NCBI GenBank assembly: GCA_938034905.1
Contig: CALHLF010000018.1
Span: 1-64,000, forward strand
Length of the DNA stretch: 64,000 bases
From: an uncultured bacterium
Lineage (GTDB): Bacteria; Dictyoglomota; Dictyoglomia; Dictyoglomales; Dictyoglomaceae
Direction of reading: 5' to 3'
Shown here: positions 1-64,000 of the stretch, piece by piece
How positions within the stretch are numbered: position 1 is the stretch's first letter
Layout: each line of letters starts with the position of its first letter
Program-made: the position numbers and the translations under genes
Notes under the pieces: model-generated
The model's input: only the letters and a program-made list of their open reading frames with translations
What the model was told of the DNA's origin: nothing
Database searches by the model: none

Positions 1-1023
1 ATAAGTATCATCTATTATAAGAATCCCCATTTTACCCTTTTTTAAATTTAACCTTTGATAAGGAAAAGATAAATTATTTATTCTTTCTTTTATTAATTCT
101 TCCGAAATATCAGAAAAAACAAGAAAAAATAAAGATAAACTTCCCAGCAAGTTTTGATAAATTTCTAAGGGATAATAAGAGATGTAAAATTCTATTTTTT
201 TTCCATTAGGAAATAAGATTTCAATTTTAGCATTATCATTTCCATATTCCACTTTTCCTCTTACATCATTTTTCTCTTTAAATCCAAAGCGGATTTTTTG
301 AATATTTAATGGAAGAGAAGCATATATCTTATTACACCAAAAATCATCACCATTCAAAACTGCCCATCCATTAGATTGAAGATATTCAAATATTTCTGCC
401 TTTGCTTTTGCAATATTTTCCTGGGAGCCTAACCTTCCTATATGTGCTGTCCCTATATTTGTTATTAATGCATAGTTAGGCTTTGCTATTTTACTTAATA
501 TTTTTATATCTCCCAAGTTTCTCATCGCTAACTCTAATATTAGCAATTCAGAATTTTCATCAGCTTCCAAAATACTTAACGGAACCCCTATTTCATTGTT
601 AAAATTTTCTTTACTAAAATGAAGAGGAATCAAATCTCTAAAAAGTTCTATAGTAAAGTATTTTGTGGATGTTTTTCCTGAACTTCCTGTTATACCAATA
701 ACTTTAAATCTATTTTTATCTCTATAATAACTGGCAAGATCTTGAAGAGCTAAGAGAGTATCTTTAACTTTAATAGCAAAATTATTATCATTTAACATAT
801 TTAAATCTACTTCTTTACTAAAAATTATTCCCTTTGCTCCATTTTTAATAGCGGAATAAATAAAATTATGACCATCATATTTCTCTCCTAAGAGGGGAAT
901 AAAAAGATCTCCTTCTTTAATTTTTCGTGAATCTGTAGAAATAGAGGATATCTCAGTTTCTAAATTACCCTTTATTAATTCTCCATTGACAGCCTCTAAA
1001 ATCTCTCTTAGCTTTAATTTCAT
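1..1023 (-). CDS. murF: UDP-N-acetylmuramoyl-tripeptide--D-alanyl-D-alanine ligase MurF (partial, 3' end outside window)
   Basis: MurF uses ATP to add D-Ala-D-Ala to the UDP-MurNAc-tripeptide, the last cytoplasmic step of the peptidoglycan stem peptide. The frame stays open from an ATG at 1023 to the window edge, so about 341 residues are visible and the C-terminus is cut off. The Mur-ligase ATP loop GITGSSGKTS lies near residue 107 and a MurF-type LELAMRNLGDI segment near residue 165. Central-domain residues such as NIGTAHIGRLGS follow. Its ATG overlaps the murE stop as ATGA, so the two are translationally coupled. The position directly after murE in a dcw cluster supports the call. Confidence 0.93.
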   Translation of the reverse strand, partial: MKLKLREILEAVNGELIKGNLETEISSISTDSRKIKEGDLFIPLLGEKYDGHNFIYSAIKNGAKGIIFSKEVDLNMLNDNNFAIKVKDTLLALQDLASYYRDKNRFKVIGITGSSGKTSTKYFTIELFRDLIPLHFSKENFNNEIGVPLSILEADENSELLILELAMRNLGDIKILSKIAKPNYALITNIGTAHIGRLGSQENIAKAKAEIFEYLQSNGWAVLNGDDFWCNKIYASLPLNIQKIRFGFKEKNDVRGKVEYGNDNAKIEILFPNGKKIEFYISYYPLEIYQNLLGSLSLFFLVFSDISEELIKERINNLSFPYQRLNLKKGKMGILIIDDTY

Positions 1024-2495
1024 TTAATCTTCTCCTTTATATATTTTCTTGCTACTTCTTTATCATTAAAGAAAATTTTAGTTGTTCCAATTATTTGATA
1101 ATTTTCATGTCCCTTTCCTGCTATGATAACACAATCCTTAGGTTTAGCAATTTCAATAGCGGTCTTAATAGCTTGCTCTCTATTTTCTACAATAATATAG
1201 TCTTTAAAACTAACCCTCCTTATCCCCTCCTCTATATCCTTTATTATTTTAATAGGATCCTCTGTCCTTGGATTATCAGAAGTTATTATTACAAAATCAG
1301 AATATAAACCTGCAATTTCTCCCATCAATGGTCTTTTATAAGGATCTCTATCTCCACCGCATCCAAAAACTAAAATTTTTTTACCTTCAGTAAATTCAGA
1401 TATAGTTTTTAAAAGATTTAATAAACTATCAGGGGTATGGGCATAATCAACTACTACAGAAAAATCTTGTCCCTCATCGATAAATTCTAATCTTCCAGGA
1501 ACCTGAGGAAAGGATTCAAAAGCTTTTTTAATAACATCTAAATCCTCATTCAAAGCTATAGCAACAGAGGTAGCTGCCATAATATTAACTAAGTTAAATC
1601 TTCCTCTAAGCTTCAATTCTAAATCTAATATTCCCTTTGGAGTATTTAATTTAACCTTTAACCCTTCCCTCTTATTCTCTAAAAAAATAGGATAGATATC
1701 AGAATTTTCTTCAAAAGAAAACCATAAAGTTTTTTTATTGGGGAAATTAATTTTACTGACCCAATAATCGTCTTTATTTAAAATAGAGAAACCATTAGGT
1801 TTTAAGTGGTTAAAAATTCTCTTTTTTGTCTCAAAATATTCTTCCATAGTTTTATGAAAATCTAAATGATCTTGAGATAAATTAATAAAAACTACCCCAT
1901 CAAAAAATACTTCTTCTACCCTCCTTAAAGCCAAAGCATGAGAAGAAACTTCCATAGCAACATATTTTATACCATTATCTACCATTCTTTTTAAGAGAGC
2001 TTGGAGTTCAGGTGATTGAGGAGTTGTAAAGGAAGATGGTATTTCCTGATCATCTATTTTATTATATATAGTACCAATAAGTCCTGCCTTTTCTCCCTTT
2101 GTTTTCCATAAATAATATAAAAGATGAGAAGTTGTAGTTTTTCCCTTTGTTCCAGTAATTCCAATTATAGTAAGCTTCTGAGCAGGGAAATTGTTAAACC
2201 AACTTGAGAGTTTTCCCAAAGCCTTATATATATCTTTAACTTTTATATAAAGAACATCTTTATCAAAGGTTCCCTCATAATCACCTTGATAAAATACTAC
2301 TCTACTTCCCTTTTCAATAGCAGATGGTATAAACTTTTTTCCGTCTTCTTTCTGTCCTGGCATTGCAAAGAAAATAAAATTTTCCTTTATTTCTCGAGAA
2401 TCAAGAGATATTCCTGAAACTTTTTCTGGAATCTTACCTGTCATATATAAGATTTCATCCTTTATATATTCAATTCCCTCTCTTAAAGCCTTCAA
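1020..2495 (-). CDS. murE: UDP-N-acetylmuramoyl-L-alanyl-D-glutamate--2,6-diaminopimelate ligase MurE
   Basis: MurE adds the third amino acid of the peptidoglycan stem in the cytoplasm. The 491-residue protein has the Mur-ligase N-terminal domain, an ATP loop GITGTKGKTTTSHLL near residue 113, and a C-terminal domain with TSDNPRTEDP near residue 405. The DNPR motif is the family's signature for meso-diaminopimelate rather than lysine, so a DAP-type wall is inferred. The start codon is TTG at 2495: it overlaps the ftsI stop as TTGA and has GGGAGG upstream at a good distance. It lies between ftsI and murF, as in many dcw clusters. Length is normal. Confidence 0.95.
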   Translation of the reverse strand: MKALREGIEYIKDEILYMTGKIPEKVSGISLDSREIKENFIFFAMPGQKEDGKKFIPSAIEKGSRVVFYQGDYEGTFDKDVLYIKVKDIYKALGKLSSWFNNFPAQKLTIIGITGTKGKTTTSHLLYYLWKTKGEKAGLIGTIYNKIDDQEIPSSFTTPQSPELQALLKRMVDNGIKYVAMEVSSHALALRRVEEVFFDGVVFINLSQDHLDFHKTMEEYFETKKRIFNHLKPNGFSILNKDDYWVSKINFPNKKTLWFSFEENSDIYPIFLENKREGLKVKLNTPKGILDLELKLRGRFNLVNIMAATSVAIALNEDLDVIKKAFESFPQVPGRLEFIDEGQDFSVVVDYAHTPDSLLNLLKTISEFTEGKKILVFGCGGDRDPYKRPLMGEIAGLYSDFVIITSDNPRTEDPIKIIKDIEEGIRRVSFKDYIIVENREQAIKTAIEIAKPKDCVIIAGKGHENYQIIGTTKIFFNDKEVARKYIKEKIK

Positions 2496-4060
2496 TTTAT
2501 CATCCTCCCATATATCACTAAATTTTTCACAATTTCTCCAAATATAGGAACCACTGTTTCCCTTGCATAATTTCCTATTTGCGGTTCTTGTAACATAACT
2601 ATAATAGCATAGGTTTTTTCAGGTAAAAATAGATATCCCAAGAAAAAATGGTTTGAGGCATTATTTTTATAGCCATCTTTTACAGAGATCTGTGCAGTTC
2701 CAGTTTTACCTGCAATGTTATATCCTTGCCAATTAAGGCTATTAGCAGTTCCTTCTTTTACCACTTTATATAAATAACTTAATATTTTTTTAGATGTCTC
2801 CTCTGATATTATCTGAGATAATCTTACTGGAGAATTATTAAAAATAATTTTACCCTCCTGATCCTCAATCTTTCTTATCCAATGAAGTTCATTTAACCAA
2901 CCTTTATTAGCTATGCAGGTAAAAGACCATAAAAGCTTAATTGGAGAAAGAGCTATTCCTTGTCCAAAACCAATGGTGCCTCGTGTGAAATGGCTTTCTT
3001 TTAAATTTGATATTAAAAAGTCTTTAGAATTTACGAGTATATCTCCAGGAATTGGCAAGTCTAAATTAAAAAGTCTTATATATTTACTCCAAAGATTAGG
3101 GCTTATCTTTTTGGAAAGTTTGTAAAAATAAATATTACAAGACTCTACAATCGCCTTTTCTAAATTTACTTTTCCATGTCTTTTGACACATTTAATCACA
3201 TGTCCATCTATATTTTCTTCACCTTTACACTCTATTTCTTCCATAGGATCCATCATATTTTCTTCTAAAGCAATAACTGCAGTAAAAATTTTAAAGACAG
3301 AGCCAGGCTCATATATAGCATTTAAAGGATAATAATCCTGCAAATTTTCAAGAATATTCCATATACTTTCTTCTTCTATATCAAAACTTGGCATAACTGC
3401 TAAAGCTAACATTTCTCCTGTACTAACATCAATTATCCCTATCATTCCACCCTTTGCTTTATAACTTTCTATTCCTTTCTTTAAATAATTTCCACATATA
3501 ATCTGCATTTCCTTATCAATGGTAAGATATATATTTTTTCCTTCCCTCAACCACGGATCTAAAATTGCCTCTAATCCATATAGTCCTTGATTATCAACTC
3601 CTACTAATCCCAATAAAGGAGAAGTAGCTAAGGATACAGGATAGGCTCTATATGATTCTTCTACTAAAAATATTTTATTATTGGCTAAATACCTTTTCAC
3701 TCTATTCAACTCGTGAGATGTTAATATTCTTTTAATCCAAACAAAGTTTGAGTTTAAATTTAATTTAGTTTTAAGAATTTCCTTTGAAATATTTAAATCC
3801 TTACTTAATCTTTCTATTAATCTGTTTTTATCTTTTTCTGAAATATTTAGAGGATTTATAGCTAAGGAATTTTTATTTATATTGAATGCTAATTCTTCCC
3901 CTTTTCTATCATAAATAATTCCCCTTTTTACAGAAGCATTTTTATTCGTATATCCTTTAAAGATAACGTTAAATTGAACTTTAAAGAGAAAAAGTTCTAT
4001 AAAAATTAAAGAGAAAATCCAAAATATAACAAAAATTTTTAACCTTCTATAATTTATCAT
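2492..4060 (-). CDS. ftsI: class B penicillin-binding protein, division transpeptidase (FtsI/SpoVD type)
   Basis: This is a membrane-anchored D,D-transpeptidase that cross-links septal peptidoglycan outside the inner membrane. The 522-residue protein has one N-terminal membrane segment (about residues 9-27), then a PBP dimerisation domain with RKGEELAFNINKNSLAI. The transpeptidase domain has the three expected motifs: S-V-F-K near residue 253 (in EPGSVFKIFTAV), S-C-N near residue 305, and KTGTAQ near residue 449. No C-terminal PASTA domains are present, so it resembles plain FtsI more than the PASTA-bearing SpoVD/PBP2x forms. It overlaps ftsL upstream and murE downstream by 4 bases each. FtsI versus SpoVD naming rests on position only. 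Confidence 0.92.
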   Translation of the reverse strand: MINYRRLKIFVIFWIFSLIFIELFLFKVQFNVIFKGYTNKNASVKRGIIYDRKGEELAFNINKNSLAINPLNISEKDKNRLIERLSKDLNISKEILKTKLNLNSNFVWIKRILTSHELNRVKRYLANNKIFLVEESYRAYPVSLATSPLLGLVGVDNQGLYGLEAILDPWLREGKNIYLTIDKEMQIICGNYLKKGIESYKAKGGMIGIIDVSTGEMLALAVMPSFDIEEESIWNILENLQDYYPLNAIYEPGSVFKIFTAVIALEENMMDPMEEIECKGEENIDGHVIKCVKRHGKVNLEKAIVESCNIYFYKLSKKISPNLWSKYIRLFNLDLPIPGDILVNSKDFLISNLKESHFTRGTIGFGQGIALSPIKLLWSFTCIANKGWLNELHWIRKIEDQEGKIIFNNSPVRLSQIISEETSKKILSYLYKVVKEGTANSLNWQGYNIAGKTGTAQISVKDGYKNNASNHFFLGYLFLPEKTYAIIVMLQEPQIGNYARETVVPIFGEIVKNLVIYGRMIN

Positions 4061-4389
4061 GGCTTTTTAAAAGAATAATCTTTATATGAAGAGACAAAAT
4101 AACTTTCTTTTTTTAAGGTGGTTTGAGTTCCATTTTCTATTCTTATTTCTAAAATATCTTGAGGATACCGTAATCCAATTTTTTTGGCTTTATTTTCCAA
4201 TTCGTATAAATTTATCCTTTTTAAAAAAAGACCTTCATAAGCTAATTTTTCTTCTTCTAATTTATTTATCTTTTTCATAAGCTCTTTATTTTCAATTCTT
4301 AATCCTGAGACCTTAATATTTATAAAAATAGCTAAAAAAATTAATAGTAGAGCTACAGTAACAAATCTAAGAACTCCCAACTTTCTCAC
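4057..4389 (-). CDS. ftsL: FtsL-like cell division protein
   Basis: This small bitopic membrane protein of about 110 residues is in the position of ftsL, between rsmH and ftsI. It has a short basic N-terminus, one membrane segment (about residues 8-27), and a heptad-like coiled coil rich in E, K and L, the classic FtsL/DivIC layout. Sequence identity in this family is very low, so the call rests on architecture and context. The start at 4389 is GTG with GAGGG just upstream; a TTG at 4380 is also possible. The gene overlaps the 3' end of rsmH by 23 bases. It would join the divisome in the inner membrane. Confidence 0.75.
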   Translation of the reverse strand: MRKLGVLRFVTVALLLIFLAIFINIKVSGLRIENKELMKKINKLEEEKLAYEGLFLKRINLYELENKAKKIGLRYPQDILEIRIENGTQTTLKKESYFVSSYKDYSFKKP

Positions 4390-5263
4390 CTACCCTCATC
4401 TTTGCACTTCTTGCTCTTGGATTTCTTTCTACTTCTTCTTTTGATGGCTTAAGAATTTTCTTTGTAATTATCTTAATTTTCCCATCTTTCTCACTATTTT
4501 TGAAAAAATTTTTAACAATTCTATCCTCTAAAGAATGATAAGTTAAAATAACAATTCTTGCACCTTCTTTTAAAAAGGGAATAATGCTTTTTAGAGAATC
4601 CTCTAAAATTTCAAGTTCATTATTCACTACTATTCTTAAAGCCTGAAAAATACGAGTTGCAGGATGAATTTTTCTCCTTGGAATATTTTTTTCAATTAGT
4701 GATACAAGATCTCCCACTTTTGAGAAGGGTTTTTTCTTTCTTTCTTCTACTATTAGTTTAGCTACTTTTTTCGAAAAAGGTTCCTCTCCATATTCAAAAA
4801 ATATTCTTTCTAAGGCCCTTTGGGAATAAGAATTAAGAATATCAGATGCTTTGAGTTTTTCATCGATAGAAAATCTCATATCTAATGGTTCATCTAAATT
4901 TTTAAAGGAAAATCCTCTTTTACTTTCTTCAAGTTGAAAAGATGACATCCCCAGGTCATATAGTATCCCATCAACTTTACGTATATTTAACATACCTAAA
5001 ACATTAGGTATTTCATTAAACGCTTTATTTATTAAAATAAATTTAGAACCTAATTTTTTTAAAACATTTTCAGCAATCTCTATACTTTCTGAATCTCTAT
5101 CAAATCCAATTAACAATCCTCTTCCTTCTAATCTTTTGAGAATTTCTTTTGAATGTCCCCCTGTTCCCACAGTAGCATCTATATATATTCCTTCAGGAAT
5201 TATATTAAGATAATCTATAACTTCTTCTAACATAACAGGGATATGAAGTGTCATCCTTTCCAT
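4367..5263 (-). CDS. rsmH: 16S rRNA (cytosine(1402)-N(4))-methyltransferase RsmH
   Basis: RsmH (MraW) methylates N4 of C1402 in the decoding centre of 16S rRNA using S-adenosylmethionine. The 298-residue protein has the family start HIPVMLEEVIDYL, the SAM-binding ATVGTGGHSKEIL (about residues 29-41), and a DGILYDLGMSSFQLEE block. The C-terminal ILTYHSLEDRIVKNFF and NPRARSAKMRV are RsmH hallmarks. The first ATG is at 5263. An internal ATG at 5254 overlaps the mraZ stop as ATGA and is an equally likely start. It is the second gene of the dcw cluster. Confidence 0.95.
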   Translation of the reverse strand: MERMTLHIPVMLEEVIDYLNIIPEGIYIDATVGTGGHSKEILKRLEGRGLLIGFDRDSESIEIAENVLKKLGSKFILINKAFNEIPNVLGMLNIRKVDGILYDLGMSSFQLEESKRGFSFKNLDEPLDMRFSIDEKLKASDILNSYSQRALERIFFEYGEEPFSKKVAKLIVEERKKKPFSKVGDLVSLIEKNIPRRKIHPATRIFQALRIVVNNELEILEDSLKSIIPFLKEGARIVILTYHSLEDRIVKNFFKNSEKDGKIKIITKKILKPSKEEVERNPRARSAKMRVGEKVGSS

Positions 5264-5691
5264 AGTTTTTCTACCTTTTCATTAATTTTCTTCATCTTCT
5301 CTAATAGATCTATCTGTTTCCTAAGATTCTCCCAATTTTGTTTGCTCCATATTTCTATATATGTCCCAATACCAATGATAACAATATCCTTATCTAACTC
5401 AGCATATTCTCTAAGATGTGAGGGAATAAGAATTCTTCCTAATTTATCCACTGTAACCTCTAAGGAACCAGAGAACCAGAATCTTTTTATATTCATAGAA
5501 GCCTCATCGGTGGGAGAAAATTCTAATAAAAACTCAGAAAATTTCTTCCATTCTTCAATAGTATATAAACGAAGACATTTATCAAATCCTCGAGTAATAT
5601 AAAATTTTTCGCCCAGTTCTTGTCTAAAAATATTGGGTATTGTAAGCCTTCCCTTTTCATCAAGAGAATGTAGATATTCCCCTATAAACAT
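5251..5691 (-). CDS. mraZ: transcriptional regulator MraZ
   Basis: MraZ is the DNA-binding autorepressor at the head of dcw clusters, with a double SpoVT/AbrB-like swapped-hairpin fold. About 146 residues are predicted. The first half begins MFIGEYLHSLDEKGRL and the second repeats the pattern with LEVTVDKLGRILIPSHLREY; each has the conserved D-x-x-G-R of the family. I place the start at the ATG at 5691, not at an upstream in-frame ATG at 5706. The 5691 start matches family N-termini and is preceded by GGAAGG at normal spacing. Three GTGG operator repeats lie just upstream, so autoregulation of the whole cluster is likely. Confidence 0.95.
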   Translation of the reverse strand: MFIGEYLHSLDEKGRLTIPNIFRQELGEKFYITRGFDKCLRLYTIEEWKKFSEFLLEFSPTDEASMNIKRFWFSGSLEVTVDKLGRILIPSHLREYAELDKDIVIIGIGTYIEIWSKQNWENLRKQIDLLEKMKKINEKVEKLWKG

Positions 5692-5700
5692 TATAATTCC

Positions 5701-5730
5701 TTCCACCCATTTCCACTTTTTACCACCTTA
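5701..5730 (-). promoter_or_regulatory. MraZ operator: three direct 10-bp repeats
   Basis: On the minus strand this stretch reads as three consecutive 10-base units: TAAGGTGGTA, AAAAGTGGAA and ATGGGTGGAA. The GTGG cores fall at 5723-5726, 5713-5716 and 5703-5706, exactly 10 bases apart, on one face of the helix. Known MraZ sites are three or four direct repeats with a G-rich core at 10-base spacing in the mraZ leader. The block lies between the predicted -10 box and the mraZ start, so bound MraZ would cover the transcription start. Confidence 0.8.
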
Positions 5731-5732
5731 AA

Positions 5733-5761
5733 ATTATATCATAGGATTATAAAAATGAAAA
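5733..5761 (-). promoter_or_regulatory. putative mraZ/dcw promoter
   Basis: On the minus strand a perfect TATAAT lies at 5733-5738. A weak -35-like TTTTCA lies at 5756-5761, with a 17-base spacer. A second TATAAT occurs at 5746-5751. Transcription would start close to the first MraZ repeat. The -35 box overlaps the T-rich tail after rnpB, so rnpB termination and dcw initiation are packed together. Confidence 0.5.
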
Positions 5762-5763
5762 AT

Positions 5764-6138
5764 AAAAAAGAGGAAGTGGACCATAAGCCGAATTCTGTTC
5801 TCTGGGATATACCCAGAGCGACAACCATCTATCTAAGGTGATGATCACTCATCACCTTCAGCGGCCAACCCGAGGGTCAGCGGGCCACCTCAACCCCTCC
5901 TATTTGGCCTTGCACCGGGTGGGGTTTGCCAAGCCAGATGGTCACCCATCTGCTGGTGAGCTCTTACCTCACCTTTTCACCCTTACCCAACTCAAAGAGA
6001 ATTGGGCGGTATCTTTTCTGTGGCACTTTCCTTCAGGTTACCCTGACTGGGCATTACCCAGCACCCTGCCCTCTGGTGTTCGGACTTTCCTCGGAATCTT
6101 TTCCGGATTCCGCGGTTGTCTGGTCCACTTCCTCTTTT
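5764..6138 (-). ncRNA. rnpB: RNase P RNA (catalytic subunit)
   Basis: This is the bacterial RNase P ribozyme, which cleaves tRNA 5' leaders. On the minus strand the 5' part has GAGGAAAGTCCGAACA (conserved region I), followed by AGTGCCACAGAAA. Further on come CCCGGTGCAAGGCCAAATAG and, near the 3' end, ACAGAATTCGGCTTAT, all conserved RNase P elements. The terminal helix P1 is perfect: GAGGAAGTGGACCA at the 5' end pairs with TGGTCCACTTCCTC at the 3' end. A T-rich tract follows the 3' strand and may end transcription. The length of about 375 bases fits a type A RNA. The gene is much G+C-richer than its surroundings. Exact ends are estimated from P1. Confidence 0.96.
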
Positions 6139-6431
6139 CTATCTTTATAAAGGTCTGTCCAAGGAATTACTTCAAAACCTCTAAATCCTTCTTTTCTTAT
6201 TATCTTCCAGTAAGGGACAGAATATTTTATTTTCTTTTCATATCCACATTCACAATAGAGAATTTTTTCTTCAATCCCATCTTCAACAGGGGTTGGAGGT
6301 TTATGTAAAACATATTTCACTAATAATATTTTACCACATTTTGGACAACGGGGAGCAGTAAGATGCTTCAAAATCTTGTCAATAAAATATAAAATTGTAA
6401 TTCCTAGAATTAAAAAAATAATTAAATTCAT
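6054..6431 (-). CDS. small membrane-anchored zinc-ribbon protein, 3' end overlapping rnpB
   Basis: Function not recognised. The predicted 125-residue protein starts MNLIIFLILGITILYFIDK, a single membrane segment. It then carries CPKCGK and, about 30 residues on, CECGYEKK, a likely Cys4 zinc ribbon. I chose the ATG at 6431, which overlaps the preceding gene's stop as ATGA; an upstream ATG at 6443 is in frame. The last 27 or so codons lie inside the predicted RNase P RNA, so the C-terminal tail from about VDQTTAESGKDSEE onward is a translation of rnpB. The zinc ribbon and coupled start argue that the frame is real. The tail may be functionally neutral. Confidence 0.6.
   Translation of the reverse strand: MNLIIFLILGITILYFIDKILKHLTAPRCPKCGKILLVKYVLHKPPTPVEDGIEEKILYCECGYEKKIKYSVPYWKIIRKEGFRGFEVIPWTDLYKDRKEEVDQTTAESGKDSEESPNTRGQGAG
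6144..6149 (-). promoter_or_regulatory. putative rnpB -10 box
   Basis: A minus-strand TATAAA at 6144-6149 lies about 6-8 bases before the predicted 5' end of RNase P RNA, the right distance for a -10 box. No convincing -35 box is seen at 16-18 bases. The hexamer lies inside the coding frame of the upstream zinc-ribbon gene. Confidence 0.4.
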
Positions 6432-7150
6432 GACTCTATCCAAAGAATTCTACCACAATTTGGACAATACACAATCTCCTCTTTTTTCTTTAGTCTATCT
6501 AATATAACTTTTGGAAGAGATAATTTACATCCTTCACATACCTCTTTATTTATTACCTTTGATATTGCTCTATTTGATTTTTGTCTCATAAGATTTTCAA
6601 ATTCTAAAAACTCCTCCATGGGAATTTCTTTTTTATTTTTTTCAATTTCTAAAGATATTAATTCTATTTCTTCTCTTAACTCCTTCAATTCCTTTTCATA
6701 TTTTTCAATTTCTAAAGAAAATTCTTCTTTAAATTTACTTAGCTCCTTTTTATATTCTGAATAGAACTTATTTTTCTCTTCCAATTCCAGGAGAATGTCC
6801 AAAATCTCGTCTTCTAACCTTCTTATTTGACCTTTTAAATTCTCCATTTCCTTTTCTAAATGTAAAGCCTCCTTTGGATTCTTAATAGTTAATGCTTTTT
6901 TCTCTTCGTCTTGATATTTATCCTTCAAACTGCTAACTTTATCTTCTCTTTCCCTCTGATTATCTTTCAAGTTTTTAATATCTTTTTCTAAAACCCTTAT
7001 CTCCTCTTCTTTTAAATTAATAAGTTCAAGCTTTTCCTTTTTAAACTTTTCATATTCTTGCTTCTTATCTATAAAGGCCTTTTCCTTCTCCTTTAAGTTA
7101 ATTACTAAATCTTGAATATTAAGAAGTTTAGGTATATTCTCTTTTTTCAT
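6428..7150 (-). CDS. coiled-coil protein with C-terminal C4 zinc ribbon (COG1579 family)
   Basis: The 240-residue protein is almost entirely a charged K/E-rich coiled coil (about residues 10-190). It ends in a zinc ribbon, CEGCKLSLP followed by CPNCGRIL, with four cysteines in two C-x-x-C pairs. This is the layout of the COG1579 zinc-ribbon family (Chlamydia CT398, Helicobacter HP0958), whose general role is unclear and may be nucleic-acid or protein binding. The start at 7150 is the only good ATG. It probably heads the transcript that continues through the membrane zinc-ribbon gene into rnpB. Confidence 0.82.
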   Translation of the reverse strand: MKKENIPKLLNIQDLVINLKEKEKAFIDKKQEYEKFKKEKLELINLKEEEIRVLEKDIKNLKDNQREREDKVSSLKDKYQDEEKKALTIKNPKEALHLEKEMENLKGQIRRLEDEILDILLELEEKNKFYSEYKKELSKFKEEFSLEIEKYEKELKELREEIELISLEIEKNKKEIPMEEFLEFENLMRQKSNRAISKVINKEVCEGCKLSLPKVILDRLKKKEEIVYCPNCGRILWIES

Positions 7151-7189
7151 TTTTTATCTTTCTCATATACAATTTAATTCTCTTATTAA

Positions 7190-7218
7190 AGCATAAGATA
7201 AAACTAAAAATGACGCAA
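7190..7218 (-). promoter_or_regulatory. putative promoter of the zinc-ribbon/rnpB transcript
   Basis: On the minus strand TTGCGT (7213-7218) and TATGCT (7190-7195) are separated by 17 bases. Both match sigma70-type hexamers at four or more positions. The site lies about 40 bases upstream of the gene at 7150, back to back with the polX promoter. Confidence 0.4.
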
Positions 7219-7250
7219 GATATATAATTCTAAAAAATAATTTTTTGAAC

Positions 7251-7279
7251 TTTTCAAGGAGAATTTTTTTCTTTAAAAT
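7251..7279 (+). promoter_or_regulatory. putative polX promoter, close to the start codon
   Basis: TTTTCA (7251-7256) and TAAAAT (7274-7279) have a 17-base spacer. Only 9 bases separate the -10 box from the polX ATG at 7289, so the mRNA would be leaderless or nearly so. An AAGGAG at 7257-7262 is too far from the ATG to serve as its ribosome binding site, and an in-frame stop lies at 7280-7282. Confidence 0.4.
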
Positions 7280-7288
7280 TAATATAGT

Positions 7289-9022
7289 ATGAGAAACTTA
7301 GAAGTTGCAAAGATCTTATACGAAATTTCTTCCCTTTTAGAATTAAAGGGAGAAAATAGATACAAAGTTGCTGCATATATGGAAGCAGCAAGAAGAATAG
7401 AAAATCTTTCGGAGGATATAGAAAAACTTTTTAAAGAAAAAAGACTTCATGAAATAAAAGGTGTAGGGGAAAGTATATCCCAAAAAATTGCAGAATATCT
7501 TACTACAGGAAAAATAACTTATTTAGAGGAATTGAAAAAAGAGATTCCTCCTGAACTTTTAGAGTTAGAAAGAATTCCAGGGGTAGGTCCAAAGCTTGCA
7601 TATAGATTGTATAAAGAGTTAGGAATAAAAGATATTGATAGTTTAGAAAAAGCAGCAAGAGAAGGAAGAATAAGATTACTCCCTCGATTAGGAGAAAAGA
7701 TAGAACAAAACATATTAGAAGGAATAAAACAAATAAAAGAAAAAAGTGAGAGAATTCCCTTAGGAATTGCTCTTCCTATCATTGAAGAAATATTATCTTT
7801 TCTTTCAGATAATAAATACATAAAAAATATTACTCCTGCTGGAAGTGTGAGAAGAAGAAAAGAGACCATAGGAGATATAGATATTCTTATCACTACACAA
7901 GATATTGAAAAAGTAAATGAGTCTTTGAAGAAATTGCCTATCCTAAAAGATACAATTGCTTCAGGCCCTACAAAAACAAGTATAATTGTAGAACCTGGAA
8001 TCCAAGTCGATTTTAGAGTTGTAGAGGAGAAGTGTTTTGGTGCAGCATTACAATATTTTACGGGATCTAAAGCTCATAATATAAAACTTAGAGAATTAGC
8101 TTTAAAAAAGGGTCTTAAAATTAATGAATATGGTGTTTTTAGAATAGAAGATAATAAACGTCTTGGAGGAGAGAAGGAAGAAGATATATATGAAATTCTT
8201 GGTTTACAATTTATTCCTCCAGAATTGAGGGAAGACCAAGGAGAAGTGGAACTTGCAAGTATTAATAAATTACCAAATCTCGTGGAAGAAAAAGATATTT
8301 TAGGAGATTTACATTCTCATACTAACTGGAGTGATGGAGCAAACAGTTTAGAAGAAATGGTGAATTTTGCATATAAACTTGGTTATAAGTATTTAGTTAT
8401 TTCTGATCATAGTCAGGCATTAGGAGTTGCCGGAGGTTTAACCCCAGAAAGAATAGAAAAACAAAGGGAAAAAATATTTGAGTTAAATAAAAAATATAAA
8501 GATTTTAAAATTATCCATAGTATTGAGGCAAACATATTGAGTGATGGAAGTATAGATTTACCAAATAGTATATTAGAGAAATTTGATTTAGTGATTGCAG
8601 GATTGCATTCTGGTTTTAAACAGAGTAAAGAAAAAATAACAGAAAGATTAATATCTGCTATTAAAAATCCGTGGGTAGATATTATCAGTCATCCTACAGG
8701 AAGACTGATAAATAAACGTCCCGCATATGAAGTGGATTTAGAAGCCATATTACAAGTATCTAAGGAAACAGGAACAATTTTAGAGATAAATGCTCAACCT
8801 GATAGATTAGACCTCTGCGATTTAGATACTAAAAGGGCTAAAGAAAAATATGGACTATTATTTTCTATAGGAACTGATGCTCACGATATTAGAAGTTTTT
8901 CTCTTATAAGATATGGAGTTTATGTAGCGAGAAGAGCATGGCTGAAAAAGGAGGATATTTTGAATACATATCCTTGGGAAGAAATAAAGAAAAGACTAAA
9001 AAGGAATAGGAAGAATACGTAA
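7289..9022 (+). CDS. polX: DNA polymerase/3'-5' exonuclease PolX
   Basis: This is a bacterial family X DNA polymerase for base-excision and gap-filling repair, with a PHP nuclease domain. The 577-residue length is typical. Residues 1-110 hold helix-hairpin-helix elements, including IKGVGESISQKIAEYL and IPGVGPKLAYRLYKELG. The polymerase catalytic motif GSVRRRKETIGDIDIL is near residues 184-199, with the metal-binding D-x-D. The PHP domain starts with GDLHSHTNWSDGA near residue 339, followed by ISDHSQALGVAGG and a late GTDAHD, all metal ligands. No residue looks lost. The trmI start overlaps its stop codon by one base, so the two are cotranscribed on the plus strand between two minus-strand blocks. 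Confidence 0.95.
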   Translation: MRNLEVAKILYEISSLLELKGENRYKVAAYMEAARRIENLSEDIEKLFKEKRLHEIKGVGESISQKIAEYLTTGKITYLEELKKEIPPELLELERIPGVGPKLAYRLYKELGIKDIDSLEKAAREGRIRLLPRLGEKIEQNILEGIKQIKEKSERIPLGIALPIIEEILSFLSDNKYIKNITPAGSVRRRKETIGDIDILITTQDIEKVNESLKKLPILKDTIASGPTKTSIIVEPGIQVDFRVVEEKCFGAALQYFTGSKAHNIKLRELALKKGLKINEYGVFRIEDNKRLGGEKEEDIYEILGLQFIPPELREDQGEVELASINKLPNLVEEKDILGDLHSHTNWSDGANSLEEMVNFAYKLGYKYLVISDHSQALGVAGGLTPERIEKQREKIFELNKKYKDFKIIHSIEANILSDGSIDLPNSILEKFDLVIAGLHSGFKQSKEKITERLISAIKNPWVDIISHPTGRLINKRPAYEVDLEAILQVSKETGTILEINAQPDRLDLCDLDTKRAKEKYGLLFSIGTDAHDIRSFSLIRYGVYVARRAWLKKEDILNTYPWEEIKKRLKRNRKNT

Positions 9023-9879
9023 TGCAAGGAAACACAGGAAAATTAAAAGAAGGAGAATGGGTAATACTTTGGGAAGAAAAAAGAAGACATCTTTTAAAAT
9101 TAGAAAGAGATAAAGTTTTTTATTATAATAAAGGACACTTATCTCATAATGAAATAATAGGAAAGGAAGAAGGTACAATTTTTGTGTCCTCCCACGGAGG
9201 AAAACTTTTAGCCTTAAGACCTACTTTTTCCGATTATATTTTAGAAATGCCCCGGGGAGCTCAAATTATTTATCCCAAGGATATAGGAGTTATACTTATA
9301 TGGGCGGATATTTATGAGGGAGCAAAAGTTATTGAAGCAGGTATAGGATCAGGGGCACTAACCATAGCCTTGTTAAAAGCAGTAGGAGAAAAGGGTATTG
9401 TAGTTTCTTATGAAGTAAGAGAGGATTTTGCATTAAGAGCATTAAAAAATATAGAAGAATTTTTAGGAAAAAGAGAAAATCACATTTTAAAACTAAAAGA
9501 TATATATAATGGAATTGAAGAAGAAAACTTTGACAGGATAATACTCGATCTTCCAGAGCCATGGAGAGTAGTAGATTATACTATAAAAGCCTTAAGGCCT
9601 GGAGGTATTTTTCTTTCCTATTCTCCTACAATAATTCAGGCACAAAAAACAGTATCTGCCTTAAAAAATACTTCCTGTTATGCTTTTATTGAAACCTTTG
9701 AGGTTTTATTAAGACCTTGGCAGATTGAGGACCTCTCAGTAAGACCATATCATAGAATGGTTGCACATACTGCTTTTATTACTTGTGCTCGTAGGATTCA
9801 TACTGAAATAAAAGGGAATAAATTTCTGAAAGACGAGCTTTCTGAAGAAGTAGAAGAAAATCCTGAGAATATTTTTTAA
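9022..9879 (+). CDS. trmI: tRNA (adenine(58)-N(1))-methyltransferase TrmI
   Basis: TrmI makes m1A58 in the T-loop of tRNA with S-adenosylmethionine, a modification important for tRNA stability in thermophiles. The 285-residue protein has the family's N-terminal beta domain and then a Rossmann-fold methyltransferase. Visible are a PRGAQIIYPKDIG lead-in, motif I EAGIGSGALTIALLKAVG near residue 107, VSYEVREDFALRALKN, and the catalytic-region DLPEPWRVV. The start overlaps the polX stop by one base. Its last 101 bases overlap the convergent recJ gene, so the hydrophilic tail is encoded opposite the RecJ C-terminus. Confidence 0.92.
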   Translation: MQGNTGKLKEGEWVILWEEKRRHLLKLERDKVFYYNKGHLSHNEIIGKEEGTIFVSSHGGKLLALRPTFSDYILEMPRGAQIIYPKDIGVILIWADIYEGAKVIEAGIGSGALTIALLKAVGEKGIVVSYEVREDFALRALKNIEEFLGKRENHILKLKDIYNGIEEENFDRIILDLPEPWRVVDYTIKALRPGGIFLSYSPTIIQAQKTVSALKNTSCYAFIETFEVLLRPWQIEDLSVRPYHRMVAHTAFITCARRIHTEIKGNKFLKDELSEEVEENPENIF

Positions 9880-12274
9880 AGGGAAATCTTTCTAAAGGAC
9901 TTAGGTTCAAAGACAGATCTTGAATCCTTTTATATCCTTCTATAATTTCATCTTTGCCAAAGAAAAGATATGAATGTTTTGATATTTTAACCCATCTTCT
10001 TAATTCTGACGGCAAAATTGGAGGTTTCATAAAAACCAAATGATTAAGATGGGAAAAAGGAAAATTTGCGGGATAAAAATATGCGTTCACTCTCTTGAAG
10101 AAATTTTCTTCCTTTTCCTTATTCTTTGAAAATCTTAGATCTGATAAAGACGGAACTTTAGTTTTTGATGGATATTTAACTACTCTTATATTAAGCTTTT
10201 TCGAAAGCATTAAAAATAGCTTTTCGTCTCCTAATAATGTTAAAAGAATCATAGGAACTGGTAATTCTTTTACTAACTTGTAATAATAATCTATAAACTC
10301 AGGAAATTTTAATAACAACTCTACATCCTCCCAAATAATAAGAGAAGAATTTTTTAATTCCTCCACTTTATTTTCAATTTCCCATGGAGAAACAAAAATT
10401 AGATTTTTATCCTTCCAATATTCGTGATTCCAAGAAGGAGTAATTATAGAAATACTTTTTCTTTTCTTTTTTATTCTTTCCAAAATAGAATTCTTTTCTA
10501 TATCATTTTCTACATGAATAAGATAGTTAACCCTTCTTTTTCTTTCTGAATTAATTTTTAAAGGAATTTTATTATTCATTTTAAAATCTTCCAAATAAAA
10601 CTTATAAAAACTTTCTCCTCCAAAATTTCCTTTATAGATTCTTATCACCATATCCATAAATCCTTCCTTCTGATCTGCCAGCTTCTCTGCTAACCCAAAA
10701 CCTGTTAGAGAAAGAATAGATCCTGATAAATCCACAATTTTTATATTAAATCTTTTTCCATTCCTATCTCCACCAGAAAGTTCTTGTATTGAGGAATTTG
10801 AAATAAGAAAACAAGGTTCTTCATTTCCTGGTCCAAAAGGGGAAAGTTTCTCAATATCTGAAAATAATCTTGAATTTATGTCTTTAATATCTAATTCTGC
10901 GTCAATCTTTATTTTAGGAATTAACTCCAAATCCTTCCATAATCTCTTAGAAAGATCTATTGCAGATCTATAAAAATCATTCCAAAGTTCTCTTTTAATA
11001 CTAAAACCAACGGCAGATTTATGCCCCCCAAATCTATGTAGAAATTTGGAAAGTCTTATTGTAAATTCAAATATATCTACATCTTCCACTCCTCTTCCTG
11101 ATCCCACAATATAGTCTCCTTCAATCTTTCCTAAAAAAACAGGTCTATTATACTTTTCTGCCAACTCTGCAGCAGAAATTCCTAAAACCCCTTTATGCCA
11201 GTTTTCATTAAAAAGAATTATTACTGGAACATCTTCTCCTTCTTTTTCAAAATATTTCGCTACTTCCTCATTTGCTGAAAATGTAACCTCATCTTTAATT
11301 CTCTGTCTTTCTCTATTTTCCTTTTCCAGAATATTCGCCAAATCTTCTGCAGATTCCTCATTTTGAGAGAGGATAAGATCAACAGCATCCTTAACCTCTC
11401 TTAGTCTTCCTATAGCATTAAGACGAGGGACAATATAAAATAATATATCTCTTGACTCAAGAGTAGAATAGTTTCCTAATCCTGCTTTTTTAATTAAAGC
11501 TTTTAACCCAATAAGTTTTGTTTCTAAGATTTTACTTAATCCATACTTTACAAAGATTCTATTTTCACTTTTCAACTCCACCTGGTCTCCTAAAGTTCCA
11601 AGGGAGACAAGCTCAAAAACTCCCTCCTCTTTATAAATTTTCTCCCCAATTTTTTCACTTAATCCTTGAAGAAACTTAAAGACAACCCCTACACCAGCCA
11701 AATATGGAAAAGGATAATTATTTAAATGAGGATTTAAAACCAACATAGCATTAGGAGAAGTTGAAGAAGGTATATGATGGTCAGTAATTATTACCTCTAA
11801 GCCATTTTTCCTTAAAAAATCTACTTCTTCTATACTATTTATTCCACAATCAACAGTTATTATTAAACTATATTTTGAAAGATCCAATTTCTGTAAAGTA
11901 TCTTTTTTTAAACCATAGCCTTCAACAAGTCTATGAGGAATATAATACTCTACTTCCCAACCCCAATTTTTAAGGGTTTTTAATAAAAGGGTTGTAGAAG
12001 TAATACCATCTGCATCATAATCTCCATAAATTAAAATCTTCTTCTTTAAATTTCTAAGCTTTATAATATAATCCAGTGCATTTTCCAATTGAGGAAAGAA
12101 ACAAAAGGGATCATAAAGATTATCTAAGTTGGGGAATAAAAATTCCCTTGCTAATTTCTCTTCTACTATTCCTCTATTAACAAGAAGACGAGCAAGAAGA
12201 GGAGAAATGTTAAAATTCCTTATTAATTCCTCTTCTTGCTCCTTGTTCCCTGGAAGAAAGATCCATTTACACAT
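9779..12274 (-). CDS. recJ: single-stranded-DNA-specific exonuclease RecJ
   Basis: RecJ is a 5'-3' exonuclease on single-stranded DNA for recombination and mismatch or base-excision repair. The 831-residue protein has the DHH phosphoesterase core: IYGDYDADGITSTTLL near residue 78, TVDCGINSIEE, and ITDHHIPSS near residue 163. The DHHA1 part has RFGGHKSAVGFSI. It is longer than E. coli RecJ (577 residues) because of a C-terminal extension of about 270 residues, as found in Firmicutes-type RecJ. The start ATG lies directly after the secF stop with no gap. The 3' end overlaps trmI on the other strand by 101 bases, and no terminator separates them. Confidence 0.94.
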   Translation of the reverse strand: MCKWIFLPGNKEQEEELIRNFNISPLLARLLVNRGIVEEKLAREFLFPNLDNLYDPFCFFPQLENALDYIIKLRNLKKKILIYGDYDADGITSTTLLLKTLKNWGWEVEYYIPHRLVEGYGLKKDTLQKLDLSKYSLIITVDCGINSIEEVDFLRKNGLEVIITDHHIPSSTSPNAMLVLNPHLNNYPFPYLAGVGVVFKFLQGLSEKIGEKIYKEEGVFELVSLGTLGDQVELKSENRIFVKYGLSKILETKLIGLKALIKKAGLGNYSTLESRDILFYIVPRLNAIGRLREVKDAVDLILSQNEESAEDLANILEKENRERQRIKDEVTFSANEEVAKYFEKEGEDVPVIILFNENWHKGVLGISAAELAEKYNRPVFLGKIEGDYIVGSGRGVEDVDIFEFTIRLSKFLHRFGGHKSAVGFSIKRELWNDFYRSAIDLSKRLWKDLELIPKIKIDAELDIKDINSRLFSDIEKLSPFGPGNEEPCFLISNSSIQELSGGDRNGKRFNIKIVDLSGSILSLTGFGLAEKLADQKEGFMDMVIRIYKGNFGGESFYKFYLEDFKMNNKIPLKINSERKRRVNYLIHVENDIEKNSILERIKKKRKSISIITPSWNHEYWKDKNLIFVSPWEIENKVEELKNSSLIIWEDVELLLKFPEFIDYYYKLVKELPVPMILLTLLGDEKLFLMLSKKLNIRVVKYPSKTKVPSLSDLRFSKNKEKEENFFKRVNAYFYPANFPFSHLNHLVFMKPPILPSELRRWVKISKHSYLFFGKDEIIEGYKRIQDLSLNLSPLERFPFKKYSQDFLLLLQKARLSEIYSLLFQYESYEHK

Positions 12275-13150
12275 CTAAGCTCTTTGAACTTCTCTCCATT
12301 CTGCAAGAAGTGCTGAAGATATAAATATAGTAGAATATGTTCCAATTAATATACCTAAGTATAGAGCAATTACAAAGGGACGAAGTACTTCTCCCCCAAT
12401 TATCAAAAGAGGAGTTATAGCAAAGAGGGTTGTAATAACAGTATAAATAGTTCTCAATAATACTTGATTAATGCTCATATTTGCTATTTTAACAAAATTC
12501 TCCCTTGGATATGCCTTCATATTTTCCCGAATTCTATCAAAAACAATAATAGTATTATTAATAGCATACCCCAAGAGGGTAAGAATAGCCGCAATAAAGG
12601 AGGGACTTACTTCCCACTGGAACATAGAAAATAAAGATACAGTAGCCAAAAAAACAAAAGCCTCACCTATTATAGCAGAAAGAGCGAAATCAAATCTAAA
12701 TCTTAGAGTTATATATACTAACATAATGATTACTGCTAGTATTGAAGCCAATATAGCTTTTTCTCTTAATTCCTGGCTTATTGAGGGTTCAATACTGGTC
12801 CAGTCTTTTCCCTTAAAATTACCAATAATTTTTTCTATTGATGAAGTTAATTTCTTTGCAGAATCTTCATCAAGGGGTTTTGTTCTGATCCATATTTCTT
12901 TTAGATCTGAACTTGTTTGAACTATAGATTTTTCAAATAATCTATTTACAATTTTTCTTATTTCAGAAATCTGTTTTGTGTTGAGAGGGGTATCAACCTT
13001 GTAGTGAAGTAAACTTCCACTTTGAAAATCTATAGAAAGATTTAGACCATTTGTAAAAAAAGAGATTAAGCCTACTATAATAAAAAGAAAGGATATTAGG
13101 AAAAAAATCCTTCTTACTTTTTTTCCTAAAAAGTTTATTTCTCTTTTCAA
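12275..13150 (-). CDS. secF: protein translocase subunit SecF
   Basis: SecF works with SecD in the inner membrane to pull secreted proteins through SecYEG using the ion gradient. The 291-residue protein has an N-terminal membrane helix, then NLSIDFQSGSLLHYKV (the SecF counterpart of the D1 motif), a small periplasmic domain, and five more helices. TLLGYAINNTIIVFDRIREN is the conserved SecD/F motif. The start is TTG at 13150, supported by GGGAGGAG five bases upstream. It follows secD by 15 bases and abuts recJ. Confidence 0.94.
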   Translation of the reverse strand: MKREINFLGKKVRRIFFLISFLFIIVGLISFFTNGLNLSIDFQSGSLLHYKVDTPLNTKQISEIRKIVNRLFEKSIVQTSSDLKEIWIRTKPLDEDSAKKLTSSIEKIIGNFKGKDWTSIEPSISQELREKAILASILAVIIMLVYITLRFRFDFALSAIIGEAFVFLATVSLFSMFQWEVSPSFIAAILTLLGYAINNTIIVFDRIRENMKAYPRENFVKIANMSINQVLLRTIYTVITTLFAITPLLIIGGEVLRPFVIALYLGILIGTYSTIFISSALLAEWREVQRA

Positions 13151-13165
13151 AATAACTCCTCCCTT

Positions 13166-14365
13166 CTATAAACCCAAAAGCTTAGTATGTTTCTTAAAAA
13201 GAGGAAGCTGTAACAAATTTTCAAGAAAAGTTCTTGTTACAGTTATTGCAGTAAACATACTTAAGGAAACACCTATAGTAAGAGTTACTGCAAATCCTCT
13301 CACGGGTCCCGTTCCAAATATATATAGAATAAGAGCTGCTAATATTGTAGTTACATTACTATCAATAATAGCTCTTAAAGCATTTCTAAAACCTGCATCT
13401 AGGGAGGCCATAGGAGTTTTCTTTTTGGAAAATTCTTCTCTCATTCTTGTAAATATTAGGCAATTAGCATCTACAGCCATACCTATAGATAAAATTATTC
13501 CTGCAATTCCAGGTAAGGTAAGAGTTGCATCAAGTAACTTAAATACTGCAAGTACCATTATAACATAAAGTCCCAAAGCAATATCTGCTGTTAACCCTAA
13601 AAATCTAAAAATAACTATCATAAATAGAATTATCAAAATTGCTCCAATAACTCCTGCTTTATATGCAGCTTCCATGGTATCTCTTCCAAGAGTTGGATCT
13701 ATAGTTCTATTTTCTATAACTTTAACAGGAACAGGTAAGGCACCCGCCCGAAGTAAAATTGCAAGTTTTTGAGCTTCGTCAATGGTGAATCTTCCTGTTA
13801 TTACTCCAACCCCTTCGGTAATAGCATCCTTGATTATTGGACTTGATATAACTCTTCCATCAAGAACAATAATTACTGGCTTCCCAATATTTTTTGATGT
13901 AAAATCTGCAAAGATTTTTGCCCCCTCAGGATTCATCTCTACACGAACCTGAGGTTGTCCAAGTTGATCAAATTCAACCTTCGCGGTTTTCAAAGCAGAA
14001 CCAGTAAGAATAGTTTTTTCATTTTCATCTTTAAACTCTAAAAGTGCAGTCTGGCCAATAATGTCTAATGCCTTCTCGGGATCTTTGATTCCAGGAAGCT
14101 CTACCACAATTTTATCTGTTCCTTCCCTATATAAAGATGGCTCTGCAACTCCCATTTGATCAATACGATTCCTTATTACCTCTATAGTTCTTCTTATAGC
14201 ATCATCAGTAATTTCTACTGTAGGAGTTTTTTGACACTGAAGAGTAACCCTAATTCCACCTTTAATATCCAACCCCAATCTAAAGGGGCGAGTTAGAAGA
14301 ATCCATAATGAAAGAGCAAAAACTATTACAATAAAAGCAGTTTTATACTCTGAACGTATATTCAT
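13166..14365 (-). CDS. secD: protein translocase subunit SecD
   Basis: SecD is the larger partner of SecF in the accessory secretion complex. The 399-residue protein has the first membrane helix, the GLDIKGGIRVTLQ motif, a compact periplasmic P1 domain with VVELPGIKDPEKAL, and five C-terminal helices. AIILSIGMAVDANCLIFTR-type residues (around 13460-13500) match the conserved D-x-N-x-L motif. At about 400 residues it is a short SecD, like those of Gram-positive and thermophilic bacteria rather than the 615-residue E. coli form. It lies in the order yajC-secD-secF. Confidence 0.95.
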   Translation of the reverse strand: MNIRSEYKTAFIVIVFALSLWILLTRPFRLGLDIKGGIRVTLQCQKTPTVEITDDAIRRTIEVIRNRIDQMGVAEPSLYREGTDKIVVELPGIKDPEKALDIIGQTALLEFKDENEKTILTGSALKTAKVEFDQLGQPQVRVEMNPEGAKIFADFTSKNIGKPVIIVLDGRVISSPIIKDAITEGVGVITGRFTIDEAQKLAILLRAGALPVPVKVIENRTIDPTLGRDTMEAAYKAGVIGAILIILFMIVIFRFLGLTADIALGLYVIMVLAVFKLLDATLTLPGIAGIILSIGMAVDANCLIFTRMREEFSKKKTPMASLDAGFRNALRAIIDSNVTTILAALILYIFGTGPVRGFAVTLTIGVSLSMFTAITVTRTFLENLLQLPLFKKHTKLLGL

Positions 14366-14386
14366 AAATTCCCTCCTTCCCTTATC

Positions 14387-16828
<2,442 letters not shown>

Positions 16829-16838
<10 letters not shown>

Positions 16839-17911
16839 TTTTCTATTTCAACTCCTTGATAATAAAACTTTATTATTTCTCTGTAATTATATCCTTTTTC
16901 AGCTAAGAATTTTGCTCCCCTTTGAGAAAGTCCAACTCCATGGCCCATTCCCTTTCCTAAGAGATATATCCCATCATTATTATATTTAATATCAAATAAG
17001 GTACTTCTAAGATTAAAAATCTCCCTCCACATAGTACCCTTTATTTTCCATTCTCTATCACTACTTTTTATAATAACATTTTTTACTCTTCCAGTAGAAC
17101 TCTTTTCTAATTCAATGGAAAATATATCTTCAATATATATGTTAGACTTATTAAGTACCATTTTTATCTTTTCAAGGGAAAGAGAGACAGTCCATGTATC
17201 ATCATTAATCTCTTCCACATCCCTCACACTTCTTAAATAAGGATAATATTCACCCCATACATCTTCAGAGTTCTCTGTTATTCCTCCAGAAGAGGAATGA
17301 TAATAAGCTTTTATTAATTGTCCATTATATGTTATCACCTCTCCTATTGTCTCTTTTACTGCTATATTTGTTCTTTCCCTCTCAAAATTTACCCCTTTAT
17401 AAACTTGACAATGGACGTTAGAACAAAGGTCAAAAAATTTATGTTTTCCAAAGTTTATTAAAGCATAAGTTCTTGCCGATACTGCTTGAGCTTTTAATGC
17501 TTCTAAGGGATAGGAAGAGGGCATTTCTCCAGGAAGAACACCCATTAGATAATCCTCTACATTCAAAGTATTAATTATCCATTCATTTTCACTTATCTCC
17601 AAAATTCCTCTATATGCCATTGAATTTACAGAAATAAACTTATCTTTTTGAGGATAGAAAAAGATTGGTAAAGTCAAAATTAAGAGATCCTTTCCAAAAT
17701 TAATAATTGCACTTTCTTTATCAAGTTTCAAAGATAAATTGCCATTTCCACCAACTTCTACCTTAATATAGGAATTTAAAATTTCTCCTACATTTGTAAA
17801 GTTCATTTCTTTGTCCATCTTAAAAAGTCCAATCCTGATAATAGGTATGTCCTGAGAAAGGGAATAAGATAATAGAAGAAAGATTATAGAAAAAATTATG
17901 AAATATTTCAT
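16829..17911 (-). CDS. SpoIID/LytB domain protein, secreted
   Basis: The 360-residue protein has a signal peptide (about residues 1-19, ending near SLSQD) and a SpoIID/LytB domain: LNVEDYLMGVLPGEMPSSYP, LKAQAVSARTYALINFGKH, and a C-terminal LLGKGMGHGVGLSQRGA. SpoIID of Bacillus is a lytic transglycosylase acting on peptidoglycan; LytB-type members modulate amidases. The organism shows no other sporulation gene here, so a general wall-remodelling role is more likely than sporulation. It overlaps DUF2905 and queA. Its place beside queA is common in Clostridia-like genomes. Confidence 0.88.
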
Positions 17912-18129
17912 TTTTTTATATAAAAAATAATGCTAAGAATTAAGGTCAATATTAAGCTTAATAATAAACAGGTAGTTATTGGGAAATAAAAAACAAAATT
18001 TTTCTTCTCTATTTTTATATCTCCAGGAAGACGACCCAATGGAAAAAATCTTGAGCCATAAACAAAGAATATTCCTAAAATTATCAAAATTATACCTAAA
18101 ATTATAAGCCATTTCCCTATAAAAGACAT
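17908..18129 (-). CDS. DUF2905 small membrane protein
   Basis: The 73-residue protein has two membrane segments joined by a short loop: about residues 5-26, then a GRLPGDIKIEKKNFVFYFP segment and a second helix at about 48-70. The GRLPGDI motif is the hallmark of DUF2905, whose function is unknown. The ATG at 18129 has GGGGGT upstream. It lies between the lipid kinase (4-base gap) and the spoIID-like gene (ATGA overlap), and is often found near ruvB and queA. Confidence 0.82.
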   Translation of the reverse strand: MSFIGKWLIILGIILIILGIFFVYGSRFFPLGRLPGDIKIEKKNFVFYFPITTCLLLSLILTLILSIIFYIKK

Positions 18130-18133
18130 AATC

Positions 18134-19003
18134 TTACCCCCCTACAATTACCTTCTGAGCTTGAAATAAATTTTTTAAGATCAATTTCTTTGCTGGTATT
18201 AACTCACCATCCATAGTAGCCATTAAATCTTCTGGACCTTTTATTATAACTTCCTTTGCTCTAAACATTTTAATATGAGGATTTATAACATGTTTTCCAA
18301 AAAAGACTAAAGGGAAATATAAAATTAATTCAAGAGGAGATACTCTTTCAATGAGGCAGATATCAAAATATCCATCATCAAGGGAGGAATATGGTAGAAT
18401 TTTCATACCTCCCGCATAATTTTTTGTATTTCCTATTGCTACCAAAGTAATCTCCCCCTCCCATTTTTTATTATTATCAAAACTGATTTCACACCTTTTT
18501 GGCTTATATTTTCTCAATGTAGTGAATACAGAAAAAACATACCCCAAGGAACCTTTTAGAGTCATTTTATTAGCTGACATATTTACTTCTGCATCAAATC
18601 CTACCCCTGTAATTCCCACAAAATATCTCTTATCTGCTAATCCTAAATCCATTTTAAAATATTTTCCATTTTTTAGAATTTTTACCGCTTTATTAATATT
18701 TCTTGGAATCTTTAATGATATTGCAATATCATTACCTCTACCTATAGGAATTATACCTAAAATACCTCTCCCTCTTAAACCATTTACCACTTCGTTTACT
18801 GTTCCGTCTCCTCCTGCTGCTACTACCACTTCTGCTCCTTTTTCTAATGCATTTTCCACTTGTCTTATTGTCCCTTCTTTCCCTTCGGTAAACTCAATAT
18901 TAAAATCAAAATCTTCCTTATTAAAAAGATTTTTAATATAAGAAAAAAGATTTTTACCCCTTCCCCGATTGGCAATAGGATTAACTAATACGTGATATTT
19001 CAT
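18134..19003 (-). CDS. diacylglycerol kinase-family lipid kinase (YegS/BmrU type)
   Basis: This is a soluble lipid kinase of the DAGK catalytic family, expected to phosphorylate diacylglycerol or a related lipid on the inner face of the membrane. The 289-residue protein starts MKYHVLVNPIANRGRG, followed by the nucleotide-binding VVVAAGGDGTVNEVVNGL (about residues 57-74) and GIIPIGRGNDIAISL. The C-terminal half has DDGYFDICLIE. All match the YegS/DgkB fold. The actual lipid substrate cannot be told from sequence. It overlaps the queH stop as ATGA. Confidence 0.88.
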   Translation of the reverse strand: MKYHVLVNPIANRGRGKNLFSYIKNLFNKEDFDFNIEFTEGKEGTIRQVENALEKGAEVVVAAGGDGTVNEVVNGLRGRGILGIIPIGRGNDIAISLKIPRNINKAVKILKNGKYFKMDLGLADKRYFVGITGVGFDAEVNMSANKMTLKGSLGYVFSVFTTLRKYKPKRCEISFDNNKKWEGEITLVAIGNTKNYAGGMKILPYSSLDDGYFDICLIERVSPLELILYFPLVFFGKHVINPHIKMFRAKEVIIKGPEDLMATMDGELIPAKKLILKNLFQAQKVIVGG

Positions 19004-19545
19004 TTTTTAACTCCTTTCCAAAATCTTTCTTTTTCACTATAAATACATCCACAGTACTTCTGTCTATAAAGATTTAACTCTTTTATAATATTTAAGCCTT
19101 CTCTATATCCCTCTCTAAAATCTTTATAGAAGAATTCTAAATTAAACTCTTTCGCTAATAATTCACCTATATTCTTTATAAGTTCATGCTTTTGATAGGG
19201 ACTTACCAATAATGTAGTTGAAAATTTTTTAAAACCTAATTCCTTTGCTTTTTGAGCAGTTTTTCTAAGTCTCATATAATAACATACAGGACATCTATTC
19301 CTTTCTCTAAAAACCACTTCCCTTATAAATCCCTCTAAATCATAATCATCCTCATAAATAACATTAAGATTTTTAATTTCAGAGAAACTTTTTAAGGCCT
19401 CTAATCTTAGTTTGTACTCTTGATAAGGATGAATATTGGGATTATACCAAAATCCCTCAATTTCATATCCCTCCCCTCTCATATTTTCCAATGGATATGC
19501 AAGACATCCTGCACAACATATATGGAAAAAAATCTTAGTCTTCAT
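19000..19545 (-). CDS. queH: epoxyqueuosine reductase QueH
   Basis: QueH (formerly DUF208) reduces epoxyqueuosine to queuosine on tRNA and replaces the cobalamin enzyme QueG. The 181-residue protein has the expected cysteine groups: FHICCAGCLAYP at the start, NRCPVCYYMRLRKTA in the middle, and QKYCGCIYSEKERF near the end. These hold the iron-sulfur cluster and a further metal. It overlaps ruvB and the lipid kinase by 4 bases each. With queA and tgt nearby, the last steps of the pathway are all present; early queuosine genes are not in the window. Confidence 0.92.
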   Translation of the reverse strand: MKTKIFFHICCAGCLAYPLENMRGEGYEIEGFWYNPNIHPYQEYKLRLEALKSFSEIKNLNVIYEDDYDLEGFIREVVFRERNRCPVCYYMRLRKTAQKAKELGFKKFSTTLLVSPYQKHELIKNIGELLAKEFNLEFFYKDFREGYREGLNIIKELNLYRQKYCGCIYSEKERFWKGVKK

Positions 19546-20534
19546 GATTTATTTTCAAGAAGATGCATTAATCCTAAAGAAGTTATTACTCTTCCTCGAG
19601 GAGTCCTTTGTATAAAACCCAGTCTTAGAAGATAGGGTTCATATACTACTTCTAAGGTCTCTGGCGATTCATTTAAAAATTCTGAAAGAGTCTTTATTCC
19701 CACAGGACCACCCTTAAAATTATCTCTTAAAGCAATTAGAATTTTTCTATCAATCTCATCTAATCCTTTATCGTCTATTCCAAGAAACCTCAATATTTCC
19801 TTTACTTCTTTTTCGTTCAATTTTTCTTTATTTTCTACCTGAATGTAATCCCTCACTCTTTTCAATAATCTATTTGCAATTCTTGGTGTCCCACGAGCTC
19901 TTTTTGCTATCTCCATTAATACTGAGGATGAAAGATTTAAACCTAAAATTAGTTGAGACCTTTCTAAAATCTGCATAATTTCTACATCAGAATAAAAATC
20001 AAGATTTCCAATAAAACCAAATCTATCCCTTAATGGATTACTAAGCAACCCCGGTCGCGTAGTAGCTCCAACAATAGTGATAGGTGGAAGTTTTAATTTC
20101 AAAGCTCTTGCAGCTGGTCCCTTCCCTGTAATTATACTGATAACAGAATCTTCCATAACTGAATATAAAATCTCTTCAAGAGATGGTAAAAGCCTGTGTA
20201 TCTCATCAATAAAAAGAATCCCTCTTTCAGGAATAGAGGTTAAAATTCCCACCAAATCTCCTGCTCTTTGAAGAGCTGGAGCAGAAATTACTTTAATATC
20301 AACCTCCCGTTCCCAAGAAAGAATCAAGGCTAATGTTGTCTTTCCAAGTCCTGGAGGACCACAAAATAAAATATGATCTATCGCTTCTCCTCTCTCCTTT
20401 GCAGCTTTCAAAATTAAATTTAATCGTTCCACAATCTTCTTTTGACCAATAAACTCAGAAAATTTTCGAGGTCTTAGAAGACTTTCCAGTGAAGGTTCTT
20501 TTTGAGCTAAAGAAAAATAAGGGAGTTTTCTCAT
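19542..20534 (-). CDS. ruvB: Holliday junction branch migration helicase RuvB
   Basis: RuvB is the AAA+ motor that, on RuvA-bound Holliday junctions, drives branch migration. The 330-residue protein has RPRKFSEFIGQ, Walker A LFCGPPGLGKTTLAL (about residues 55-69), Walker B GILFIDEIHRL, and sensor-1 TIVGATTRPGLLSNPLRDRF with the arginine finger. The C-terminal winged helix ends with QRTPRGRVIT. It sits one base after the ruvA stop region, in the order ruvC-ruvA-ruvB. No key residue is missing. Confidence 0.97.
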   Translation of the reverse strand: MRKLPYFSLAQKEPSLESLLRPRKFSEFIGQKKIVERLNLILKAAKERGEAIDHILFCGPPGLGKTTLALILSWEREVDIKVISAPALQRAGDLVGILTSIPERGILFIDEIHRLLPSLEEILYSVMEDSVISIITGKGPAARALKLKLPPITIVGATTRPGLLSNPLRDRFGFIGNLDFYSDVEIMQILERSQLILGLNLSSSVLMEIAKRARGTPRIANRLLKRVRDYIQVENKEKLNEKEVKEILRFLGIDDKGLDEIDRKILIALRDNFKGGPVGIKTLSEFLNESPETLEVVYEPYLLRLGFIQRTPRGRVITSLGLMHLLENKS

Positions 20535-20535
20535 C

Positions 20536-21111
20536 TTAAAATTCCTTCTTAAGTTTTTCCAAGGCTATTTTCAGCAACTCTTCAGGAGACTTTTCTTTAT
20601 CTTTTAAGAGTTCTTTTAAAACTTTATTAACTTGTTTTTTTGAATAACCTAACCTTTGTAAAGCTTCCCCAACTATATCTACTTTTTCCTCCTTATCTTC
20701 TATAGGAATTGTTCCCTTAGCTGAAAAAAATATTTTTTGAGCAAGTTTTCTTCCTATACCAGGAACTATAGTTAATATCTCCCAATTATTTTCTTCTAAA
20801 GAAGATCTCCATTCTTGTAAAGTTATGTTTTCCACAATTTTAAAAGCCAAATTAACTCCCACTCCTGATAAGCTTAATAATTCTTCAAAAAAATCTCGCT
20901 TTTCTTTTTCTATAAATCCAAATATACTTATTCCTTTTTCTTCTAATATTTCACTCACATATATTTTTATTTCTTCTCCTATTTTATCTCTTAAAATCTT
21001 AAGAAGCTCAGGGGAAACCTTTATCCTAAAACCAACGTTTCCTAAAGAAAGAATTAAAAAGTCAGTTGAAACTTCTATTATTTTCCCTTGAATATAATTC
21101 AAAAAGGTCAA
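20536..21111 (-). CDS. ruvA: Holliday junction binding protein RuvA
   Basis: RuvA tetramers bind the Holliday junction and recruit RuvB. The 191-residue protein has the N-terminal OB-fold (IQGKIIEVSTDFLILSLGNVGFRI), two helix-hairpin-helix motifs (LLSLSGVGVNLAFKIVE and LTIVPGIGRKLAQKIF), and the C-terminal RuvB-binding domain EALQRLGYSKKQVNKVL. The start is TTG at 21111, overlapping the ruvC stop as TTGA, with GGTGA upstream. A second TTG at 21102 is possible. Confidence 0.95.
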   Translation of the reverse strand: MTFLNYIQGKIIEVSTDFLILSLGNVGFRIKVSPELLKILRDKIGEEIKIYVSEILEEKGISIFGFIEKEKRDFFEELLSLSGVGVNLAFKIVENITLQEWRSSLEENNWEILTIVPGIGRKLAQKIFFSAKGTIPIEDKEEKVDIVGEALQRLGYSKKQVNKVLKELLKDKEKSPEELLKIALEKLKKEF

Positions 21112-21587
21112 TTATGATCACCATAAGTTAAGGAATAGCATATACTTAAAGCAAGAGCATCAGCTACATCATCAGGTTTTGGTATTTTAGGAAGCTTAAG
21201 AAGCTCCATCACCATAATCTGAATCTGTTCCTTTGTTGCTCTTCCATAACCCACAATAGTTTGTTTTACTTCCAAAGGACTAAAGGTATAAGTTCTAATA
21301 TTATGCTGATAAGAGGATAATAGAATTACTCCCTGAGCTTGTGCAACATTTATGGCTGTTTTTAAGTTTTTATAAAAAAACAACTTTTCCATTACTATAA
21401 CATCTGGGGTATATTTTTCTATAAGATTAGAAAGCTCTTGATACAAATAATCTAATCTCTTACCCATATCCCAATTCTTAGGGGTGGTAAAACATCCATA
21501 TTCCAAAACCCTTATTTTCCCTTTTTTAGATTCAATTAAACCAAAGCCTATTAATGCTGTGCCTGGATCAATTCCTAAAATCAACAT
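21108..21587 (-). CDS. ruvC: crossover junction endodeoxyribonuclease RuvC
   Basis: RuvC cuts Holliday junctions symmetrically to finish recombination. The 159-residue protein has the four acidic catalytic positions in their usual contexts: D in LGIDPGTALIGFG, E in VIVMEKLFFYKN, and two D in KPDDVADALALSICY. The Q-rich AINVAQAQGVILL segment is also typical. It starts right after the yebC stop and overlaps ruvA. Length is normal. Confidence 0.95.
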   Translation of the reverse strand: MLILGIDPGTALIGFGLIESKKGKIRVLEYGCFTTPKNWDMGKRLDYLYQELSNLIEKYTPDVIVMEKLFFYKNLKTAINVAQAQGVILLSSYQHNIRTYTFSPLEVKQTIVGYGRATKEQIQIMVMELLKLPKIPKPDDVADALALSICYSLTYGDHN

Positions 21588-22337
21588 CTAAGATAGTGCT
21601 TGTAATATTTCATCGGGTATATCAAAATTGGCATAAGTTTTCTGAACATCATCATGTTCTTCTAATTCTTCCATGAGCTTTAATACCTTTTCTGCATCAA
21701 CACCTTGAACAGGGACTAAATTCTTTGGGATTTTTGTAATCTCCGCACTGGTAATTTTATAATTTTTCTCTGTTAATATGTTTTTAACTGTTGAAAAATC
21801 TTGGGGGGAAGTTACTATCTCAATAGAATCAGGATCAATTCTAACATCTTCTGCTCCTGCATCTAATGCATCAGCTAATAATTGATCTTCATCCTTTACA
21901 CTTTCCTTTTCTATAAAGATACTTCCCTTTTCTTCAAAAATCCAAGATACGCATCCTGCTTCTCCTAAATTACCACCATGTTTTGTAAAGATTCTTCTAA
22001 TCTCTGATGCGGTTCTATTTTTATTGTCTGTTACAACTTCTACCATAATAGCTACACCACCAGGACCATATCCTTCATATACTACCTCTTCATATATAAC
22101 ACCAGGGATTTCTCCTGTTCCTCTTTTTATTGCCCTTTCAATATTTTCCTTTGGCATATTTGCTTCTCGAGCTCTCTCTATTGCTGCTCTTAGTCTCAAA
22201 TTTGTCTCGGGATTTCCACCTCCGTGTTTTGCAGCTATAATAATTTCCTTGCTTAAACTGGAAAAAAGCTTACCCTTTTTAGCATCTGCTGCTGCTTTTC
22301 TATGTTTTATATTTGCCCATTTAGAATGTCCAGACAT
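21588..22337 (-). CDS. yebC: YebC/PmpR family regulator or translation factor
   Basis: The 249-residue protein begins [20 protein letters not shown] and contains [20 protein letters not shown], both diagnostic of the YebC/TACO1 family. Members have been described as DNA-binding regulators (PmpR) and, for some, as factors helping ribosomes through proline stretches. Which applies here cannot be decided from sequence. The ATG at 22337 has GGGAGGAG upstream. It leads the yebC-ruvC-ruvA-ruvB transcript, with a good promoter in the gap behind it. Confidence 0.94.
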
Positions 22338-22382
22338 TATTTCTCCTCCCTATTATGAAAATAAATTTTAAGTTTCATAAGA

Positions 22383-22411
22383 ATTCTACTATATTTAATA
22401 AAGTTTGACAA
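22383..22411 (-). promoter_or_regulatory. putative promoter of the yebC-ruvCAB-...-recJ transcript
   Basis: On the minus strand TTGTCA (22406-22411) and TAGAAT (22383-22388) are separated by exactly 17 bases, each five of six matches to the sigma70 consensus. The predicted transcription start is about 40 bases before the yebC ATG, leaving room for its ribosome binding site. This 88-base gap is the largest in the whole recJ-to-eno block except at its ends. Confidence 0.6.
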
Positions 22412-22425
22412 GAAGTGAATAGAGA

Positions 22426-23973
22426 TTAGTTATTTTTTGAGAGATTAATTAACTTCTTAAAAGCTAAAGGTATATTCTCTATAATATCTCCTGCAATAAG
22501 TCCTCTTTCTCCATATTTTTCTTTAAAAACTAAAGCAGATAGGGAATGTATGTAATTCCCTAAAATACATGCTTTATTTAACTCTAATCCTTGAGCTAAG
22601 AGGCTAACAATTATTCCGGTTAAAACATCCCCAGAACCTGCGGTTGCTAAGAGAGAAGAAGCAAAAGGATTAATATATATTTCCCCTGTAGGGAAGGAAC
22701 TTATAGAATATGGTCCCTTCAATATTAGATTGATATTATATTTTTGGGAAAAAGTCTTAGAAATTTCAATTCTATTTTTAAGGACAGCATCTGGAGTAGT
22801 ATCTAAAAGTCGAGCCATTTCTCCTCCATGAGGGGTAAGGATAATATTTCCCTGATTTAATAGAGGAAGAATAGGTTTAATTGCAGTTAATCCATCGGCA
22901 TCAATAACTAAGGGTAAAGATAATTTTAATGAAAGAGTCCTGACAAAGTTTTGAGTGGTTTCAGAGATTCCTATTCCAGGGCCCAAACCTATGGCATTAA
23001 TTCCAAGTTTTTCAATTCTATCCAATATAAAAGGAATATTATCTTCAGAAATATAACCCATTTCATCTTTCAGGGGGATTAATATTATCTCAGGATTTAA
23101 GGCTCGATGAATATTACTTATAGATTCTGGTAAGGCAAGATAAACCATTCCTGCAGAACTTCTTAAAGAAGCTTTTGCTGATAAAATTGGTGCTCCTGTA
23201 TATTGAATGGAACCACCAATAATTAGAACTTTTCCCTTGCTTCCCTTATGAACCCCTACAGAAAAAGATGGAATAAAATTTCTAACTTCGTTATCTTCTA
23301 CTAAAAATACTTTTGAAGAGACAAATTTTTCTAAAAATTTATTAGGAAAACCCAAAGGATTTACAATTATCTCTCCAATATAATCTATAGCACTCAGATT
23401 GAAAAATCCAATTTTAGGGAAAAACATAGTAATTGTAATATCTGACTTTATACCTTCTCCAAGGATTTCTCCTGAATCAGCATTAACTCCAGTTGGAACA
23501 TCAATAGAAAGTACAGTCTTATTCAAATTATTAATTTCTTTAATAATTTCTATTAACTCTTTATCCAAAGATTTTTTTAGTCCAATCCCAAAGATTCCAT
23601 CTACTATAAAATCTACATCTTTAATTATCTTCCAATTTTCCTTTAAGGATAAAAATTTAACTTCAGAATCCTTTAAAAGTTCATATTGAGCTTTACATAA
23701 TGGAGAAATTCCCCTTTCCCAAGCATAGGTTAGAACAAGAGGGGAATTTCCATTAATATGTAAATACCTTGCTACTACTAAAGCATCTCCTCCATTGTTT
23801 CCTGGTCCACAAAGGATTGCTATTTTTTTATCTTTAAGGTCCTTAAATCTATCTTTTAAAAAATAATAAATAAAAGATCCTGCATTCTCCATAAGAATTA
23901 ATGGAGAAATATTAAACTCTTCCGTTATTCTTCTTTCCAGTTCTCTTGTTTCTTCGATAGAAATTACTCTCAT
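22426..23973 (-). CDS. nnr: bifunctional NAD(P)H-hydrate repair enzyme (epimerase + ADP-dependent dehydratase)
   Basis: This enzyme repairs hydrated NAD(P)H: the N-terminal half epimerises R- and S-NAD(P)HX and the C-terminal half dehydrates S-NAD(P)HX using ADP. The 515-residue protein is the usual bacterial fusion. The epimerase part has ILMENAGSFIYYF, LCGPGNNGGDALVVARYLH and SIDVPTGVNADSGE. The dehydratase part has GLGPGIGISETTQ, VIDADGLTAI, LTPHGGEMARLL and the nucleotide-site TAGSGDVLTGII. It overlaps the following NusG-domain gene's stop as ATGA and is the last gene of the eno transcript. Confidence 0.94.
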   Translation of the reverse strand: MRVISIEETRELERRITEEFNISPLILMENAGSFIYYFLKDRFKDLKDKKIAILCGPGNNGGDALVVARYLHINGNSPLVLTYAWERGISPLCKAQYELLKDSEVKFLSLKENWKIIKDVDFIVDGIFGIGLKKSLDKELIEIIKEINNLNKTVLSIDVPTGVNADSGEILGEGIKSDITITMFFPKIGFFNLSAIDYIGEIIVNPLGFPNKFLEKFVSSKVFLVEDNEVRNFIPSFSVGVHKGSKGKVLIIGGSIQYTGAPILSAKASLRSSAGMVYLALPESISNIHRALNPEIILIPLKDEMGYISEDNIPFILDRIEKLGINAIGLGPGIGISETTQNFVRTLSLKLSLPLVIDADGLTAIKPILPLLNQGNIILTPHGGEMARLLDTTPDAVLKNRIEISKTFSQKYNINLILKGPYSISSFPTGEIYINPFASSLLATAGSGDVLTGIIVSLLAQGLELNKACILGNYIHSLSALVFKEKYGERGLIAGDIIENIPLAFKKLINLSKNN

Positions 23974-24314
23974 TTTCCACCTTCTAACCTAAGAACTACT
24001 CTATTAGGTAAACAAACAATACTTTCTCCTTCTTTATTTATCCATCCTTGTTTTATACATATCTTATCAGGACAAGGAGAAGAAATCATCCTGATTCCTT
24101 TCTCCGGGTTATATTCAAAGTAACTTTCTCCTATATTTCCTTTTACTGAGAATTCCTTTTTTAATTTTAAAGATTTTAAATTTACTCTTAAAACTTCTTT
24201 ATTATTAACTTCTGCAATTAAATACAATGGGGAGGATAATCTTTCTTGAAAAATCAAAAGAATAATTCCAAAAAGAAAAAGAGAAAAGACTATTATAAAT
24301 TCCTTCCTCTTCAT
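23970..24314 (-). CDS. NusG domain II-containing membrane-anchored protein
   Basis: The 114-residue protein has one N-terminal membrane segment (about residues 8-24) and an extracytoplasmic beta-rich domain ending SSPCPDKICIKQGWI followed by VCLPNRVVLRLEG. This cysteine-containing pattern is that of NusG domain II (DUF) proteins, which are often found near FMN-transfer or quinone-related genes. The role is unknown. No clear ribosome binding site precedes the ATG at 24314, and a hairpin sits 12-32 bases upstream. Confidence 0.75.
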   Translation of the reverse strand: MKRKEFIIVFSLFLFGIILLIFQERLSSPLYLIAEVNNKEVLRVNLKSLKLKKEFSVKGNIGESYFEYNPEKGIRMISSPCPDKICIKQGWINKEGESIVCLPNRVVLRLEGGK

Positions 24315-24325
24315 AGTAAAATGAA

Positions 24326-24346
24326 GGGGTAGATAAAATCTACCCC
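24326..24346 (-). terminator. hairpin after eno, possible partial terminator
   Basis: GGGGTAGA (24326-24333) and TCTACCCC (24339-24346) form a perfect 8-base-pair stem with a five-base loop. It starts ten bases after the eno stop. The sequence downstream on the minus strand is only moderately T-rich, so it may be a leaky terminator or an mRNA-stabilising element between the highly expressed eno and the following genes. Confidence 0.5.
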
Positions 24347-24355
24347 CCTATTCTT

Positions 24356-25642
<1,287 letters not shown>

Positions 25643-25660
25643 TTAATTATCTTCGTGACT

Positions 25661-25669
25661 ATTATAACA
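25661..25669 (-). promoter_or_regulatory. putative eno promoter with extended -10
   Basis: The minus strand reads TGTTATAAT, a perfect TATAAT with an upstream TG, i.e. an extended -10 element. No good -35 box lies 16-18 bases upstream, which is acceptable for extended -10 promoters. The distance to the GTG start is about 30 bases, with the strong ribosome binding site between. Confidence 0.55.
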
Positions 25670-25764
25670 TCAATTTATTAGAATTTTGTTTAAAGTTCTT
25701 TTAAAAAGATAAGAAATAAGCTAAAATAAATGGAAAAAACATAAATGGAATAATGGAGGTTTTT

Positions 25765-26352
25765 ATGGAGTATATATCTCCAAACTGGAATGAGATATAC
25801 AATCTATGTTTAGAACTTGCTAAAAAAGTAAAAGATGATAATTACAGTCCAGAAATTATTGTAGGGGTAGCAAGAGGAGGTTGGATTCCTGCAAGGATTC
25901 TTTCTGATCTTTTGGAGAATTCCTATACTGCAAATATAAAAATTGATTTTTATAGGGGTGTTGGAGAAACAAGAGAAAGACCTGTTATTACCCAAACAAT
26001 TTCTACAGGGGTGGAAGGAAAAAGAGTTTTAGTTGCAGATGATGTAGCAGATAGCGGAAAAAGTTTAAAAGTTGCAAAGGAACATTTGGAACATTGTGGT
26101 GCAACAATAGTTAAGATAGCTACAATTTACTATAAACCTTGGTCTATAATTAAACCTGATTATTATATAGAAGAAACCTCTTCATGGATAATTTTCCCTT
26201 GGGAGATAAATGAAACGTTATTAAAAATTACTAAAAACTTAAAAGATAAAGGAAAATCAAGAGAAGAGATTTACGAGGAGTTAATAAAAACAGGAGTAGA
26301 AGAGATACTCCTAAATAGATTAATAAGAGATTTTTGGGGTAATCTCTTATGA
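25765..26352 (+). CDS. phosphoribosyltransferase, purine-type
   Basis: This is a type I phosphoribosyltransferase: the PRPP-binding motif RVLVADDVADSGKSL lies near residues 87-101, and an N-terminal EIIVGVARGGWIPARIL forms the pyrophosphate-binding loop. The pattern is closest to hypoxanthine/xanthine/guanine enzymes of the Gpt type. A C-terminal extension of about 55 residues (DKGKSREEIYEELIKTGVEE) looks helical. I chose the ATG at 25765 because GGAGGT lies five bases upstream; an in-frame ATG at 25753 has none. It overlaps the Nudix gene as ATGA. Base specificity is unknown. Confidence 0.85.
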   Translation: MEYISPNWNEIYNLCLELAKKVKDDNYSPEIIVGVARGGWIPARILSDLLENSYTANIKIDFYRGVGETRERPVITQTISTGVEGKRVLVADDVADSGKSLKVAKEHLEHCGATIVKIATIYYKPWSIIKPDYYIEETSSWIIFPWEINETLLKITKNLKDKGKSREEIYEELIKTGVEEILLNRLIRDFWGNLL

Positions 26353-26759
26353 AAGCAATCTCAGCAGGTGGAGTGGTGTTTAATAAGAATCAGGTGTTGG
26401 TTCTTCAAAGAAAAAATGGGAATTGGGTTCTTCCAAAGGGACATATTGAAAGGGGAGAAAATATTGAAGAAACTGCAATAAGAGAGGTAGAGGAAGAAAC
26501 AGGAATAAAAGCAAAGATTATTACCTACATTGGAGAAATAAATTATCATGCACCTGCAACAGAATTTCATCCTGAAGAAGATAAAAAGGTTTTTTGGTTT
26601 CTTATGGAAGCCCTGTCTTTAGAGATAAAAGTTGAAGAAAAAATATTTATCCAAGGTAAATTTTTATCAGTTGAAGATGCGATGAATATTCTAACTTTTC
26701 CCTTAGAAAAAGAAATCTTAAAAAAGGCTTATAATATTTTTTTAATGAAGAGGAAATAA
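26349..26759 (+). CDS. Nudix hydrolase
   Basis: The 136-residue protein contains a complete Nudix box, GHIERGENIEETAIREVEEE followed by TGI, with all catalytic acidic residues. The compact form resembles Ap4A/(d)NTP-type MutT-like hydrolases that clean up modified or signalling nucleotides. Specificity cannot be read from sequence. It is coupled to the upstream phosphoribosyltransferase by an ATGA overlap and directly abuts the glycosyltransferase start. A role in nucleotide housekeeping next to a nucleotide-salvage gene is a reasonable guess. Confidence 0.87.
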   Translation: MKAISAGGVVFNKNQVLVLQRKNGNWVLPKGHIERGENIEETAIREVEEETGIKAKIITYIGEINYHAPATEFHPEEDKKVFWFLMEALSLEIKVEEKIFIQGKFLSVEDAMNILTFPLEKEILKKAYNIFLMKRK

Positions 26760-27947
26760 ATGAACATATTGATGCCCACATGGGAGTTTCCTCCAAGAAT
26801 TATAGGGGGTCTGAGCCGCCATGTTTCAGACTTAAGCCATGCCCTATCCAAAAAGGGAATAAATGTTACAATAATCACTTGTTGTTCAGAGGGGGGAGGA
26901 GAAAGGGAGATTATAGGAAATCTTTCTATTTATAGAGTTCCATCTAAAATTATTGAAACGCCAGATTTCATTAGCTGGATATATTTTCTAAATCTATCAA
27001 TGATTATAAAAGCCTTAGAAATATCCAAACAAACCTCTTTTGACCTTATTCACGTTCATGACTGGCTCTCTGCTTTTGTAGGATATGTTTTAAAACATTC
27101 CTTCAAGAAGCCACTAATTGCAACTATTCATGCTACAGAGTATGGAAGAAATCAGGGAATATATACAAAGGAACAGCAGTTTATCCACAATGTGGAATGG
27201 TGGTTAACTTATGAATCATGGAAGGTAATTGTATGCAGTAATTTCATGAAGGAAGAAGTGAAAAATCTTTTTAATTTACCTGAAGATAAAATAAATATAA
27301 TCCCAAATGGGGTTAATATAGAAAATCTAAAAACAAGCTTAAATTTAAATGAGATAAGAAAAAACTTTGCTCTTCCCTATGAGAAAATTATTCTTTTTAT
27401 AGGAAGAATGTATTATCAAAAGGGGCCTGAATATTTATTAAGATCTGCACCTTTTATTCTTTCTCAATTTCCCAATGCGAAATTTATTTTTGTAGGGACT
27501 GGGGATTTATTAAACTCCTTGAGAGAAGAGGCTAATAATTTGGGACTTCAAAATAAGGTTATTTTTACAGGATTTATCGATGATTCTTTAAGAAATGCCC
27601 TTTTAAATCTTGCAGATATCTGTGTCTTTCCCAGCATATATGAGCCCTTTGGAATAGTTGCATTAGAGGCTATGGCCCTATCAAAGCCTGTAGTCGCCTC
27701 AAATCTTGGAGGTTTTAAAGAAATAATAAATTCTGGATATGATGGTTTCCTTTTTACTCCAAGAGATATTTACGATCTTTCCCAAAAAATATTATCTTTA
27801 TTAAAGGACGAAAATTTAGCAAAGAAAATAGGAGAAAGAGCAAGAGAAAAAATTGAAAAACTCTATACCTGGGAGAAAATAGCAGAAGAAACATTAAAGG
27901 TATATGAGAAGATTTACCAGGAATATCTTTCATCAAATTGGAAGTGA
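26760..27947 (+). CDS. glycosyltransferase family 4 (glycogen synthase-like N-terminus)
   Basis: This GT-B retaining glycosyltransferase of 395 residues begins MNILMPTWEFPPRIIGGLSR, the donor/acceptor glycine-rich loop typical of GT4/GT5 enzymes, followed by DLIHVHDWLSAFVGYVL. The C-terminal domain has ILFIGRMYYQKGPEYLL and the nucleotide-sugar site FPSIYEPFGIVALEAMA with the E-x7-E pair. Close relatives act in glycogen or maltosyl-phosphate synthesis, or in surface glycans. It starts at the base after the Nudix stop, and the nucleotidyltransferase gene follows after 11 bases. A shared sugar-nucleotide role is plausible. Confidence 0.85.
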   Translation: MNILMPTWEFPPRIIGGLSRHVSDLSHALSKKGINVTIITCCSEGGGEREIIGNLSIYRVPSKIIETPDFISWIYFLNLSMIIKALEISKQTSFDLIHVHDWLSAFVGYVLKHSFKKPLIATIHATEYGRNQGIYTKEQQFIHNVEWWLTYESWKVIVCSNFMKEEVKNLFNLPEDKINIIPNGVNIENLKTSLNLNEIRKNFALPYEKIILFIGRMYYQKGPEYLLRSAPFILSQFPNAKFIFVGTGDLLNSLREEANNLGLQNKVIFTGFIDDSLRNALLNLADICVFPSIYEPFGIVALEAMALSKPVVASNLGGFKEIINSGYDGFLFTPRDIYDLSQKILSLLKDENLAKKIGERAREKIEKLYTWEKIAEETLKVYEKIYQEYLSSNWK

Positions 27948-27958
27948 GGTGATTTCCT

Positions 27959-30439
27959 ATGAAAATTGTTATAATGGCAGGAGGAGAAGGAACAAGATTA
28001 AGACCTTTGACCTTAACCCGTCCTAAACCTATGATTTATGTTGTTGGAAAGCCTGTTATGGAACATATAGTGGAACTTCTAGCAAGACAGGGATTTAAGG
28101 ATCTCATTGTAACTCTTTATTATCTTCCTGAGATAATCCAAGAATATTTCGATGATGGTTCCCATTGGAATGTTAGAATTGAGTATTCTATCGAAGAAAC
28201 ACCCCTTGGAACTGCTGGAAGTGTAAAGTATGCTTTAAAGAATAAAGAAAAAGATAGAATTCTCGTTATAAGTGGCGATGCCTTAACAGACTTTGATCTA
28301 AATGAAGCCTTAGAATTTCATAAAGAAAAAAAGGCCTTAGCAACAATAATTCTAAAGTCGGTAGAAAATCCCTTGGAATATGGTGTTGTAATTACTAATG
28401 AAGAAGGAAGAATATTAAGGTTTCTTGAGAAGCCGGGATGGGGTGAAGTTTTTAGTGATAATGTAAATACAGGAATTTACATATTAGAACCTGAAGTTCT
28501 TGATTATATTCCTGATAACACTCCCTTTGATTTTAGTAAAGATCTTTTTCCTCTTTTATTAAGTAAAAATTCTCCCCTTTTTGGATATAAAGCTTCTGGC
28601 TATTGGTGCGATATAGGGGATCTAAATCAATTTTTACAGGCAAATTTTGATATTCTTTATAGAAAAGTAAATATAGAAATTCCTGGAAGGGAAATATTTC
28701 CTGGGATATTTGTAAAAGAAGGAACAGATATATCGCCTTCTTCTTATATTAGACCTCCTGTTTATATTGGAGAATTTACGAGAATAATAGGAAACACTCA
28801 AATTTTGGGACCGGTAGTCTTAGGAGACAACGTTTATGTGGATAATGATAGTAAAATTCAAAGAACAGTAATCTTTAACAATACTTATATAGGAAAAAGA
28901 ACCACTATTTTCTCTGCAATAATTGGAAATAGATGTAATCTTAAAGATTTTGTAAGAATTGAAGAAGGTAGTATAATCGGAGATAATACGATTCTGGGAA
29001 ATAAAGTATTTATTAATAACAATGTAAAGATTTGGCCTAATAAGATTGTTGAATCAGGAAGTATTGTTAATTCAAGTATAATTTGGGGGAGCCATTATAA
29101 AAGAACCATCTTTGGACAGAGGGGAGTCTCAGGATTAATCAATATTGAGATCACTCCAGAATGGGCAACAAAGATTGGAGCTGCTTTTGGAACTATTTTA
29201 CCCAAATTTTCCAATGTAGTAATGAGTAGAGATACTGATTCTTCCTGTAGAATGATTAAAAGAGCTTTACTTACGGGTATCCTTTCTACAGGGGTAAATG
29301 TTTTGGATGTCAGGACATTACCTATTCCTGTAGTAAAATATTCTGTTGGAAATCTATTTGCAAAAGCAGGGGTCCATGTAAGAATTTCCCCATTTGATAA
29401 AGAAAAGGTTCTTATTGAATTCTTTGATGATAAAGGGATTCCCCTTGATAAAGGAATTGAAAGAAAAATTGAAAACGTCTTATTTAGAGAAGATTTTAGA
29501 AGAACCTATGCTAAGGAAGTTGGAGAAATTAAATTTCCTCCTCATGTTATTGAATATTATATTATGGGATTACTAAGAAAAATTGACAAGGAATATATTA
29601 AACAACAAAATTTTAAAATAGTTGTAGACTATCAAGGAGGAAGTCTATCTCTTGTTCTATCTCCTATTCTTTCTCAGTTAGGAATTGAGACAGTATCTTT
29701 AAATTTATATGGAGAGGGATCCTTACATACCACTACAAATTCTTTGGAAACCTTAGGAAAAGTTGTCCAAAGCTTAGGAGCAGATTTGGGTGTTATTTTT
29801 ACTAATGATAGTGAGAATTTTTCCCTTTTAACCCCAAGAGGTAATTTTATTTCTAAAGATCTACTTATAGGAGTTTTATCTTGGTTAAATTATAGAAATT
29901 TTCCAGATAGCCAAATAGTTGTACCAGTAACAGTTTCTCATATTGTGGAGAAAATAGCGCGTTCAGAAGGAGGAAAAGTGTATAGATGTAAAACCTCTCC
30001 ATCAGATTTTATAAAAACCATGTTAAAAATTGATGCAAAATTTGGAGCTTCCGAGGATGGAACTATATATCCAGATTTTCAATTGTCCTTTGATGGTATT
30101 TTTTCTTTTATAAAAACCTTAGAACTTCTTGCAAAAACAAAATTAAGCTTAGATGATTTATTCCTGAGTTTACCTAATTTATATAAAGTAAAAAATACAG
30201 TAGAATGCTCCATAGAGAACAAGGGTAAAATTATGAGAAGAGTTATTGAAGAGAATATTGATAAATCTATTGATTATACTGATGGAATAAAGATATTTTT
30301 TGGAGAATCTTGGGTACTAATCCTTCCTCATCCCGAAGAACCTGCCTTTGAAATATATGCAGAAGCATCTTCATTGATGGAAGCTCAAGAACTCTCAAGA
30401 ATCTTCTCTGAAAGGATTAAAGAATTAAATAATACTTAG
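27959..30439 (+). CDS. sugar-1-phosphate nucleotidyltransferase fused to a degenerate phosphomannomutase
   Basis: The 826-residue protein has three parts. Residues 1-235 form a nucleotidyltransferase with MAGGEGTRLRPLTLTRPKPM, as in mannose-1-phosphate guanylyltransferase. Residues about 250-375 form left-handed beta-helix hexapeptide repeats. Residues about 380-826 match the phosphohexomutase fold. In the third part the phosphoserine loop (normally T-A-S-H-N-P) is replaced near residue 471 by GVHVRISPFDKEK, and the metal loop (normally D-G-D-x-D-R) near residue 615 by TNDSENF. The mutase is therefore probably inactive. Similar fusions are known. The nucleotide and sugar (GDP-mannose or another) are uncertain. 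Confidence 0.88.
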   Translation: MKIVIMAGGEGTRLRPLTLTRPKPMIYVVGKPVMEHIVELLARQGFKDLIVTLYYLPEIIQEYFDDGSHWNVRIEYSIEETPLGTAGSVKYALKNKEKDRILVISGDALTDFDLNEALEFHKEKKALATIILKSVENPLEYGVVITNEEGRILRFLEKPGWGEVFSDNVNTGIYILEPEVLDYIPDNTPFDFSKDLFPLLLSKNSPLFGYKASGYWCDIGDLNQFLQANFDILYRKVNIEIPGREIFPGIFVKEGTDISPSSYIRPPVYIGEFTRIIGNTQILGPVVLGDNVYVDNDSKIQRTVIFNNTYIGKRTTIFSAIIGNRCNLKDFVRIEEGSIIGDNTILGNKVFINNNVKIWPNKIVESGSIVNSSIIWGSHYKRTIFGQRGVSGLINIEITPEWATKIGAAFGTILPKFSNVVMSRDTDSSCRMIKRALLTGILSTGVNVLDVRTLPIPVVKYSVGNLFAKAGVHVRISPFDKEKVLIEFFDDKGIPLDKGIERKIENVLFREDFRRTYAKEVGEIKFPPHVIEYYIMGLLRKIDKEYIKQQNFKIVVDYQGGSLSLVLSPILSQLGIETVSLNLYGEGSLHTTTNSLETLGKVVQSLGADLGVIFTNDSENFSLLTPRGNFISKDLLIGVLSWLNYRNFPDSQIVVPVTVSHIVEKIARSEGGKVYRCKTSPSDFIKTMLKIDAKFGASEDGTIYPDFQLSFDGIFSFIKTLELLAKTKLSLDDLFLSLPNLYKVKNTVECSIENKGKIMRRVIEENIDKSIDYTDGIKIFFGESWVLILPHPEEPAFEIYAEASSLMEAQELSRIFSERIKELNNT

Positions 30440-30456
30440 TTTAAAATAATTTTAAC

Positions 30457-30484
30457 TTGACATACCTCTCTTCTTCTCTATTAT
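30457..30484 (+). promoter_or_regulatory. putative hppA promoter
   Basis: A perfect TTGACA at 30457-30462 is followed after 16 bases by TATTAT at 30479-30484. The predicted start is about 35 bases before the hppA ATG, whose ribosome binding site is GGAGG at 30513-30517. hppA therefore probably has its own promoter as well as any read-through. Confidence 0.55.
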
Positions 30485-30525
30485 TAATTAAAGGAAAAAA
30501 TTCTTAAAGAAATGGAGGTTAAAAG

Positions 30526-32517
30526 ATGCAAAATATTTTATGGATTGTACCCATTTCAGGAACTATTGGTTTAATCTTTGCATATTTTATAGCAAAGGGA
30601 ATTCTTAAAGAAGACGAAGGTCCTGAAGAAATAAGAAAAATCATGAAAGCAATCCAACAGGGAGCAGACGCATTTCTAAATCGAGAGGTTAAAACAGTAG
30701 CAATTTTTGTATTAGTTTTTGCAATTTTTATGGCATTAGTTCTTCAACCACTTCTTGGATTAGCCTTTCTCATTGGTGCAACTTTTTCTATGGCTTCTGG
30801 CTATATAGGAATGAAAATTGCAACTCGTGCCAATGGAAGAACTACTTATGCAGCAGCAAGATATGGTGCAGGAAAAGCTTTGGATCTTGCCTTCTCTGGT
30901 GGAGCAGTAATGGGAATGATTGAAGCAAGTCTTGGAATTTTTGGTTCCAGTTTAATTTATTTACTTTTAAGTGGATTTATGCCTGATCCTCGTCTTAAGT
31001 TAGAAGTTATAAGTGGATATGCATTAGGGGCAAGTTTTATTGCCTTATTCGCTCGTGTTGGTGGAGGAATTTATACAAAAGCAGCAGATGTGGGTGCAGA
31101 TCTTGTGGGAAAAGTTGAGGCAGGGATTCCAGAAGATGATCCAAGAAATCCAGCAGTAATAGCAGACAATGTGGGAGATAATGTAGGAGATATTGCTGGG
31201 ATGGGAGCAGATCTTTATGAATCTTATGTGGGAGCAATCCATGCAGCTGCAGTATTAGGATTTGCTTATGCAGAATTGAAAGGTTTAATTTATCCCTTTT
31301 TAGTAGCAACAATAGGTTTATTTTCCTCAATGATGGGAATAATCTATGTAAAAATTCTTGCTACAAGAAAGACCGCTGATCCTTCAAAGGCTTTAAGAGA
31401 TGGAACTTTATTAACTGCAGTTTTAACAGCTATTGGTACCTTTATTCTTTCTTATTATTATCTCAATAATCTTGGAACCTTCTGGGCTTCAGTTATAGGT
31501 CTCATTGCCGGAATTCTTATTGGACTAACCAGTGAATATTATACCTCTAAGAAACCCATTGAAGATATTGCATATGCAAGCACAACTGGATCTGCAACAA
31601 ATATTATATCTGGAATTGCTGTAGGAATGGAAAGTACTTTTATAACTGTTTTAGTATTAGCAATAGGAGTTGTATTAAGCTATGTAGCAGCTGGTCTTTG
31701 GGGAATCGCATTAGCTGGAGTTGGAATGTTAGCAACCCTTGGAATTAGCCTATCTGTTGACGCCTATGGTCCTGTTGCAGATAATGCCAGTGGAATTGCA
31801 GAAATGGCCCATCAAGGAGAAAAAGTAAGAGAAATAACAAGCTCCCTAGATGCCTATGGAAATACTACAGCAGCAATGGGAAAGGGATTTGCTATAGGTT
31901 CAGCAGCCCTCACTGCCCTTGCCCTTTTTGCAGCATATACAGAATGGGCAGAAATTCCTGGAATAAATGTTGTAAAAGCCGAGGTTATTGCAGGAGCCTT
32001 TATAGGAGCTATGCTTCCCTTTTTATTTGCCTCCTTAGCTCTTAGAGCAGTAGGAAATGCAGCAACAAAAATGGTAGAAGAAGTACGAAGACAATTTAGA
32101 GAAATTAAAGGATTGTTAGAAGGAAAGACAGATCCAGATTATGCAAGATGTGTCGATATTAGTACTTTAGGAGCATTAAGAGCTATGGTTCTTCCAAGTA
32201 TTATAATGATTGGTTCTCCTTTTATAATAGCTTTTATCTTAGGAAAAGAGGCCTTAGGGGGGATGCTTGTAGGGGCAACACTTTCTGGAGTTCTATTGGC
32301 AGTATTTATGGCAAATTCAGGGGGAGCATGGGATAATGCTAAAAAATTAATTGAGCATGGGAAATATGGGGGCAAAGGATCTGATGCTCATAAGTCAGCA
32401 GTTGTAGGAGATACAGTAGGAGATCCCTTTAAAGATACTGCAGGGCCATCAATAAACATTCTGATTAAACTTATGGCTGTAATCTCTTTAGTTTTCTTAC
32501 CAATTTTCTTTAAATAA
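30526..32517 (+). CDS. hppA: membrane-bound ion-translocating pyrophosphatase
   Basis: This integral membrane pyrophosphatase couples PPi hydrolysis to H+ or Na+ export. The 663-residue protein has about 15-16 membrane helices. The substrate site is visible as [20 protein letters not shown] (near residue 188, D-x7-K-x-E) and [20 protein letters not shown]. The C-terminal [19 protein letters not shown] is the third acidic motif. The [16 protein letters not shown] segment near residue 445 has Ala where K+-independent enzymes have Lys, so it should be K+-dependent. Whether it moves H+ or Na+ is not decided. A bidirectional terminator follows. Confidence 0.96.
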
Positions 32518-32521
32518 AAAT

Positions 32522-32551
32522 AAAAGGGGGAAGTTTTTTCTTCCCCCTTTT
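32522..32551. terminator. bidirectional intrinsic terminator between hppA and ileS
   Basis: AAAAGGGGGAAG (32522-32533) and CTTCCCCCTTTT (32540-32551) form a perfect 12-base-pair stem with a loop of six T. T-rich tracts follow on both strands, so it can end transcription of hppA (plus) and ileS (minus). It is the clearest intrinsic terminator in the window. Confidence 0.9.
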
Positions 32552-32564
32552 ATTTTTTCTTCTT

Positions 32565-35495
32565 CTAAATCTTTTTAAATCCTATAAAAAGTTCTTCTCC
32601 TGCTAAATTTATTTTTTTCTTAAATATCCCCTCGGGAATTTCTCCTTCATCTATGGATATTGCTAAAATTTCTTCTGCTAATTCCTTTTTATTACTCTCT
32701 ATTATATTTTTAATTCTCTCAGAACCTTGATAATATAATGTTATTCTATCAGTATAGTCTAATTTTGCTTCTTTTCTAAGCATCTGAATTTTATGCTCTA
32801 ATTCTCTCAAAATACCCCTCTCTAAAAGCTCATCGGTTAGATTAGTATCCAAAGCCAATTCAAAATTCTCGGTCTCGGTAAAGACTATTCCTTCCTTTTC
32901 CTTTTCAGGAATCTCTCCAAAAATGATCTTTTCAATATTTAGTTCCTTAGCTATGTACTCTTCATACCTTGCCAAATCCTTAGCATCCCTTCTAGGAGAG
33001 TTTACCCATAAAGTTAAAAGGGGTTGTCTTATCTTAATATTTACTTGATTTCTCAACATCCTTCCCAAAGTCACAATTTCTCTTATACTCTCCATATCTT
33101 CCTCTAATTTTTCATCTATTAATTTTTCTTCATATTTAGGATACATACAAAGATGAACACTAATAGGGGAAGATTCTTCTAAAGGTCTTATTATTTCTTG
33201 ATAAATTTTTTCCGTAGTGAAAGGAATAAAGGGGGCTAAAAGTTTTGTAAGCTCTTTTATAACAGTATAAACCACAGAATATGCGGACCATTTATCCTTA
33301 TCCTTTTCTGATTTCCAAAAGCGACCTCTATTTAACCTTATATACCAATTACTTAGGTCCTCTATAACAAAATTTTGAATCTCTCGTGCAGAAGTGGTCA
33401 CATTATAATTATCAAGTTCTTTTCTAACCTTTTTAATCAAAGAATTTAGACGAGAAATTATCCATCTGTCTAAGGAATCTTCTAATTCTTCCAAGAGAAT
33501 AAAATGTTCTTTTAAATTAAACCCATCAATCTCTCCGTAGATAGAAAAGAAAGAAACAGTATTCCATAAAGTTAAAAGAAACTTCTTTAAAGACTCATTT
33601 ACCCCATCAGGAGAAAATCTCAAGGGAATCCATGGAGGGCTTACAGAAAATATATACCAACGAAGGGCATCCGCTCCATATTTATTAAGAATAAGCCAAG
33701 GATCCACAACATTTCCTTTATGTTTACTCATTTTTTCTCCCTTTTCATCTAAAACCAGTTCTGTAACTAAAACATTCTTATATGCTGGCTCATCGGATAT
33801 TAAAGTGGATATAGCTAATAGACTATAGAACCATCCCCGAGTTTGATCTACAGCTTCGCATATAAAATCAGCAGGAAAAGATTCTTTAAACTCCTGTTCA
33901 TTTTCAAAGGGATAATGCCACTGAGCATAGGGCATAGCTCCTGAATCAAACCAACAATCTATAACTTCAGGAACTCTACGCATTAATCCTCCACATTTAG
34001 AGCATTTAAGGGTAATATTGTCAATATAAGGCTTATGAGGATCAAAGTCTTTGTCTTCTATTCCCAATTCTTTAAAGCTTCCCACACAATACTCATATCC
34101 ACATTCCTCACAGATCCAGATAGGTAAAGGAGTTCCCCAATATCTTTCCCTACTTAATGCCCAATCTATATTATTAGCAAGCCAATTTCCAAATCTCCCA
34201 TGTTTAAGGTATTCTGGATACCAATTAATCTTCTCATTATTTTTAATAAGCTTTTCCTTTACTTCGGTAGTTTTTATATACCAGGATGATCGAGCATAAT
34301 ATAATAGAGGGGAATCACACCTCCAACAGAAGGGATATGTATGTTTATAAACATCAACCTTGAAAAGTAAATTTCTATTTTTGAGATCTTCTATAATCAT
34401 TGGATCTGCCTTTTTCACAAAAAGACCTGCCCATGGCTTCACCTGGGAAATAAATTTCCCTGTTGGATCTACCCCCTGAATCAATGGTAAATTATATAGT
34501 TTTCCCACCTGAAAATCCTCTTCTCCAAAGGCAGGAGCTATATGGACAATTCCTGTTCCTTCTTCTAAACTTACAAACTCTCCTAAAACTACATAATAAG
34601 AAGGTTTATCAGGAGGAATAAATTCAAATAATGGTTTATATTTTTTACCCTCCAAATCTTTTCCAATATATCTTTCTACAATTTCATATTTCTCATCTCC
34701 AAATATATCCTTCACTTTCTCTTCTGCAAGAATAAAACAACTATTTTCATATCTCACTTTAACATATATTTCCTTTGGGTTTACCGCCAAAGCAGTATTA
34801 GAAATTAAGGTCCACGGAGTAGTAGTCCATGCTAAGAAGAATGTATCTTCCTCATCGTAGAGGGGGAATTTTACAAACACTGAAGGATCTTCTACTTCTT
34901 TATATCCCTGAGCTACCTCATGATCAGAAAGAGCAGTCTCGCATCTTGGACACCAAGGAACAATCTTATAACCTCTGTATAAAAGTCCCTTCTCCCATAT
35001 CTTCTTTATAATCCACCAAACAGATTCTATATATTCATTGCTAAGGGTTATATAAGGATTATCCATATCAATCCAGAAACCAATTCTTTCAGTAAAATTC
35101 CTCCACTCTTTTTCGTATCTAAAAACACTTTCTTTACAGGACTTATTAAAATTCTCTATTCCAAATTTTTCAATTTCTTGTTTACTATTTATTCCTAACT
35201 CCTTTTCCACCTCTAACTCCACAGGAAGTCCATGGGTATCCCATCCTGCTTTTCTTGGAACATAGTAACCACACATAGTCTTATATCGTGGAAAAAGGTC
35301 TTTGTAAATTCTTGGGAGAACATGTCCCGCATGGGGTTTTCCATTGGCAGTAGGAGGTCCCTCATAAAAACTAAATCTAGGATTGCCTTTTCTTTCCTCC
35401 ACTGACTTTTTAAAAATTTCTTCCTTTTTCCAAAACTGTAGTATCTCTTCCTCCATCTGAGGAAAGTTTATTAGCGATGGCAGTTTCTTCAACAA
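32565..35495 (-). CDS. ileS: isoleucyl-tRNA synthetase, type 2-like
   Basis: IleS charges tRNA-Ile. Motifs include the HIGH-type loop PPTANGKPHAGHVLPRIYKD, the editing-domain FLAWTTTPWTLISNTALAV, WFDSGAMPYAQWHYP, and KMSKHKGN. An internal CEECGYEYC and a CSKCGG could bind zinc. The C-terminal region (LGRMLRNQVNIKIRQPL) and overall pattern match the IleS2 branch shared with archaea and eukaryotes. I place the start at the TTG at 35495 (976 residues): GGAGGG lies five bases upstream and a promoter fits about 40 bases upstream. A longer frame from a TTG at 35522 lacks a ribosome binding site. No T-box leader fits in the short gap. Confidence 0.95.
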   Translation of the reverse strand: MLKKLPSLINFPQMEEEILQFWKKEEIFKKSVEERKGNPRFSFYEGPPTANGKPHAGHVLPRIYKDLFPRYKTMCGYYVPRKAGWDTHGLPVELEVEKELGINSKQEIEKFGIENFNKSCKESVFRYEKEWRNFTERIGFWIDMDNPYITLSNEYIESVWWIIKKIWEKGLLYRGYKIVPWCPRCETALSDHEVAQGYKEVEDPSVFVKFPLYDEEDTFFLAWTTTPWTLISNTALAVNPKEIYVKVRYENSCFILAEEKVKDIFGDEKYEIVERYIGKDLEGKKYKPLFEFIPPDKPSYYVVLGEFVSLEEGTGIVHIAPAFGEEDFQVGKLYNLPLIQGVDPTGKFISQVKPWAGLFVKKADPMIIEDLKNRNLLFKVDVYKHTYPFCWRCDSPLLYYARSSWYIKTTEVKEKLIKNNEKINWYPEYLKHGRFGNWLANNIDWALSRERYWGTPLPIWICEECGYEYCVGSFKELGIEDKDFDPHKPYIDNITLKCSKCGGLMRRVPEVIDCWFDSGAMPYAQWHYPFENEQEFKESFPADFICEAVDQTRGWFYSLLAISTLISDEPAYKNVLVTELVLDEKGEKMSKHKGNVVDPWLILNKYGADALRWYIFSVSPPWIPLRFSPDGVNESLKKFLLTLWNTVSFFSIYGEIDGFNLKEHFILLEELEDSLDRWIISRLNSLIKKVRKELDNYNVTTSAREIQNFVIEDLSNWYIRLNRGRFWKSEKDKDKWSAYSVVYTVIKELTKLLAPFIPFTTEKIYQEIIRPLEESSPISVHLCMYPKYEEKLIDEKLEEDMESIREIVTLGRMLRNQVNIKIRQPLLTLWVNSPRRDAKDLARYEEYIAKELNIEKIIFGEIPEKEKEGIVFTETENFELALDTNLTDELLERGILRELEHKIQMLRKEAKLDYTDRITLYYQGSERIKNIIESNKKELAEEILAISIDEGEIPEGIFKKKINLAGEELFIGFKKI

Positions 35496-35540
35496 ATTAT
35501 CCCTCCTCTCAAAATATTTCAACTTCTATATTGCTTGATT

Positions 35541-35568
35541 AGTATATTATACCTATACAAGGTGTCAA
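35541..35568 (-). promoter_or_regulatory. putative ileS promoter
   Basis: On the minus strand a perfect TTGACA (35563-35568) is followed after 16 bases by TATACT (35541-35546). The predicted start near 35534 leaves a leader of about 40 bases to the TTG at 35495, with its ribosome binding site inside. The promoter overlaps that of the divergent gene at 35593. Confidence 0.6.
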
Positions 35569-35583
35569 GATAAAGGTTATAAT
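35554..35583 (+). promoter_or_regulatory. putative promoter of the envelope operon, adjacent to the start codon
   Basis: TATACA (35554-35559) and a perfect TATAAT (35578-35583) have an 18-base spacer. The -10 box ends nine bases before the ATG at 35593, so the transcript should be leaderless or nearly so. No ribosome binding site is present. The -35 lies inside the ileS promoter spacer, so RNA polymerase cannot occupy both at once. Confidence 0.45.
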
Positions 35584-35592
35584 TTAAACGAA

Positions 35593-37104
35593 ATGAGAAA
35601 GTTACTATTATTTATTTTTATATTTTTAATAATATTCTCTTCCAGAAGTTTGGGAGAGGTGGAGGTAAGAAGTGTCTTAGGAATCTCTGGAGAATGGAAA
35701 ATAAATAGATGGTGTCCATTATTTATACATTTTAAAAATCTTGGTGGAAAAGTAAAAGTAGATTTGGAGATATTATTTACTCAAGGACTGAGATTTGCAG
35801 GCAATTCAAAAACAATATACAAACAGACTCTTGAAATACCATCTCTTTCTACAAGAACCATAGAGATTCTTCTACCTCCTATTGATTTTAGATATCCTAT
35901 AGAAATAAAAGCAATATCAAAGGAGGCTAATTTAGATTATATTGAGAAGATAGAATTCAACATAGAAAAGGTTATTTTACCATTAGTTTTTATTCTTGGA
36001 GAGAAAAAAGATCTTCCATTTTCTTTTTCCCCAAAAACAAGAATTATTAATATAATAAATGAAAAACTCCTTCCTATAAATTATAAATCCTATGACTCAG
36101 CAGACTATATTTTTATAGACTATAACTTTTGGCAAACTTTAAGTCCAAGTAAGAAAAATGCCTTAAGACTATTTAGAATTTTTGAAAGAAGGGTATTCTT
36201 TTTTGAAGAGATTAAAAATCTTCCTAAAAATCTTAATTTGATATCCTCAAAGATTCAGTTTTTTCCTCCAACATTTTTAGAATCTCCTGATCTTTATTTA
36301 ATAGATATGCAGAGCTTTTCTTATCCTAACAGACTGCAGATCTTAATTTTTCTTAGTTTTTATTCTTTTTCTTTATATTTATTAAAAAGACTAATAAAAA
36401 GCTTTAAATATTTAATCCTATCTTTATTCTTATCCCTTTCCTTTTTTATAATCCTTTCCTTTTTAATAGGTTTTAAATTTAAACAAGACTCATTAATTGT
36501 AGGAGAAAAAGGAATAGTATATCTTTCACCGGAGAAGGAAATTGCTGAAATATACTCCCATCTTATATTTTTTTCTCCATATAAAAGAGATCTAGTGTTT
36601 TCAATACAACCCAACATACTGCAAATTTATCAACCCTTTTATCAACCCAAACGAAATATTGGACCACTAAAAATTGAAGAAAAAAAGGGAGTTCTATCTT
36701 TAGAAAAGAATAAAATAAGTTATCTCGAAGCATTGTCTCTCGTACTCCTCCCTATAAGGGTTTCCTATGAGAATAAAGATTTTATAAAAATCCGAGTAGA
36801 AAATAACTCTGAATATAATATTGAAAATCTTATTTTTACTTTTGAAAATAGAGATTTTTATCTTGGAGATTTAAAAAAGGGAGAAACTAAAACATGGAAT
36901 GTTAATCTTAAAAATTTAGAAAAGGAAAGCTCCTTTTCTTCTGTAATTTCTAAATGGAAAATTAAAAATGGTATAATTAAAGAGGAAGAAATTTTTATTT
37001 GGGGAAAAATAAAAGAGTCTTTAATAAAATTAGATATTGAGAAGACCAAATATAATATTAGAGCGGAAAATATAATAATTTTACCCCTCCTCAGAGGGGG
37101 ATAG
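35593..37104 (+). CDS. unrecognised exported/membrane protein, first gene of MoxR-vWA operon
   Basis: I do not recognise a family. The 503-residue protein has a signal peptide (about residues 1-21, ending RSLGE). A beta-rich extracytoplasmic region of about 225 residues follows, starting with EVRSVLGISGEWKINRW. Two membrane helices lie near 249-266 and 273-294. The C-terminal region of about 200 residues has a second beta-sandwich-like stretch (IRVENNSEYNIENLIFTFEN). The ends of both halves look like immunoglobulin- or BatD-like adhesion folds. It heads an operon with MoxR, DUF58 and vWA proteins, so a role in the cell envelope is likely. Transcription appears leaderless. Confidence 0.7.
   Translation: MRKLLLFIFIFLIIFSSRSLGEVEVRSVLGISGEWKINRWCPLFIHFKNLGGKVKVDLEILFTQGLRFAGNSKTIYKQTLEIPSLSTRTIEILLPPIDFRYPIEIKAISKEANLDYIEKIEFNIEKVILPLVFILGEKKDLPFSFSPKTRIINIINEKLLPINYKSYDSADYIFIDYNFWQTLSPSKKNALRLFRIFERRVFFFEEIKNLPKNLNLISSKIQFFPPTFLESPDLYLIDMQSFSYPNRLQILIFLSFYSFSLYLLKRLIKSFKYLILSLFLSLSFFIILSFLIGFKFKQDSLIVGEKGIVYLSPEKEIAEIYSHLIFFSPYKRDLVFSIQPNILQIYQPFYQPKRNIGPLKIEEKKGVLSLEKNKISYLEALSLVLLPIRVSYENKDFIKIRVENNSEYNIENLIFTFENRDFYLGDLKKGETKTWNVNLKNLEKESSFSSVISKWKIKNGIIKEEEIFIWGKIKESLIKLDIEKTKYNIRAENIIILPLLRGG
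37084..37099 (+). other. inverted repeat that could mask the ribosome binding site of the permease-like gene
   Basis: CCCCTC (37084-37089) and GAGGGG (37094-37099) can pair around a CTCA loop. The right arm is the likely ribosome binding site of the gene starting at 37109. The hairpin lies in the last codons of the upstream gene, so translating ribosomes would open it. Confidence 0.35.
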
Positions 37105-37108
37105 ATTA

Positions 37109-37867
37109 ATGATTTTATGGTGGACAAAAGAATTAGAATTAAGATTGAAAAGTAAAAGATATATTAAAATAGAAATAACCATAATTCTATTTTTGACATT
37201 ACTTCTTGTTCTTTTCTGGCCTGACTCCACATTAAACGTAAAAACTTTTAATATATCTAATCTTTCCCTTGTTAATTTTACTCTTCAGGCTTTAATTATT
37301 TTTTATCTTTCATCCCTTATAGCTTCTGGAAATTTACTGGCAGAAAAAGAATTTAAAATATTTGATTTAGTAAAATATGCTCCTGAAAAAATTTGGAATA
37401 TAGTTTTAGGTAAATTCCTTAGTGTATTTTCATATATTTTAATATTAGTAATTTTGCTTCTTCCAATAAATATTTTAGCAAATTATGCATCTTCTCCTTT
37501 TGAAATTAGAATCTATTATTTTACTTTCCTTGTTCTATTAGATTCTTTAATATTCATAAGTTTTGGAATTTTATGGTCCACTATATACAATCCAACTTTA
37601 AATTGGACTGCTCATTGGCTAAATTACTTGCTTTTTCTTTTTCTTCCCTTTTTGATTCCCATATTAAATCCCTATCTTCCCTTAAATAATATTCTCTGGG
37701 CAGGAATGGCTCAGCGCATTCTCTCCTTAGATGTGGTTTTTGAGTTCTCTCATTTTTTAACAGTATTCTTTAGCTATTTATCTCTTTCTTCTCTTTTACT
37801 CTTTATTTCCCAATTAAAGTTAAAATCATGGAGGAAAAACAATGAAAATTTTTCAAGAAATAAATGA
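37109..37867 (+). CDS. ABC-2-type permease-like membrane protein
   Basis: The 252-residue protein has about six membrane helices, with a short basic N-terminus (WWTKELELRLKSKRYIKIE) typical of ABC-2-type permeases. A lone hydrophilic segment LAEKEFKIFDLVKYAPEKIW after the second helix resembles the coupling region of such permeases. No ATP-binding partner is encoded in this operon. It could use an ATPase encoded elsewhere or have a different role. It starts five bases after the previous stop and overlaps the next gene by 26 bases. Assignment rests on topology and is modest. Confidence 0.6.
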   Translation: MILWWTKELELRLKSKRYIKIEITIILFLTLLLVLFWPDSTLNVKTFNISNLSLVNFTLQALIIFYLSSLIASGNLLAEKEFKIFDLVKYAPEKIWNIVLGKFLSVFSYILILVILLLPINILANYASSPFEIRIYYFTFLVLLDSLIFISFGILWSTIYNPTLNWTAHWLNYLLFLFLPFLIPILNPYLPLNNILWAGMAQRILSLDVVFEFSHFLTVFFSYLSLSSLLLFISQLKLKSWRKNNENFSRNK

Positions 37868-39089
37868 CTTGTGGAAAAAAGTGAATTTTTATTATTTATT
37901 CGAAAGAGTTTTAATATCAACAATTATCTCTGTTAATACCTTTTTGTTCTTAAAATACTTCTATCTTAGCAATATCTATATTCCAATTTTACTTCTTTTA
38001 ACTTCTTACCTTATGTATAAATATTTAAGAAAAAGACCTAATTTTGAAAAAGTCCTATTAAATGCAGATAAATTTTTTAATTTAGAAGAAAGTCTAATTA
38101 CATTATGGGAATATAAAGAATACAATGAGCCCTATGGAATAATGAAAAAATTGATCTATGAACTTGAGAATAAACTTTCTAATAAATCTTTAAAAACCTC
38201 TTATAGATGGAAACCCTCTAAACTTTTATCAATCCTTACTCTTATAATGATAGTATTAATAATTCTAAACATTTTAAATTCTTATTCTTCTATACAAAAA
38301 CACAAAACAATCCTCAAAGAGGAAAATATAGAACAGGAATCATCTTTAAAACTAAAAGAAAATCTATCTTCCAAAATCCAGATATCCAAAAATATACAGG
38401 GAGAGAAAATAACTGAAGAAAAGAGAGAAAAAGAAAAAACCTCAGTAGAAAAGGAAAAAGACAAAGTTTTAGAGAAACTGCTCTCAGAGTGGGATTTTGA
38501 GGAAGAAAAACTTATAGAAGAATTATTGCAAAAAAAGACTACTTCTTCTGATGAGAAAAATTCGCCCTCAAAAATTCAGGAAGAAAAAAATATTCAGCAG
38601 GAAGGATTTTCTCAAAATTATATGGATCAGAAAAATGCTTTTTTAAGAGAAAATCCTAATAAAGAATTCAAATCTGACAAAAACATATCTCAGGGAAATT
38701 TTGGTATGGAGAGTGGGGAGTTGGGGAAAGGAATAGAAAGAGACGAAACTATAAAAGATTTAAATATTGATTCATCATATAATAAATCTGAAAAGGATAA
38801 AGAAGCTAAAGGTTCCCTTCCAGGAATAGAGGAAAGGAAAGAAAAACTTGGTTCAAAACCTACTCCTCGATTAAATGTAGAAGCAGAAAAAGTATATGTT
38901 CCCTCTCAAGGAATAGATGAGTCAAAGAAGAAAGTTTATCTTTTTGAAGCTCCATCCATAAAAGAAGAAAAAGAAAAAGTAATTACTCCTATAAATTCTC
39001 CTGTTATAAGTAAAAGCGAGTCACCTACTTATCCAAGACTTATTCCTCAAGATTTACAGGAAATTATTAAATCTTATTTTTCAGAATGA
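37842..39089 (+). CDS. unrecognised membrane protein with long charged tail
   Basis: No family is recognised with confidence. The 415-residue protein has two membrane helices near residues 20-55 and a third near 132-152. Between them is a cytoplasmic-looking segment RPNFEKVLLNADKFFNLEES. The remaining 260 residues are low-complexity and rich in E, K and S, with coiled-coil and disordered character. The layout is like the DUF4175-type or similar proteins found next to MoxR/DUF58 genes. The ATG at 37842 has GGAGG seven bases upstream. The last bases overlap the start region of the MoxR gene. Confidence 0.65.
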   Translation: MKIFQEINDLWKKVNFYYLFERVLISTIISVNTFLFLKYFYLSNIYIPILLLLTSYLMYKYLRKRPNFEKVLLNADKFFNLEESLITLWEYKEYNEPYGIMKKLIYELENKLSNKSLKTSYRWKPSKLLSILTLIMIVLIILNILNSYSSIQKHKTILKEENIEQESSLKLKENLSSKIQISKNIQGEKITEEKREKEKTSVEKEKDKVLEKLLSEWDFEEEKLIEELLQKKTTSSDEKNSPSKIQEEKNIQQEGFSQNYMDQKNAFLRENPNKEFKSDKNISQGNFGMESGELGKGIERDETIKDLNIDSSYNKSEKDKEAKGSLPGIEERKEKLGSKPTPRLNVEAEKVYVPSQGIDESKKKVYLFEAPSIKEEKEKVITPINSPVISKSESPTYPRLIPQDLQEIIKSYFSE

Positions 39090-39103
39090 AGGAGGAGACT
39101 AAC

Positions 39104-40087
39104 TTGAAGTTAACATTAGAGGATTTCACAATTATAACCCACAATATTCAAGAAGAAATAAATAAAGTTATAGTCGGATATCAGGAAATAATTACCTATG
39201 TATTAATTGCCTTACTTTGTGGTGGACATGTTCTCTTAGAAGGAGTTCCAGGATTGGGAAAAACATTAATGGTGAAAACTTTAAGTGAAGTTTTAGATTT
39301 AAAATTCTCAAGAATACAATTCACTCCAGATCTTATGCCAGCGGATATAACAGGAACTAATATAATAATTACCGATGAAAAGGAACGTAAATTATTCAAA
39401 TTTCAAGAAGGTCCAATATTTACAAATATCTTATTAGCAGACGAAATAAACAGAGCAACTCCTAAAACTCAATCGGCATTATTAGAAGCTATGCAAGAGG
39501 GTAATGTAACAAGTAGTGGGAAAGTATACCCACTACCAAAACCCTTTTTTGTATTAGCAACCCAAAATCCTATTGAGATGGAAGGAACCTATCCTTTACC
39601 TGAAGCTCAAATGGATAGATTTTTCTTTAAGTTAGAACTTGATTATCCAAATAGAGATGAACTTTTAGAGATTATAGATAGAACAACAAATATTGAGATG
39701 CCAAAAGTGAAAAAGGTTACCAATGATGTCATAATTGAAGAGCTAAAAAAGATGGTTAGAATAGTTCCAATATCTCATGTAGTCAAAGATTATGCTATAA
39801 GGATTGTTTTGGCAACTCAACCAGAAAGTGAACTTGCCCCACAAATAGTTAAGAAGTATGTTAGGTATGGATCCAGTCCTCGAGGAGCTCAGGCAATTAT
39901 ATTAGGAGCAAAGGCATTAGCATTATGGGAAGGTAGAAGTAATGTAAGTTTTAAAGACATTAGAAAAGTTATAGTTCCTGCTTTAAGACATAGAATTATA
40001 TTAAGTTTTGAGGGTGAAGCAGAAGGAATAACTGTAGAAAAGATTTTGAAAGAAATTTTAGAGGAAATTCCTGAGATAGAAAGATGA
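39104..40087 (+). CDS. MoxR-family AAA+ ATPase
   Basis: MoxR proteins are hexameric AAA+ chaperones that help mature or assemble vWA-containing and envelope proteins. Visible are Walker A EGVPGLGKTLMVKTL (about residues 46-60), the MoxR-type DLMPADITGTNII, Walker B NILLADEINRATPKTQSALL, and sensor TQNPIEMEGTYPLPEAQMDR. The start is set at the TTG at 39104, with AAGGAGGAG eight bases upstream; an ATG at 39086 overlaps the previous stop as ATGA but precedes that ribosome binding site. The DUF58 and vWA genes follow with overlaps, the classical MoxR arrangement. Confidence 0.93.
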   Translation: MKLTLEDFTIITHNIQEEINKVIVGYQEIITYVLIALLCGGHVLLEGVPGLGKTLMVKTLSEVLDLKFSRIQFTPDLMPADITGTNIIITDEKERKLFKFQEGPIFTNILLADEINRATPKTQSALLEAMQEGNVTSSGKVYPLPKPFFVLATQNPIEMEGTYPLPEAQMDRFFFKLELDYPNRDELLEIIDRTTNIEMPKVKKVTNDVIIEELKKMVRIVPISHVVKDYAIRIVLATQPESELAPQIVKKYVRYGSSPRGAQAIILGAKALALWEGRSNVSFKDIRKVIVPALRHRIILSFEGEAEGITVEKILKEILEEIPEIER

Positions 40088-40962
40088 GAGAGGAATTGGA
40101 TTTATCTATAATAGAAAAATTAGAAAAACTAAAGTTTTTTGCAAAAAGAATTAAAATTGGAGGGACTACTGGTGAAAGGAAAAGTCCTAAGGTAGGAAGG
40201 GGAAGCGAGTTTGCTGATTATAGAAATTATCAGATAGGTGATGAATTAAGATACATAGACTGGAATATATATGCAAGATTAGAAAAATTTCTCATAAAAC
40301 TTTTTGAGGAAGAAGAAGATTTGGATATACATATTCTCTTAGATTCTTCTTCTTCAATGAGATTTGGAAGTCCATCAAAATTATTTTATGGGAAAAAACT
40401 TTCCTTAGCCTTTGCATATTTGGGACTTTCCTCCTGGGAAAAAGTTAGGTTTGCTTCTTTTCAAGAAAGTATAAATAATCTTATATCCTTAGAGAGAAAA
40501 AGAGAGCATATATTTAATTTATTTAATTTATTGAAGACTATAAAACCCAGTGGAATTACTGATTTAAATAATGTTTTAAAGCAGTATATAAGTTGGCAAA
40601 AAAGAAGAGGAGTATTAATAATTATTTCTGATTTCTTTTCTCCCTCAGGATATAAAGAAGGTCTTTCCTTGGGAAGGTATAAGAAATTTTCCATATATGC
40701 TATTCAAATTTTAGGAGAAGAAGAAATAAATCCTCCTTTTAAAGGAGATATATGGTTGGTAGATAGTGAAACCAATGAAAGAAAAGAGATCTTTATAGAT
40801 GAAAATCTTATAGAAATTTATAAAAAAGAGTTAGATAACTCTCTTAAGGAATTAGAAGAATTTACTTTAAAGTATGGAATTGAGTATTTAAGAACAGTAA
40901 CTTCTCTTCCTGTAGAGGAGCTTCTTCTAAAGTATTTAAGAGTCAGTGGGTGGATTACATGA
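40084..40962 (+). CDS. DUF58 domain protein (vWA-like)
   Basis: The 292-residue soluble protein has the DUF58 signature FADYRNYQIGDELRYIDWN (about residues 43-61). It also has a vWA-type metal site in HILLDSSSSMRFG near residue 88 (D-x-S-x-S). DUF58 proteins are regular partners of MoxR ATPases, probably as adaptors to membrane vWA proteins. The start overlaps the MoxR stop as ATGA, and the stop overlaps the next start. It has no membrane segment, so it likely acts in the cytoplasm. Confidence 0.92.
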   Translation: MREELDLSIIEKLEKLKFFAKRIKIGGTTGERKSPKVGRGSEFADYRNYQIGDELRYIDWNIYARLEKFLIKLFEEEEDLDIHILLDSSSSMRFGSPSKLFYGKKLSLAFAYLGLSSWEKVRFASFQESINNLISLERKREHIFNLFNLLKTIKPSGITDLNNVLKQYISWQKRRGVLIIISDFFSPSGYKEGLSLGRYKKFSIYAIQILGEEEINPPFKGDIWLVDSETNERKEIFIDENLIEIYKKELDNSLKELEEFTLKYGIEYLRTVTSLPVEELLLKYLRVSGWIT

Positions 40963-42752
40963 ATATTAAATTTATAAATCCTCAATTCTTATGGCTTTTA
41001 TCATTAATTTCTATAATCATTATCCTTCATCTTATAAGACCAAAAAGAATTTTAGTTTATATTTCAACCCTTTTACTTTGGGAAAAAATTATTAAAGAAA
41101 ACCCTTCGGGAAAGTGGTTTAAAAAACTTCCTAAAAATATTCTCCTTTACCTTCAGATATTAACCTTAATTCTTTTAGTTCTTTCTTTGGCTCAACCTCA
41201 AATAATATTTAAAGGAAATATAAACCTACCTTTAGTCTTAATAATTGATTGCTCCGCAAGTTTAGCCGCAAGGGATATCTTACCCTCTCGTTTTGAGAAT
41301 ATAAAAACAGAGGCATTAAAGGTTCTTCATAAGATCCCCTTTTGGAGACCCGTGGCACTAATAACTGCAGGGAAAAAAATAGAAATTATTTCTTCTTTCA
41401 CTTCAAGACATAATCTAATTGAAAAAAATATAAAAGAATTGAGGGTATTGTATACAAAAAATAATATTGAATCTGCAATTGAACTTGTCGAGTCTTTAAT
41501 TCCAAATACGCCTAAAGAAATCCATATTTTCTCTGATGGAAATGCTAAGTTTTCTTATCCTCCTAATTCAATCAATAATTACTATATCCACATCATAGGA
41601 AAAGGAGGAGATAATATAGGTATAACAAGAGCAGAGATTATTCCTAAAAACAATAAAATTGCAGAACTTTTTATTGAAATATCAAATTTCTCTGATGATC
41701 TAAAGAAATTTCCTTTAGAAATATGGGGAAATGATAAACTCTGGAGTAAAGTAGAGGTAGGTATAAAACCTCAAGAAGTTAAAAAACTAGTTTTTGAAGT
41801 TCCATATATTGCTTATAAATTAGTAATAAAATTAAGAATAAGAGATCAATTGGAAGAAGATAACACTGCTTATTTATTTCTACCCATATTAAAACCAAGG
41901 ATTTTATTAGTATCTCCAGGAAATCCCTTTTTAGAGAAGGCTCTGAAAGCAATTCCTAATTCCCATATAGATGTAAAAAGTTACATTATTCAAGAGGACT
42001 TTTTAAATTATGATTTTATAGTATTTGATAGATTAATTCCCGAATATGTCTTTCCTGGAAATTATCTTTTTATTGGATCAGCTCCTAAAAGTTTTGATTT
42101 TGAAGTTATTGGAAAAATAACAAAAACAAAGATTGTAAGTTGGGAAGAAAATTCCATAATGAGCCTTGTTTACCCCTTAAATATCAATATCAATTCCTCA
42201 TTAATCTTAAGGTCCTCAGATTTTAAACCTTTTTTGTATTGTGAGAAAGGGCCAATTGGTTTTATATATGAAAAAAAAGATATTTTTGCTCTAATACTCT
42301 CCTTTTCAATCTTAGATACCGACTGGTATTTCTATGATTCTTTCCCTATTTTTATCTATAACACTATAAAATATGCTCTATCCTATAATTCCCAAATTTC
42401 TCCAGGAGAGAGTATTATAATAAGAGATGGGAATCCTATATATACCATCGAAACACCAAAGGGTAAGAAGGAATATGAAAATATAGGAGGAGTAATTGAA
42501 TTTAAAGATACCTTTGATTTAGGATTTTATATAATTAAAAGTAGAGAAAAAGAAAAAATATTTGCTGTAAACATATTTTCTAAGGAGGAGTCTAATATAA
42601 AACCAAGATTTATATTAAAAGATAAAACAAAGGATAGCATAAATGAGGCTGGCTTTATAAATTTAGACTTATCTCCATATCTTTTATTTTTAGCTTTTAT
42701 TCTTTTTATTATTGAGATAATTATATTCTTAGGAGGATTAAAATTGAAGTGA
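40959..42752 (+). CDS. BatA-like membrane protein with vWA domain
   Basis: The protein of about 597 residues begins NIKFINPQFLWLLSLIS, the BatA/aerotolerance N-terminal helix motif. A second helix follows (about 58-80), then a vWA domain with VLIIDCSASLAARD near residue 92 giving D-x-S-x-S. After a long beta-rich region a final helix lies near the C-terminus (about 573-597). I chose the ATG at 40959, which overlaps the DUF58 stop as ATGA and has GGGTGG five bases upstream; a GTG at 40950 is the alternative. It is expected in the inner membrane with MoxR and DUF58 as partners. Confidence 0.85.
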   Translation: MNIKFINPQFLWLLSLISIIIILHLIRPKRILVYISTLLLWEKIIKENPSGKWFKKLPKNILLYLQILTLILLVLSLAQPQIIFKGNINLPLVLIIDCSASLAARDILPSRFENIKTEALKVLHKIPFWRPVALITAGKKIEIISSFTSRHNLIEKNIKELRVLYTKNNIESAIELVESLIPNTPKEIHIFSDGNAKFSYPPNSINNYYIHIIGKGGDNIGITRAEIIPKNNKIAELFIEISNFSDDLKKFPLEIWGNDKLWSKVEVGIKPQEVKKLVFEVPYIAYKLVIKLRIRDQLEEDNTAYLFLPILKPRILLVSPGNPFLEKALKAIPNSHIDVKSYIIQEDFLNYDFIVFDRLIPEYVFPGNYLFIGSAPKSFDFEVIGKITKTKIVSWEENSIMSLVYPLNININSSLILRSSDFKPFLYCEKGPIGFIYEKKDIFALILSFSILDTDWYFYDSFPIFIYNTIKYALSYNSQISPGESIIIRDGNPIYTIETPKGKKEYENIGGVIEFKDTFDLGFYIIKSREKEKIFAVNIFSKEESNIKPRFILKDKTKDSINEAGFINLDLSPYLLFLAFILFIIEIIIFLGGLKLK

Positions 42753-45424
42753 TAGGATTTAGTAGGCCCTACTTTCTAATACTTTTCATATTTTTAATTT
42801 TTCTTATAAAAAGATTTCCTACTAAGAAGACCCTTTTAAGGAATATCCAATTATTATTGTTAATATTATCTCTTTCAGGTTTTCAATTTTTTACTCCATA
42901 TTCTCAAATAAATGTAATATTCTTATTAGATCACTCTTTAAGTATTTCCTCAAAAGAAAAGGAAGAAGCACTTCAATTTGTTAACTCCTCTTTAAAATTT
43001 AAAAAAACTCAAGATAGGGTAGGTATGATCTCATTTGCAGGGGATATAAATATTGAAGAAGACTTGAAAGAAAGAATTAATACTGAGAAGATCTCTGGAG
43101 TAGGATTGCCACATTTTACAAATATAGAATTTGCAATTTCTTCAGCCTTATCTCTGCGCGAGAGAAATGAACCTCTAAGAATTGTCTTAATAAGTGATCT
43201 TCAAGAGAACATTGGTAGTACTGAAAGAATATTAAATAGGTTAAAGGAAGAAAAAGTACAGATAGACATATATCCTCTTAAAGTAAAAGAATTCGATGAA
43301 ATTGCACTAATGAAAATACAAGTTCCTAATATTGTACATCAAGGACAATACTTCTCTCTAGAAGTCTACATAAAAAGTTATGGGATTAAAGAGGGGACCT
43401 TAGAGGTAACCTGGGAGGGAAAAACCTACAAGTATTCACTTGAAAACTTACAAGAAGATAATTTTTATTCCTTTAATTTAAAAGCAAATAACCCTGGTCT
43501 TAATAGTATAAGTGTTAAAATCTCTTCCCCCTTTGATACCTATCTTGAAAATAATAAAGGTACTAATTTTATATATGTACAAGGAAAACCTAAAATTCTT
43601 TATCTTATTGGAGAAGATTTTCAACCATTATTCGGTTCTTCTTTAGAAGCTCAAGGTTGGGAGATAGTTTATGAAAATTATCCTTATTCCTCTTTAAATA
43701 AAAAACTTTTAGAATATCAAGTTCTAATATTGGATAATGTACCTATAAAAAGCCTTTCTTGGTCTAAAATAAATTTTATCAAGGATTTTGTCTTAGAAAG
43801 GGGAGGAACTCTTCTAATTCTTGGTGGAGATAAAAGTCTTTCTGCTGGAGATTATCAACAAACCCCGCTTGAAGACATTCTACCTGTAACTTTAAGACCT
43901 GAACATCTTTTGAAAAGATCGAATGTTGCTTTAGTTTTAGTTATAGATGCTTCAGGAAGTATGGGAGCTTTAAGTGGTGGAGAGCCTAAAATAGAATTAG
44001 CAAAAGAATCTGCTCACTTAGTTGTAGATTTTTTAAATGAGGAAGATTATTTTGGACTTATTGCCTTTGATCATGCTTATCAATGGATAGTTCCTCTACA
44101 ACCTTTGAAGGATAAAGAAAAGGTATCAGAATTAATATCAAGAATTGAAGCTGGTGGAGGAACTTCTCTATATCCTCCACTAAAAGCAGCAGGTGAAGAA
44201 TTAGTAAAATTACCACATAAGAACAAGCATATTATTGCTATTACCGATGGACAGACCGAAGTGGGAGACTTTTATGGAATTACTAAATGGCTTTCCAAGA
44301 ATAAAATTACTATATCTACCATTGGAATAGGAGAAGATGCCAATTATTCCCTTTTAAGAGATATAGCTCAATGGGGAAATGGAAGATACTACCATACATG
44401 GGATTTAAGAACTCTACCCCAACTCCTTCTTTCTGAGACAAAAGCTCTACTACGTCCTAATATTATTGAGAGAAAATTTATACCAAAAGTGGAAAGAGAA
44501 GAATTCTTAGGGATAAAAGAATTTCCTCCTTTATTAGGATATGTCCTCACATCTACAAAATATCCTTATCCAGTTCTATTAAGTACTCCTATGGGAGACC
44601 CTATATTAGCTTTTGGACAATTTGGATTGGGACAAGTTTTTGTTTTCACATCTGCTTTAAAGTCATATTGGGGTGAAGATTGGTTAAGATGGAAAGATTT
44701 AGGAAAATTTTGGAGCGAGTTATTAAGAAAATCTATTCCTCATTTTATATCTAATATACAGGTAAATATCACTCAAGAAGAGGGAGAAGGAGTGATAAAT
44801 CTAAGATCTGCTGATTCTTATGGAAACTATCAAAACTTTTTAAATATAAAATATTTAATAACTGATCCTACAGGTGAAGAATATGAAGGAGAATTAACAC
44901 AAAAAGGCCCAGGATTCTATCAAGGTAGATTTTCTTTAAAAACCTTAGGAAAATATCAAATAAGCTTATGGGAAGGGGAAAAAAATATTGCTAAGCTTTC
45001 TTGGTTTTCTTTAAACACTCCTGAATTTCTTCCCCAAACCTTTAATGAAAAATTAGCATATCTTATAACTTCTTATTCCAATGGTAAAATCTTGAAAGAG
45101 CCTAATGAAGTATTTAGACCATGGGGATTTATTTCTACAAAACCAAAGGATTTTGATGCTATATTTTTGTTAATTGTAATAATATTATTCCTATGGGAAC
45201 TTATACTAAGAAGATGGAAGAATATTAGAGAATTACTAAGCAATTATCTATCGTTTTTAAGATCTTCAAGGGAAGCTCAAGATTGGTATGAAAGTATAGA
45301 AGAAAAAATAATAAATGAATGGAGGAGCAAACCATCCCCTTCCATGCTTGAAACTGCTTCTTTAGAGGTAAGAGCAAGATTATATATAGCCCATTTAAAA
45401 GCTCAGGAAAAAAAGAAAAAATGA
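42749..45424 (+). CDS. large membrane protein with two vWA domains and a glutamine-amidotransferase-like domain
   Basis: The 891-residue protein has two N-terminal helices, then a first vWA domain with FLLDHSLSISSKE near residue 61 (D-x-S-x-S). A domain resembling class I glutamine amidotransferases without a clear catalytic Cys follows (about 280-395; FVLERGGTLLILGG). A second, complete vWA domain starts LVLVIDASGSMGALSGG near residue 395 and includes GGGTSLYPPLK and IAITDGQTEVGDFYG. A C-terminal helix lies near 801-821. The start is GTG at 42749 with AGGAGG upstream, overlapping the previous stop as GTGA. Putative integrity-sensing or assembly role in the envelope. Confidence 0.85.
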   Translation: MIGFSRPYFLILFIFLIFLIKRFPTKKTLLRNIQLLLLILSLSGFQFFTPYSQINVIFLLDHSLSISSKEKEEALQFVNSSLKFKKTQDRVGMISFAGDINIEEDLKERINTEKISGVGLPHFTNIEFAISSALSLRERNEPLRIVLISDLQENIGSTERILNRLKEEKVQIDIYPLKVKEFDEIALMKIQVPNIVHQGQYFSLEVYIKSYGIKEGTLEVTWEGKTYKYSLENLQEDNFYSFNLKANNPGLNSISVKISSPFDTYLENNKGTNFIYVQGKPKILYLIGEDFQPLFGSSLEAQGWEIVYENYPYSSLNKKLLEYQVLILDNVPIKSLSWSKINFIKDFVLERGGTLLILGGDKSLSAGDYQQTPLEDILPVTLRPEHLLKRSNVALVLVIDASGSMGALSGGEPKIELAKESAHLVVDFLNEEDYFGLIAFDHAYQWIVPLQPLKDKEKVSELISRIEAGGGTSLYPPLKAAGEELVKLPHKNKHIIAITDGQTEVGDFYGITKWLSKNKITISTIGIGEDANYSLLRDIAQWGNGRYYHTWDLRTLPQLLLSETKALLRPNIIERKFIPKVEREEFLGIKEFPPLLGYVLTSTKYPYPVLLSTPMGDPILAFGQFGLGQVFVFTSALKSYWGEDWLRWKDLGKFWSELLRKSIPHFISNIQVNITQEEGEGVINLRSADSYGNYQNFLNIKYLITDPTGEEYEGELTQKGPGFYQGRFSLKTLGKYQISLWEGEKNIAKLSWFSLNTPEFLPQTFNEKLAYLITSYSNGKILKEPNEVFRPWGFISTKPKDFDAIFLLIVIILFLWELILRRWKNIRELLSNYLSFLRSSREAQDWYESIEEKIINEWRSKPSPSMLETASLEVRARLYIAHLKAQEKKKK

Positions 45425-47265
45425 GAAAAATTTTAAAGGTTATTTTAGTTCTTTTTTTTATACTTAAAATAGGACTTTCTCAGGAAATAATTATTGCTCC
45501 AAATGTTTCTTATAAAAAGATAGAACAAGGATCCTTAGTTTATCATATTGCTACTATTCAATTTCCAAATCCCAATATTGATCTATTCAGTATCTTAGCC
45601 CAAGATCAGATAATTGGAAGGGAGAAATTAAGCAGTATAGCGAAAAGATATTCTGCGGATCTTGCAATAAATGGAAACTTTTTTAATCTTGACACTGGAG
45701 AACCCATTGGAATTTTTGTAAGTAATGGAGAATTAATAAAATTACCAATTAAAAGAGGAGCTTTTGCAATAACCTATGATAACAGAGTAGTAATAGATAT
45801 ATTTGAAACTACCATTAAGATCAAGATAGATAATAGAATAATAAACGTTAATAATCTTAATACTCCAAGAGGGGGAAATGATATAGTTCTTTTTACTAAA
45901 TGGTTTGCTAAAACTTCAGCTATTCAAAAAAATTCTTTTGCTGGTGTAAACATAATTATCGAATTAAATGAAAAAATTCCCTTTCATGGTATAATCTCTG
46001 GAAAAGTAATAAATATAGAATATGGAGTCACGAGCTCAATTATCCCTGAAAATGGATGCGTTCTTTCTCTTGGTGGTTTAGCCTTAAAAAATCTTCCTTT
46101 CTTTAGTGTAGGCAAGGAATTGGAGATAATTGTAGAGTCAAAGCCAACCATTCCTATAAAGGAAGCAATAGGAGGAGGTCCTATTCTTTTAAAAGATGGG
46201 AATATAGTATTAGGAAAAACAAAGGAAATGCCCTTTGATAGTAACATTATAGAAGGGAAACATCCAAGAACAATCATAGGAATAAAACAAGATATGATTT
46301 ATTTTTTCTTTATTGAAGGAAGAAAAGAAAATATCTCTGGAATGAGTTTGAAAGAAGTATCAGAGTTATTAAAAACCATGGGAATAGAAAGTGCATTAAA
46401 TTTAGATGGAGGAAGTTCTAGTAATATGGTTCTTTGGGGAGACCCCATAATAGATAGTGATAGGACAATTGCTTCTGCATTAATTTTAAGAAACACATCC
46501 CCAATTAGTAATCCCAAATATCTTACATTATTTCCTACAGATAATCCTATATATCTCCAAAAGGGAGAGAAGAAGAAAATATCTTTGCTTCTCCAAGATG
46601 AAAATTTTCATAAACTTGATATATCTTCGTTCAATTTGTCATGGACTGTTACTCCTTATATAGTTGATTTTAAATCGGAAAATATGGAAATAGAAGCCTT
46701 AGAAACGGGAGAATGTGAGATAGCTATAAATATTGGAGAACTAAGTACAAAACGAAAAATTTTTATATTTTCTGAGTCTTTAATAGAAGATTTTGAGATA
46801 GATAAAAATTGGAAAATCACAGGAGTAAATTTTGATCCATATTACACTACCTACACCATTACTAATAATAAATTTTATGAGGGAGCCTATTCCCTTGAAT
46901 TATCATATAAAACTCTTAAAGGGGATTCTTTCATATATTTAGAGTTAAATATTCCTATATCTCCTAAAATATCAAAAATCTCTTTAAAGGTGTTTGGAGA
47001 TAACCAAAAGGGATGGTTAAGGGCTCTTTTTTATGATAATAATAAAAAGCCTTATGTTTTAGATCTAACCCCTTATAAGGGTATTAATTGGAATGACAAT
47101 TGGAAAAATATAGAGAAGGAATTAAAAGATTTAAAACCATTAATTCCTTCATGGAATTTTGAACCAGCTTTTCCTCTAATTCTTCATTCTATATATATTG
47201 TGTTCCTTAATTCTGAAGCTATTGAAGGAAAGATCTATTTAGACAATTTACAATTTCATTATTGA
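45421..47265 (+). CDS. secreted phosphodiester glycosidase (NAGPA family) with C-terminal beta domain
   Basis: The 614-residue protein has a signal peptide (about residues 1-20) and a NAGPA/DUF2233-type phosphodiester glycosidase domain. Signature segments are NGNFFNLDTGEPIGIFVSNG near residue 84, GGGPILLKDG, and SALNLDGGSSSNMVLWG near residue 323. Family members cleave sugar-1-phosphodiesters. A C-terminal region of about 160 residues starting EDFEIDKNWKITG looks like a carbohydrate-binding jelly roll. It follows the large vWA gene with ATGA overlap and converges with proB, overlapping it by 7 bases without a terminator. Confidence 0.88.
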   Translation: MRKILKVILVLFFILKIGLSQEIIIAPNVSYKKIEQGSLVYHIATIQFPNPNIDLFSILAQDQIIGREKLSSIAKRYSADLAINGNFFNLDTGEPIGIFVSNGELIKLPIKRGAFAITYDNRVVIDIFETTIKIKIDNRIINVNNLNTPRGGNDIVLFTKWFAKTSAIQKNSFAGVNIIIELNEKIPFHGIISGKVINIEYGVTSSIIPENGCVLSLGGLALKNLPFFSVGKELEIIVESKPTIPIKEAIGGGPILLKDGNIVLGKTKEMPFDSNIIEGKHPRTIIGIKQDMIYFFFIEGRKENISGMSLKEVSELLKTMGIESALNLDGGSSSNMVLWGDPIIDSDRTIASALILRNTSPISNPKYLTLFPTDNPIYLQKGEKKKISLLLQDENFHKLDISSFNLSWTVTPYIVDFKSENMEIEALETGECEIAINIGELSTKRKIFIFSESLIEDFEIDKNWKITGVNFDPYYTTYTITNNKFYEGAYSLELSYKTLKGDSFIYLELNIPISPKISKISLKVFGDNQKGWLRALFYDNNKKPYVLDLTPYKGINWNDNWKNIEKELKDLKPLIPSWNFEPAFPLILHSIYIVFLNSEAIEGKIYLDNLQFHY

Positions 47266-48383
47266 TTAATTTTTTCACTTTCTTTAAGAACTAAATTATC
47301 TCTATGGATTGCTTCCTCATAGATAAAATTACCTAACTCAACAATTTCTTCCCTTGTTTTCCCAATAATCCTATTAAGTTCAAAACTGCTATAATTAGAA
47401 ATACCTCTCCCAATTTCTTCTCCATTTATATCACAAATTGATACCACATCCCCATTTGAAAAGTTTCCTTCAACTTTTTTTATTCCTACAGGTAATAAAC
47501 TTTTGCCCTTTTTAATAATAGCTTCCACAGCCCCCTCATCAATATATACTTTCCCTTCTGGTTTAGTAATAAAAAGAAGCCAATGCTTTCTTCTTTTTCT
47601 ATGCTCCTTTTTAGGAATAAAGTATGTCCCAATTTTTTCTCCCATTATTATTCTTATAATTACCTCTTGCACCTCTGAGCTTGCTAAGACCATAGGTATT
47701 CCAGCTTCCATTACAATTCTTGCTGAAGATATTTTCGTATACATTCCTCCTGTTCCTTTTCCAGGTCCAGCACTTTTCTCAAGGTTTTCATCAATCTCAT
47801 ATATTTCTGAAATAAGTTTTGCTGAAGGATCTAAGTGAGGATCCTTAGTATATACTCCTTCTACATCCGATAAAATTATTAACAGATCTGAATTAACAGC
47901 ACATGCAACCTTTGCAGAAAGGGTGTCGTTATCTCCAATCTTTATCTCATCTACTGCAACAGTATCATTTTCATTAACAATAGGTATTACTCCTTCCTTT
48001 AGGAGGGTTTCAAAAGTATAAGAGATATTTAAATATCTTTTTCTATCGTTTAAATCTTCCGCAGTTAATAAAATTTGAGCTACAGGTTGTTTAAAAAGAG
48101 AAAATAAATTGGAGTAGTATTGCATTAACCTAATTTGTCCGATAGCTGCCAATGCTTGTTTTGCAGGTAAATCCTTCCTATTCGCTAAGCTCTTTAATAT
48201 CTCTTTCCCTGATGCAATAGCCCCTGATGATACCAAAATAACTTCTTTATTTAGACGTCTTACCTTAACACACTGTTCCACAATCCTTAAAAGCTTTTCT
48301 TGAGAAAGGGACCCCAAAGGATCTAACAAACTTGAGGTCCCTATTTTTATTACAATTCTTTTATAATTCTGAGTCAATTTCAA
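47259..48383 (-). CDS. proB: glutamate 5-kinase ProB
   Basis: ProB phosphorylates glutamate in the first step of proline synthesis. The 374-residue protein has the amino-acid kinase domain: RIVIKIGTSSLLDP, VILVSSGAIASGKEIL, VIPIVNENDTVAVDEIKIGD and GPGKGTGGMYTKISSA. A C-terminal PUA domain (GKVYIDEGAVEAIIKKG) follows. The start is TTG at 48383, with GGTGGGG four bases upstream, inside the end of the DUF951 gene by 23 bases. proA is not in the window. It is the last gene of the long minus-strand LPS-side transcript. Confidence 0.95.
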   Translation of the reverse strand: MKLTQNYKRIVIKIGTSSLLDPLGSLSQEKLLRIVEQCVKVRRLNKEVILVSSGAIASGKEILKSLANRKDLPAKQALAAIGQIRLMQYYSNLFSLFKQPVAQILLTAEDLNDRKRYLNISYTFETLLKEGVIPIVNENDTVAVDEIKIGDNDTLSAKVACAVNSDLLIILSDVEGVYTKDPHLDPSAKLISEIYEIDENLEKSAGPGKGTGGMYTKISSARIVMEAGIPMVLASSEVQEVIIRIIMGEKIGTYFIPKKEHRKRRKHWLLFITKPEGKVYIDEGAVEAIIKKGKSLLPVGIKKVEGNFSNGDVVSICDINGEEIGRGISNYSSFELNRIIGKTREEIVELGNFIYEEAIHRDNLVLKESEKINQ

Positions 48384-48564
48384 TTTTCCCCACCTTTTTA
48401 GCCTTGAATTTTATTTTAATTCTTGGAATCATCACAATATGTCCACACTTTTCACATTTTAGTTTTATATCTACACCAACAAAAAGCACTATCCAAGTCT
48501 TTCCTCCACAAGGATGAGGTTTAGGAAGTTCTATAATATCTCCCACCTCAAAGCGTGTAATCAT
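48361..48564 (-). CDS. DUF951 small protein
   Basis: The 67-residue protein is DUF951: FEVGDIIELPKPHPCGGKTW is followed by LKCEKCGHIVMIPR, with cysteines that could bind zinc. Function is unknown; the family is widespread in Firmicutes and often near ribosome-related genes. The ATG at 48564 overlaps the stop of the EF-G-like gene as ATGA, and its end overlaps proB by 23 bases. Confidence 0.9.
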   Translation of the reverse strand: MITRFEVGDIIELPKPHPCGGKTWIVLFVGVDIKLKCEKCGHIVMIPRIKIKFKAKKVGKIEIDSEL

Positions 48565-50651
48565 TCTTCCTCTTCCTCTAATTTAGGTTTTGCCTTCGCA
48601 ATAATTTCTTCCTGAATTTTAGCAGGTACTTCTTCATAGTGAGAAAACTTCATAGTATAGGAACCTCTACCTTGGGTTATAGATTTTAATGTAGAAGAAT
48701 ATCTTAACATTTCTGCAAGAGGAACCAATGCTTTTATAACCTGCAATTTACCCATAGAGTCAATTTGTAATACTTTACCCCTTCTACCATTAAGATCACT
48801 TATTATATCCCCAGTATAACTATCCGGAGCTGTAACCTCTACAAGCATTATAGGTTCTAATAGGACGGGTTTTGCCTCAATAAATCCCTTTTTAAACGCC
48901 TTCGCAGCAGCAACCTTAAAGGCCATATCCGATGAATCAACCTCATGATAGGAACCATCGAATAAAGTTACTTTAACATCTACTATGGGATATCCTGCTA
49001 ATATTCCCTTTTCCATCGTTTCTCTAATTCCCTTCTCTACCGCAGGTATATAGTTTTTAGGAACTACACCTCCTACTATCTTATCAACAAATTCAAAACC
49101 TCCACCTCTTGGTAGAGGCTCCAATTCAAGCCATACATGTCCATATTGTCCTCGTCCTCCTGTTTGTTTTTTCACTTTTCCTTCTGCTTTTACAGAAGTT
49201 CTTATAGTCTCTCTATATGCAACTTGTGGAGTTCCTAAGGTAACATTGACTCCAAATTTCCTCTGCATTCGTTCTACAACAACTTCTAAATGAGAATCCC
49301 CTAAACCATAAATTAAGGTCTCATTTGTCTCAAAATTTCTCTGAATCCTAATTGTAGGATCTTCCTCTACAATTCTTGATAATGCAGAACTCATTCTATC
49401 TTCGTCCGCTCTTGATTTTGGAATAACAGAAACAGAGAATACAGGTTCTGGAAATTCTAAGGGCTTAACTTTTAAGAGAAAGTCTTTATCTGCAAGAGTA
49501 TCATTAGTTGATGTTTCCTTTAGTTTAGATACTACACAAAGATCTCCTGCAACTACTTCTATGGTTTGTTCTTGATTCTTTCCCCTTTGATAATAAACTT
49601 GAGCGATTTTTTCCTGAGTTTCTTTATTTACATTAAATAAATTAGAGTCAGGTCTTAAATTTCCTGATAGGATTCTAAGATAATTTAATCTTCCCACGAA
49701 GGGATCTGCAGATGTTTTAAATACAAAAGCTAAAGTTTGCTTGTTATTTCCTATATTTATTTCCTTCTCTTCTCCAGTTTTTATATCCTCTACTTTGATA
49801 GGTTTTCTCTCCTTTGGATTTGGGAAAAATTCCACAACAGCATCTAAAAATTTTGATACTCCTATGTTCTTAAGGGAAGAAACCCCAAAGACAGGAAAAA
49901 TCTCCCTATCTATAAATGTTTTCTTTAAAGTTTTAATTATTTCCTCACCTTCGATTTCCTCTCCTTCTAAATATCTTTGAAGAAGCTCTTCATCAGATTC
50001 AATTATACTTTCAATTAAATTTTGTCTCCATTTTTCAATAGAGCTAGTTAATTCTGATGGAATTTCTATTTCCTTTGGCTCTCCTTTATCGTCAGGATAT
50101 AAATATGCCTTCTTATTTAAAAGATCTACAACCCCTTGAAAATTTGCTTCTTTTCCTATAGGAATAAAAACTGGAAGAACTTTATTTCCAAATCTTTCTT
50201 GTATTACTTTTAAAATTTCAAAAAAATCTGAATTTTCTCTATCTAATTTATTAATAACAAAAGCAGTAGGAAGATTATTTTCCTGAGACATTCCCCATAT
50301 CTTTTCATGCTGAACCTGAATACCTGAAATAGCATCTATCACTAATACTACAGAATCTACTGCTAAAAAAGCACTTATTACTTCTCCAATGAAATCAGCA
50401 TATCCTGGGGTATCTATAATATTAATCTTTTTACCCTTCCATTCGATAGGAAGTAAAGACAAGTTAAGAGAAATTCCCCTTTTTACTTCTTCAGGCTCAT
50501 AATCTGAAACAGTATTCCCATTTTCTACCTTTCCCATTCGATCAATAACCTTTGCAGAATAAAGTATTGCTTCAGATAAAGTGGTTTTCCCAGAACTTCC
50601 GTGCCCAAAAAGTCCAATATTTCTTAAATCTTCAGTTGTATATTGTTTCAT
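48561..50651 (-). CDS. elongation factor G-like GTPase (EF-G paralogue)
   Basis: The 696-residue protein has the five domains of EF-G. The G1 loop is IGLFGHGSSGKTTLSEAIL, G3 is INIIDTPGYADFIGEV, and G4 is VINKLDREN. The C-terminal part includes GGRGQYGHVWLELEPLPRG. The G1 loop H-G-S-S-G-K-T differs from the H-I-D-A-G-K-T of canonical EF-G, and it places it with the EF-G-like (FusA2-type) paralogues whose role is uncertain. The main EF-G would be expected in the str operon elsewhere. It lies between dut and DUF951 in the same transcript. Confidence 0.88.
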   Translation of the reverse strand: MKQYTTEDLRNIGLFGHGSSGKTTLSEAILYSAKVIDRMGKVENGNTVSDYEPEEVKRGISLNLSLLPIEWKGKKINIIDTPGYADFIGEVISAFLAVDSVVLVIDAISGIQVQHEKIWGMSQENNLPTAFVINKLDRENSDFFEILKVIQERFGNKVLPVFIPIGKEANFQGVVDLLNKKAYLYPDDKGEPKEIEIPSELTSSIEKWRQNLIESIIESDEELLQRYLEGEEIEGEEIIKTLKKTFIDREIFPVFGVSSLKNIGVSKFLDAVVEFFPNPKERKPIKVEDIKTGEEKEINIGNNKQTLAFVFKTSADPFVGRLNYLRILSGNLRPDSNLFNVNKETQEKIAQVYYQRGKNQEQTIEVVAGDLCVVSKLKETSTNDTLADKDFLLKVKPLEFPEPVFSVSVIPKSRADEDRMSSALSRIVEEDPTIRIQRNFETNETLIYGLGDSHLEVVVERMQRKFGVNVTLGTPQVAYRETIRTSVKAEGKVKKQTGGRGQYGHVWLELEPLPRGGGFEFVDKIVGGVVPKNYIPAVEKGIRETMEKGILAGYPIVDVKVTLFDGSYHEVDSSDMAFKVAAAKAFKKGFIEAKPVLLEPIMLVEVTAPDSYTGDIISDLNGRRGKVLQIDSMGKLQVIKALVPLAEMLRYSSTLKSITQGRGSYTMKFSHYEEVPAKIQEEIIAKAKPKLEEEEE

Positions 50652-50690
50652 TTTTTAATCTTAAACCCCCTTCTTTTAATTATTTTTATA

Positions 50691-51140
50691 TCAAATTCCA
50701 GTACTTCCAAATCCCTTCTCCCCCCTTTTAGATGGGGGTAAACAATTTACCTCTTTCCATTCAATCTTTTGAAAGGATAGGATTAAAAGTTGAGCAATCC
50801 TCATACCCCTTTTCCCATAGAAGGTCTTGCCTGAGAAATTAATAAGATTTATGAAAATTTCACCTCTATAATCACTATCAATTAAACCTGGAGTATTGAG
50901 TATAGTTATTCCTTCTCTTGCTGATAATCCACTTCGGGGAAGAATTAGTCCAAGAAAACCCTCAGGAAGAGCAATCTTTATACCTGTGGGAATTAATTTT
51001 CCCCCATTAATTTCATTAAAAGGGGGAAGGATAAAATCTTCTCGGGAAAAGAGATCAAGAGCACTTGCCCCTTCAGTAGAATAAAAGGGGAGAGGTAAAT
51101 TCTTATCAATTCGTTCTATATATACATGTACCTTTTCCAT
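50691..51140 (-). CDS. dut: deoxyuridine 5'-triphosphate nucleotidohydrolase
   Basis: dUTPase removes dUTP and supplies dUMP for thymidylate synthesis. The 149-residue trimeric-type protein has the five motifs: [48 protein letters not shown], and the C-terminal [10 protein letters not shown]. Motif 3 (G-x-I-D-x-x-Y-x-G) holds the catalytic Asp. The gap to proS upstream is nine bases. Length is normal. Confidence 0.96.
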
Positions 51141-51149
51141 TTTTTTTAA

Positions 51150-52595
51150 CTAATATGCCTTTGCAAATAATGCTTTTATATTAGTATCTTTACCACAGAA
51201 AATACACTTTCCTTTTTCTTCTTTCCAATCAAAGGGAAGATTCCGAATAGTAGCAGAAGTTAATTCCTTTATAGATATTTCACAATTTCCATTTCCACAC
51301 CAACTCGCTTTAATAAATCCTCTTCTTTTATCAATTATTCTTTTAAACTCTTCTAAGGATTCAACTTCATAAGTATTTTCATTTCTGAATTTCAATGCTT
51401 TATCAAACATAGTTTTCTGAATGTCTTCTAATAAATTTTTAAGCTCAGGAACCATATTGATTTTTTTATATGAGATTTTAGTTCTCAAATCTCTTCGAGC
51501 AACAAAAATTTCTTCCTTTTCCACCTCCCTTGGTCCAATTTCAATTCTTACAGGTACTCCCTTTAATTCCCATTCATTGAATTTCCAGCCAGGGGTATGT
51601 TCTTCATCTTTATCTACAAAAACTCTAAAATACTCCCTTAATATTGTTGCAACATCATCCACATAATTGTAAATCTTCTCTTTATCTTTCTCATCTTTCC
51701 AAATGGGGATTATAACAATTTGATATGGAGCTACCTTAGGGGGTAAAACAAGTCCAAAATCATCCCCATGAGTCATTATTAGAGCTCCAATAACCCTTGT
51801 AGAAACCCCCCAACTGGTTTGCCAAACATATTTCCTCTCTCCATCCACATCTTGAAAAGTTATATTAAAAGCCTTAGCAAAGTGTTGTCCGAGATTATGA
51901 GATGTTCCCCCTTGAAGCGCTCTCCCATCGGCAAGGAGTACCTCGATAGAATAAGTTCTTAATGCCCCTGCAAATTTTTCGTTTTCTGTTTTTACTCCTG
52001 CAACAACTGGAATAGATAAATCTTTCTCAAAAAACTCCTTATATACATTTAGCATTTTTATAGCTTCCTCTTCTGCCTCCTCCTGAGTTCTATGAGCAGT
52101 ATGCCCTTCCTGCCATAGAAATTCAGTAGTTCTAAGAAAAAGCCTTGTCTCCTTTTCCCATCTTACTACATTTGCCCACTGGTTTATAAGTAGAGGAAGA
52201 TCTCGCCAAGATTGAATCCATTTAGAGAACATACTACATATTATTGACTCTGAAGTAGGTCTTACTGCTAAGGGCTCTATTAAATCCTCATCTCCACCCT
52301 TTGTTACCCATGCGACTTGAGGAGAGAATCCTTCTACATGCTCGGCCTCTTTTTCTAAAAAGCTTTTAGGAATAAAAAGGGGGAAATATGCATTTTCATG
52401 GCCTGTTTTTTTTATTTTCTCATCCAAAACCCTTTGAAGATTTTCCCATAAAGCATATCCATAGGGTCTAATCACCATACAGCCTTTAATGGGAGCATAA
52501 TCTGCGAGCTTTGCTTTTAAGATAACATCAGTGTACCAACGTGAAAAATCCTCTTTTTGAGAAGTAATATTTTCTACAAATTTTTTCTCCTCCAT
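51150..52595 (-). CDS. proS: prolyl-tRNA synthetase, archaeal/eukaryal-type
   Basis: ProS charges tRNA-Pro. The 481-residue protein belongs to the ProRS type 3 (archaeal/eukaryal-like) group: no bacterial editing insertion is present, and a zinc-binding C-terminal tail with CIFCGK is seen. Class II motif 2 appears as RWEKETRLFLRTTEFLWQEG and motif 3 as GALIMTHGDDFGLVLPP. The ATG at 52595 has GGAGG upstream. It lies 11 bases after DUF3084. Confidence 0.94.
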   Translation of the reverse strand: MEEKKFVENITSQKEDFSRWYTDVILKAKLADYAPIKGCMVIRPYGYALWENLQRVLDEKIKKTGHENAYFPLFIPKSFLEKEAEHVEGFSPQVAWVTKGGDEDLIEPLAVRPTSESIICSMFSKWIQSWRDLPLLINQWANVVRWEKETRLFLRTTEFLWQEGHTAHRTQEEAEEEAIKMLNVYKEFFEKDLSIPVVAGVKTENEKFAGALRTYSIEVLLADGRALQGGTSHNLGQHFAKAFNITFQDVDGERKYVWQTSWGVSTRVIGALIMTHGDDFGLVLPPKVAPYQIVIIPIWKDEKDKEKIYNYVDDVATILREYFRVFVDKDEEHTPGWKFNEWELKGVPVRIEIGPREVEKEEIFVARRDLRTKISYKKINMVPELKNLLEDIQKTMFDKALKFRNENTYEVESLEEFKRIIDKRRGFIKASWCGNGNCEISIKELTSATIRNLPFDWKEEKGKCIFCGKDTNIKALFAKAY

Positions 52596-52606
52596 ATCAA
52601 AACCTC

Positions 52607-53800
52607 CTATAACTCAAATCTTATTTTCAGAGGACCACTATTATATGTATCTTCTGTCACTATTACACTTAATATAACTTTTTTTCCTTTTTCTTTTATT
52701 TTATAAACTATATCATAAAAATCTTCCAAAGAAATATCCCCAACAGTATTGGTTAATGGATCTGGTAATATTCCACTAAGTTGTGCAATTTTATTTACAT
52801 CAGATAGTATCTCAAGAAGCTTTGCTTCTATTTTATCTTTTGTTTCACTTCCATCTACAACTCTTGTAAGAATAACTTGATTTTTATGAAAAACTAAGTA
52901 ATAGGGATATATTTGCAAATTAACTAAAACTGGTTCTCCTTCAAAGGTATTTACCATAGCTATACTCCTAATAACTTTATCACCAGGAGTCATAAGGGCA
53001 TTTATAAGTTTATCCCACTCAGACTTTGGAAGCCATACTGCTCCTTTATCATTAGAAGAGCCTGCACCCCTATTTAATGCAATCTGTTCTAAAAGACGAA
53101 GCAATGTTTTTCCTTCATTAATGGCCTCATTCTTTGATAAATTACCTCTACTTACCCAATTTAAAATCAATTCTCCTCGTCTAAATATAATACCCTCACT
53201 TCTAATAAGATTAATAGTACTTGACAAGAACTCTATCTCTTCCACTAAACCTCTTTTTTCTTCATTTAATCGTTCCTTTTCTTTTTCTAAAATTGAAACT
53301 CTCTTTGATATATCATATAAAGCCCTTTGAAGAATTTCTTTATCTTTTAAAAGTTTATTCCTTTCTAAATTAAGTTTAGAGATTTCTTTATTTAAATCTT
53401 CCTTATCTTTTTCCAATTTCTCAAGCTCTTTTCTAAATTTTTCAAGTTCTTCCCTTATTAATTCTCTTTCTTTTGTTCTTTCAGAAAGTCTCTGTATTAC
53501 ACTATTTAACTCCTCATTTTTTATACTTATAGCAACTTGGAGAGAACTTAACTGTTTCTTTAATCTATCTAAACCAAAAATTGCAGTTCTTACATTTTCT
53601 GAAGAAAGAGAAAGAACTATTAGAGTAAAAAGCATAATTAATATACCAGTAATAACACTTATTAATCGAGAAGTATATTTAGGTCTAAGATTGAAAAGAG
53701 TTAACTTCTTTTTTCCTACCTTTCTTCCCACATAATCTCCCAAATATGCAATAACTCCACTCAAAAGAAGAAGTATTAAAATTAAGAAAAGTCCTGACAT
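52607..53800 (-). CDS. DUF3084 membrane protein with coiled coil
   Basis: The 397-residue protein has two N-terminal membrane helices with YLGDYVGRKVGKKKLTLFNL between them, the DUF3084 signature. A long coiled coil follows (about residues 75-190). The C-terminal half is a compact domain without known function. DUF3084 occurs in cyanobacteria and Firmicutes-like lineages, and is often next to LPS or outer-membrane genes. The ATG overlaps the lptB stop as TAATG. The context (lptB on one side) suggests an envelope role, which is inference. Confidence 0.85.
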   Translation of the reverse strand: MSGLFLILILLLLSGVIAYLGDYVGRKVGKKKLTLFNLRPKYTSRLISVITGILIMLFTLIVLSLSSENVRTAIFGLDRLKKQLSSLQVAISIKNEELNSVIQRLSERTKERELIREELEKFRKELEKLEKDKEDLNKEISKLNLERNKLLKDKEILQRALYDISKRVSILEKEKERLNEEKRGLVEEIEFLSSTINLIRSEGIIFRRGELILNWVSRGNLSKNEAINEGKTLLRLLEQIALNRGAGSSNDKGAVWLPKSEWDKLINALMTPGDKVIRSIAMVNTFEGEPVLVNLQIYPYYLVFHKNQVILTRVVDGSETKDKIEAKLLEILSDVNKIAQLSGILPDPLTNTVGDISLEDFYDIVYKIKEKGKKVILSVIVTEDTYNSGPLKIRFEL

Positions 53801-54519
53801 TAGATATTAAACCTCTCCCCTAAGAAGAATCTTTTCGCCAAGTCATTATTCACAATTTCTTCAGGGGTTCCTGATATAAGTATTTCACCAGAATAAATAA
53901 TATAGGCATAATCAGTTATTGCTAAGGTATCTCTTACATTATGATCGGTAATCAAAATTCCTAAATTTTTACCTCTCAAGTAATGGATTGTTTCTTGAAG
54001 ATTTTGAACAGTTAAAGGATCAACTCCAGCGAAGGGCTCATCAAGAAGAATATATTTAGGAGAAAGAGCCAAAACTCTAGCAATTTCTACCCTTCTTCTT
54101 TCCCCGCCAGATAGACTATAACCATAGTTCTTTCTAACCTCTTGTAAATGAAATTCCTCAATAAGTTCATTTAGCTTTATTTTTTGCTCTCTTGGGGTTA
54201 AATTAGTTAATTCTAAAACCAATTTAATATTATCCTCCACTGATAATTTTCTAAATATTGTAGGATCTTGTGCTAAATATCCCAAACCCATTTTTGCCCT
54301 TTTAGGCATTGATAGATACGTAATGTCTTCACCCTCTAATAGGATTCTTCCTGCATCAGCAAATACTTCTCCCATGATAGTATAAAAAGTTGTAGTTTTT
54401 CCTGCACCATTAGGACCTAATAATCCTACCACCATTCCAGGTTCTACCTGCAATGATACATTCTTTACTACACATCTTTTACCATAATATTTATAAATTC
54501 CTACTGTCTCTAATGCCAT
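53800..54519 (-). CDS. lptB: LPS export ABC transporter ATP-binding protein LptB
   Basis: LptB powers LPS extraction from the inner membrane with LptF/LptG. The 239-residue ATPase has Walker A LLGPNGAGKTTTFYTIMG (about residues 33-50), the LptB-type Q-loop region GLGYLAQDPTIFRKLSVEDN, signature LSGGERRRVEIARVLA, and Walker B ILLDEPFAGVDPLTVQ. The partners LptF, LptG, LptC and LptA are not in this window. No ribosome binding site precedes the ATG at 54519. A promoter -10 box lies only 12 bases upstream, so a leaderless mRNA is likely. Confidence 0.92.
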   Translation of the reverse strand: MALETVGIYKYYGKRCVVKNVSLQVEPGMVVGLLGPNGAGKTTTFYTIMGEVFADAGRILLEGEDITYLSMPKRAKMGLGYLAQDPTIFRKLSVEDNIKLVLELTNLTPREQKIKLNELIEEFHLQEVRKNYGYSLSGGERRRVEIARVLALSPKYILLDEPFAGVDPLTVQNLQETIHYLRGKNLGILITDHNVRDTLAITDYAYIIYSGEILISGTPEEIVNNDLAKRFFLGERFNI

Positions 54520-54531
54520 GTTTTAAAGATA

Positions 54532-54560
54532 ATGTTAAAGAAAAAGAAAGAAGATGTCAA
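54532..54560 (-). promoter_or_regulatory. putative lptB promoter close to the start codon
   Basis: On the minus strand a perfect TTGACA (54555-54560) is followed after 17 bases by TAACAT (54532-54537). Only 12 bases separate the -10 box from the lptB ATG, giving a leader of about six bases or fewer. This is a new start inside the LPS-side transcript, placed after the TPR gene. Confidence 0.5.
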
Positions 54561-54561
54561 T

Positions 54562-55194
54562 TTATTTAATAACCAAACTTCTCAAAAATTCCCAAATTTC
54601 TTTATATCCTTTTTTTTGTAGGATATTTAAAGTAATAAAATATTCCTTCAAGGCTAAAATATAATTACCCTTTTTGTAATATACTACACATTTAAGAGCA
54701 TGTAGCATTTCGTTATCTCTTTCTATTTTTAAACCTTCTTCTATTAGTTTTTCTGTTTCTTTTATATCTCCTCTTTCATAATATAAATATGCTAAAAAAG
54801 AAATTACCCAATCATCCATTGGATACCTCTCATATAATTTTCGGAAATAAATTAAGGCTTTATCCTTTTTATTACTAAAATAAGATGCAAAGGCTAATTG
54901 ATAGAGGGCAAAGGAATCGTTATTTTTTTCAATATTTTCTTCTGCCTTTTTACCTAAAAAATTAGAATCTATCATCTCTATCTTTTTATAAGTTTCAAAA
55001 GCCTTATCTAATTTCCCCTGGGCAGAATAGACCACCAAAAGTTTAAAAAGAATTTCTAAGTTTTTAGGGTCTTTTGATAAAAGAATTTCATATTCTTTTT
55101 CTAAATCTCTCCAATTACTAGAAAATACTATAGTCAAGAGGATTAAACTAAAAATTAATATTATCCAAGATAAATTTCGCAATTTTTTCTGCAC
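54562..55194 (-). CDS. membrane-anchored tetratricopeptide repeat protein
   Basis: The 210-residue protein has one N-terminal membrane helix (about residues 9-26) and then helical repeats. LEILFKLLVVYSAQGKLDKA and ALYQLAFASYFSNKKDKALI fit the TPR pattern, with at least three or four units in total. Such repeats mediate protein contacts. The start at 55194 lies 47 bases inside the upstream gene, a larger overlap than usual here, but no later start would keep the membrane helix. Function is unknown; position in the LPS operon suggests an envelope role. Confidence 0.75.
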   Translation of the reverse strand: MQKKLRNLSWIILIFSLILLTIVFSSNWRDLEKEYEILLSKDPKNLEILFKLLVVYSAQGKLDKAFETYKKIEMIDSNFLGKKAEENIEKNNDSFALYQLAFASYFSNKKDKALIYFRKLYERYPMDDWVISFLAYLYYERGDIKETEKLIEEGLKIERDNEMLHALKCVVYYKKGNYILALKEYFITLNILQKKGYKEIWEFLRSLVIK

Positions 55195-56230
55195 CCTTCT
55201 CCCCCAATCTTTTACTTCCCTTTTCTGCCTTAAATTTTATCTCTTTAGGATGTTTTATAAAATAAATTATCCTTTCTCCAGCCTCTTTGTAATCTCTCAC
55301 TAATTCCAAACCTTCTCCCAAAAGAGCCTTTTGCATTTTTAAAAACTTAAAATTAATTTGAGGACCTCTTCCTGGAAAAGAAATTACAAGTTTTTTTAGA
55401 AACACTGCTTGTTCATTGGCAGTTCCTGCTAAACCAAGAACTATAAAGGCTTTTTTAATCTCAAAGGCAAAATTTCCGTAAGAAATCCGAGTAGGTAGGT
55501 TATATTTTTCTATAATTTCCTTAATGTCATTCTTATATTTCTCAGAAAGATATGGTGAAACTATAATAACATAATTGAAATTTGGGAATTCTTTGTTTAC
55601 TATTTTACAAGATTCTAACATTAATTTCAAATTATTTATAGCCTCCTCTCTACTTCCGGGGAGTAAAGCAATAGTATTTTCTGCTTCTTCCTCTCCATTT
55701 TCTAATCCATCGAACATAGGATTTCCTAAATATAATACCTGAGGAATAAATCCCCTCAAATATCTATATGTGGGCTCATCACGAGTGAAAATAAATCTTG
55801 ATAATTTTTTCATTATATAAATCTCTGGAAAATAGAAAGAAGAATTTAATATGGACTTTGCAGTAGGAAGAAAAAATGGTTTTTTTTGAGTAAGAGAACC
55901 CATCAACAAATTATAAGTATCTCCTACACATATTACCTCTAATTTTTTCCCTTTAAACCCTCTTAATGTCTTGACTTGTTCCCAATGGAAAGAAAGAAAA
56001 CCCGTTCTAATATCCTTAAAAACATACTTTAATCTGGATCTGAAGGCGAAACCGCCACTGGGAAATTCTCTTCTTGGATCAAGAATCTCAATAGGGAGAT
56101 TAATGTAGGCCTTTCCTTCTCCTACTAAAGGTAAAGCGAAAATTTTTATATTCTTGACTTCAAGAATTTTTTTAATAATCTCTCTTGCAATTAAATCTTC
56201 TCCAAATCCATTACTTATAAAGAGGAGCAT
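55148..56230 (-). CDS. lipid-A-disaccharide synthase-related glycosyltransferase
   Basis: The 360-residue protein begins MLLFISNGFGEDLIAREIIK, the signature of the LpxB-related family (TIGR03492-like). Later it has IALLPGSREEAINNLKLML and VLGLAGTANEQAVFLKKLV, both LpxB-like nucleotide-sugar site motifs. The family occurs in cyanobacteria and others, and its reaction is unknown. The ATG at 56230 lies 20 bases inside the oxidoreductase gene and has no ribosome binding site, so it depends on coupled translation. It is one of three LpxB-fold genes in this operon. Confidence 0.85.
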   Translation of the reverse strand: MLLFISNGFGEDLIAREIIKKILEVKNIKIFALPLVGEGKAYINLPIEILDPRREFPSGGFAFRSRLKYVFKDIRTGFLSFHWEQVKTLRGFKGKKLEVICVGDTYNLLMGSLTQKKPFFLPTAKSILNSSFYFPEIYIMKKLSRFIFTRDEPTYRYLRGFIPQVLYLGNPMFDGLENGEEEAENTIALLPGSREEAINNLKLMLESCKIVNKEFPNFNYVIIVSPYLSEKYKNDIKEIIEKYNLPTRISYGNFAFEIKKAFIVLGLAGTANEQAVFLKKLVISFPGRGPQINFKFLKMQKALLGEGLELVRDYKEAGERIIYFIKHPKEIKFKAEKGSKRLGEKGAEKIAKFILDNINF

Positions 56231-57173
56231 CTTTTAAATTATATATTTTCATTTCCTTTAAAATTTCAGAAGCTAAATATATAGCTAATTTACCATCTTC
56301 TAAGGTTACCAAGGGACTTCCACCATTTATAATACAATTAATAAAATGTTCCAATTCTAACCTCAAAGGTTCTTCTCTTTCAAATAGAGGAGTCTCAATA
56401 TTTGGTTCTACCACTCTATTAAATCCATGGGTAATAGTAATACTCTGATCAATATAATCTACAGTGATAAAAGTTCCTTCAGCTTCATGTATTTCTAACT
56501 TTCTAATCTTTTTAGGACTTAATCTACTTGCTATTAAATTTACAGAAATATTATTCTCAAATAATATTTGGACATTGGCAAAATCTTCATAAGGAGTATA
56601 AAGAGAATAGCCTATTGCTCTAATATCCTTAATTTTTCTATTCTTTCCTAAGAGATAGAAAAGAATATCTAAGTCATGGATCATTAGATCCATTACTACA
56701 CCAATATAACTTGATCTTTCATTATATAATCCCATTCTATGAGCCTCTAAATAAAATGGATTTTTAACATACTTCTTCAATTCTTGGACTGCAGGATTAA
56801 ATCTTTCTATATGTCCTACCTGTAATATTAAATCTTTACCTGATGCTAATTCCAATAGTTCTTCGCTCTCTTCTAATAGTTGTGTTGCAGGCTTTTCTAA
56901 AAAGATATGAACCCCTTTTTCTAAAAAATCCTTTGCAATAGAAAAATGTGTCGAAGTAGGGGTAACTATACTAACTGCCTCAATTTTACCAAAAAGGTCT
57001 TTATAATCTGCAGTATAAAAGGGAATTTGATAAAGAGAAGCCATCTCTCTTGCCCTTTTCTCATTTATATCTGCTATTCCAATAAGCTCTACATTGGGAA
57101 GCTCACTAAAAATTCTCACATGATGTTGACCTAAGTATCCAACTCCTACTACCCCTACTTTTACCTTTCTCAT
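56211..57173 (-). CDS. Gfo/Idh/MocA-family NAD(P)-dependent oxidoreductase
   Basis: The protein of 320 residues begins MRKVKVGVVGVGYLGQHHVR, a Rossmann NAD(P)-binding motif. It continues with the active-site-proximal HIFLEKPATQLLEE and the substrate-domain VMDLMIHDLDILFYLLG, the second containing the conserved H-D. The start is set at the ATG at 57173, which overlaps the msbA stop as ATGA and has GGTGAGG upstream; an in-frame start at 57203 lacks these. In lipid A operons of other bacteria, related oxidoreductases (GnnA) help make a 3-amino sugar, but no aminotransferase partner is nearby. Role uncertain. Confidence 0.85.
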   Translation of the reverse strand: MRKVKVGVVGVGYLGQHHVRIFSELPNVELIGIADINEKRAREMASLYQIPFYTADYKDLFGKIEAVSIVTPTSTHFSIAKDFLEKGVHIFLEKPATQLLEESEELLELASGKDLILQVGHIERFNPAVQELKKYVKNPFYLEAHRMGLYNERSSYIGVVMDLMIHDLDILFYLLGKNRKIKDIRAIGYSLYTPYEDFANVQILFENNISVNLIASRLSPKKIRKLEIHEAEGTFITVDYIDQSITITHGFNRVVEPNIETPLFEREEPLRLELEHFINCIINGGSPLVTLEDGKLAIYLASEILKEMKIYNLKDAPLYK

Positions 57174-58906
57174 ATCCTCACCTCTCCTTCTTCTAACTGC
57201 CAATGAATTATTCTTGCGTATACCCCCTTTCTACTTAAAAGCTCCTCGTGAGTTCCCTCCTCTACAATTTCACCTTGATCTAAAACTATAATTCTATCTA
57301 CTTTTCTAATAGTAGATAGTCTATGAGCAATAATTAAGGTAGTTTTTTGCTTTATTAATTCTTCTAATGCCTCTTGTATTAAAGCTTCAGATTCTGCATC
57401 TAAAGAAGAGGTAGCTTCATCTAAGATAATTAATCTTGGATTGTGAAGTATTGTTCTTGCTATAGCTAATCTTTGGGCTTGTCCTCCAGAGAGTCCAGCT
57501 CCCCCCTCTCCAACTATAGTGTCATATCCCTTAGGAAGAGAAATAATAAAGTCGTGAGCTCTCGCCATTTTTGAGGCCTGAACAATTTCTTCAAAAGAAG
57601 CATTAGGCTTACTATATGCTATATTCTCTTTTACTGTTCCATAAAAAATAATAGTCTCTTGGGTTACAAATCCAATTTGATTTCTTAAAGAGCTTAACTT
57701 CACCTCTTTTAAATCATATCCATCTATTTTTACCTTACCATAAGTAGGATCTATAAATCGTGGTATAAGATTTACCAGAGATGTTTTTCCTGCTCCACTA
57801 ATACCTACTATAGCAATTTTCTCTCCAGGTTGAATTTTTAAGTTTATATTCTTCAGAGCCCAATTTTTGTTATCATAAGTAAAATAAACATTTTCAAATT
57901 CTACTAATCCTTTTATAGGAGGTAATACCTTAGCATTATGGAACTCCATTACATCTTTACCCTGATCTAAAACTTCAAAGATTCTCTCAAAGGATGCAGA
58001 AGCTTGTTTCATCCCAGAAAAAACTCTTAAAAGAGTAGTTGCAGGATCTAAGGCCATTCCCACATAAGTTAAAAAGGCAATAAAAGAACCAAGAGTGAGT
58101 TGTCCTTGAGCAATTTTTCTTCCCCCTAACCATATCAAAAACACTATGGCAAGAGCACTTAAAAAACTTGCAAGGGGGATTTGAGTTGCAGTCAATTGAG
58201 CAATTTTTATATTTCTCCAAAAATTTTTTTCATTTTCTCTTTTAAATTTATTTATTTCATCCTCTTCCTTTACAAATATTCTGACTATTCTTGCTCCTTT
58301 AATGCTTTCATGTATAATTGTAGTGAGATCAGCAATTTTCTTCTGAACTGCAAGAGACCATTTTTGTATTTCCTTTCCTATTCCAGAAATAGACAAAACA
58401 AAAAGAGGAATTATGACAAAGGTAGCTAAAGCTAATTGCCAATGGGAAAAAATCAAAATCAAGATTATTCCTGTAAGAAGGATTATAGAATAGAAAAAAT
58501 CAGATAAACTGGATAAAAAAGATGTCTGAATAAGTTGCGTGTCTTGAAGAGTTCTTGATATTAACTCACTACTAGACCATTTATTAAAATATTCTAAGGA
58601 TAAATATTGAATCTTAGAAAATAATCTATTTCTTAAATCTGCTACTAATCTATGACCCACAAAGGACAAGAGATATATTTGACCATATAAAAATAAACTT
58701 CTCAAAAAGAGTAATCCTACAATAATTAAAGCTATTTTGTTGAGGGATGACAAATTCTTTGTTTTATTTAGTTGATCAATAAGCTCCCCTAAAATTTTGG
58801 GAGCATATAATTGTGTAGAATTTACTATTAAAATACATAAAAATCCTCCTAAGATATATAATAAGTAAGGTCTTAATAACTCAAAAATTCTTCTCCAATA
58901 TTTCAT
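57170..58906 (-). CDS. msbA: lipid A export ABC transporter MsbA-like
   Basis: MsbA-type half-transporters flip lipid A core across the inner membrane. The protein of 578 residues has six membrane helices (about 15-310), then an ATPase domain with Walker A IAIVGISGAGKTSLVNL, Q-loop QIGFVTQETIIFYGTVKENI, signature LSGGQAQRLAIARTIL, and Walker B LIILDEATSSLD. I chose the ATG at 58906, preceded by GGAGTG at eight bases; a GTG at 58915 is the alternative. MsbA cannot be told from multidrug exporters by sequence alone, but the lpx context supports it. It overlaps the LpxB-like gene by 26 bases. Confidence 0.85.
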   Translation of the reverse strand: MKYWRRIFELLRPYLLYILGGFLCILIVNSTQLYAPKILGELIDQLNKTKNLSSLNKIALIIVGLLFLRSLFLYGQIYLLSFVGHRLVADLRNRLFSKIQYLSLEYFNKWSSSELISRTLQDTQLIQTSFLSSLSDFFYSIILLTGIILILIFSHWQLALATFVIIPLFVLSISGIGKEIQKWSLAVQKKIADLTTIIHESIKGARIVRIFVKEEDEINKFKRENEKNFWRNIKIAQLTATQIPLASFLSALAIVFLIWLGGRKIAQGQLTLGSFIAFLTYVGMALDPATTLLRVFSGMKQASASFERIFEVLDQGKDVMEFHNAKVLPPIKGLVEFENVYFTYDNKNWALKNINLKIQPGEKIAIVGISGAGKTSLVNLIPRFIDPTYGKVKIDGYDLKEVKLSSLRNQIGFVTQETIIFYGTVKENIAYSKPNASFEEIVQASKMARAHDFIISLPKGYDTIVGEGGAGLSGGQAQRLAIARTILHNPRLIILDEATSSLDAESEALIQEALEELIKQKTTLIIAHRLSTIRKVDRIIVLDQGEIVEEGTHEELLSRKGVYARIIHWQLEEGEVRI

Positions 58907-59984
58907 ATATATCACTCCATATTATCTCAGAAGGAGATACATCAAGTTCTGGAAATATCCCTATTAACTCCATATGCATCTTCTCTATTAATTCCCTGTT
59001 TTCTAGAATATCTAAAATATATTTTATCACTTTTTTATAATTAAATCTTCCTATTATCTCAGGAACAACTCCTCTTTTATACTTATTAGGAATAGCTAAA
59101 TATGGATTATTTTTTAAATAAATTTCTACTAAAAAATTTCTAAATCTTCCCTTTAGAAAATGACCAAAACCTTCTATAGGTAAATATTCAGGTCTATGAA
59201 GAGGCAATAAGACTAACATAGGTATTCCAGAATATCCTAATTGTAAAGTAGTAGTTCCCGGAAGAGTTAAAGCAAATAGAAAATCATTTACTTGTTCCTT
59301 CCAATTTTTTAAAATCTTTATTTCAATGGGCAATTCTTTTAATAATGAGTTTAACTTACGAAGATATTGATCAATAGTTTCTCTTCTCAAAAATTGGGAG
59401 AGGAAAAAAGTAAATTGAAGGTCAGGATATAATTTATAAATTTCTTTTATTAAAGCTAAATAGAATGGAAAATAGAATCTTAAGGCATAATCTCTACTTC
59501 CAGGAAAAAGAGCTATTCTATTACTTTTCTTTGAAAAGGCATTTTTATTAAGATTCTCAAATCTTAATTCTCCTACATACCTTATTTTAGGATCTTTTAA
59601 ATCTTTAGAAGAGTATACGAGATTAAAGAGGAAAAGCCAAAAGTATTTCTTTTCTATATAAGCAATGGAATAAGATTTCCATATTTTGCTCAGGATTCCA
59701 TTAAAAAATAAGTCTCCTCCAAAATGGAAAATTATATTTTTACCTTTTGGTTTATTAACAAAATTTTTCCAATATAAATCAGGAGGGATAATCTCTTTAA
59801 AAAAGTTAAATTCCTCTAAAACTCTCTTTTCCTCTCCCGTTGCAAATTGGCAGGGAACTAAAATAGTATAAAAATTTATATCTTTTATCCAATCAAAACT
59901 CCTTTTCTTTACCCAATCTACTAAGGGATATAACCACCCTGCTATCTCTCCAGGGCCATTAACTATAAAATAGAAATTAAACAT
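58881..59984 (-). CDS. LpxB-like glycosyltransferase paralogue
   Basis: The 367-residue protein starts FYFIVNGPGEIAGWLYPLVD, an LpxB-like N-terminal loop with E-I-A-G in place of E-(A/I)-S-G-D. It has RIALFPGSRDYALRFYFPF and ALTLPGTTTLQLGYSGIPML, which match the donor-binding half of LpxB. The missing D of the S-G-D motif suggests a different acceptor or activity. It overlaps lpxB by 8 bases upstream and msbA by 26 bases downstream. A GT-B glycosyltransferase acting on LPS is likely; the substrate is unknown. Confidence 0.75.
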   Translation of the reverse strand: MFNFYFIVNGPGEIAGWLYPLVDWVKKRSFDWIKDINFYTILVPCQFATGEEKRVLEEFNFFKEIIPPDLYWKNFVNKPKGKNIIFHFGGDLFFNGILSKIWKSYSIAYIEKKYFWLFLFNLVYSSKDLKDPKIRYVGELRFENLNKNAFSKKSNRIALFPGSRDYALRFYFPFYLALIKEIYKLYPDLQFTFFLSQFLRRETIDQYLRKLNSLLKELPIEIKILKNWKEQVNDFLFALTLPGTTTLQLGYSGIPMLVLLPLHRPEYLPIEGFGHFLKGRFRNFLVEIYLKNNPYLAIPNKYKRGVVPEIIGRFNYKKVIKYILDILENRELIEKMHMELIGIFPELDVSPSEIIWSDIYEILEKNF

Positions 59985-61074
59985 AGCTTCTATTCAAAAT
60001 AAATTGAGCAACTCTATCAAGAACTCCTCTTTCCCCAAGAGAAGAAGTAACCCTTTTCAATTCCAAAATCATCTTTTCTCTTCTTTCAGAATTATAAATA
60101 AAATCTTCTATATCTCTAATTACATTATCTATATCAATTTTTTGAACATATTCTGGATAAATTTCCCTTCCCGAGAGTATATTGGGAAGAGCTATATATT
60201 TGTGATGAATTAATCTTTTTCCAATTATATAGGTTATTTTTGAGATTCTATAAAACACAAATAGAGGACAAGAAAGGAAACTCGCCTCTAAAGTTACCGT
60301 CCCAGAAGATGCCAGTGCAAAATTTACCCTTTGAAGGACCTTTAGACTTTCTTTTCCTGGAAGAATCTCTATTTTCATATTATTATCTATATATTTCTGT
60401 AATAAAGGCATAAAATCTTTTGAGGCAAGGGGTAATAAAAATTTAAAACCTTTTTTAGAAAAATAAATAGCAATTTTCATAAATAAAGGAGTAAGATTAT
60501 TGATTTCTTGTCTCCTACTTCCCGGTAAAAGTCCTATTAAATGATCTTCTCTCTTTTGTGACTCCAAATCAGAGAGATAATCTACCAATGGATGTCCAAA
60601 AAATGAGACCTTATCTGTATATTTTTTATAAACTTCATATTCCTGAGGAAAAACACTTATAATCCAATTTAAGTATTTTGAAACTTCTCCCGCCTTCTCT
60701 TCTTTTCCCCATAACCAATATTGAGGAGCAAAATAATAAATAACAGGAATTCCTAATTTTTTAGCTTTTTTTGCAAGAGGAATATTAAATCCCTGAAAAT
60801 CTATAAGAATTAAAAGATCTGGTTTTTCCCTTTCCAAAATCTTTTCTACTTTATCCAAAAGCCTTAAAAACATAGGGATATATGGGATGGGTTCTATAAA
60901 GCCAACAGTACTAAACCTTGTTACATTCGCTATTAAATTTAAACCTTCCTCCTTCATCCTCTCTCCACCTAAACCAAAGAAAGAAAGTTTAGAATTATAC
61001 TTTTTTAGGGCTCTTATTAAATGAGCACCATGAATATCTCCAGAAATTTCTCCTACAGAAAACATTATCTTCAT
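59977..61074 (-). CDS. lpxB: lipid-A-disaccharide synthase LpxB
   Basis: LpxB joins UDP-2,3-diacylglucosamine to lipid X, making the tetraacyl disaccharide. The 365-residue protein has MFSVGEISGDIHGAHLIRAL (the E-x-S-G-D acceptor loop), YYFAPQYWLWGKEEKAGEV, FFGHPLVDYL, and FALASSGTVTLEASFLSCPL, all typical of true LpxB. It follows lpxA with an ATGA overlap, which is the classical lpxA-lpxB order. It is the best LpxB candidate among three LpxB-fold genes here. The protein is peripheral on the inner membrane. Confidence 0.93.
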   Translation of the reverse strand: MKIMFSVGEISGDIHGAHLIRALKKYNSKLSFFGLGGERMKEEGLNLIANVTRFSTVGFIEPIPYIPMFLRLLDKVEKILEREKPDLLILIDFQGFNIPLAKKAKKLGIPVIYYFAPQYWLWGKEEKAGEVSKYLNWIISVFPQEYEVYKKYTDKVSFFGHPLVDYLSDLESQKREDHLIGLLPGSRRQEINNLTPLFMKIAIYFSKKGFKFLLPLASKDFMPLLQKYIDNNMKIEILPGKESLKVLQRVNFALASSGTVTLEASFLSCPLFVFYRISKITYIIGKRLIHHKYIALPNILSGREIYPEYVQKIDIDNVIRDIEDFIYNSERREKMILELKRVTSSLGERGVLDRVAQFILNRSYV

Positions 61075-61868
61075 TCTTCAATTCTCCTCCATACTGCAGA
61101 AGTTAATCCTCTTTTAGAATTCTTAATAAATTCTATAATTTCTTTTGCTTCATCCCCTTCAAATTCTGAAATTTTCTTTATTCTTTCTTCCAAGGGAAGA
61201 TTAGAATATAAGATATGATAAATTTCTTTTATAAGGTTTCTTTTATCTAAGGGGAAATTTGCCCTTTTCAATCCAACAGTATTAATCCCATAAATTCTTG
61301 CTGGATTTCCATCTACTAAAGCATAAGGCGGAATATCCTTTACAATTTTTGATAAGCCACCTATCATGGCTAATTTTCCAATTCTTACAAATTGATGAAT
61401 CCCTACAAGACCACTGATAAATGCCTGATCATCAATCTCAACATAACCACCAATTTGGGTTGCATTGGCAATAACAACTTTTTTTCCCAATTTTACATTA
61501 TGTCCCAAATGGGTATATGCCATAATATAACAATCATCGCCAATTATAGTAGCATTTTCCTCTCCAGTAGCCCTATGAATTACACAATATTCTCTTATAA
61601 TAACATTATTTCCAATTATCAAAAAACTTTTTTCTCCTTTAAAGTTTAAATCCTGAGGTAAATCTCCCAGGATAACTCCTGAGTGAATATGACAATTCTC
61701 TCCTATAATAGTTCCTTCTTTTAAAATAACATTATTTTCTATCTTTGTATTTCTACCTATCTTTACCCCCTTTTCTATAAAAGTAAAGGGCCCAATCTCT
61801 ACATTCTCTCCTATTTCAGAAGAAGGATGAATAAAAATTGTATTTTTAAGGTTATTATCCAAGAGCAA
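61071..61868 (-). CDS. lpxA: acyl-ACP--UDP-N-acetylglucosamine O-acyltransferase LpxA
   Basis: LpxA acylates UDP-GlcNAc at position 3, the first step of lipid A synthesis. The 265-residue protein is a left-handed beta-helix with hexapeptide repeats (IHPSSEIGENVEIGPFTFI). The catalytic histidine is in MAYTHLGHNVKLG near residue 117, and the C-terminal helical region has GNPARIYGINTVGLKR. The start is TTG at 61868, with GGTGGTG upstream, 14 bases inside fabZ. Chain-length and ester-versus-amide preference cannot be read reliably. Confidence 0.94.
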   Translation of the reverse strand: MLLDNNLKNTIFIHPSSEIGENVEIGPFTFIEKGVKIGRNTKIENNVILKEGTIIGENCHIHSGVILGDLPQDLNFKGEKSFLIIGNNVIIREYCVIHRATGEENATIIGDDCYIMAYTHLGHNVKLGKKVVIANATQIGGYVEIDDQAFISGLVGIHQFVRIGKLAMIGGLSKIVKDIPPYALVDGNPARIYGINTVGLKRANFPLDKRNLIKEIYHILYSNLPLEERIKKISEFEGDEAKEIIEFIKNSKRGLTSAVWRRIEE

Positions 61869-62277
61869 TGGTTATTTCACCACCCGCAACAATATCGTTA
61901 TTGACCTTTGCTACCCCATCAAATTTAAAAATATTTTTTAAACTTTGTTTTAACTTTACCTCTAATATCAAAGTATCCCCTGGGAGTACATGTTTCTTAA
62001 ATTTCATATTATCTATGCCTACAAGATAAGCCAAATAATTTTTACCCTCTTCAGCAAAGGAAAGAAACATAAGAATTCCTGCGGATTGTGCTAAGGCCTC
62101 AACTATTAAAACTCCTGGCATTATAGGTTTATCTGGAAAATGTCCTTTAAAGAAATATTCATTAATAGATACATTCTTTAATGCTTTAATACTTTCACTC
62201 TTTTTCCACTCTAAAACTCGATCTATCATCAAAAATGGATATCTGTGAGGTAAAATCTTAAGAATATCTATGCTCAT
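61855..62277 (-). CDS. fabZ: 3-hydroxyacyl-ACP dehydratase FabZ
   Basis: FabZ dehydrates 3-hydroxyacyl-ACP in fatty acid elongation and competes with LpxA for that substrate. The 140-residue hot-dog protein has LPHRYPFLMIDRVLEW and the active-site block FKGHFPDKPIMPGVLIVEAL with His, then the catalytic Glu. The ATG follows the lpxC stop with no gap. The lpxC-fabZ-lpxA order is known in several phyla, and in Bacteroidetes the first two are fused. Here they are separate but adjoining. Confidence 0.95.
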   Translation of the reverse strand: MSIDILKILPHRYPFLMIDRVLEWKKSESIKALKNVSINEYFFKGHFPDKPIMPGVLIVEALAQSAGILMFLSFAEEGKNYLAYLVGIDNMKFKKHVLPGDTLILEVKLKQSLKNIFKFDGVAKVNNDIVAGGEITIALG

Positions 62278-63105
62278 TCAAAATTCCCCCTTAAAGACTT
62301 TTTCATGTAATAATTTTTTTATAATTTTTATATGTAAAGTATGTCCTGAAGAAAAAGAATAGACATTAGCCTTTAAATATCCTCCAAGTAAAGAAAAGTC
62401 TCCTAATATATCAAGAATTTTATGCCTTACAGGCTCATTAAAGATTCTAGGCTCATTTTCATACCCATTGGCTCCTATTAAAAGCGCACTTTCCAGACTT
62501 GCACCTTTTATTAATCCTTTCTCTCTCAACTCTTCAATCTCATACCAAAACCCAAAGGTTCTTGCAAAGGCTATTTCCTTTTCATAATTATCTAAATTTT
62601 TAAAGATATATTTTTGCCAATAAAGAATCGTGTTTGGAAAAGATATAACAGAAGTTATAGAAAAAGAAGAGGAAGGAAAAAGAATCATTAATCCCTTTCC
62701 TTCTCTCTCAAAGATTGATCTTTCTAGAGTATACATTTTTAGAGGAAAATCTTGGTTTAAAATATCAGCATTCTTAATAATATTTACCCAAGGAAGAGAG
62801 CTTCCATCTAAAATAGGAATTTCTTCTCCTTTTATAAATATAAATAAATTAGAAACTCTCAAGCCATAAATAGCAGATAAAAGATGTTCAACGGTCATTA
62901 TTTTTATATTTTCTTTACCTAAGGTAACCCCTCGATGAGTATCTACCACATAATCTACTAATGCAGGAATTTTTTCATCATTTTTAATAAAAACTATACC
63001 AGTATTTTCTGGAGCCCTTAAAAAAGTTAATTCTGATTCTTTTCCAGAATGAAGTCCATATCCTCTTATCTTTATTTCTTTCTTTATAGTCCTTTGAAAA
63101 TTCAT
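62278..63105 (-). CDS. lpxC: UDP-3-O-acyl-N-acetylglucosamine deacetylase LpxC
   Basis: LpxC is the zinc enzyme committing precursors to lipid A. The 275-residue protein has IMTVEHLLSAIYGL (zinc His near residue 71) and VRHKILDILGDFSLLGG (zinc His and Asp near 223-227). SGHTLHIKIIKKL holds the catalytic His near residue 251. It is a little shorter than the 305-residue E. coli protein, but no catalytic residue is missing. It abuts lpxD upstream and fabZ downstream. Confidence 0.95.
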   Translation of the reverse strand: MNFQRTIKKEIKIRGYGLHSGKESELTFLRAPENTGIVFIKNDEKIPALVDYVVDTHRGVTLGKENIKIMTVEHLLSAIYGLRVSNLFIFIKGEEIPILDGSSLPWVNIIKNADILNQDFPLKMYTLERSIFEREGKGLMILFPSSSFSITSVISFPNTILYWQKYIFKNLDNYEKEIAFARTFGFWYEIEELREKGLIKGASLESALLIGANGYENEPRIFNEPVRHKILDILGDFSLLGGYLKANVYSFSSGHTLHIKIIKKLLHEKVFKGEF

Positions 63106-64000
63106 TTATAATTTTTTAACCTTTTCCCATATTTCTGGCAATCTTCGCAATAAAGCCTGCCATTTTAACTCCTCTTTATGAGATCTTGCAGGAAATCCAG
63201 AAACTATAGAGTTATCAGAAATATCCTTAGTTACACCAGATCTTGCCAAGATTATTACTTTATCCCCCACTTTAACATGATCTGAAATCCCACTTTGTCC
63301 TGCAATAATTACATTATTCCCTATCTCACTACTTCCTGCAATTCCCACTTGACCTACTATAATACAATTCTCTCCTATCTTAACATTATGGGCAATTGTC
63401 ACAAGATTATCTATCTTTGTCCCTCTTCCAATTCTTGTTTCACCAAGGGTTCCCCTATCAATGGTAGAGTTAGCACCAATCTCTACATCATCTTCTATAA
63501 TGACCTTGCCAATATGGGGAATCTTAACATGAGCCCTTTCATCCCAAACATATCCAAACCCATCACTTCCTATTACACATCCAGAATGAAGAATAACATT
63601 GTTACCTATATAGCAATAATCATATATAGAGACCTTAGGATATATTATACATCTTTCCCCAATAGTTACATTATTTCCTATCACAACTCCAGGTCCTATT
63701 TTTGTTTCCTTTCCAATCTTAACATTATTACCAATTACTGTATAGGCACCAATTCCTACTTTTTCTTCAATTCTTACATTTTCTCCCAAAATTACTGTAG
63801 AATGGATTTCTTCAGGAAAACTACGCCAATCAAAGTATTTTAAAAGTTTTACCATTGCAAGCTTAGGATTCTTGACTAATATAATAGGCTTATCAGTTGA
63901 AAATTCAACCTCAGGAATAACAAGAGCTTTTGCTTTTGTTTTTTCTGCACTTAAGAGATCTTTTTCTTCAAAAACAAATATTAAATCATTTTCTCCTGCT
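63106..64000 (-). CDS. lpxD: UDP-3-O-(3-hydroxyacyl)glucosamine N-acyltransferase LpxD (partial, 5' end outside window)
   Basis: LpxD adds the second acyl chain, by amide linkage, to UDP-3-O-acylglucosamine. An internal ATG at 63855 begins a 249-residue frame, but the frame stays open upstream to the window edge and encodes [20 protein letters not shown] and [17 protein letters not shown]. These match the N-terminal uridine-binding domain of LpxD, so the true start lies beyond 64000. The hexapeptide beta-helix includes [15 protein letters not shown], with the catalytic His. The gene abuts lpxC. Only the extreme N-terminus is missing. Confidence 0.93.

Follow-up and report, generated by a model that had tools for sequence, protein, structure and literature searches.

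In Staphylococcus aureus, the transcript of gpsB (SA1279) runs on through rnpB, and processing then releases the RNA, whose 5' end is matured by RNase J, according to the available part of PMC3937233. The locus described here resembles this system in that rnpB lies directly behind a gene on the same strand. However, the S. aureus reading frame ends before the RNA (processing at +452 to +477, RNA from +485; same portion of PMC3937233), whereas the coding sequence (CDS) in our case ends inside it. A separate reading frame, SA1278, lies wholly within the S. aureus rnpB and may not be translated, again according to that portion of the paper. Unidirectional overlaps that arise through the loss of an upstream stop codon are described in the accessible excerpt of Fonseca et al. 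(2013, PMC3887535), where a protein gene is the one overlapped, while here it is a ribozyme gene. By ribosome profiling, rnpB of Sinorhizobium meliloti is mostly untranslated, as stated in the available extract of PMC10117765. In the open-licence PMC literature, judged largely from the openings of abstracts, no report was found of a preceding CDS that terminates within rnpB.

The window is a stretch of 64,000 nucleotides from an uncultured, heat-loving member of the Dictyoglomaceae. Its minus strand encodes a class A RNase P RNA, located at 5769–6131 (-) by the Rfam boundaries, and the match to RF00010 spans the full length of the model (1–367) and scores 318.3 bits, where the gathering score is 100. 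The 5' strand of the P1 helix occupies 6122–6138 (-), about 7 nt past the Rfam end, and its 3' strand 5766–5782 (-), while the P3 hairpin is located at 6093–6111 (-). Both the P1 5' strand and P3 lie within the CDS of the preceding gene, and the P3 hairpins of the relatives differ in length by 3 or 6 nt only. P1 consists of 17 pairs, seven of which show two-sided changes, with 99.0% of the cells paired, and P3 consists of six pairs, with a two-sided change in one. Together, the two helices are 99.3% paired, as compared to 39.1–62.4% when slid. The covariation of P1 reaches the codon that precedes the Rfam 5' end, and the amino acid encoded there varies between lysine, arginine and glutamate. 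Since this covariation crosses the Rfam boundary, the 5' end of rnpB is likely to be at about 6137–6138, which matches the start near 6138 proposed in the earlier note. The RNA is real throughout the overlap.

The frame that enters this RNA encodes a small membrane zinc-ribbon protein. The open reading frame extends over 6054–6443 (-), with a TTG start, 129 residues and a TAA at 6054–6056. The likelier start is the ATG at 6431, which gives a CDS of 125 residues at 6054–6431 (-), with the TTG at 6443 also open. The protein is composed of a hydrophobic N-terminal helix, a zinc-ribbon-like CPKC...CEC core and an acidic tail, the CPKC and CEC motifs being known from the sequence alone. No Pfam model exceeded its cut-off for the gene at 6054–6443 (the best was DUF7479, 15.4 bits vs 27), and the protein matched nothing in NCBIfam at an E-value of 0.01 or in a Foldseek search of the PDB at 0.001. 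The stop codon TAA at 6054–6056 (-) is the UAA of a hairpin loop of the RNase P RNA, as seen from the Rfam structure line and from the relatives. The hairpin itself comes from the structure line, and we take it to be P8, and its loop L8.

The overlap has a length of 78 nt if rnpB is taken to begin at 6131, as in Rfam, and of about 82–85 nt with the P1 extension (to columns 9–12 of alignment A2, about 6135–6138), so that the same-strand entry of some 84 bases reported earlier was indeed seen. Inside the Rfam boundaries, the zinc-ribbon frame contributes 25 sense codons and the stop, to which the extension of P1 adds about 7 nt. The shared stretch at 6054–6138 (-) comprises the 5' strand of P1, P3, the conserved region GAGGAAAGTCCG (6081–6092) and the 5' side of P8; the tail is thus a translation of the 5' end of the ribozyme including its conserved region, as had been claimed. 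In a modest AlphaFold2 model (mean pLDDT 70.9, six sequences), the protein is ordered up to residue 101, and the pLDDT is below 50 at residues 102–129. As rnpB starts at residue 105, the low-pLDDT part is nearly exactly the rnpB-encoded part, and this tail is predicted to be disordered.

The order on the minus strand is the CT398-like gene, the zinc-ribbon gene, rnpB and mraZ, and there is no intergenic gap between the zinc-ribbon gene and rnpB. The upstream CT398-like coiled-coil/zinc-ribbon gene (6428–7150, -) matches Zn_ribbon_9 with 47.5 bits (cut-off 29.1), whereas CT398_CC (18.6 vs 27 bits) and the CdsZ equivalog (44.9 vs 275) stay below their cut-offs. Its TGA overlaps the zinc-ribbon ATG as ATGA at 6428–6431. 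Downstream of rnpB, mraZ (5251–5706, -; MraZ, 121.7 bits) is the first gene of an mraZ-rsmH-ftsL-ftsI-like run. The mraZ, rsmH and ftsL-like frames at 4057–5706 overlap mutually by 13 and 23 nt, and overlaps are therefore frequent in that stretch. Of the promoter-like sites in the region, the strongest is TTTTCA-17-TATAAT, which has an extended TG. It is found between rnpB and mraZ at 5733–5761 (-), and is probably the promoter of the mraZ cluster. At four rnpB loci from other bacteria (L041, L149, L157 and L158), a CT398-like gene, an RNase HI gene and rnpB are consecutive, and the zinc-ribbon gene of the Dictyoglomaceae sits where these loci have RNase HI. The Pfam model RVT_3 has no match in the window's genome.

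The zinc-ribbon gene is present in six of the seven Dictyoglomaceae genomes; the seventh assembly, which is 72% complete, has neither the gene nor a match to rnpB. All six homologues overlap rnpB in frame and share the identical L8 UAA stop, and the overlap is retained across two genera. The possibility that relatives end before rnpB, which the earlier note had raised against itself, is ruled out: none of the six stops earlier, and in each the frame stays open as far as this shared UAA. The overlap is genuine and old. Outside the family, a first search for homologues returned 117 pattern stretches, none of which was confirmed, and a second returned 317 stretches, of which the one confirmed was a Dictyoglomaceae contig. 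A search of 386 genomes gave seven matches, the seventh (G124) covering just 45 positions inside a frame of 397 residues and not being confirmed, and the viral contigs searched contained no homologue. With homologues outside the Dictyoglomaceae unconfirmed, no outgroup lacking the overlap was found.

The same arrangement was sought at 152 class A rnpB loci, six from the Dictyoglomaceae and 146 from other bacteria, 144 of the latter with at least 300 nt of upstream sequence. Candidate frames had at least 60 residues upstream of rnpB and at least 12 nt of overlap with it. Thirty such frames from outside the Dictyoglomaceae were scanned against Pfam, two further ones (that of L142 and the second one at L119) being left out, and L045 and L053 were not counted as overlaps. 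In at least 15 of the 144 loci, which are the better-scoring share of the matches listed and not a random bacterial sample, a Pfam-supported upstream gene ends 12–107 nt inside rnpB. The RNA 5' ends used for this were taken from the Rfam model, and the shortest overlaps (12–16 nt) may shift by a few bases. These 15 loci span 11 families and involve RNase HI (11), RsfS (2), CT398 (1) and EamA (1). A zinc-ribbon-like upstream gene at L122, without a Pfam match, was excluded from the count. Eight of the 15 (L015, L020, L029, L065, L075, L119, L143 and L158) overlap by 71–107 nt, and six of these eight stop at the L8 UAA. Among them, L119 (G250) is an independent case, a locus of 72% GC at which the gene of an EamA transporter overlaps rnpB by 83 nt and stops at the L8 UAA.

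The eleven RNase HI loci (L018, L020, L029, L065, L083, L086, L104, L130, L143, L157 and L158) are like the present one in that a same-strand CDS stops in the 5' third of rnpB, and three of them (L020, L065 and L143) use the same L8 UAA. They differ in the gene involved and in the length of the overlap (12–107 nt), and some of their relatives stop in P3 or before rnpB. The RsfS genes of family f37 (L015, L163, L164 and L165) enter rnpB in the same frame and end at the same L8 UAA after 71–74 nt, although they encode a ribosome silencing factor rather than a zinc-ribbon protein. In f37, all four genomes whose rnpB is complete keep the overlap, its length changing once, by 3 nt; L166, which is cut at a contig end, was left out.

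Homologues of RNase HI lie upstream of rnpB in 50 of the 152 loci, with a stop-to-rnpB spacing of -107 to +261 and with the stop at least 3 nt inside rnpB in 16 of the 50, and CT398 homologues in 31 of the 152, six of them Dictyoglomaceae. By these counts, the overlap represents the tail end of a tight distribution of spacings. In family f22, the RNase HI frame reaches L8 in two genomes and stops within P3 in two others, and three species of genus g77 have their RNase HI stop 3, 16 or 80 nt into rnpB; the tails are thus labile, which fits neutrality. The arrangement is recurrent, and therefore less special than the earlier note implied. RNase P RNA matches were found piecemeal in G049 (C112 and C63) and G007:C71, covering model positions 20–222, 105–212 and 223–303, and these pieces may reflect fragmented assembly or an unusual RNA. 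Three single-contig assemblies that are 99–100% complete (G248, G375 and G266) gave no match to RF00010.

We favor, with a probability of roughly 0.7, an explanation by tight packing of the CT398-like gene, the zinc-ribbon gene and rnpB. On this view, the UAA of the ribozyme stands in for a stop that was lost or never there, the tail is a by-product, and the RNA is obtained by processing and/or from a promoter. The compact same-strand run would leave the zinc-ribbon gene no space for a private stop before rnpB. Going by the sequence, ribosomes on the zinc-ribbon message would have to reach the UAA, because an earlier stop is absent; they would read on for 26–28 codons of RNase P RNA sequence before being released at L8, yielding a zinc-ribbon protein with a disordered acidic tail. 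This tail would be a mostly neutral by-product, fixed by the constraint on the RNA. Mature RNase P RNA would come from transcripts free of ribosomes in this stretch, either cut out of the operon transcript by nucleases or started at a candidate promoter within the upstream gene, or both. The overlap is probably a tolerated by-product.

One competing account, to which we give somewhat less than an even chance, rivals only the processing step of the packing explanation: most transcription of rnpB may start at a promoter of its own within the zinc-ribbon gene, making the overlap transcriptionally irrelevant. Own promoters are usual for rnpB, and AT-rich, TATA-like bases lie immediately upstream of it here. 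However, the rnpB -10 box that had been claimed within the gene did not withstand comparison. Where the window has TATAAA, the five relatives have TATAAG, TATAAG, TATGAG, TATACG and TATATG, and the scan of 6131–6300 (-) returned no pair of promoter elements fitting the consensus, which may not be that of Dictyoglomus. The divergent hexamers and the empty scan together rule out a conserved -10 box. The synonymous sites before rnpB also speak against an embedded promoter, as they are not unusually conserved, with mean pairwise differences of 0.36 at codons 90–99 and 0.60 at codons 100–109 as compared to 0.35–0.51 earlier in the gene. With no consensus promoter and ordinary synonymous sites, processing of an operon transcript is a good candidate, and the window's genome encodes both RNase Y (711.3 bits, cut-off 454.35) and RNase J (617.1 bits, cut-off 400). 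In S. aureus, a weak own promoter and read-through have both been proposed, according to the available part of PMC3937233.

A functional tail is an unlikely alternative. On this account, the 25–28 residues would serve a purpose such as contact with the membrane surface or with RNA, and the DNA would be selected both as protein and as RNA. Before rnpB, the variable columns of the family alignment fall on codon positions 1, 2 and 3 as 36, 17 and 73 (88 columns each); there the zinc-ribbon gene is under purifying selection and plainly coding. Within the overlap, the corresponding numbers are 2, 4 and 6 (24 each), and the bias is not significant. Moreover, 12 of the 72 columns of the overlap are variable, as are 52 of 267 ungapped columns in the remaining rnpB, an equal rate. 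As the overlap is as variable as the rest of rnpB and without codon bias, the RNA constraint alone can explain its conservation. The nonsynonymous changes in the tail (Q/R, T/A, S/L and R/K/T) occur at variable RNA sites, and this, the predicted disorder and the stops within P3 in two of the four genomes of f22 all argue against selection on the tail. Thus, of the dual constraint proposed earlier, the RNA side is shown by the covariation of P1 and P3, and the coding side is not supported.

Some observations nevertheless favor a selected tail. The frame stays open in all six genomes across the variable P3 loop, and every change in P3 length among the Dictyoglomaceae is a multiple of 3, with 36, 39 or 42 nt from the 5' end to the conserved region. 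The P3 length differences in the RsfS family are multiples of 3 as well. However, 12 of 31 unequal same-family pairs elsewhere differ by multiples of 3, so that two such events are unremarkable; with a base rate this high, the P3 indels were dropped as proof of coding. In the P1 5' strand within rnpB (columns 13–25), three of four third positions change and none of the nine others does, a post hoc bias with a hand-computed Fisher value of about 0.014, or about 0.036 when the preceding codon is included. This bias hints at some coding constraint on EEVD.

Judging from the layout of the locus, translation may conflict with the folding of the ribozyme. It is nonetheless quite improbable that the two are coupled, such that ribosomes moving through its 5' third prevent or slow the folding of the RNA and operon translation tunes the level of RNase P. 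A ribosome would cross P1, P3 and the conserved region before L8, and the ATGA joins the zinc-ribbon gene to its upstream neighbor, as such coupling would suit. On the other hand, no conserved regulatory feature was found, and unrelated genes form the same overlap elsewhere, with variation within a genus. We hold it just as doubtful that termination at the L8 UAA is general in tight gene-rnpB operons, with upstream translation and RNase P RNA maturation competing or being coordinated and the frame being kept for that reason. An open frame created by an assembly or sequencing error is refuted by the agreement of six separate genomes, two of them single-contig assemblies.

For annotation, the packing of these genes carries a warning, in that genes trimmed or dropped because they overlap an RNA gene may be real. 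Likewise, a tail of the kind EESPxxxxQxAG is RNase P RNA in translation and not a protein motif. If it is true that translation crosses the nascent RNase P RNA, the locus would offer a natural test of ribozyme folding on a translated transcript. Over the lifetime of a bacterial family, the same DNA can serve both as the 5' third of an essential ribozyme and as the 3' end of a protein gene, and this has happened repeatedly, with different genes.
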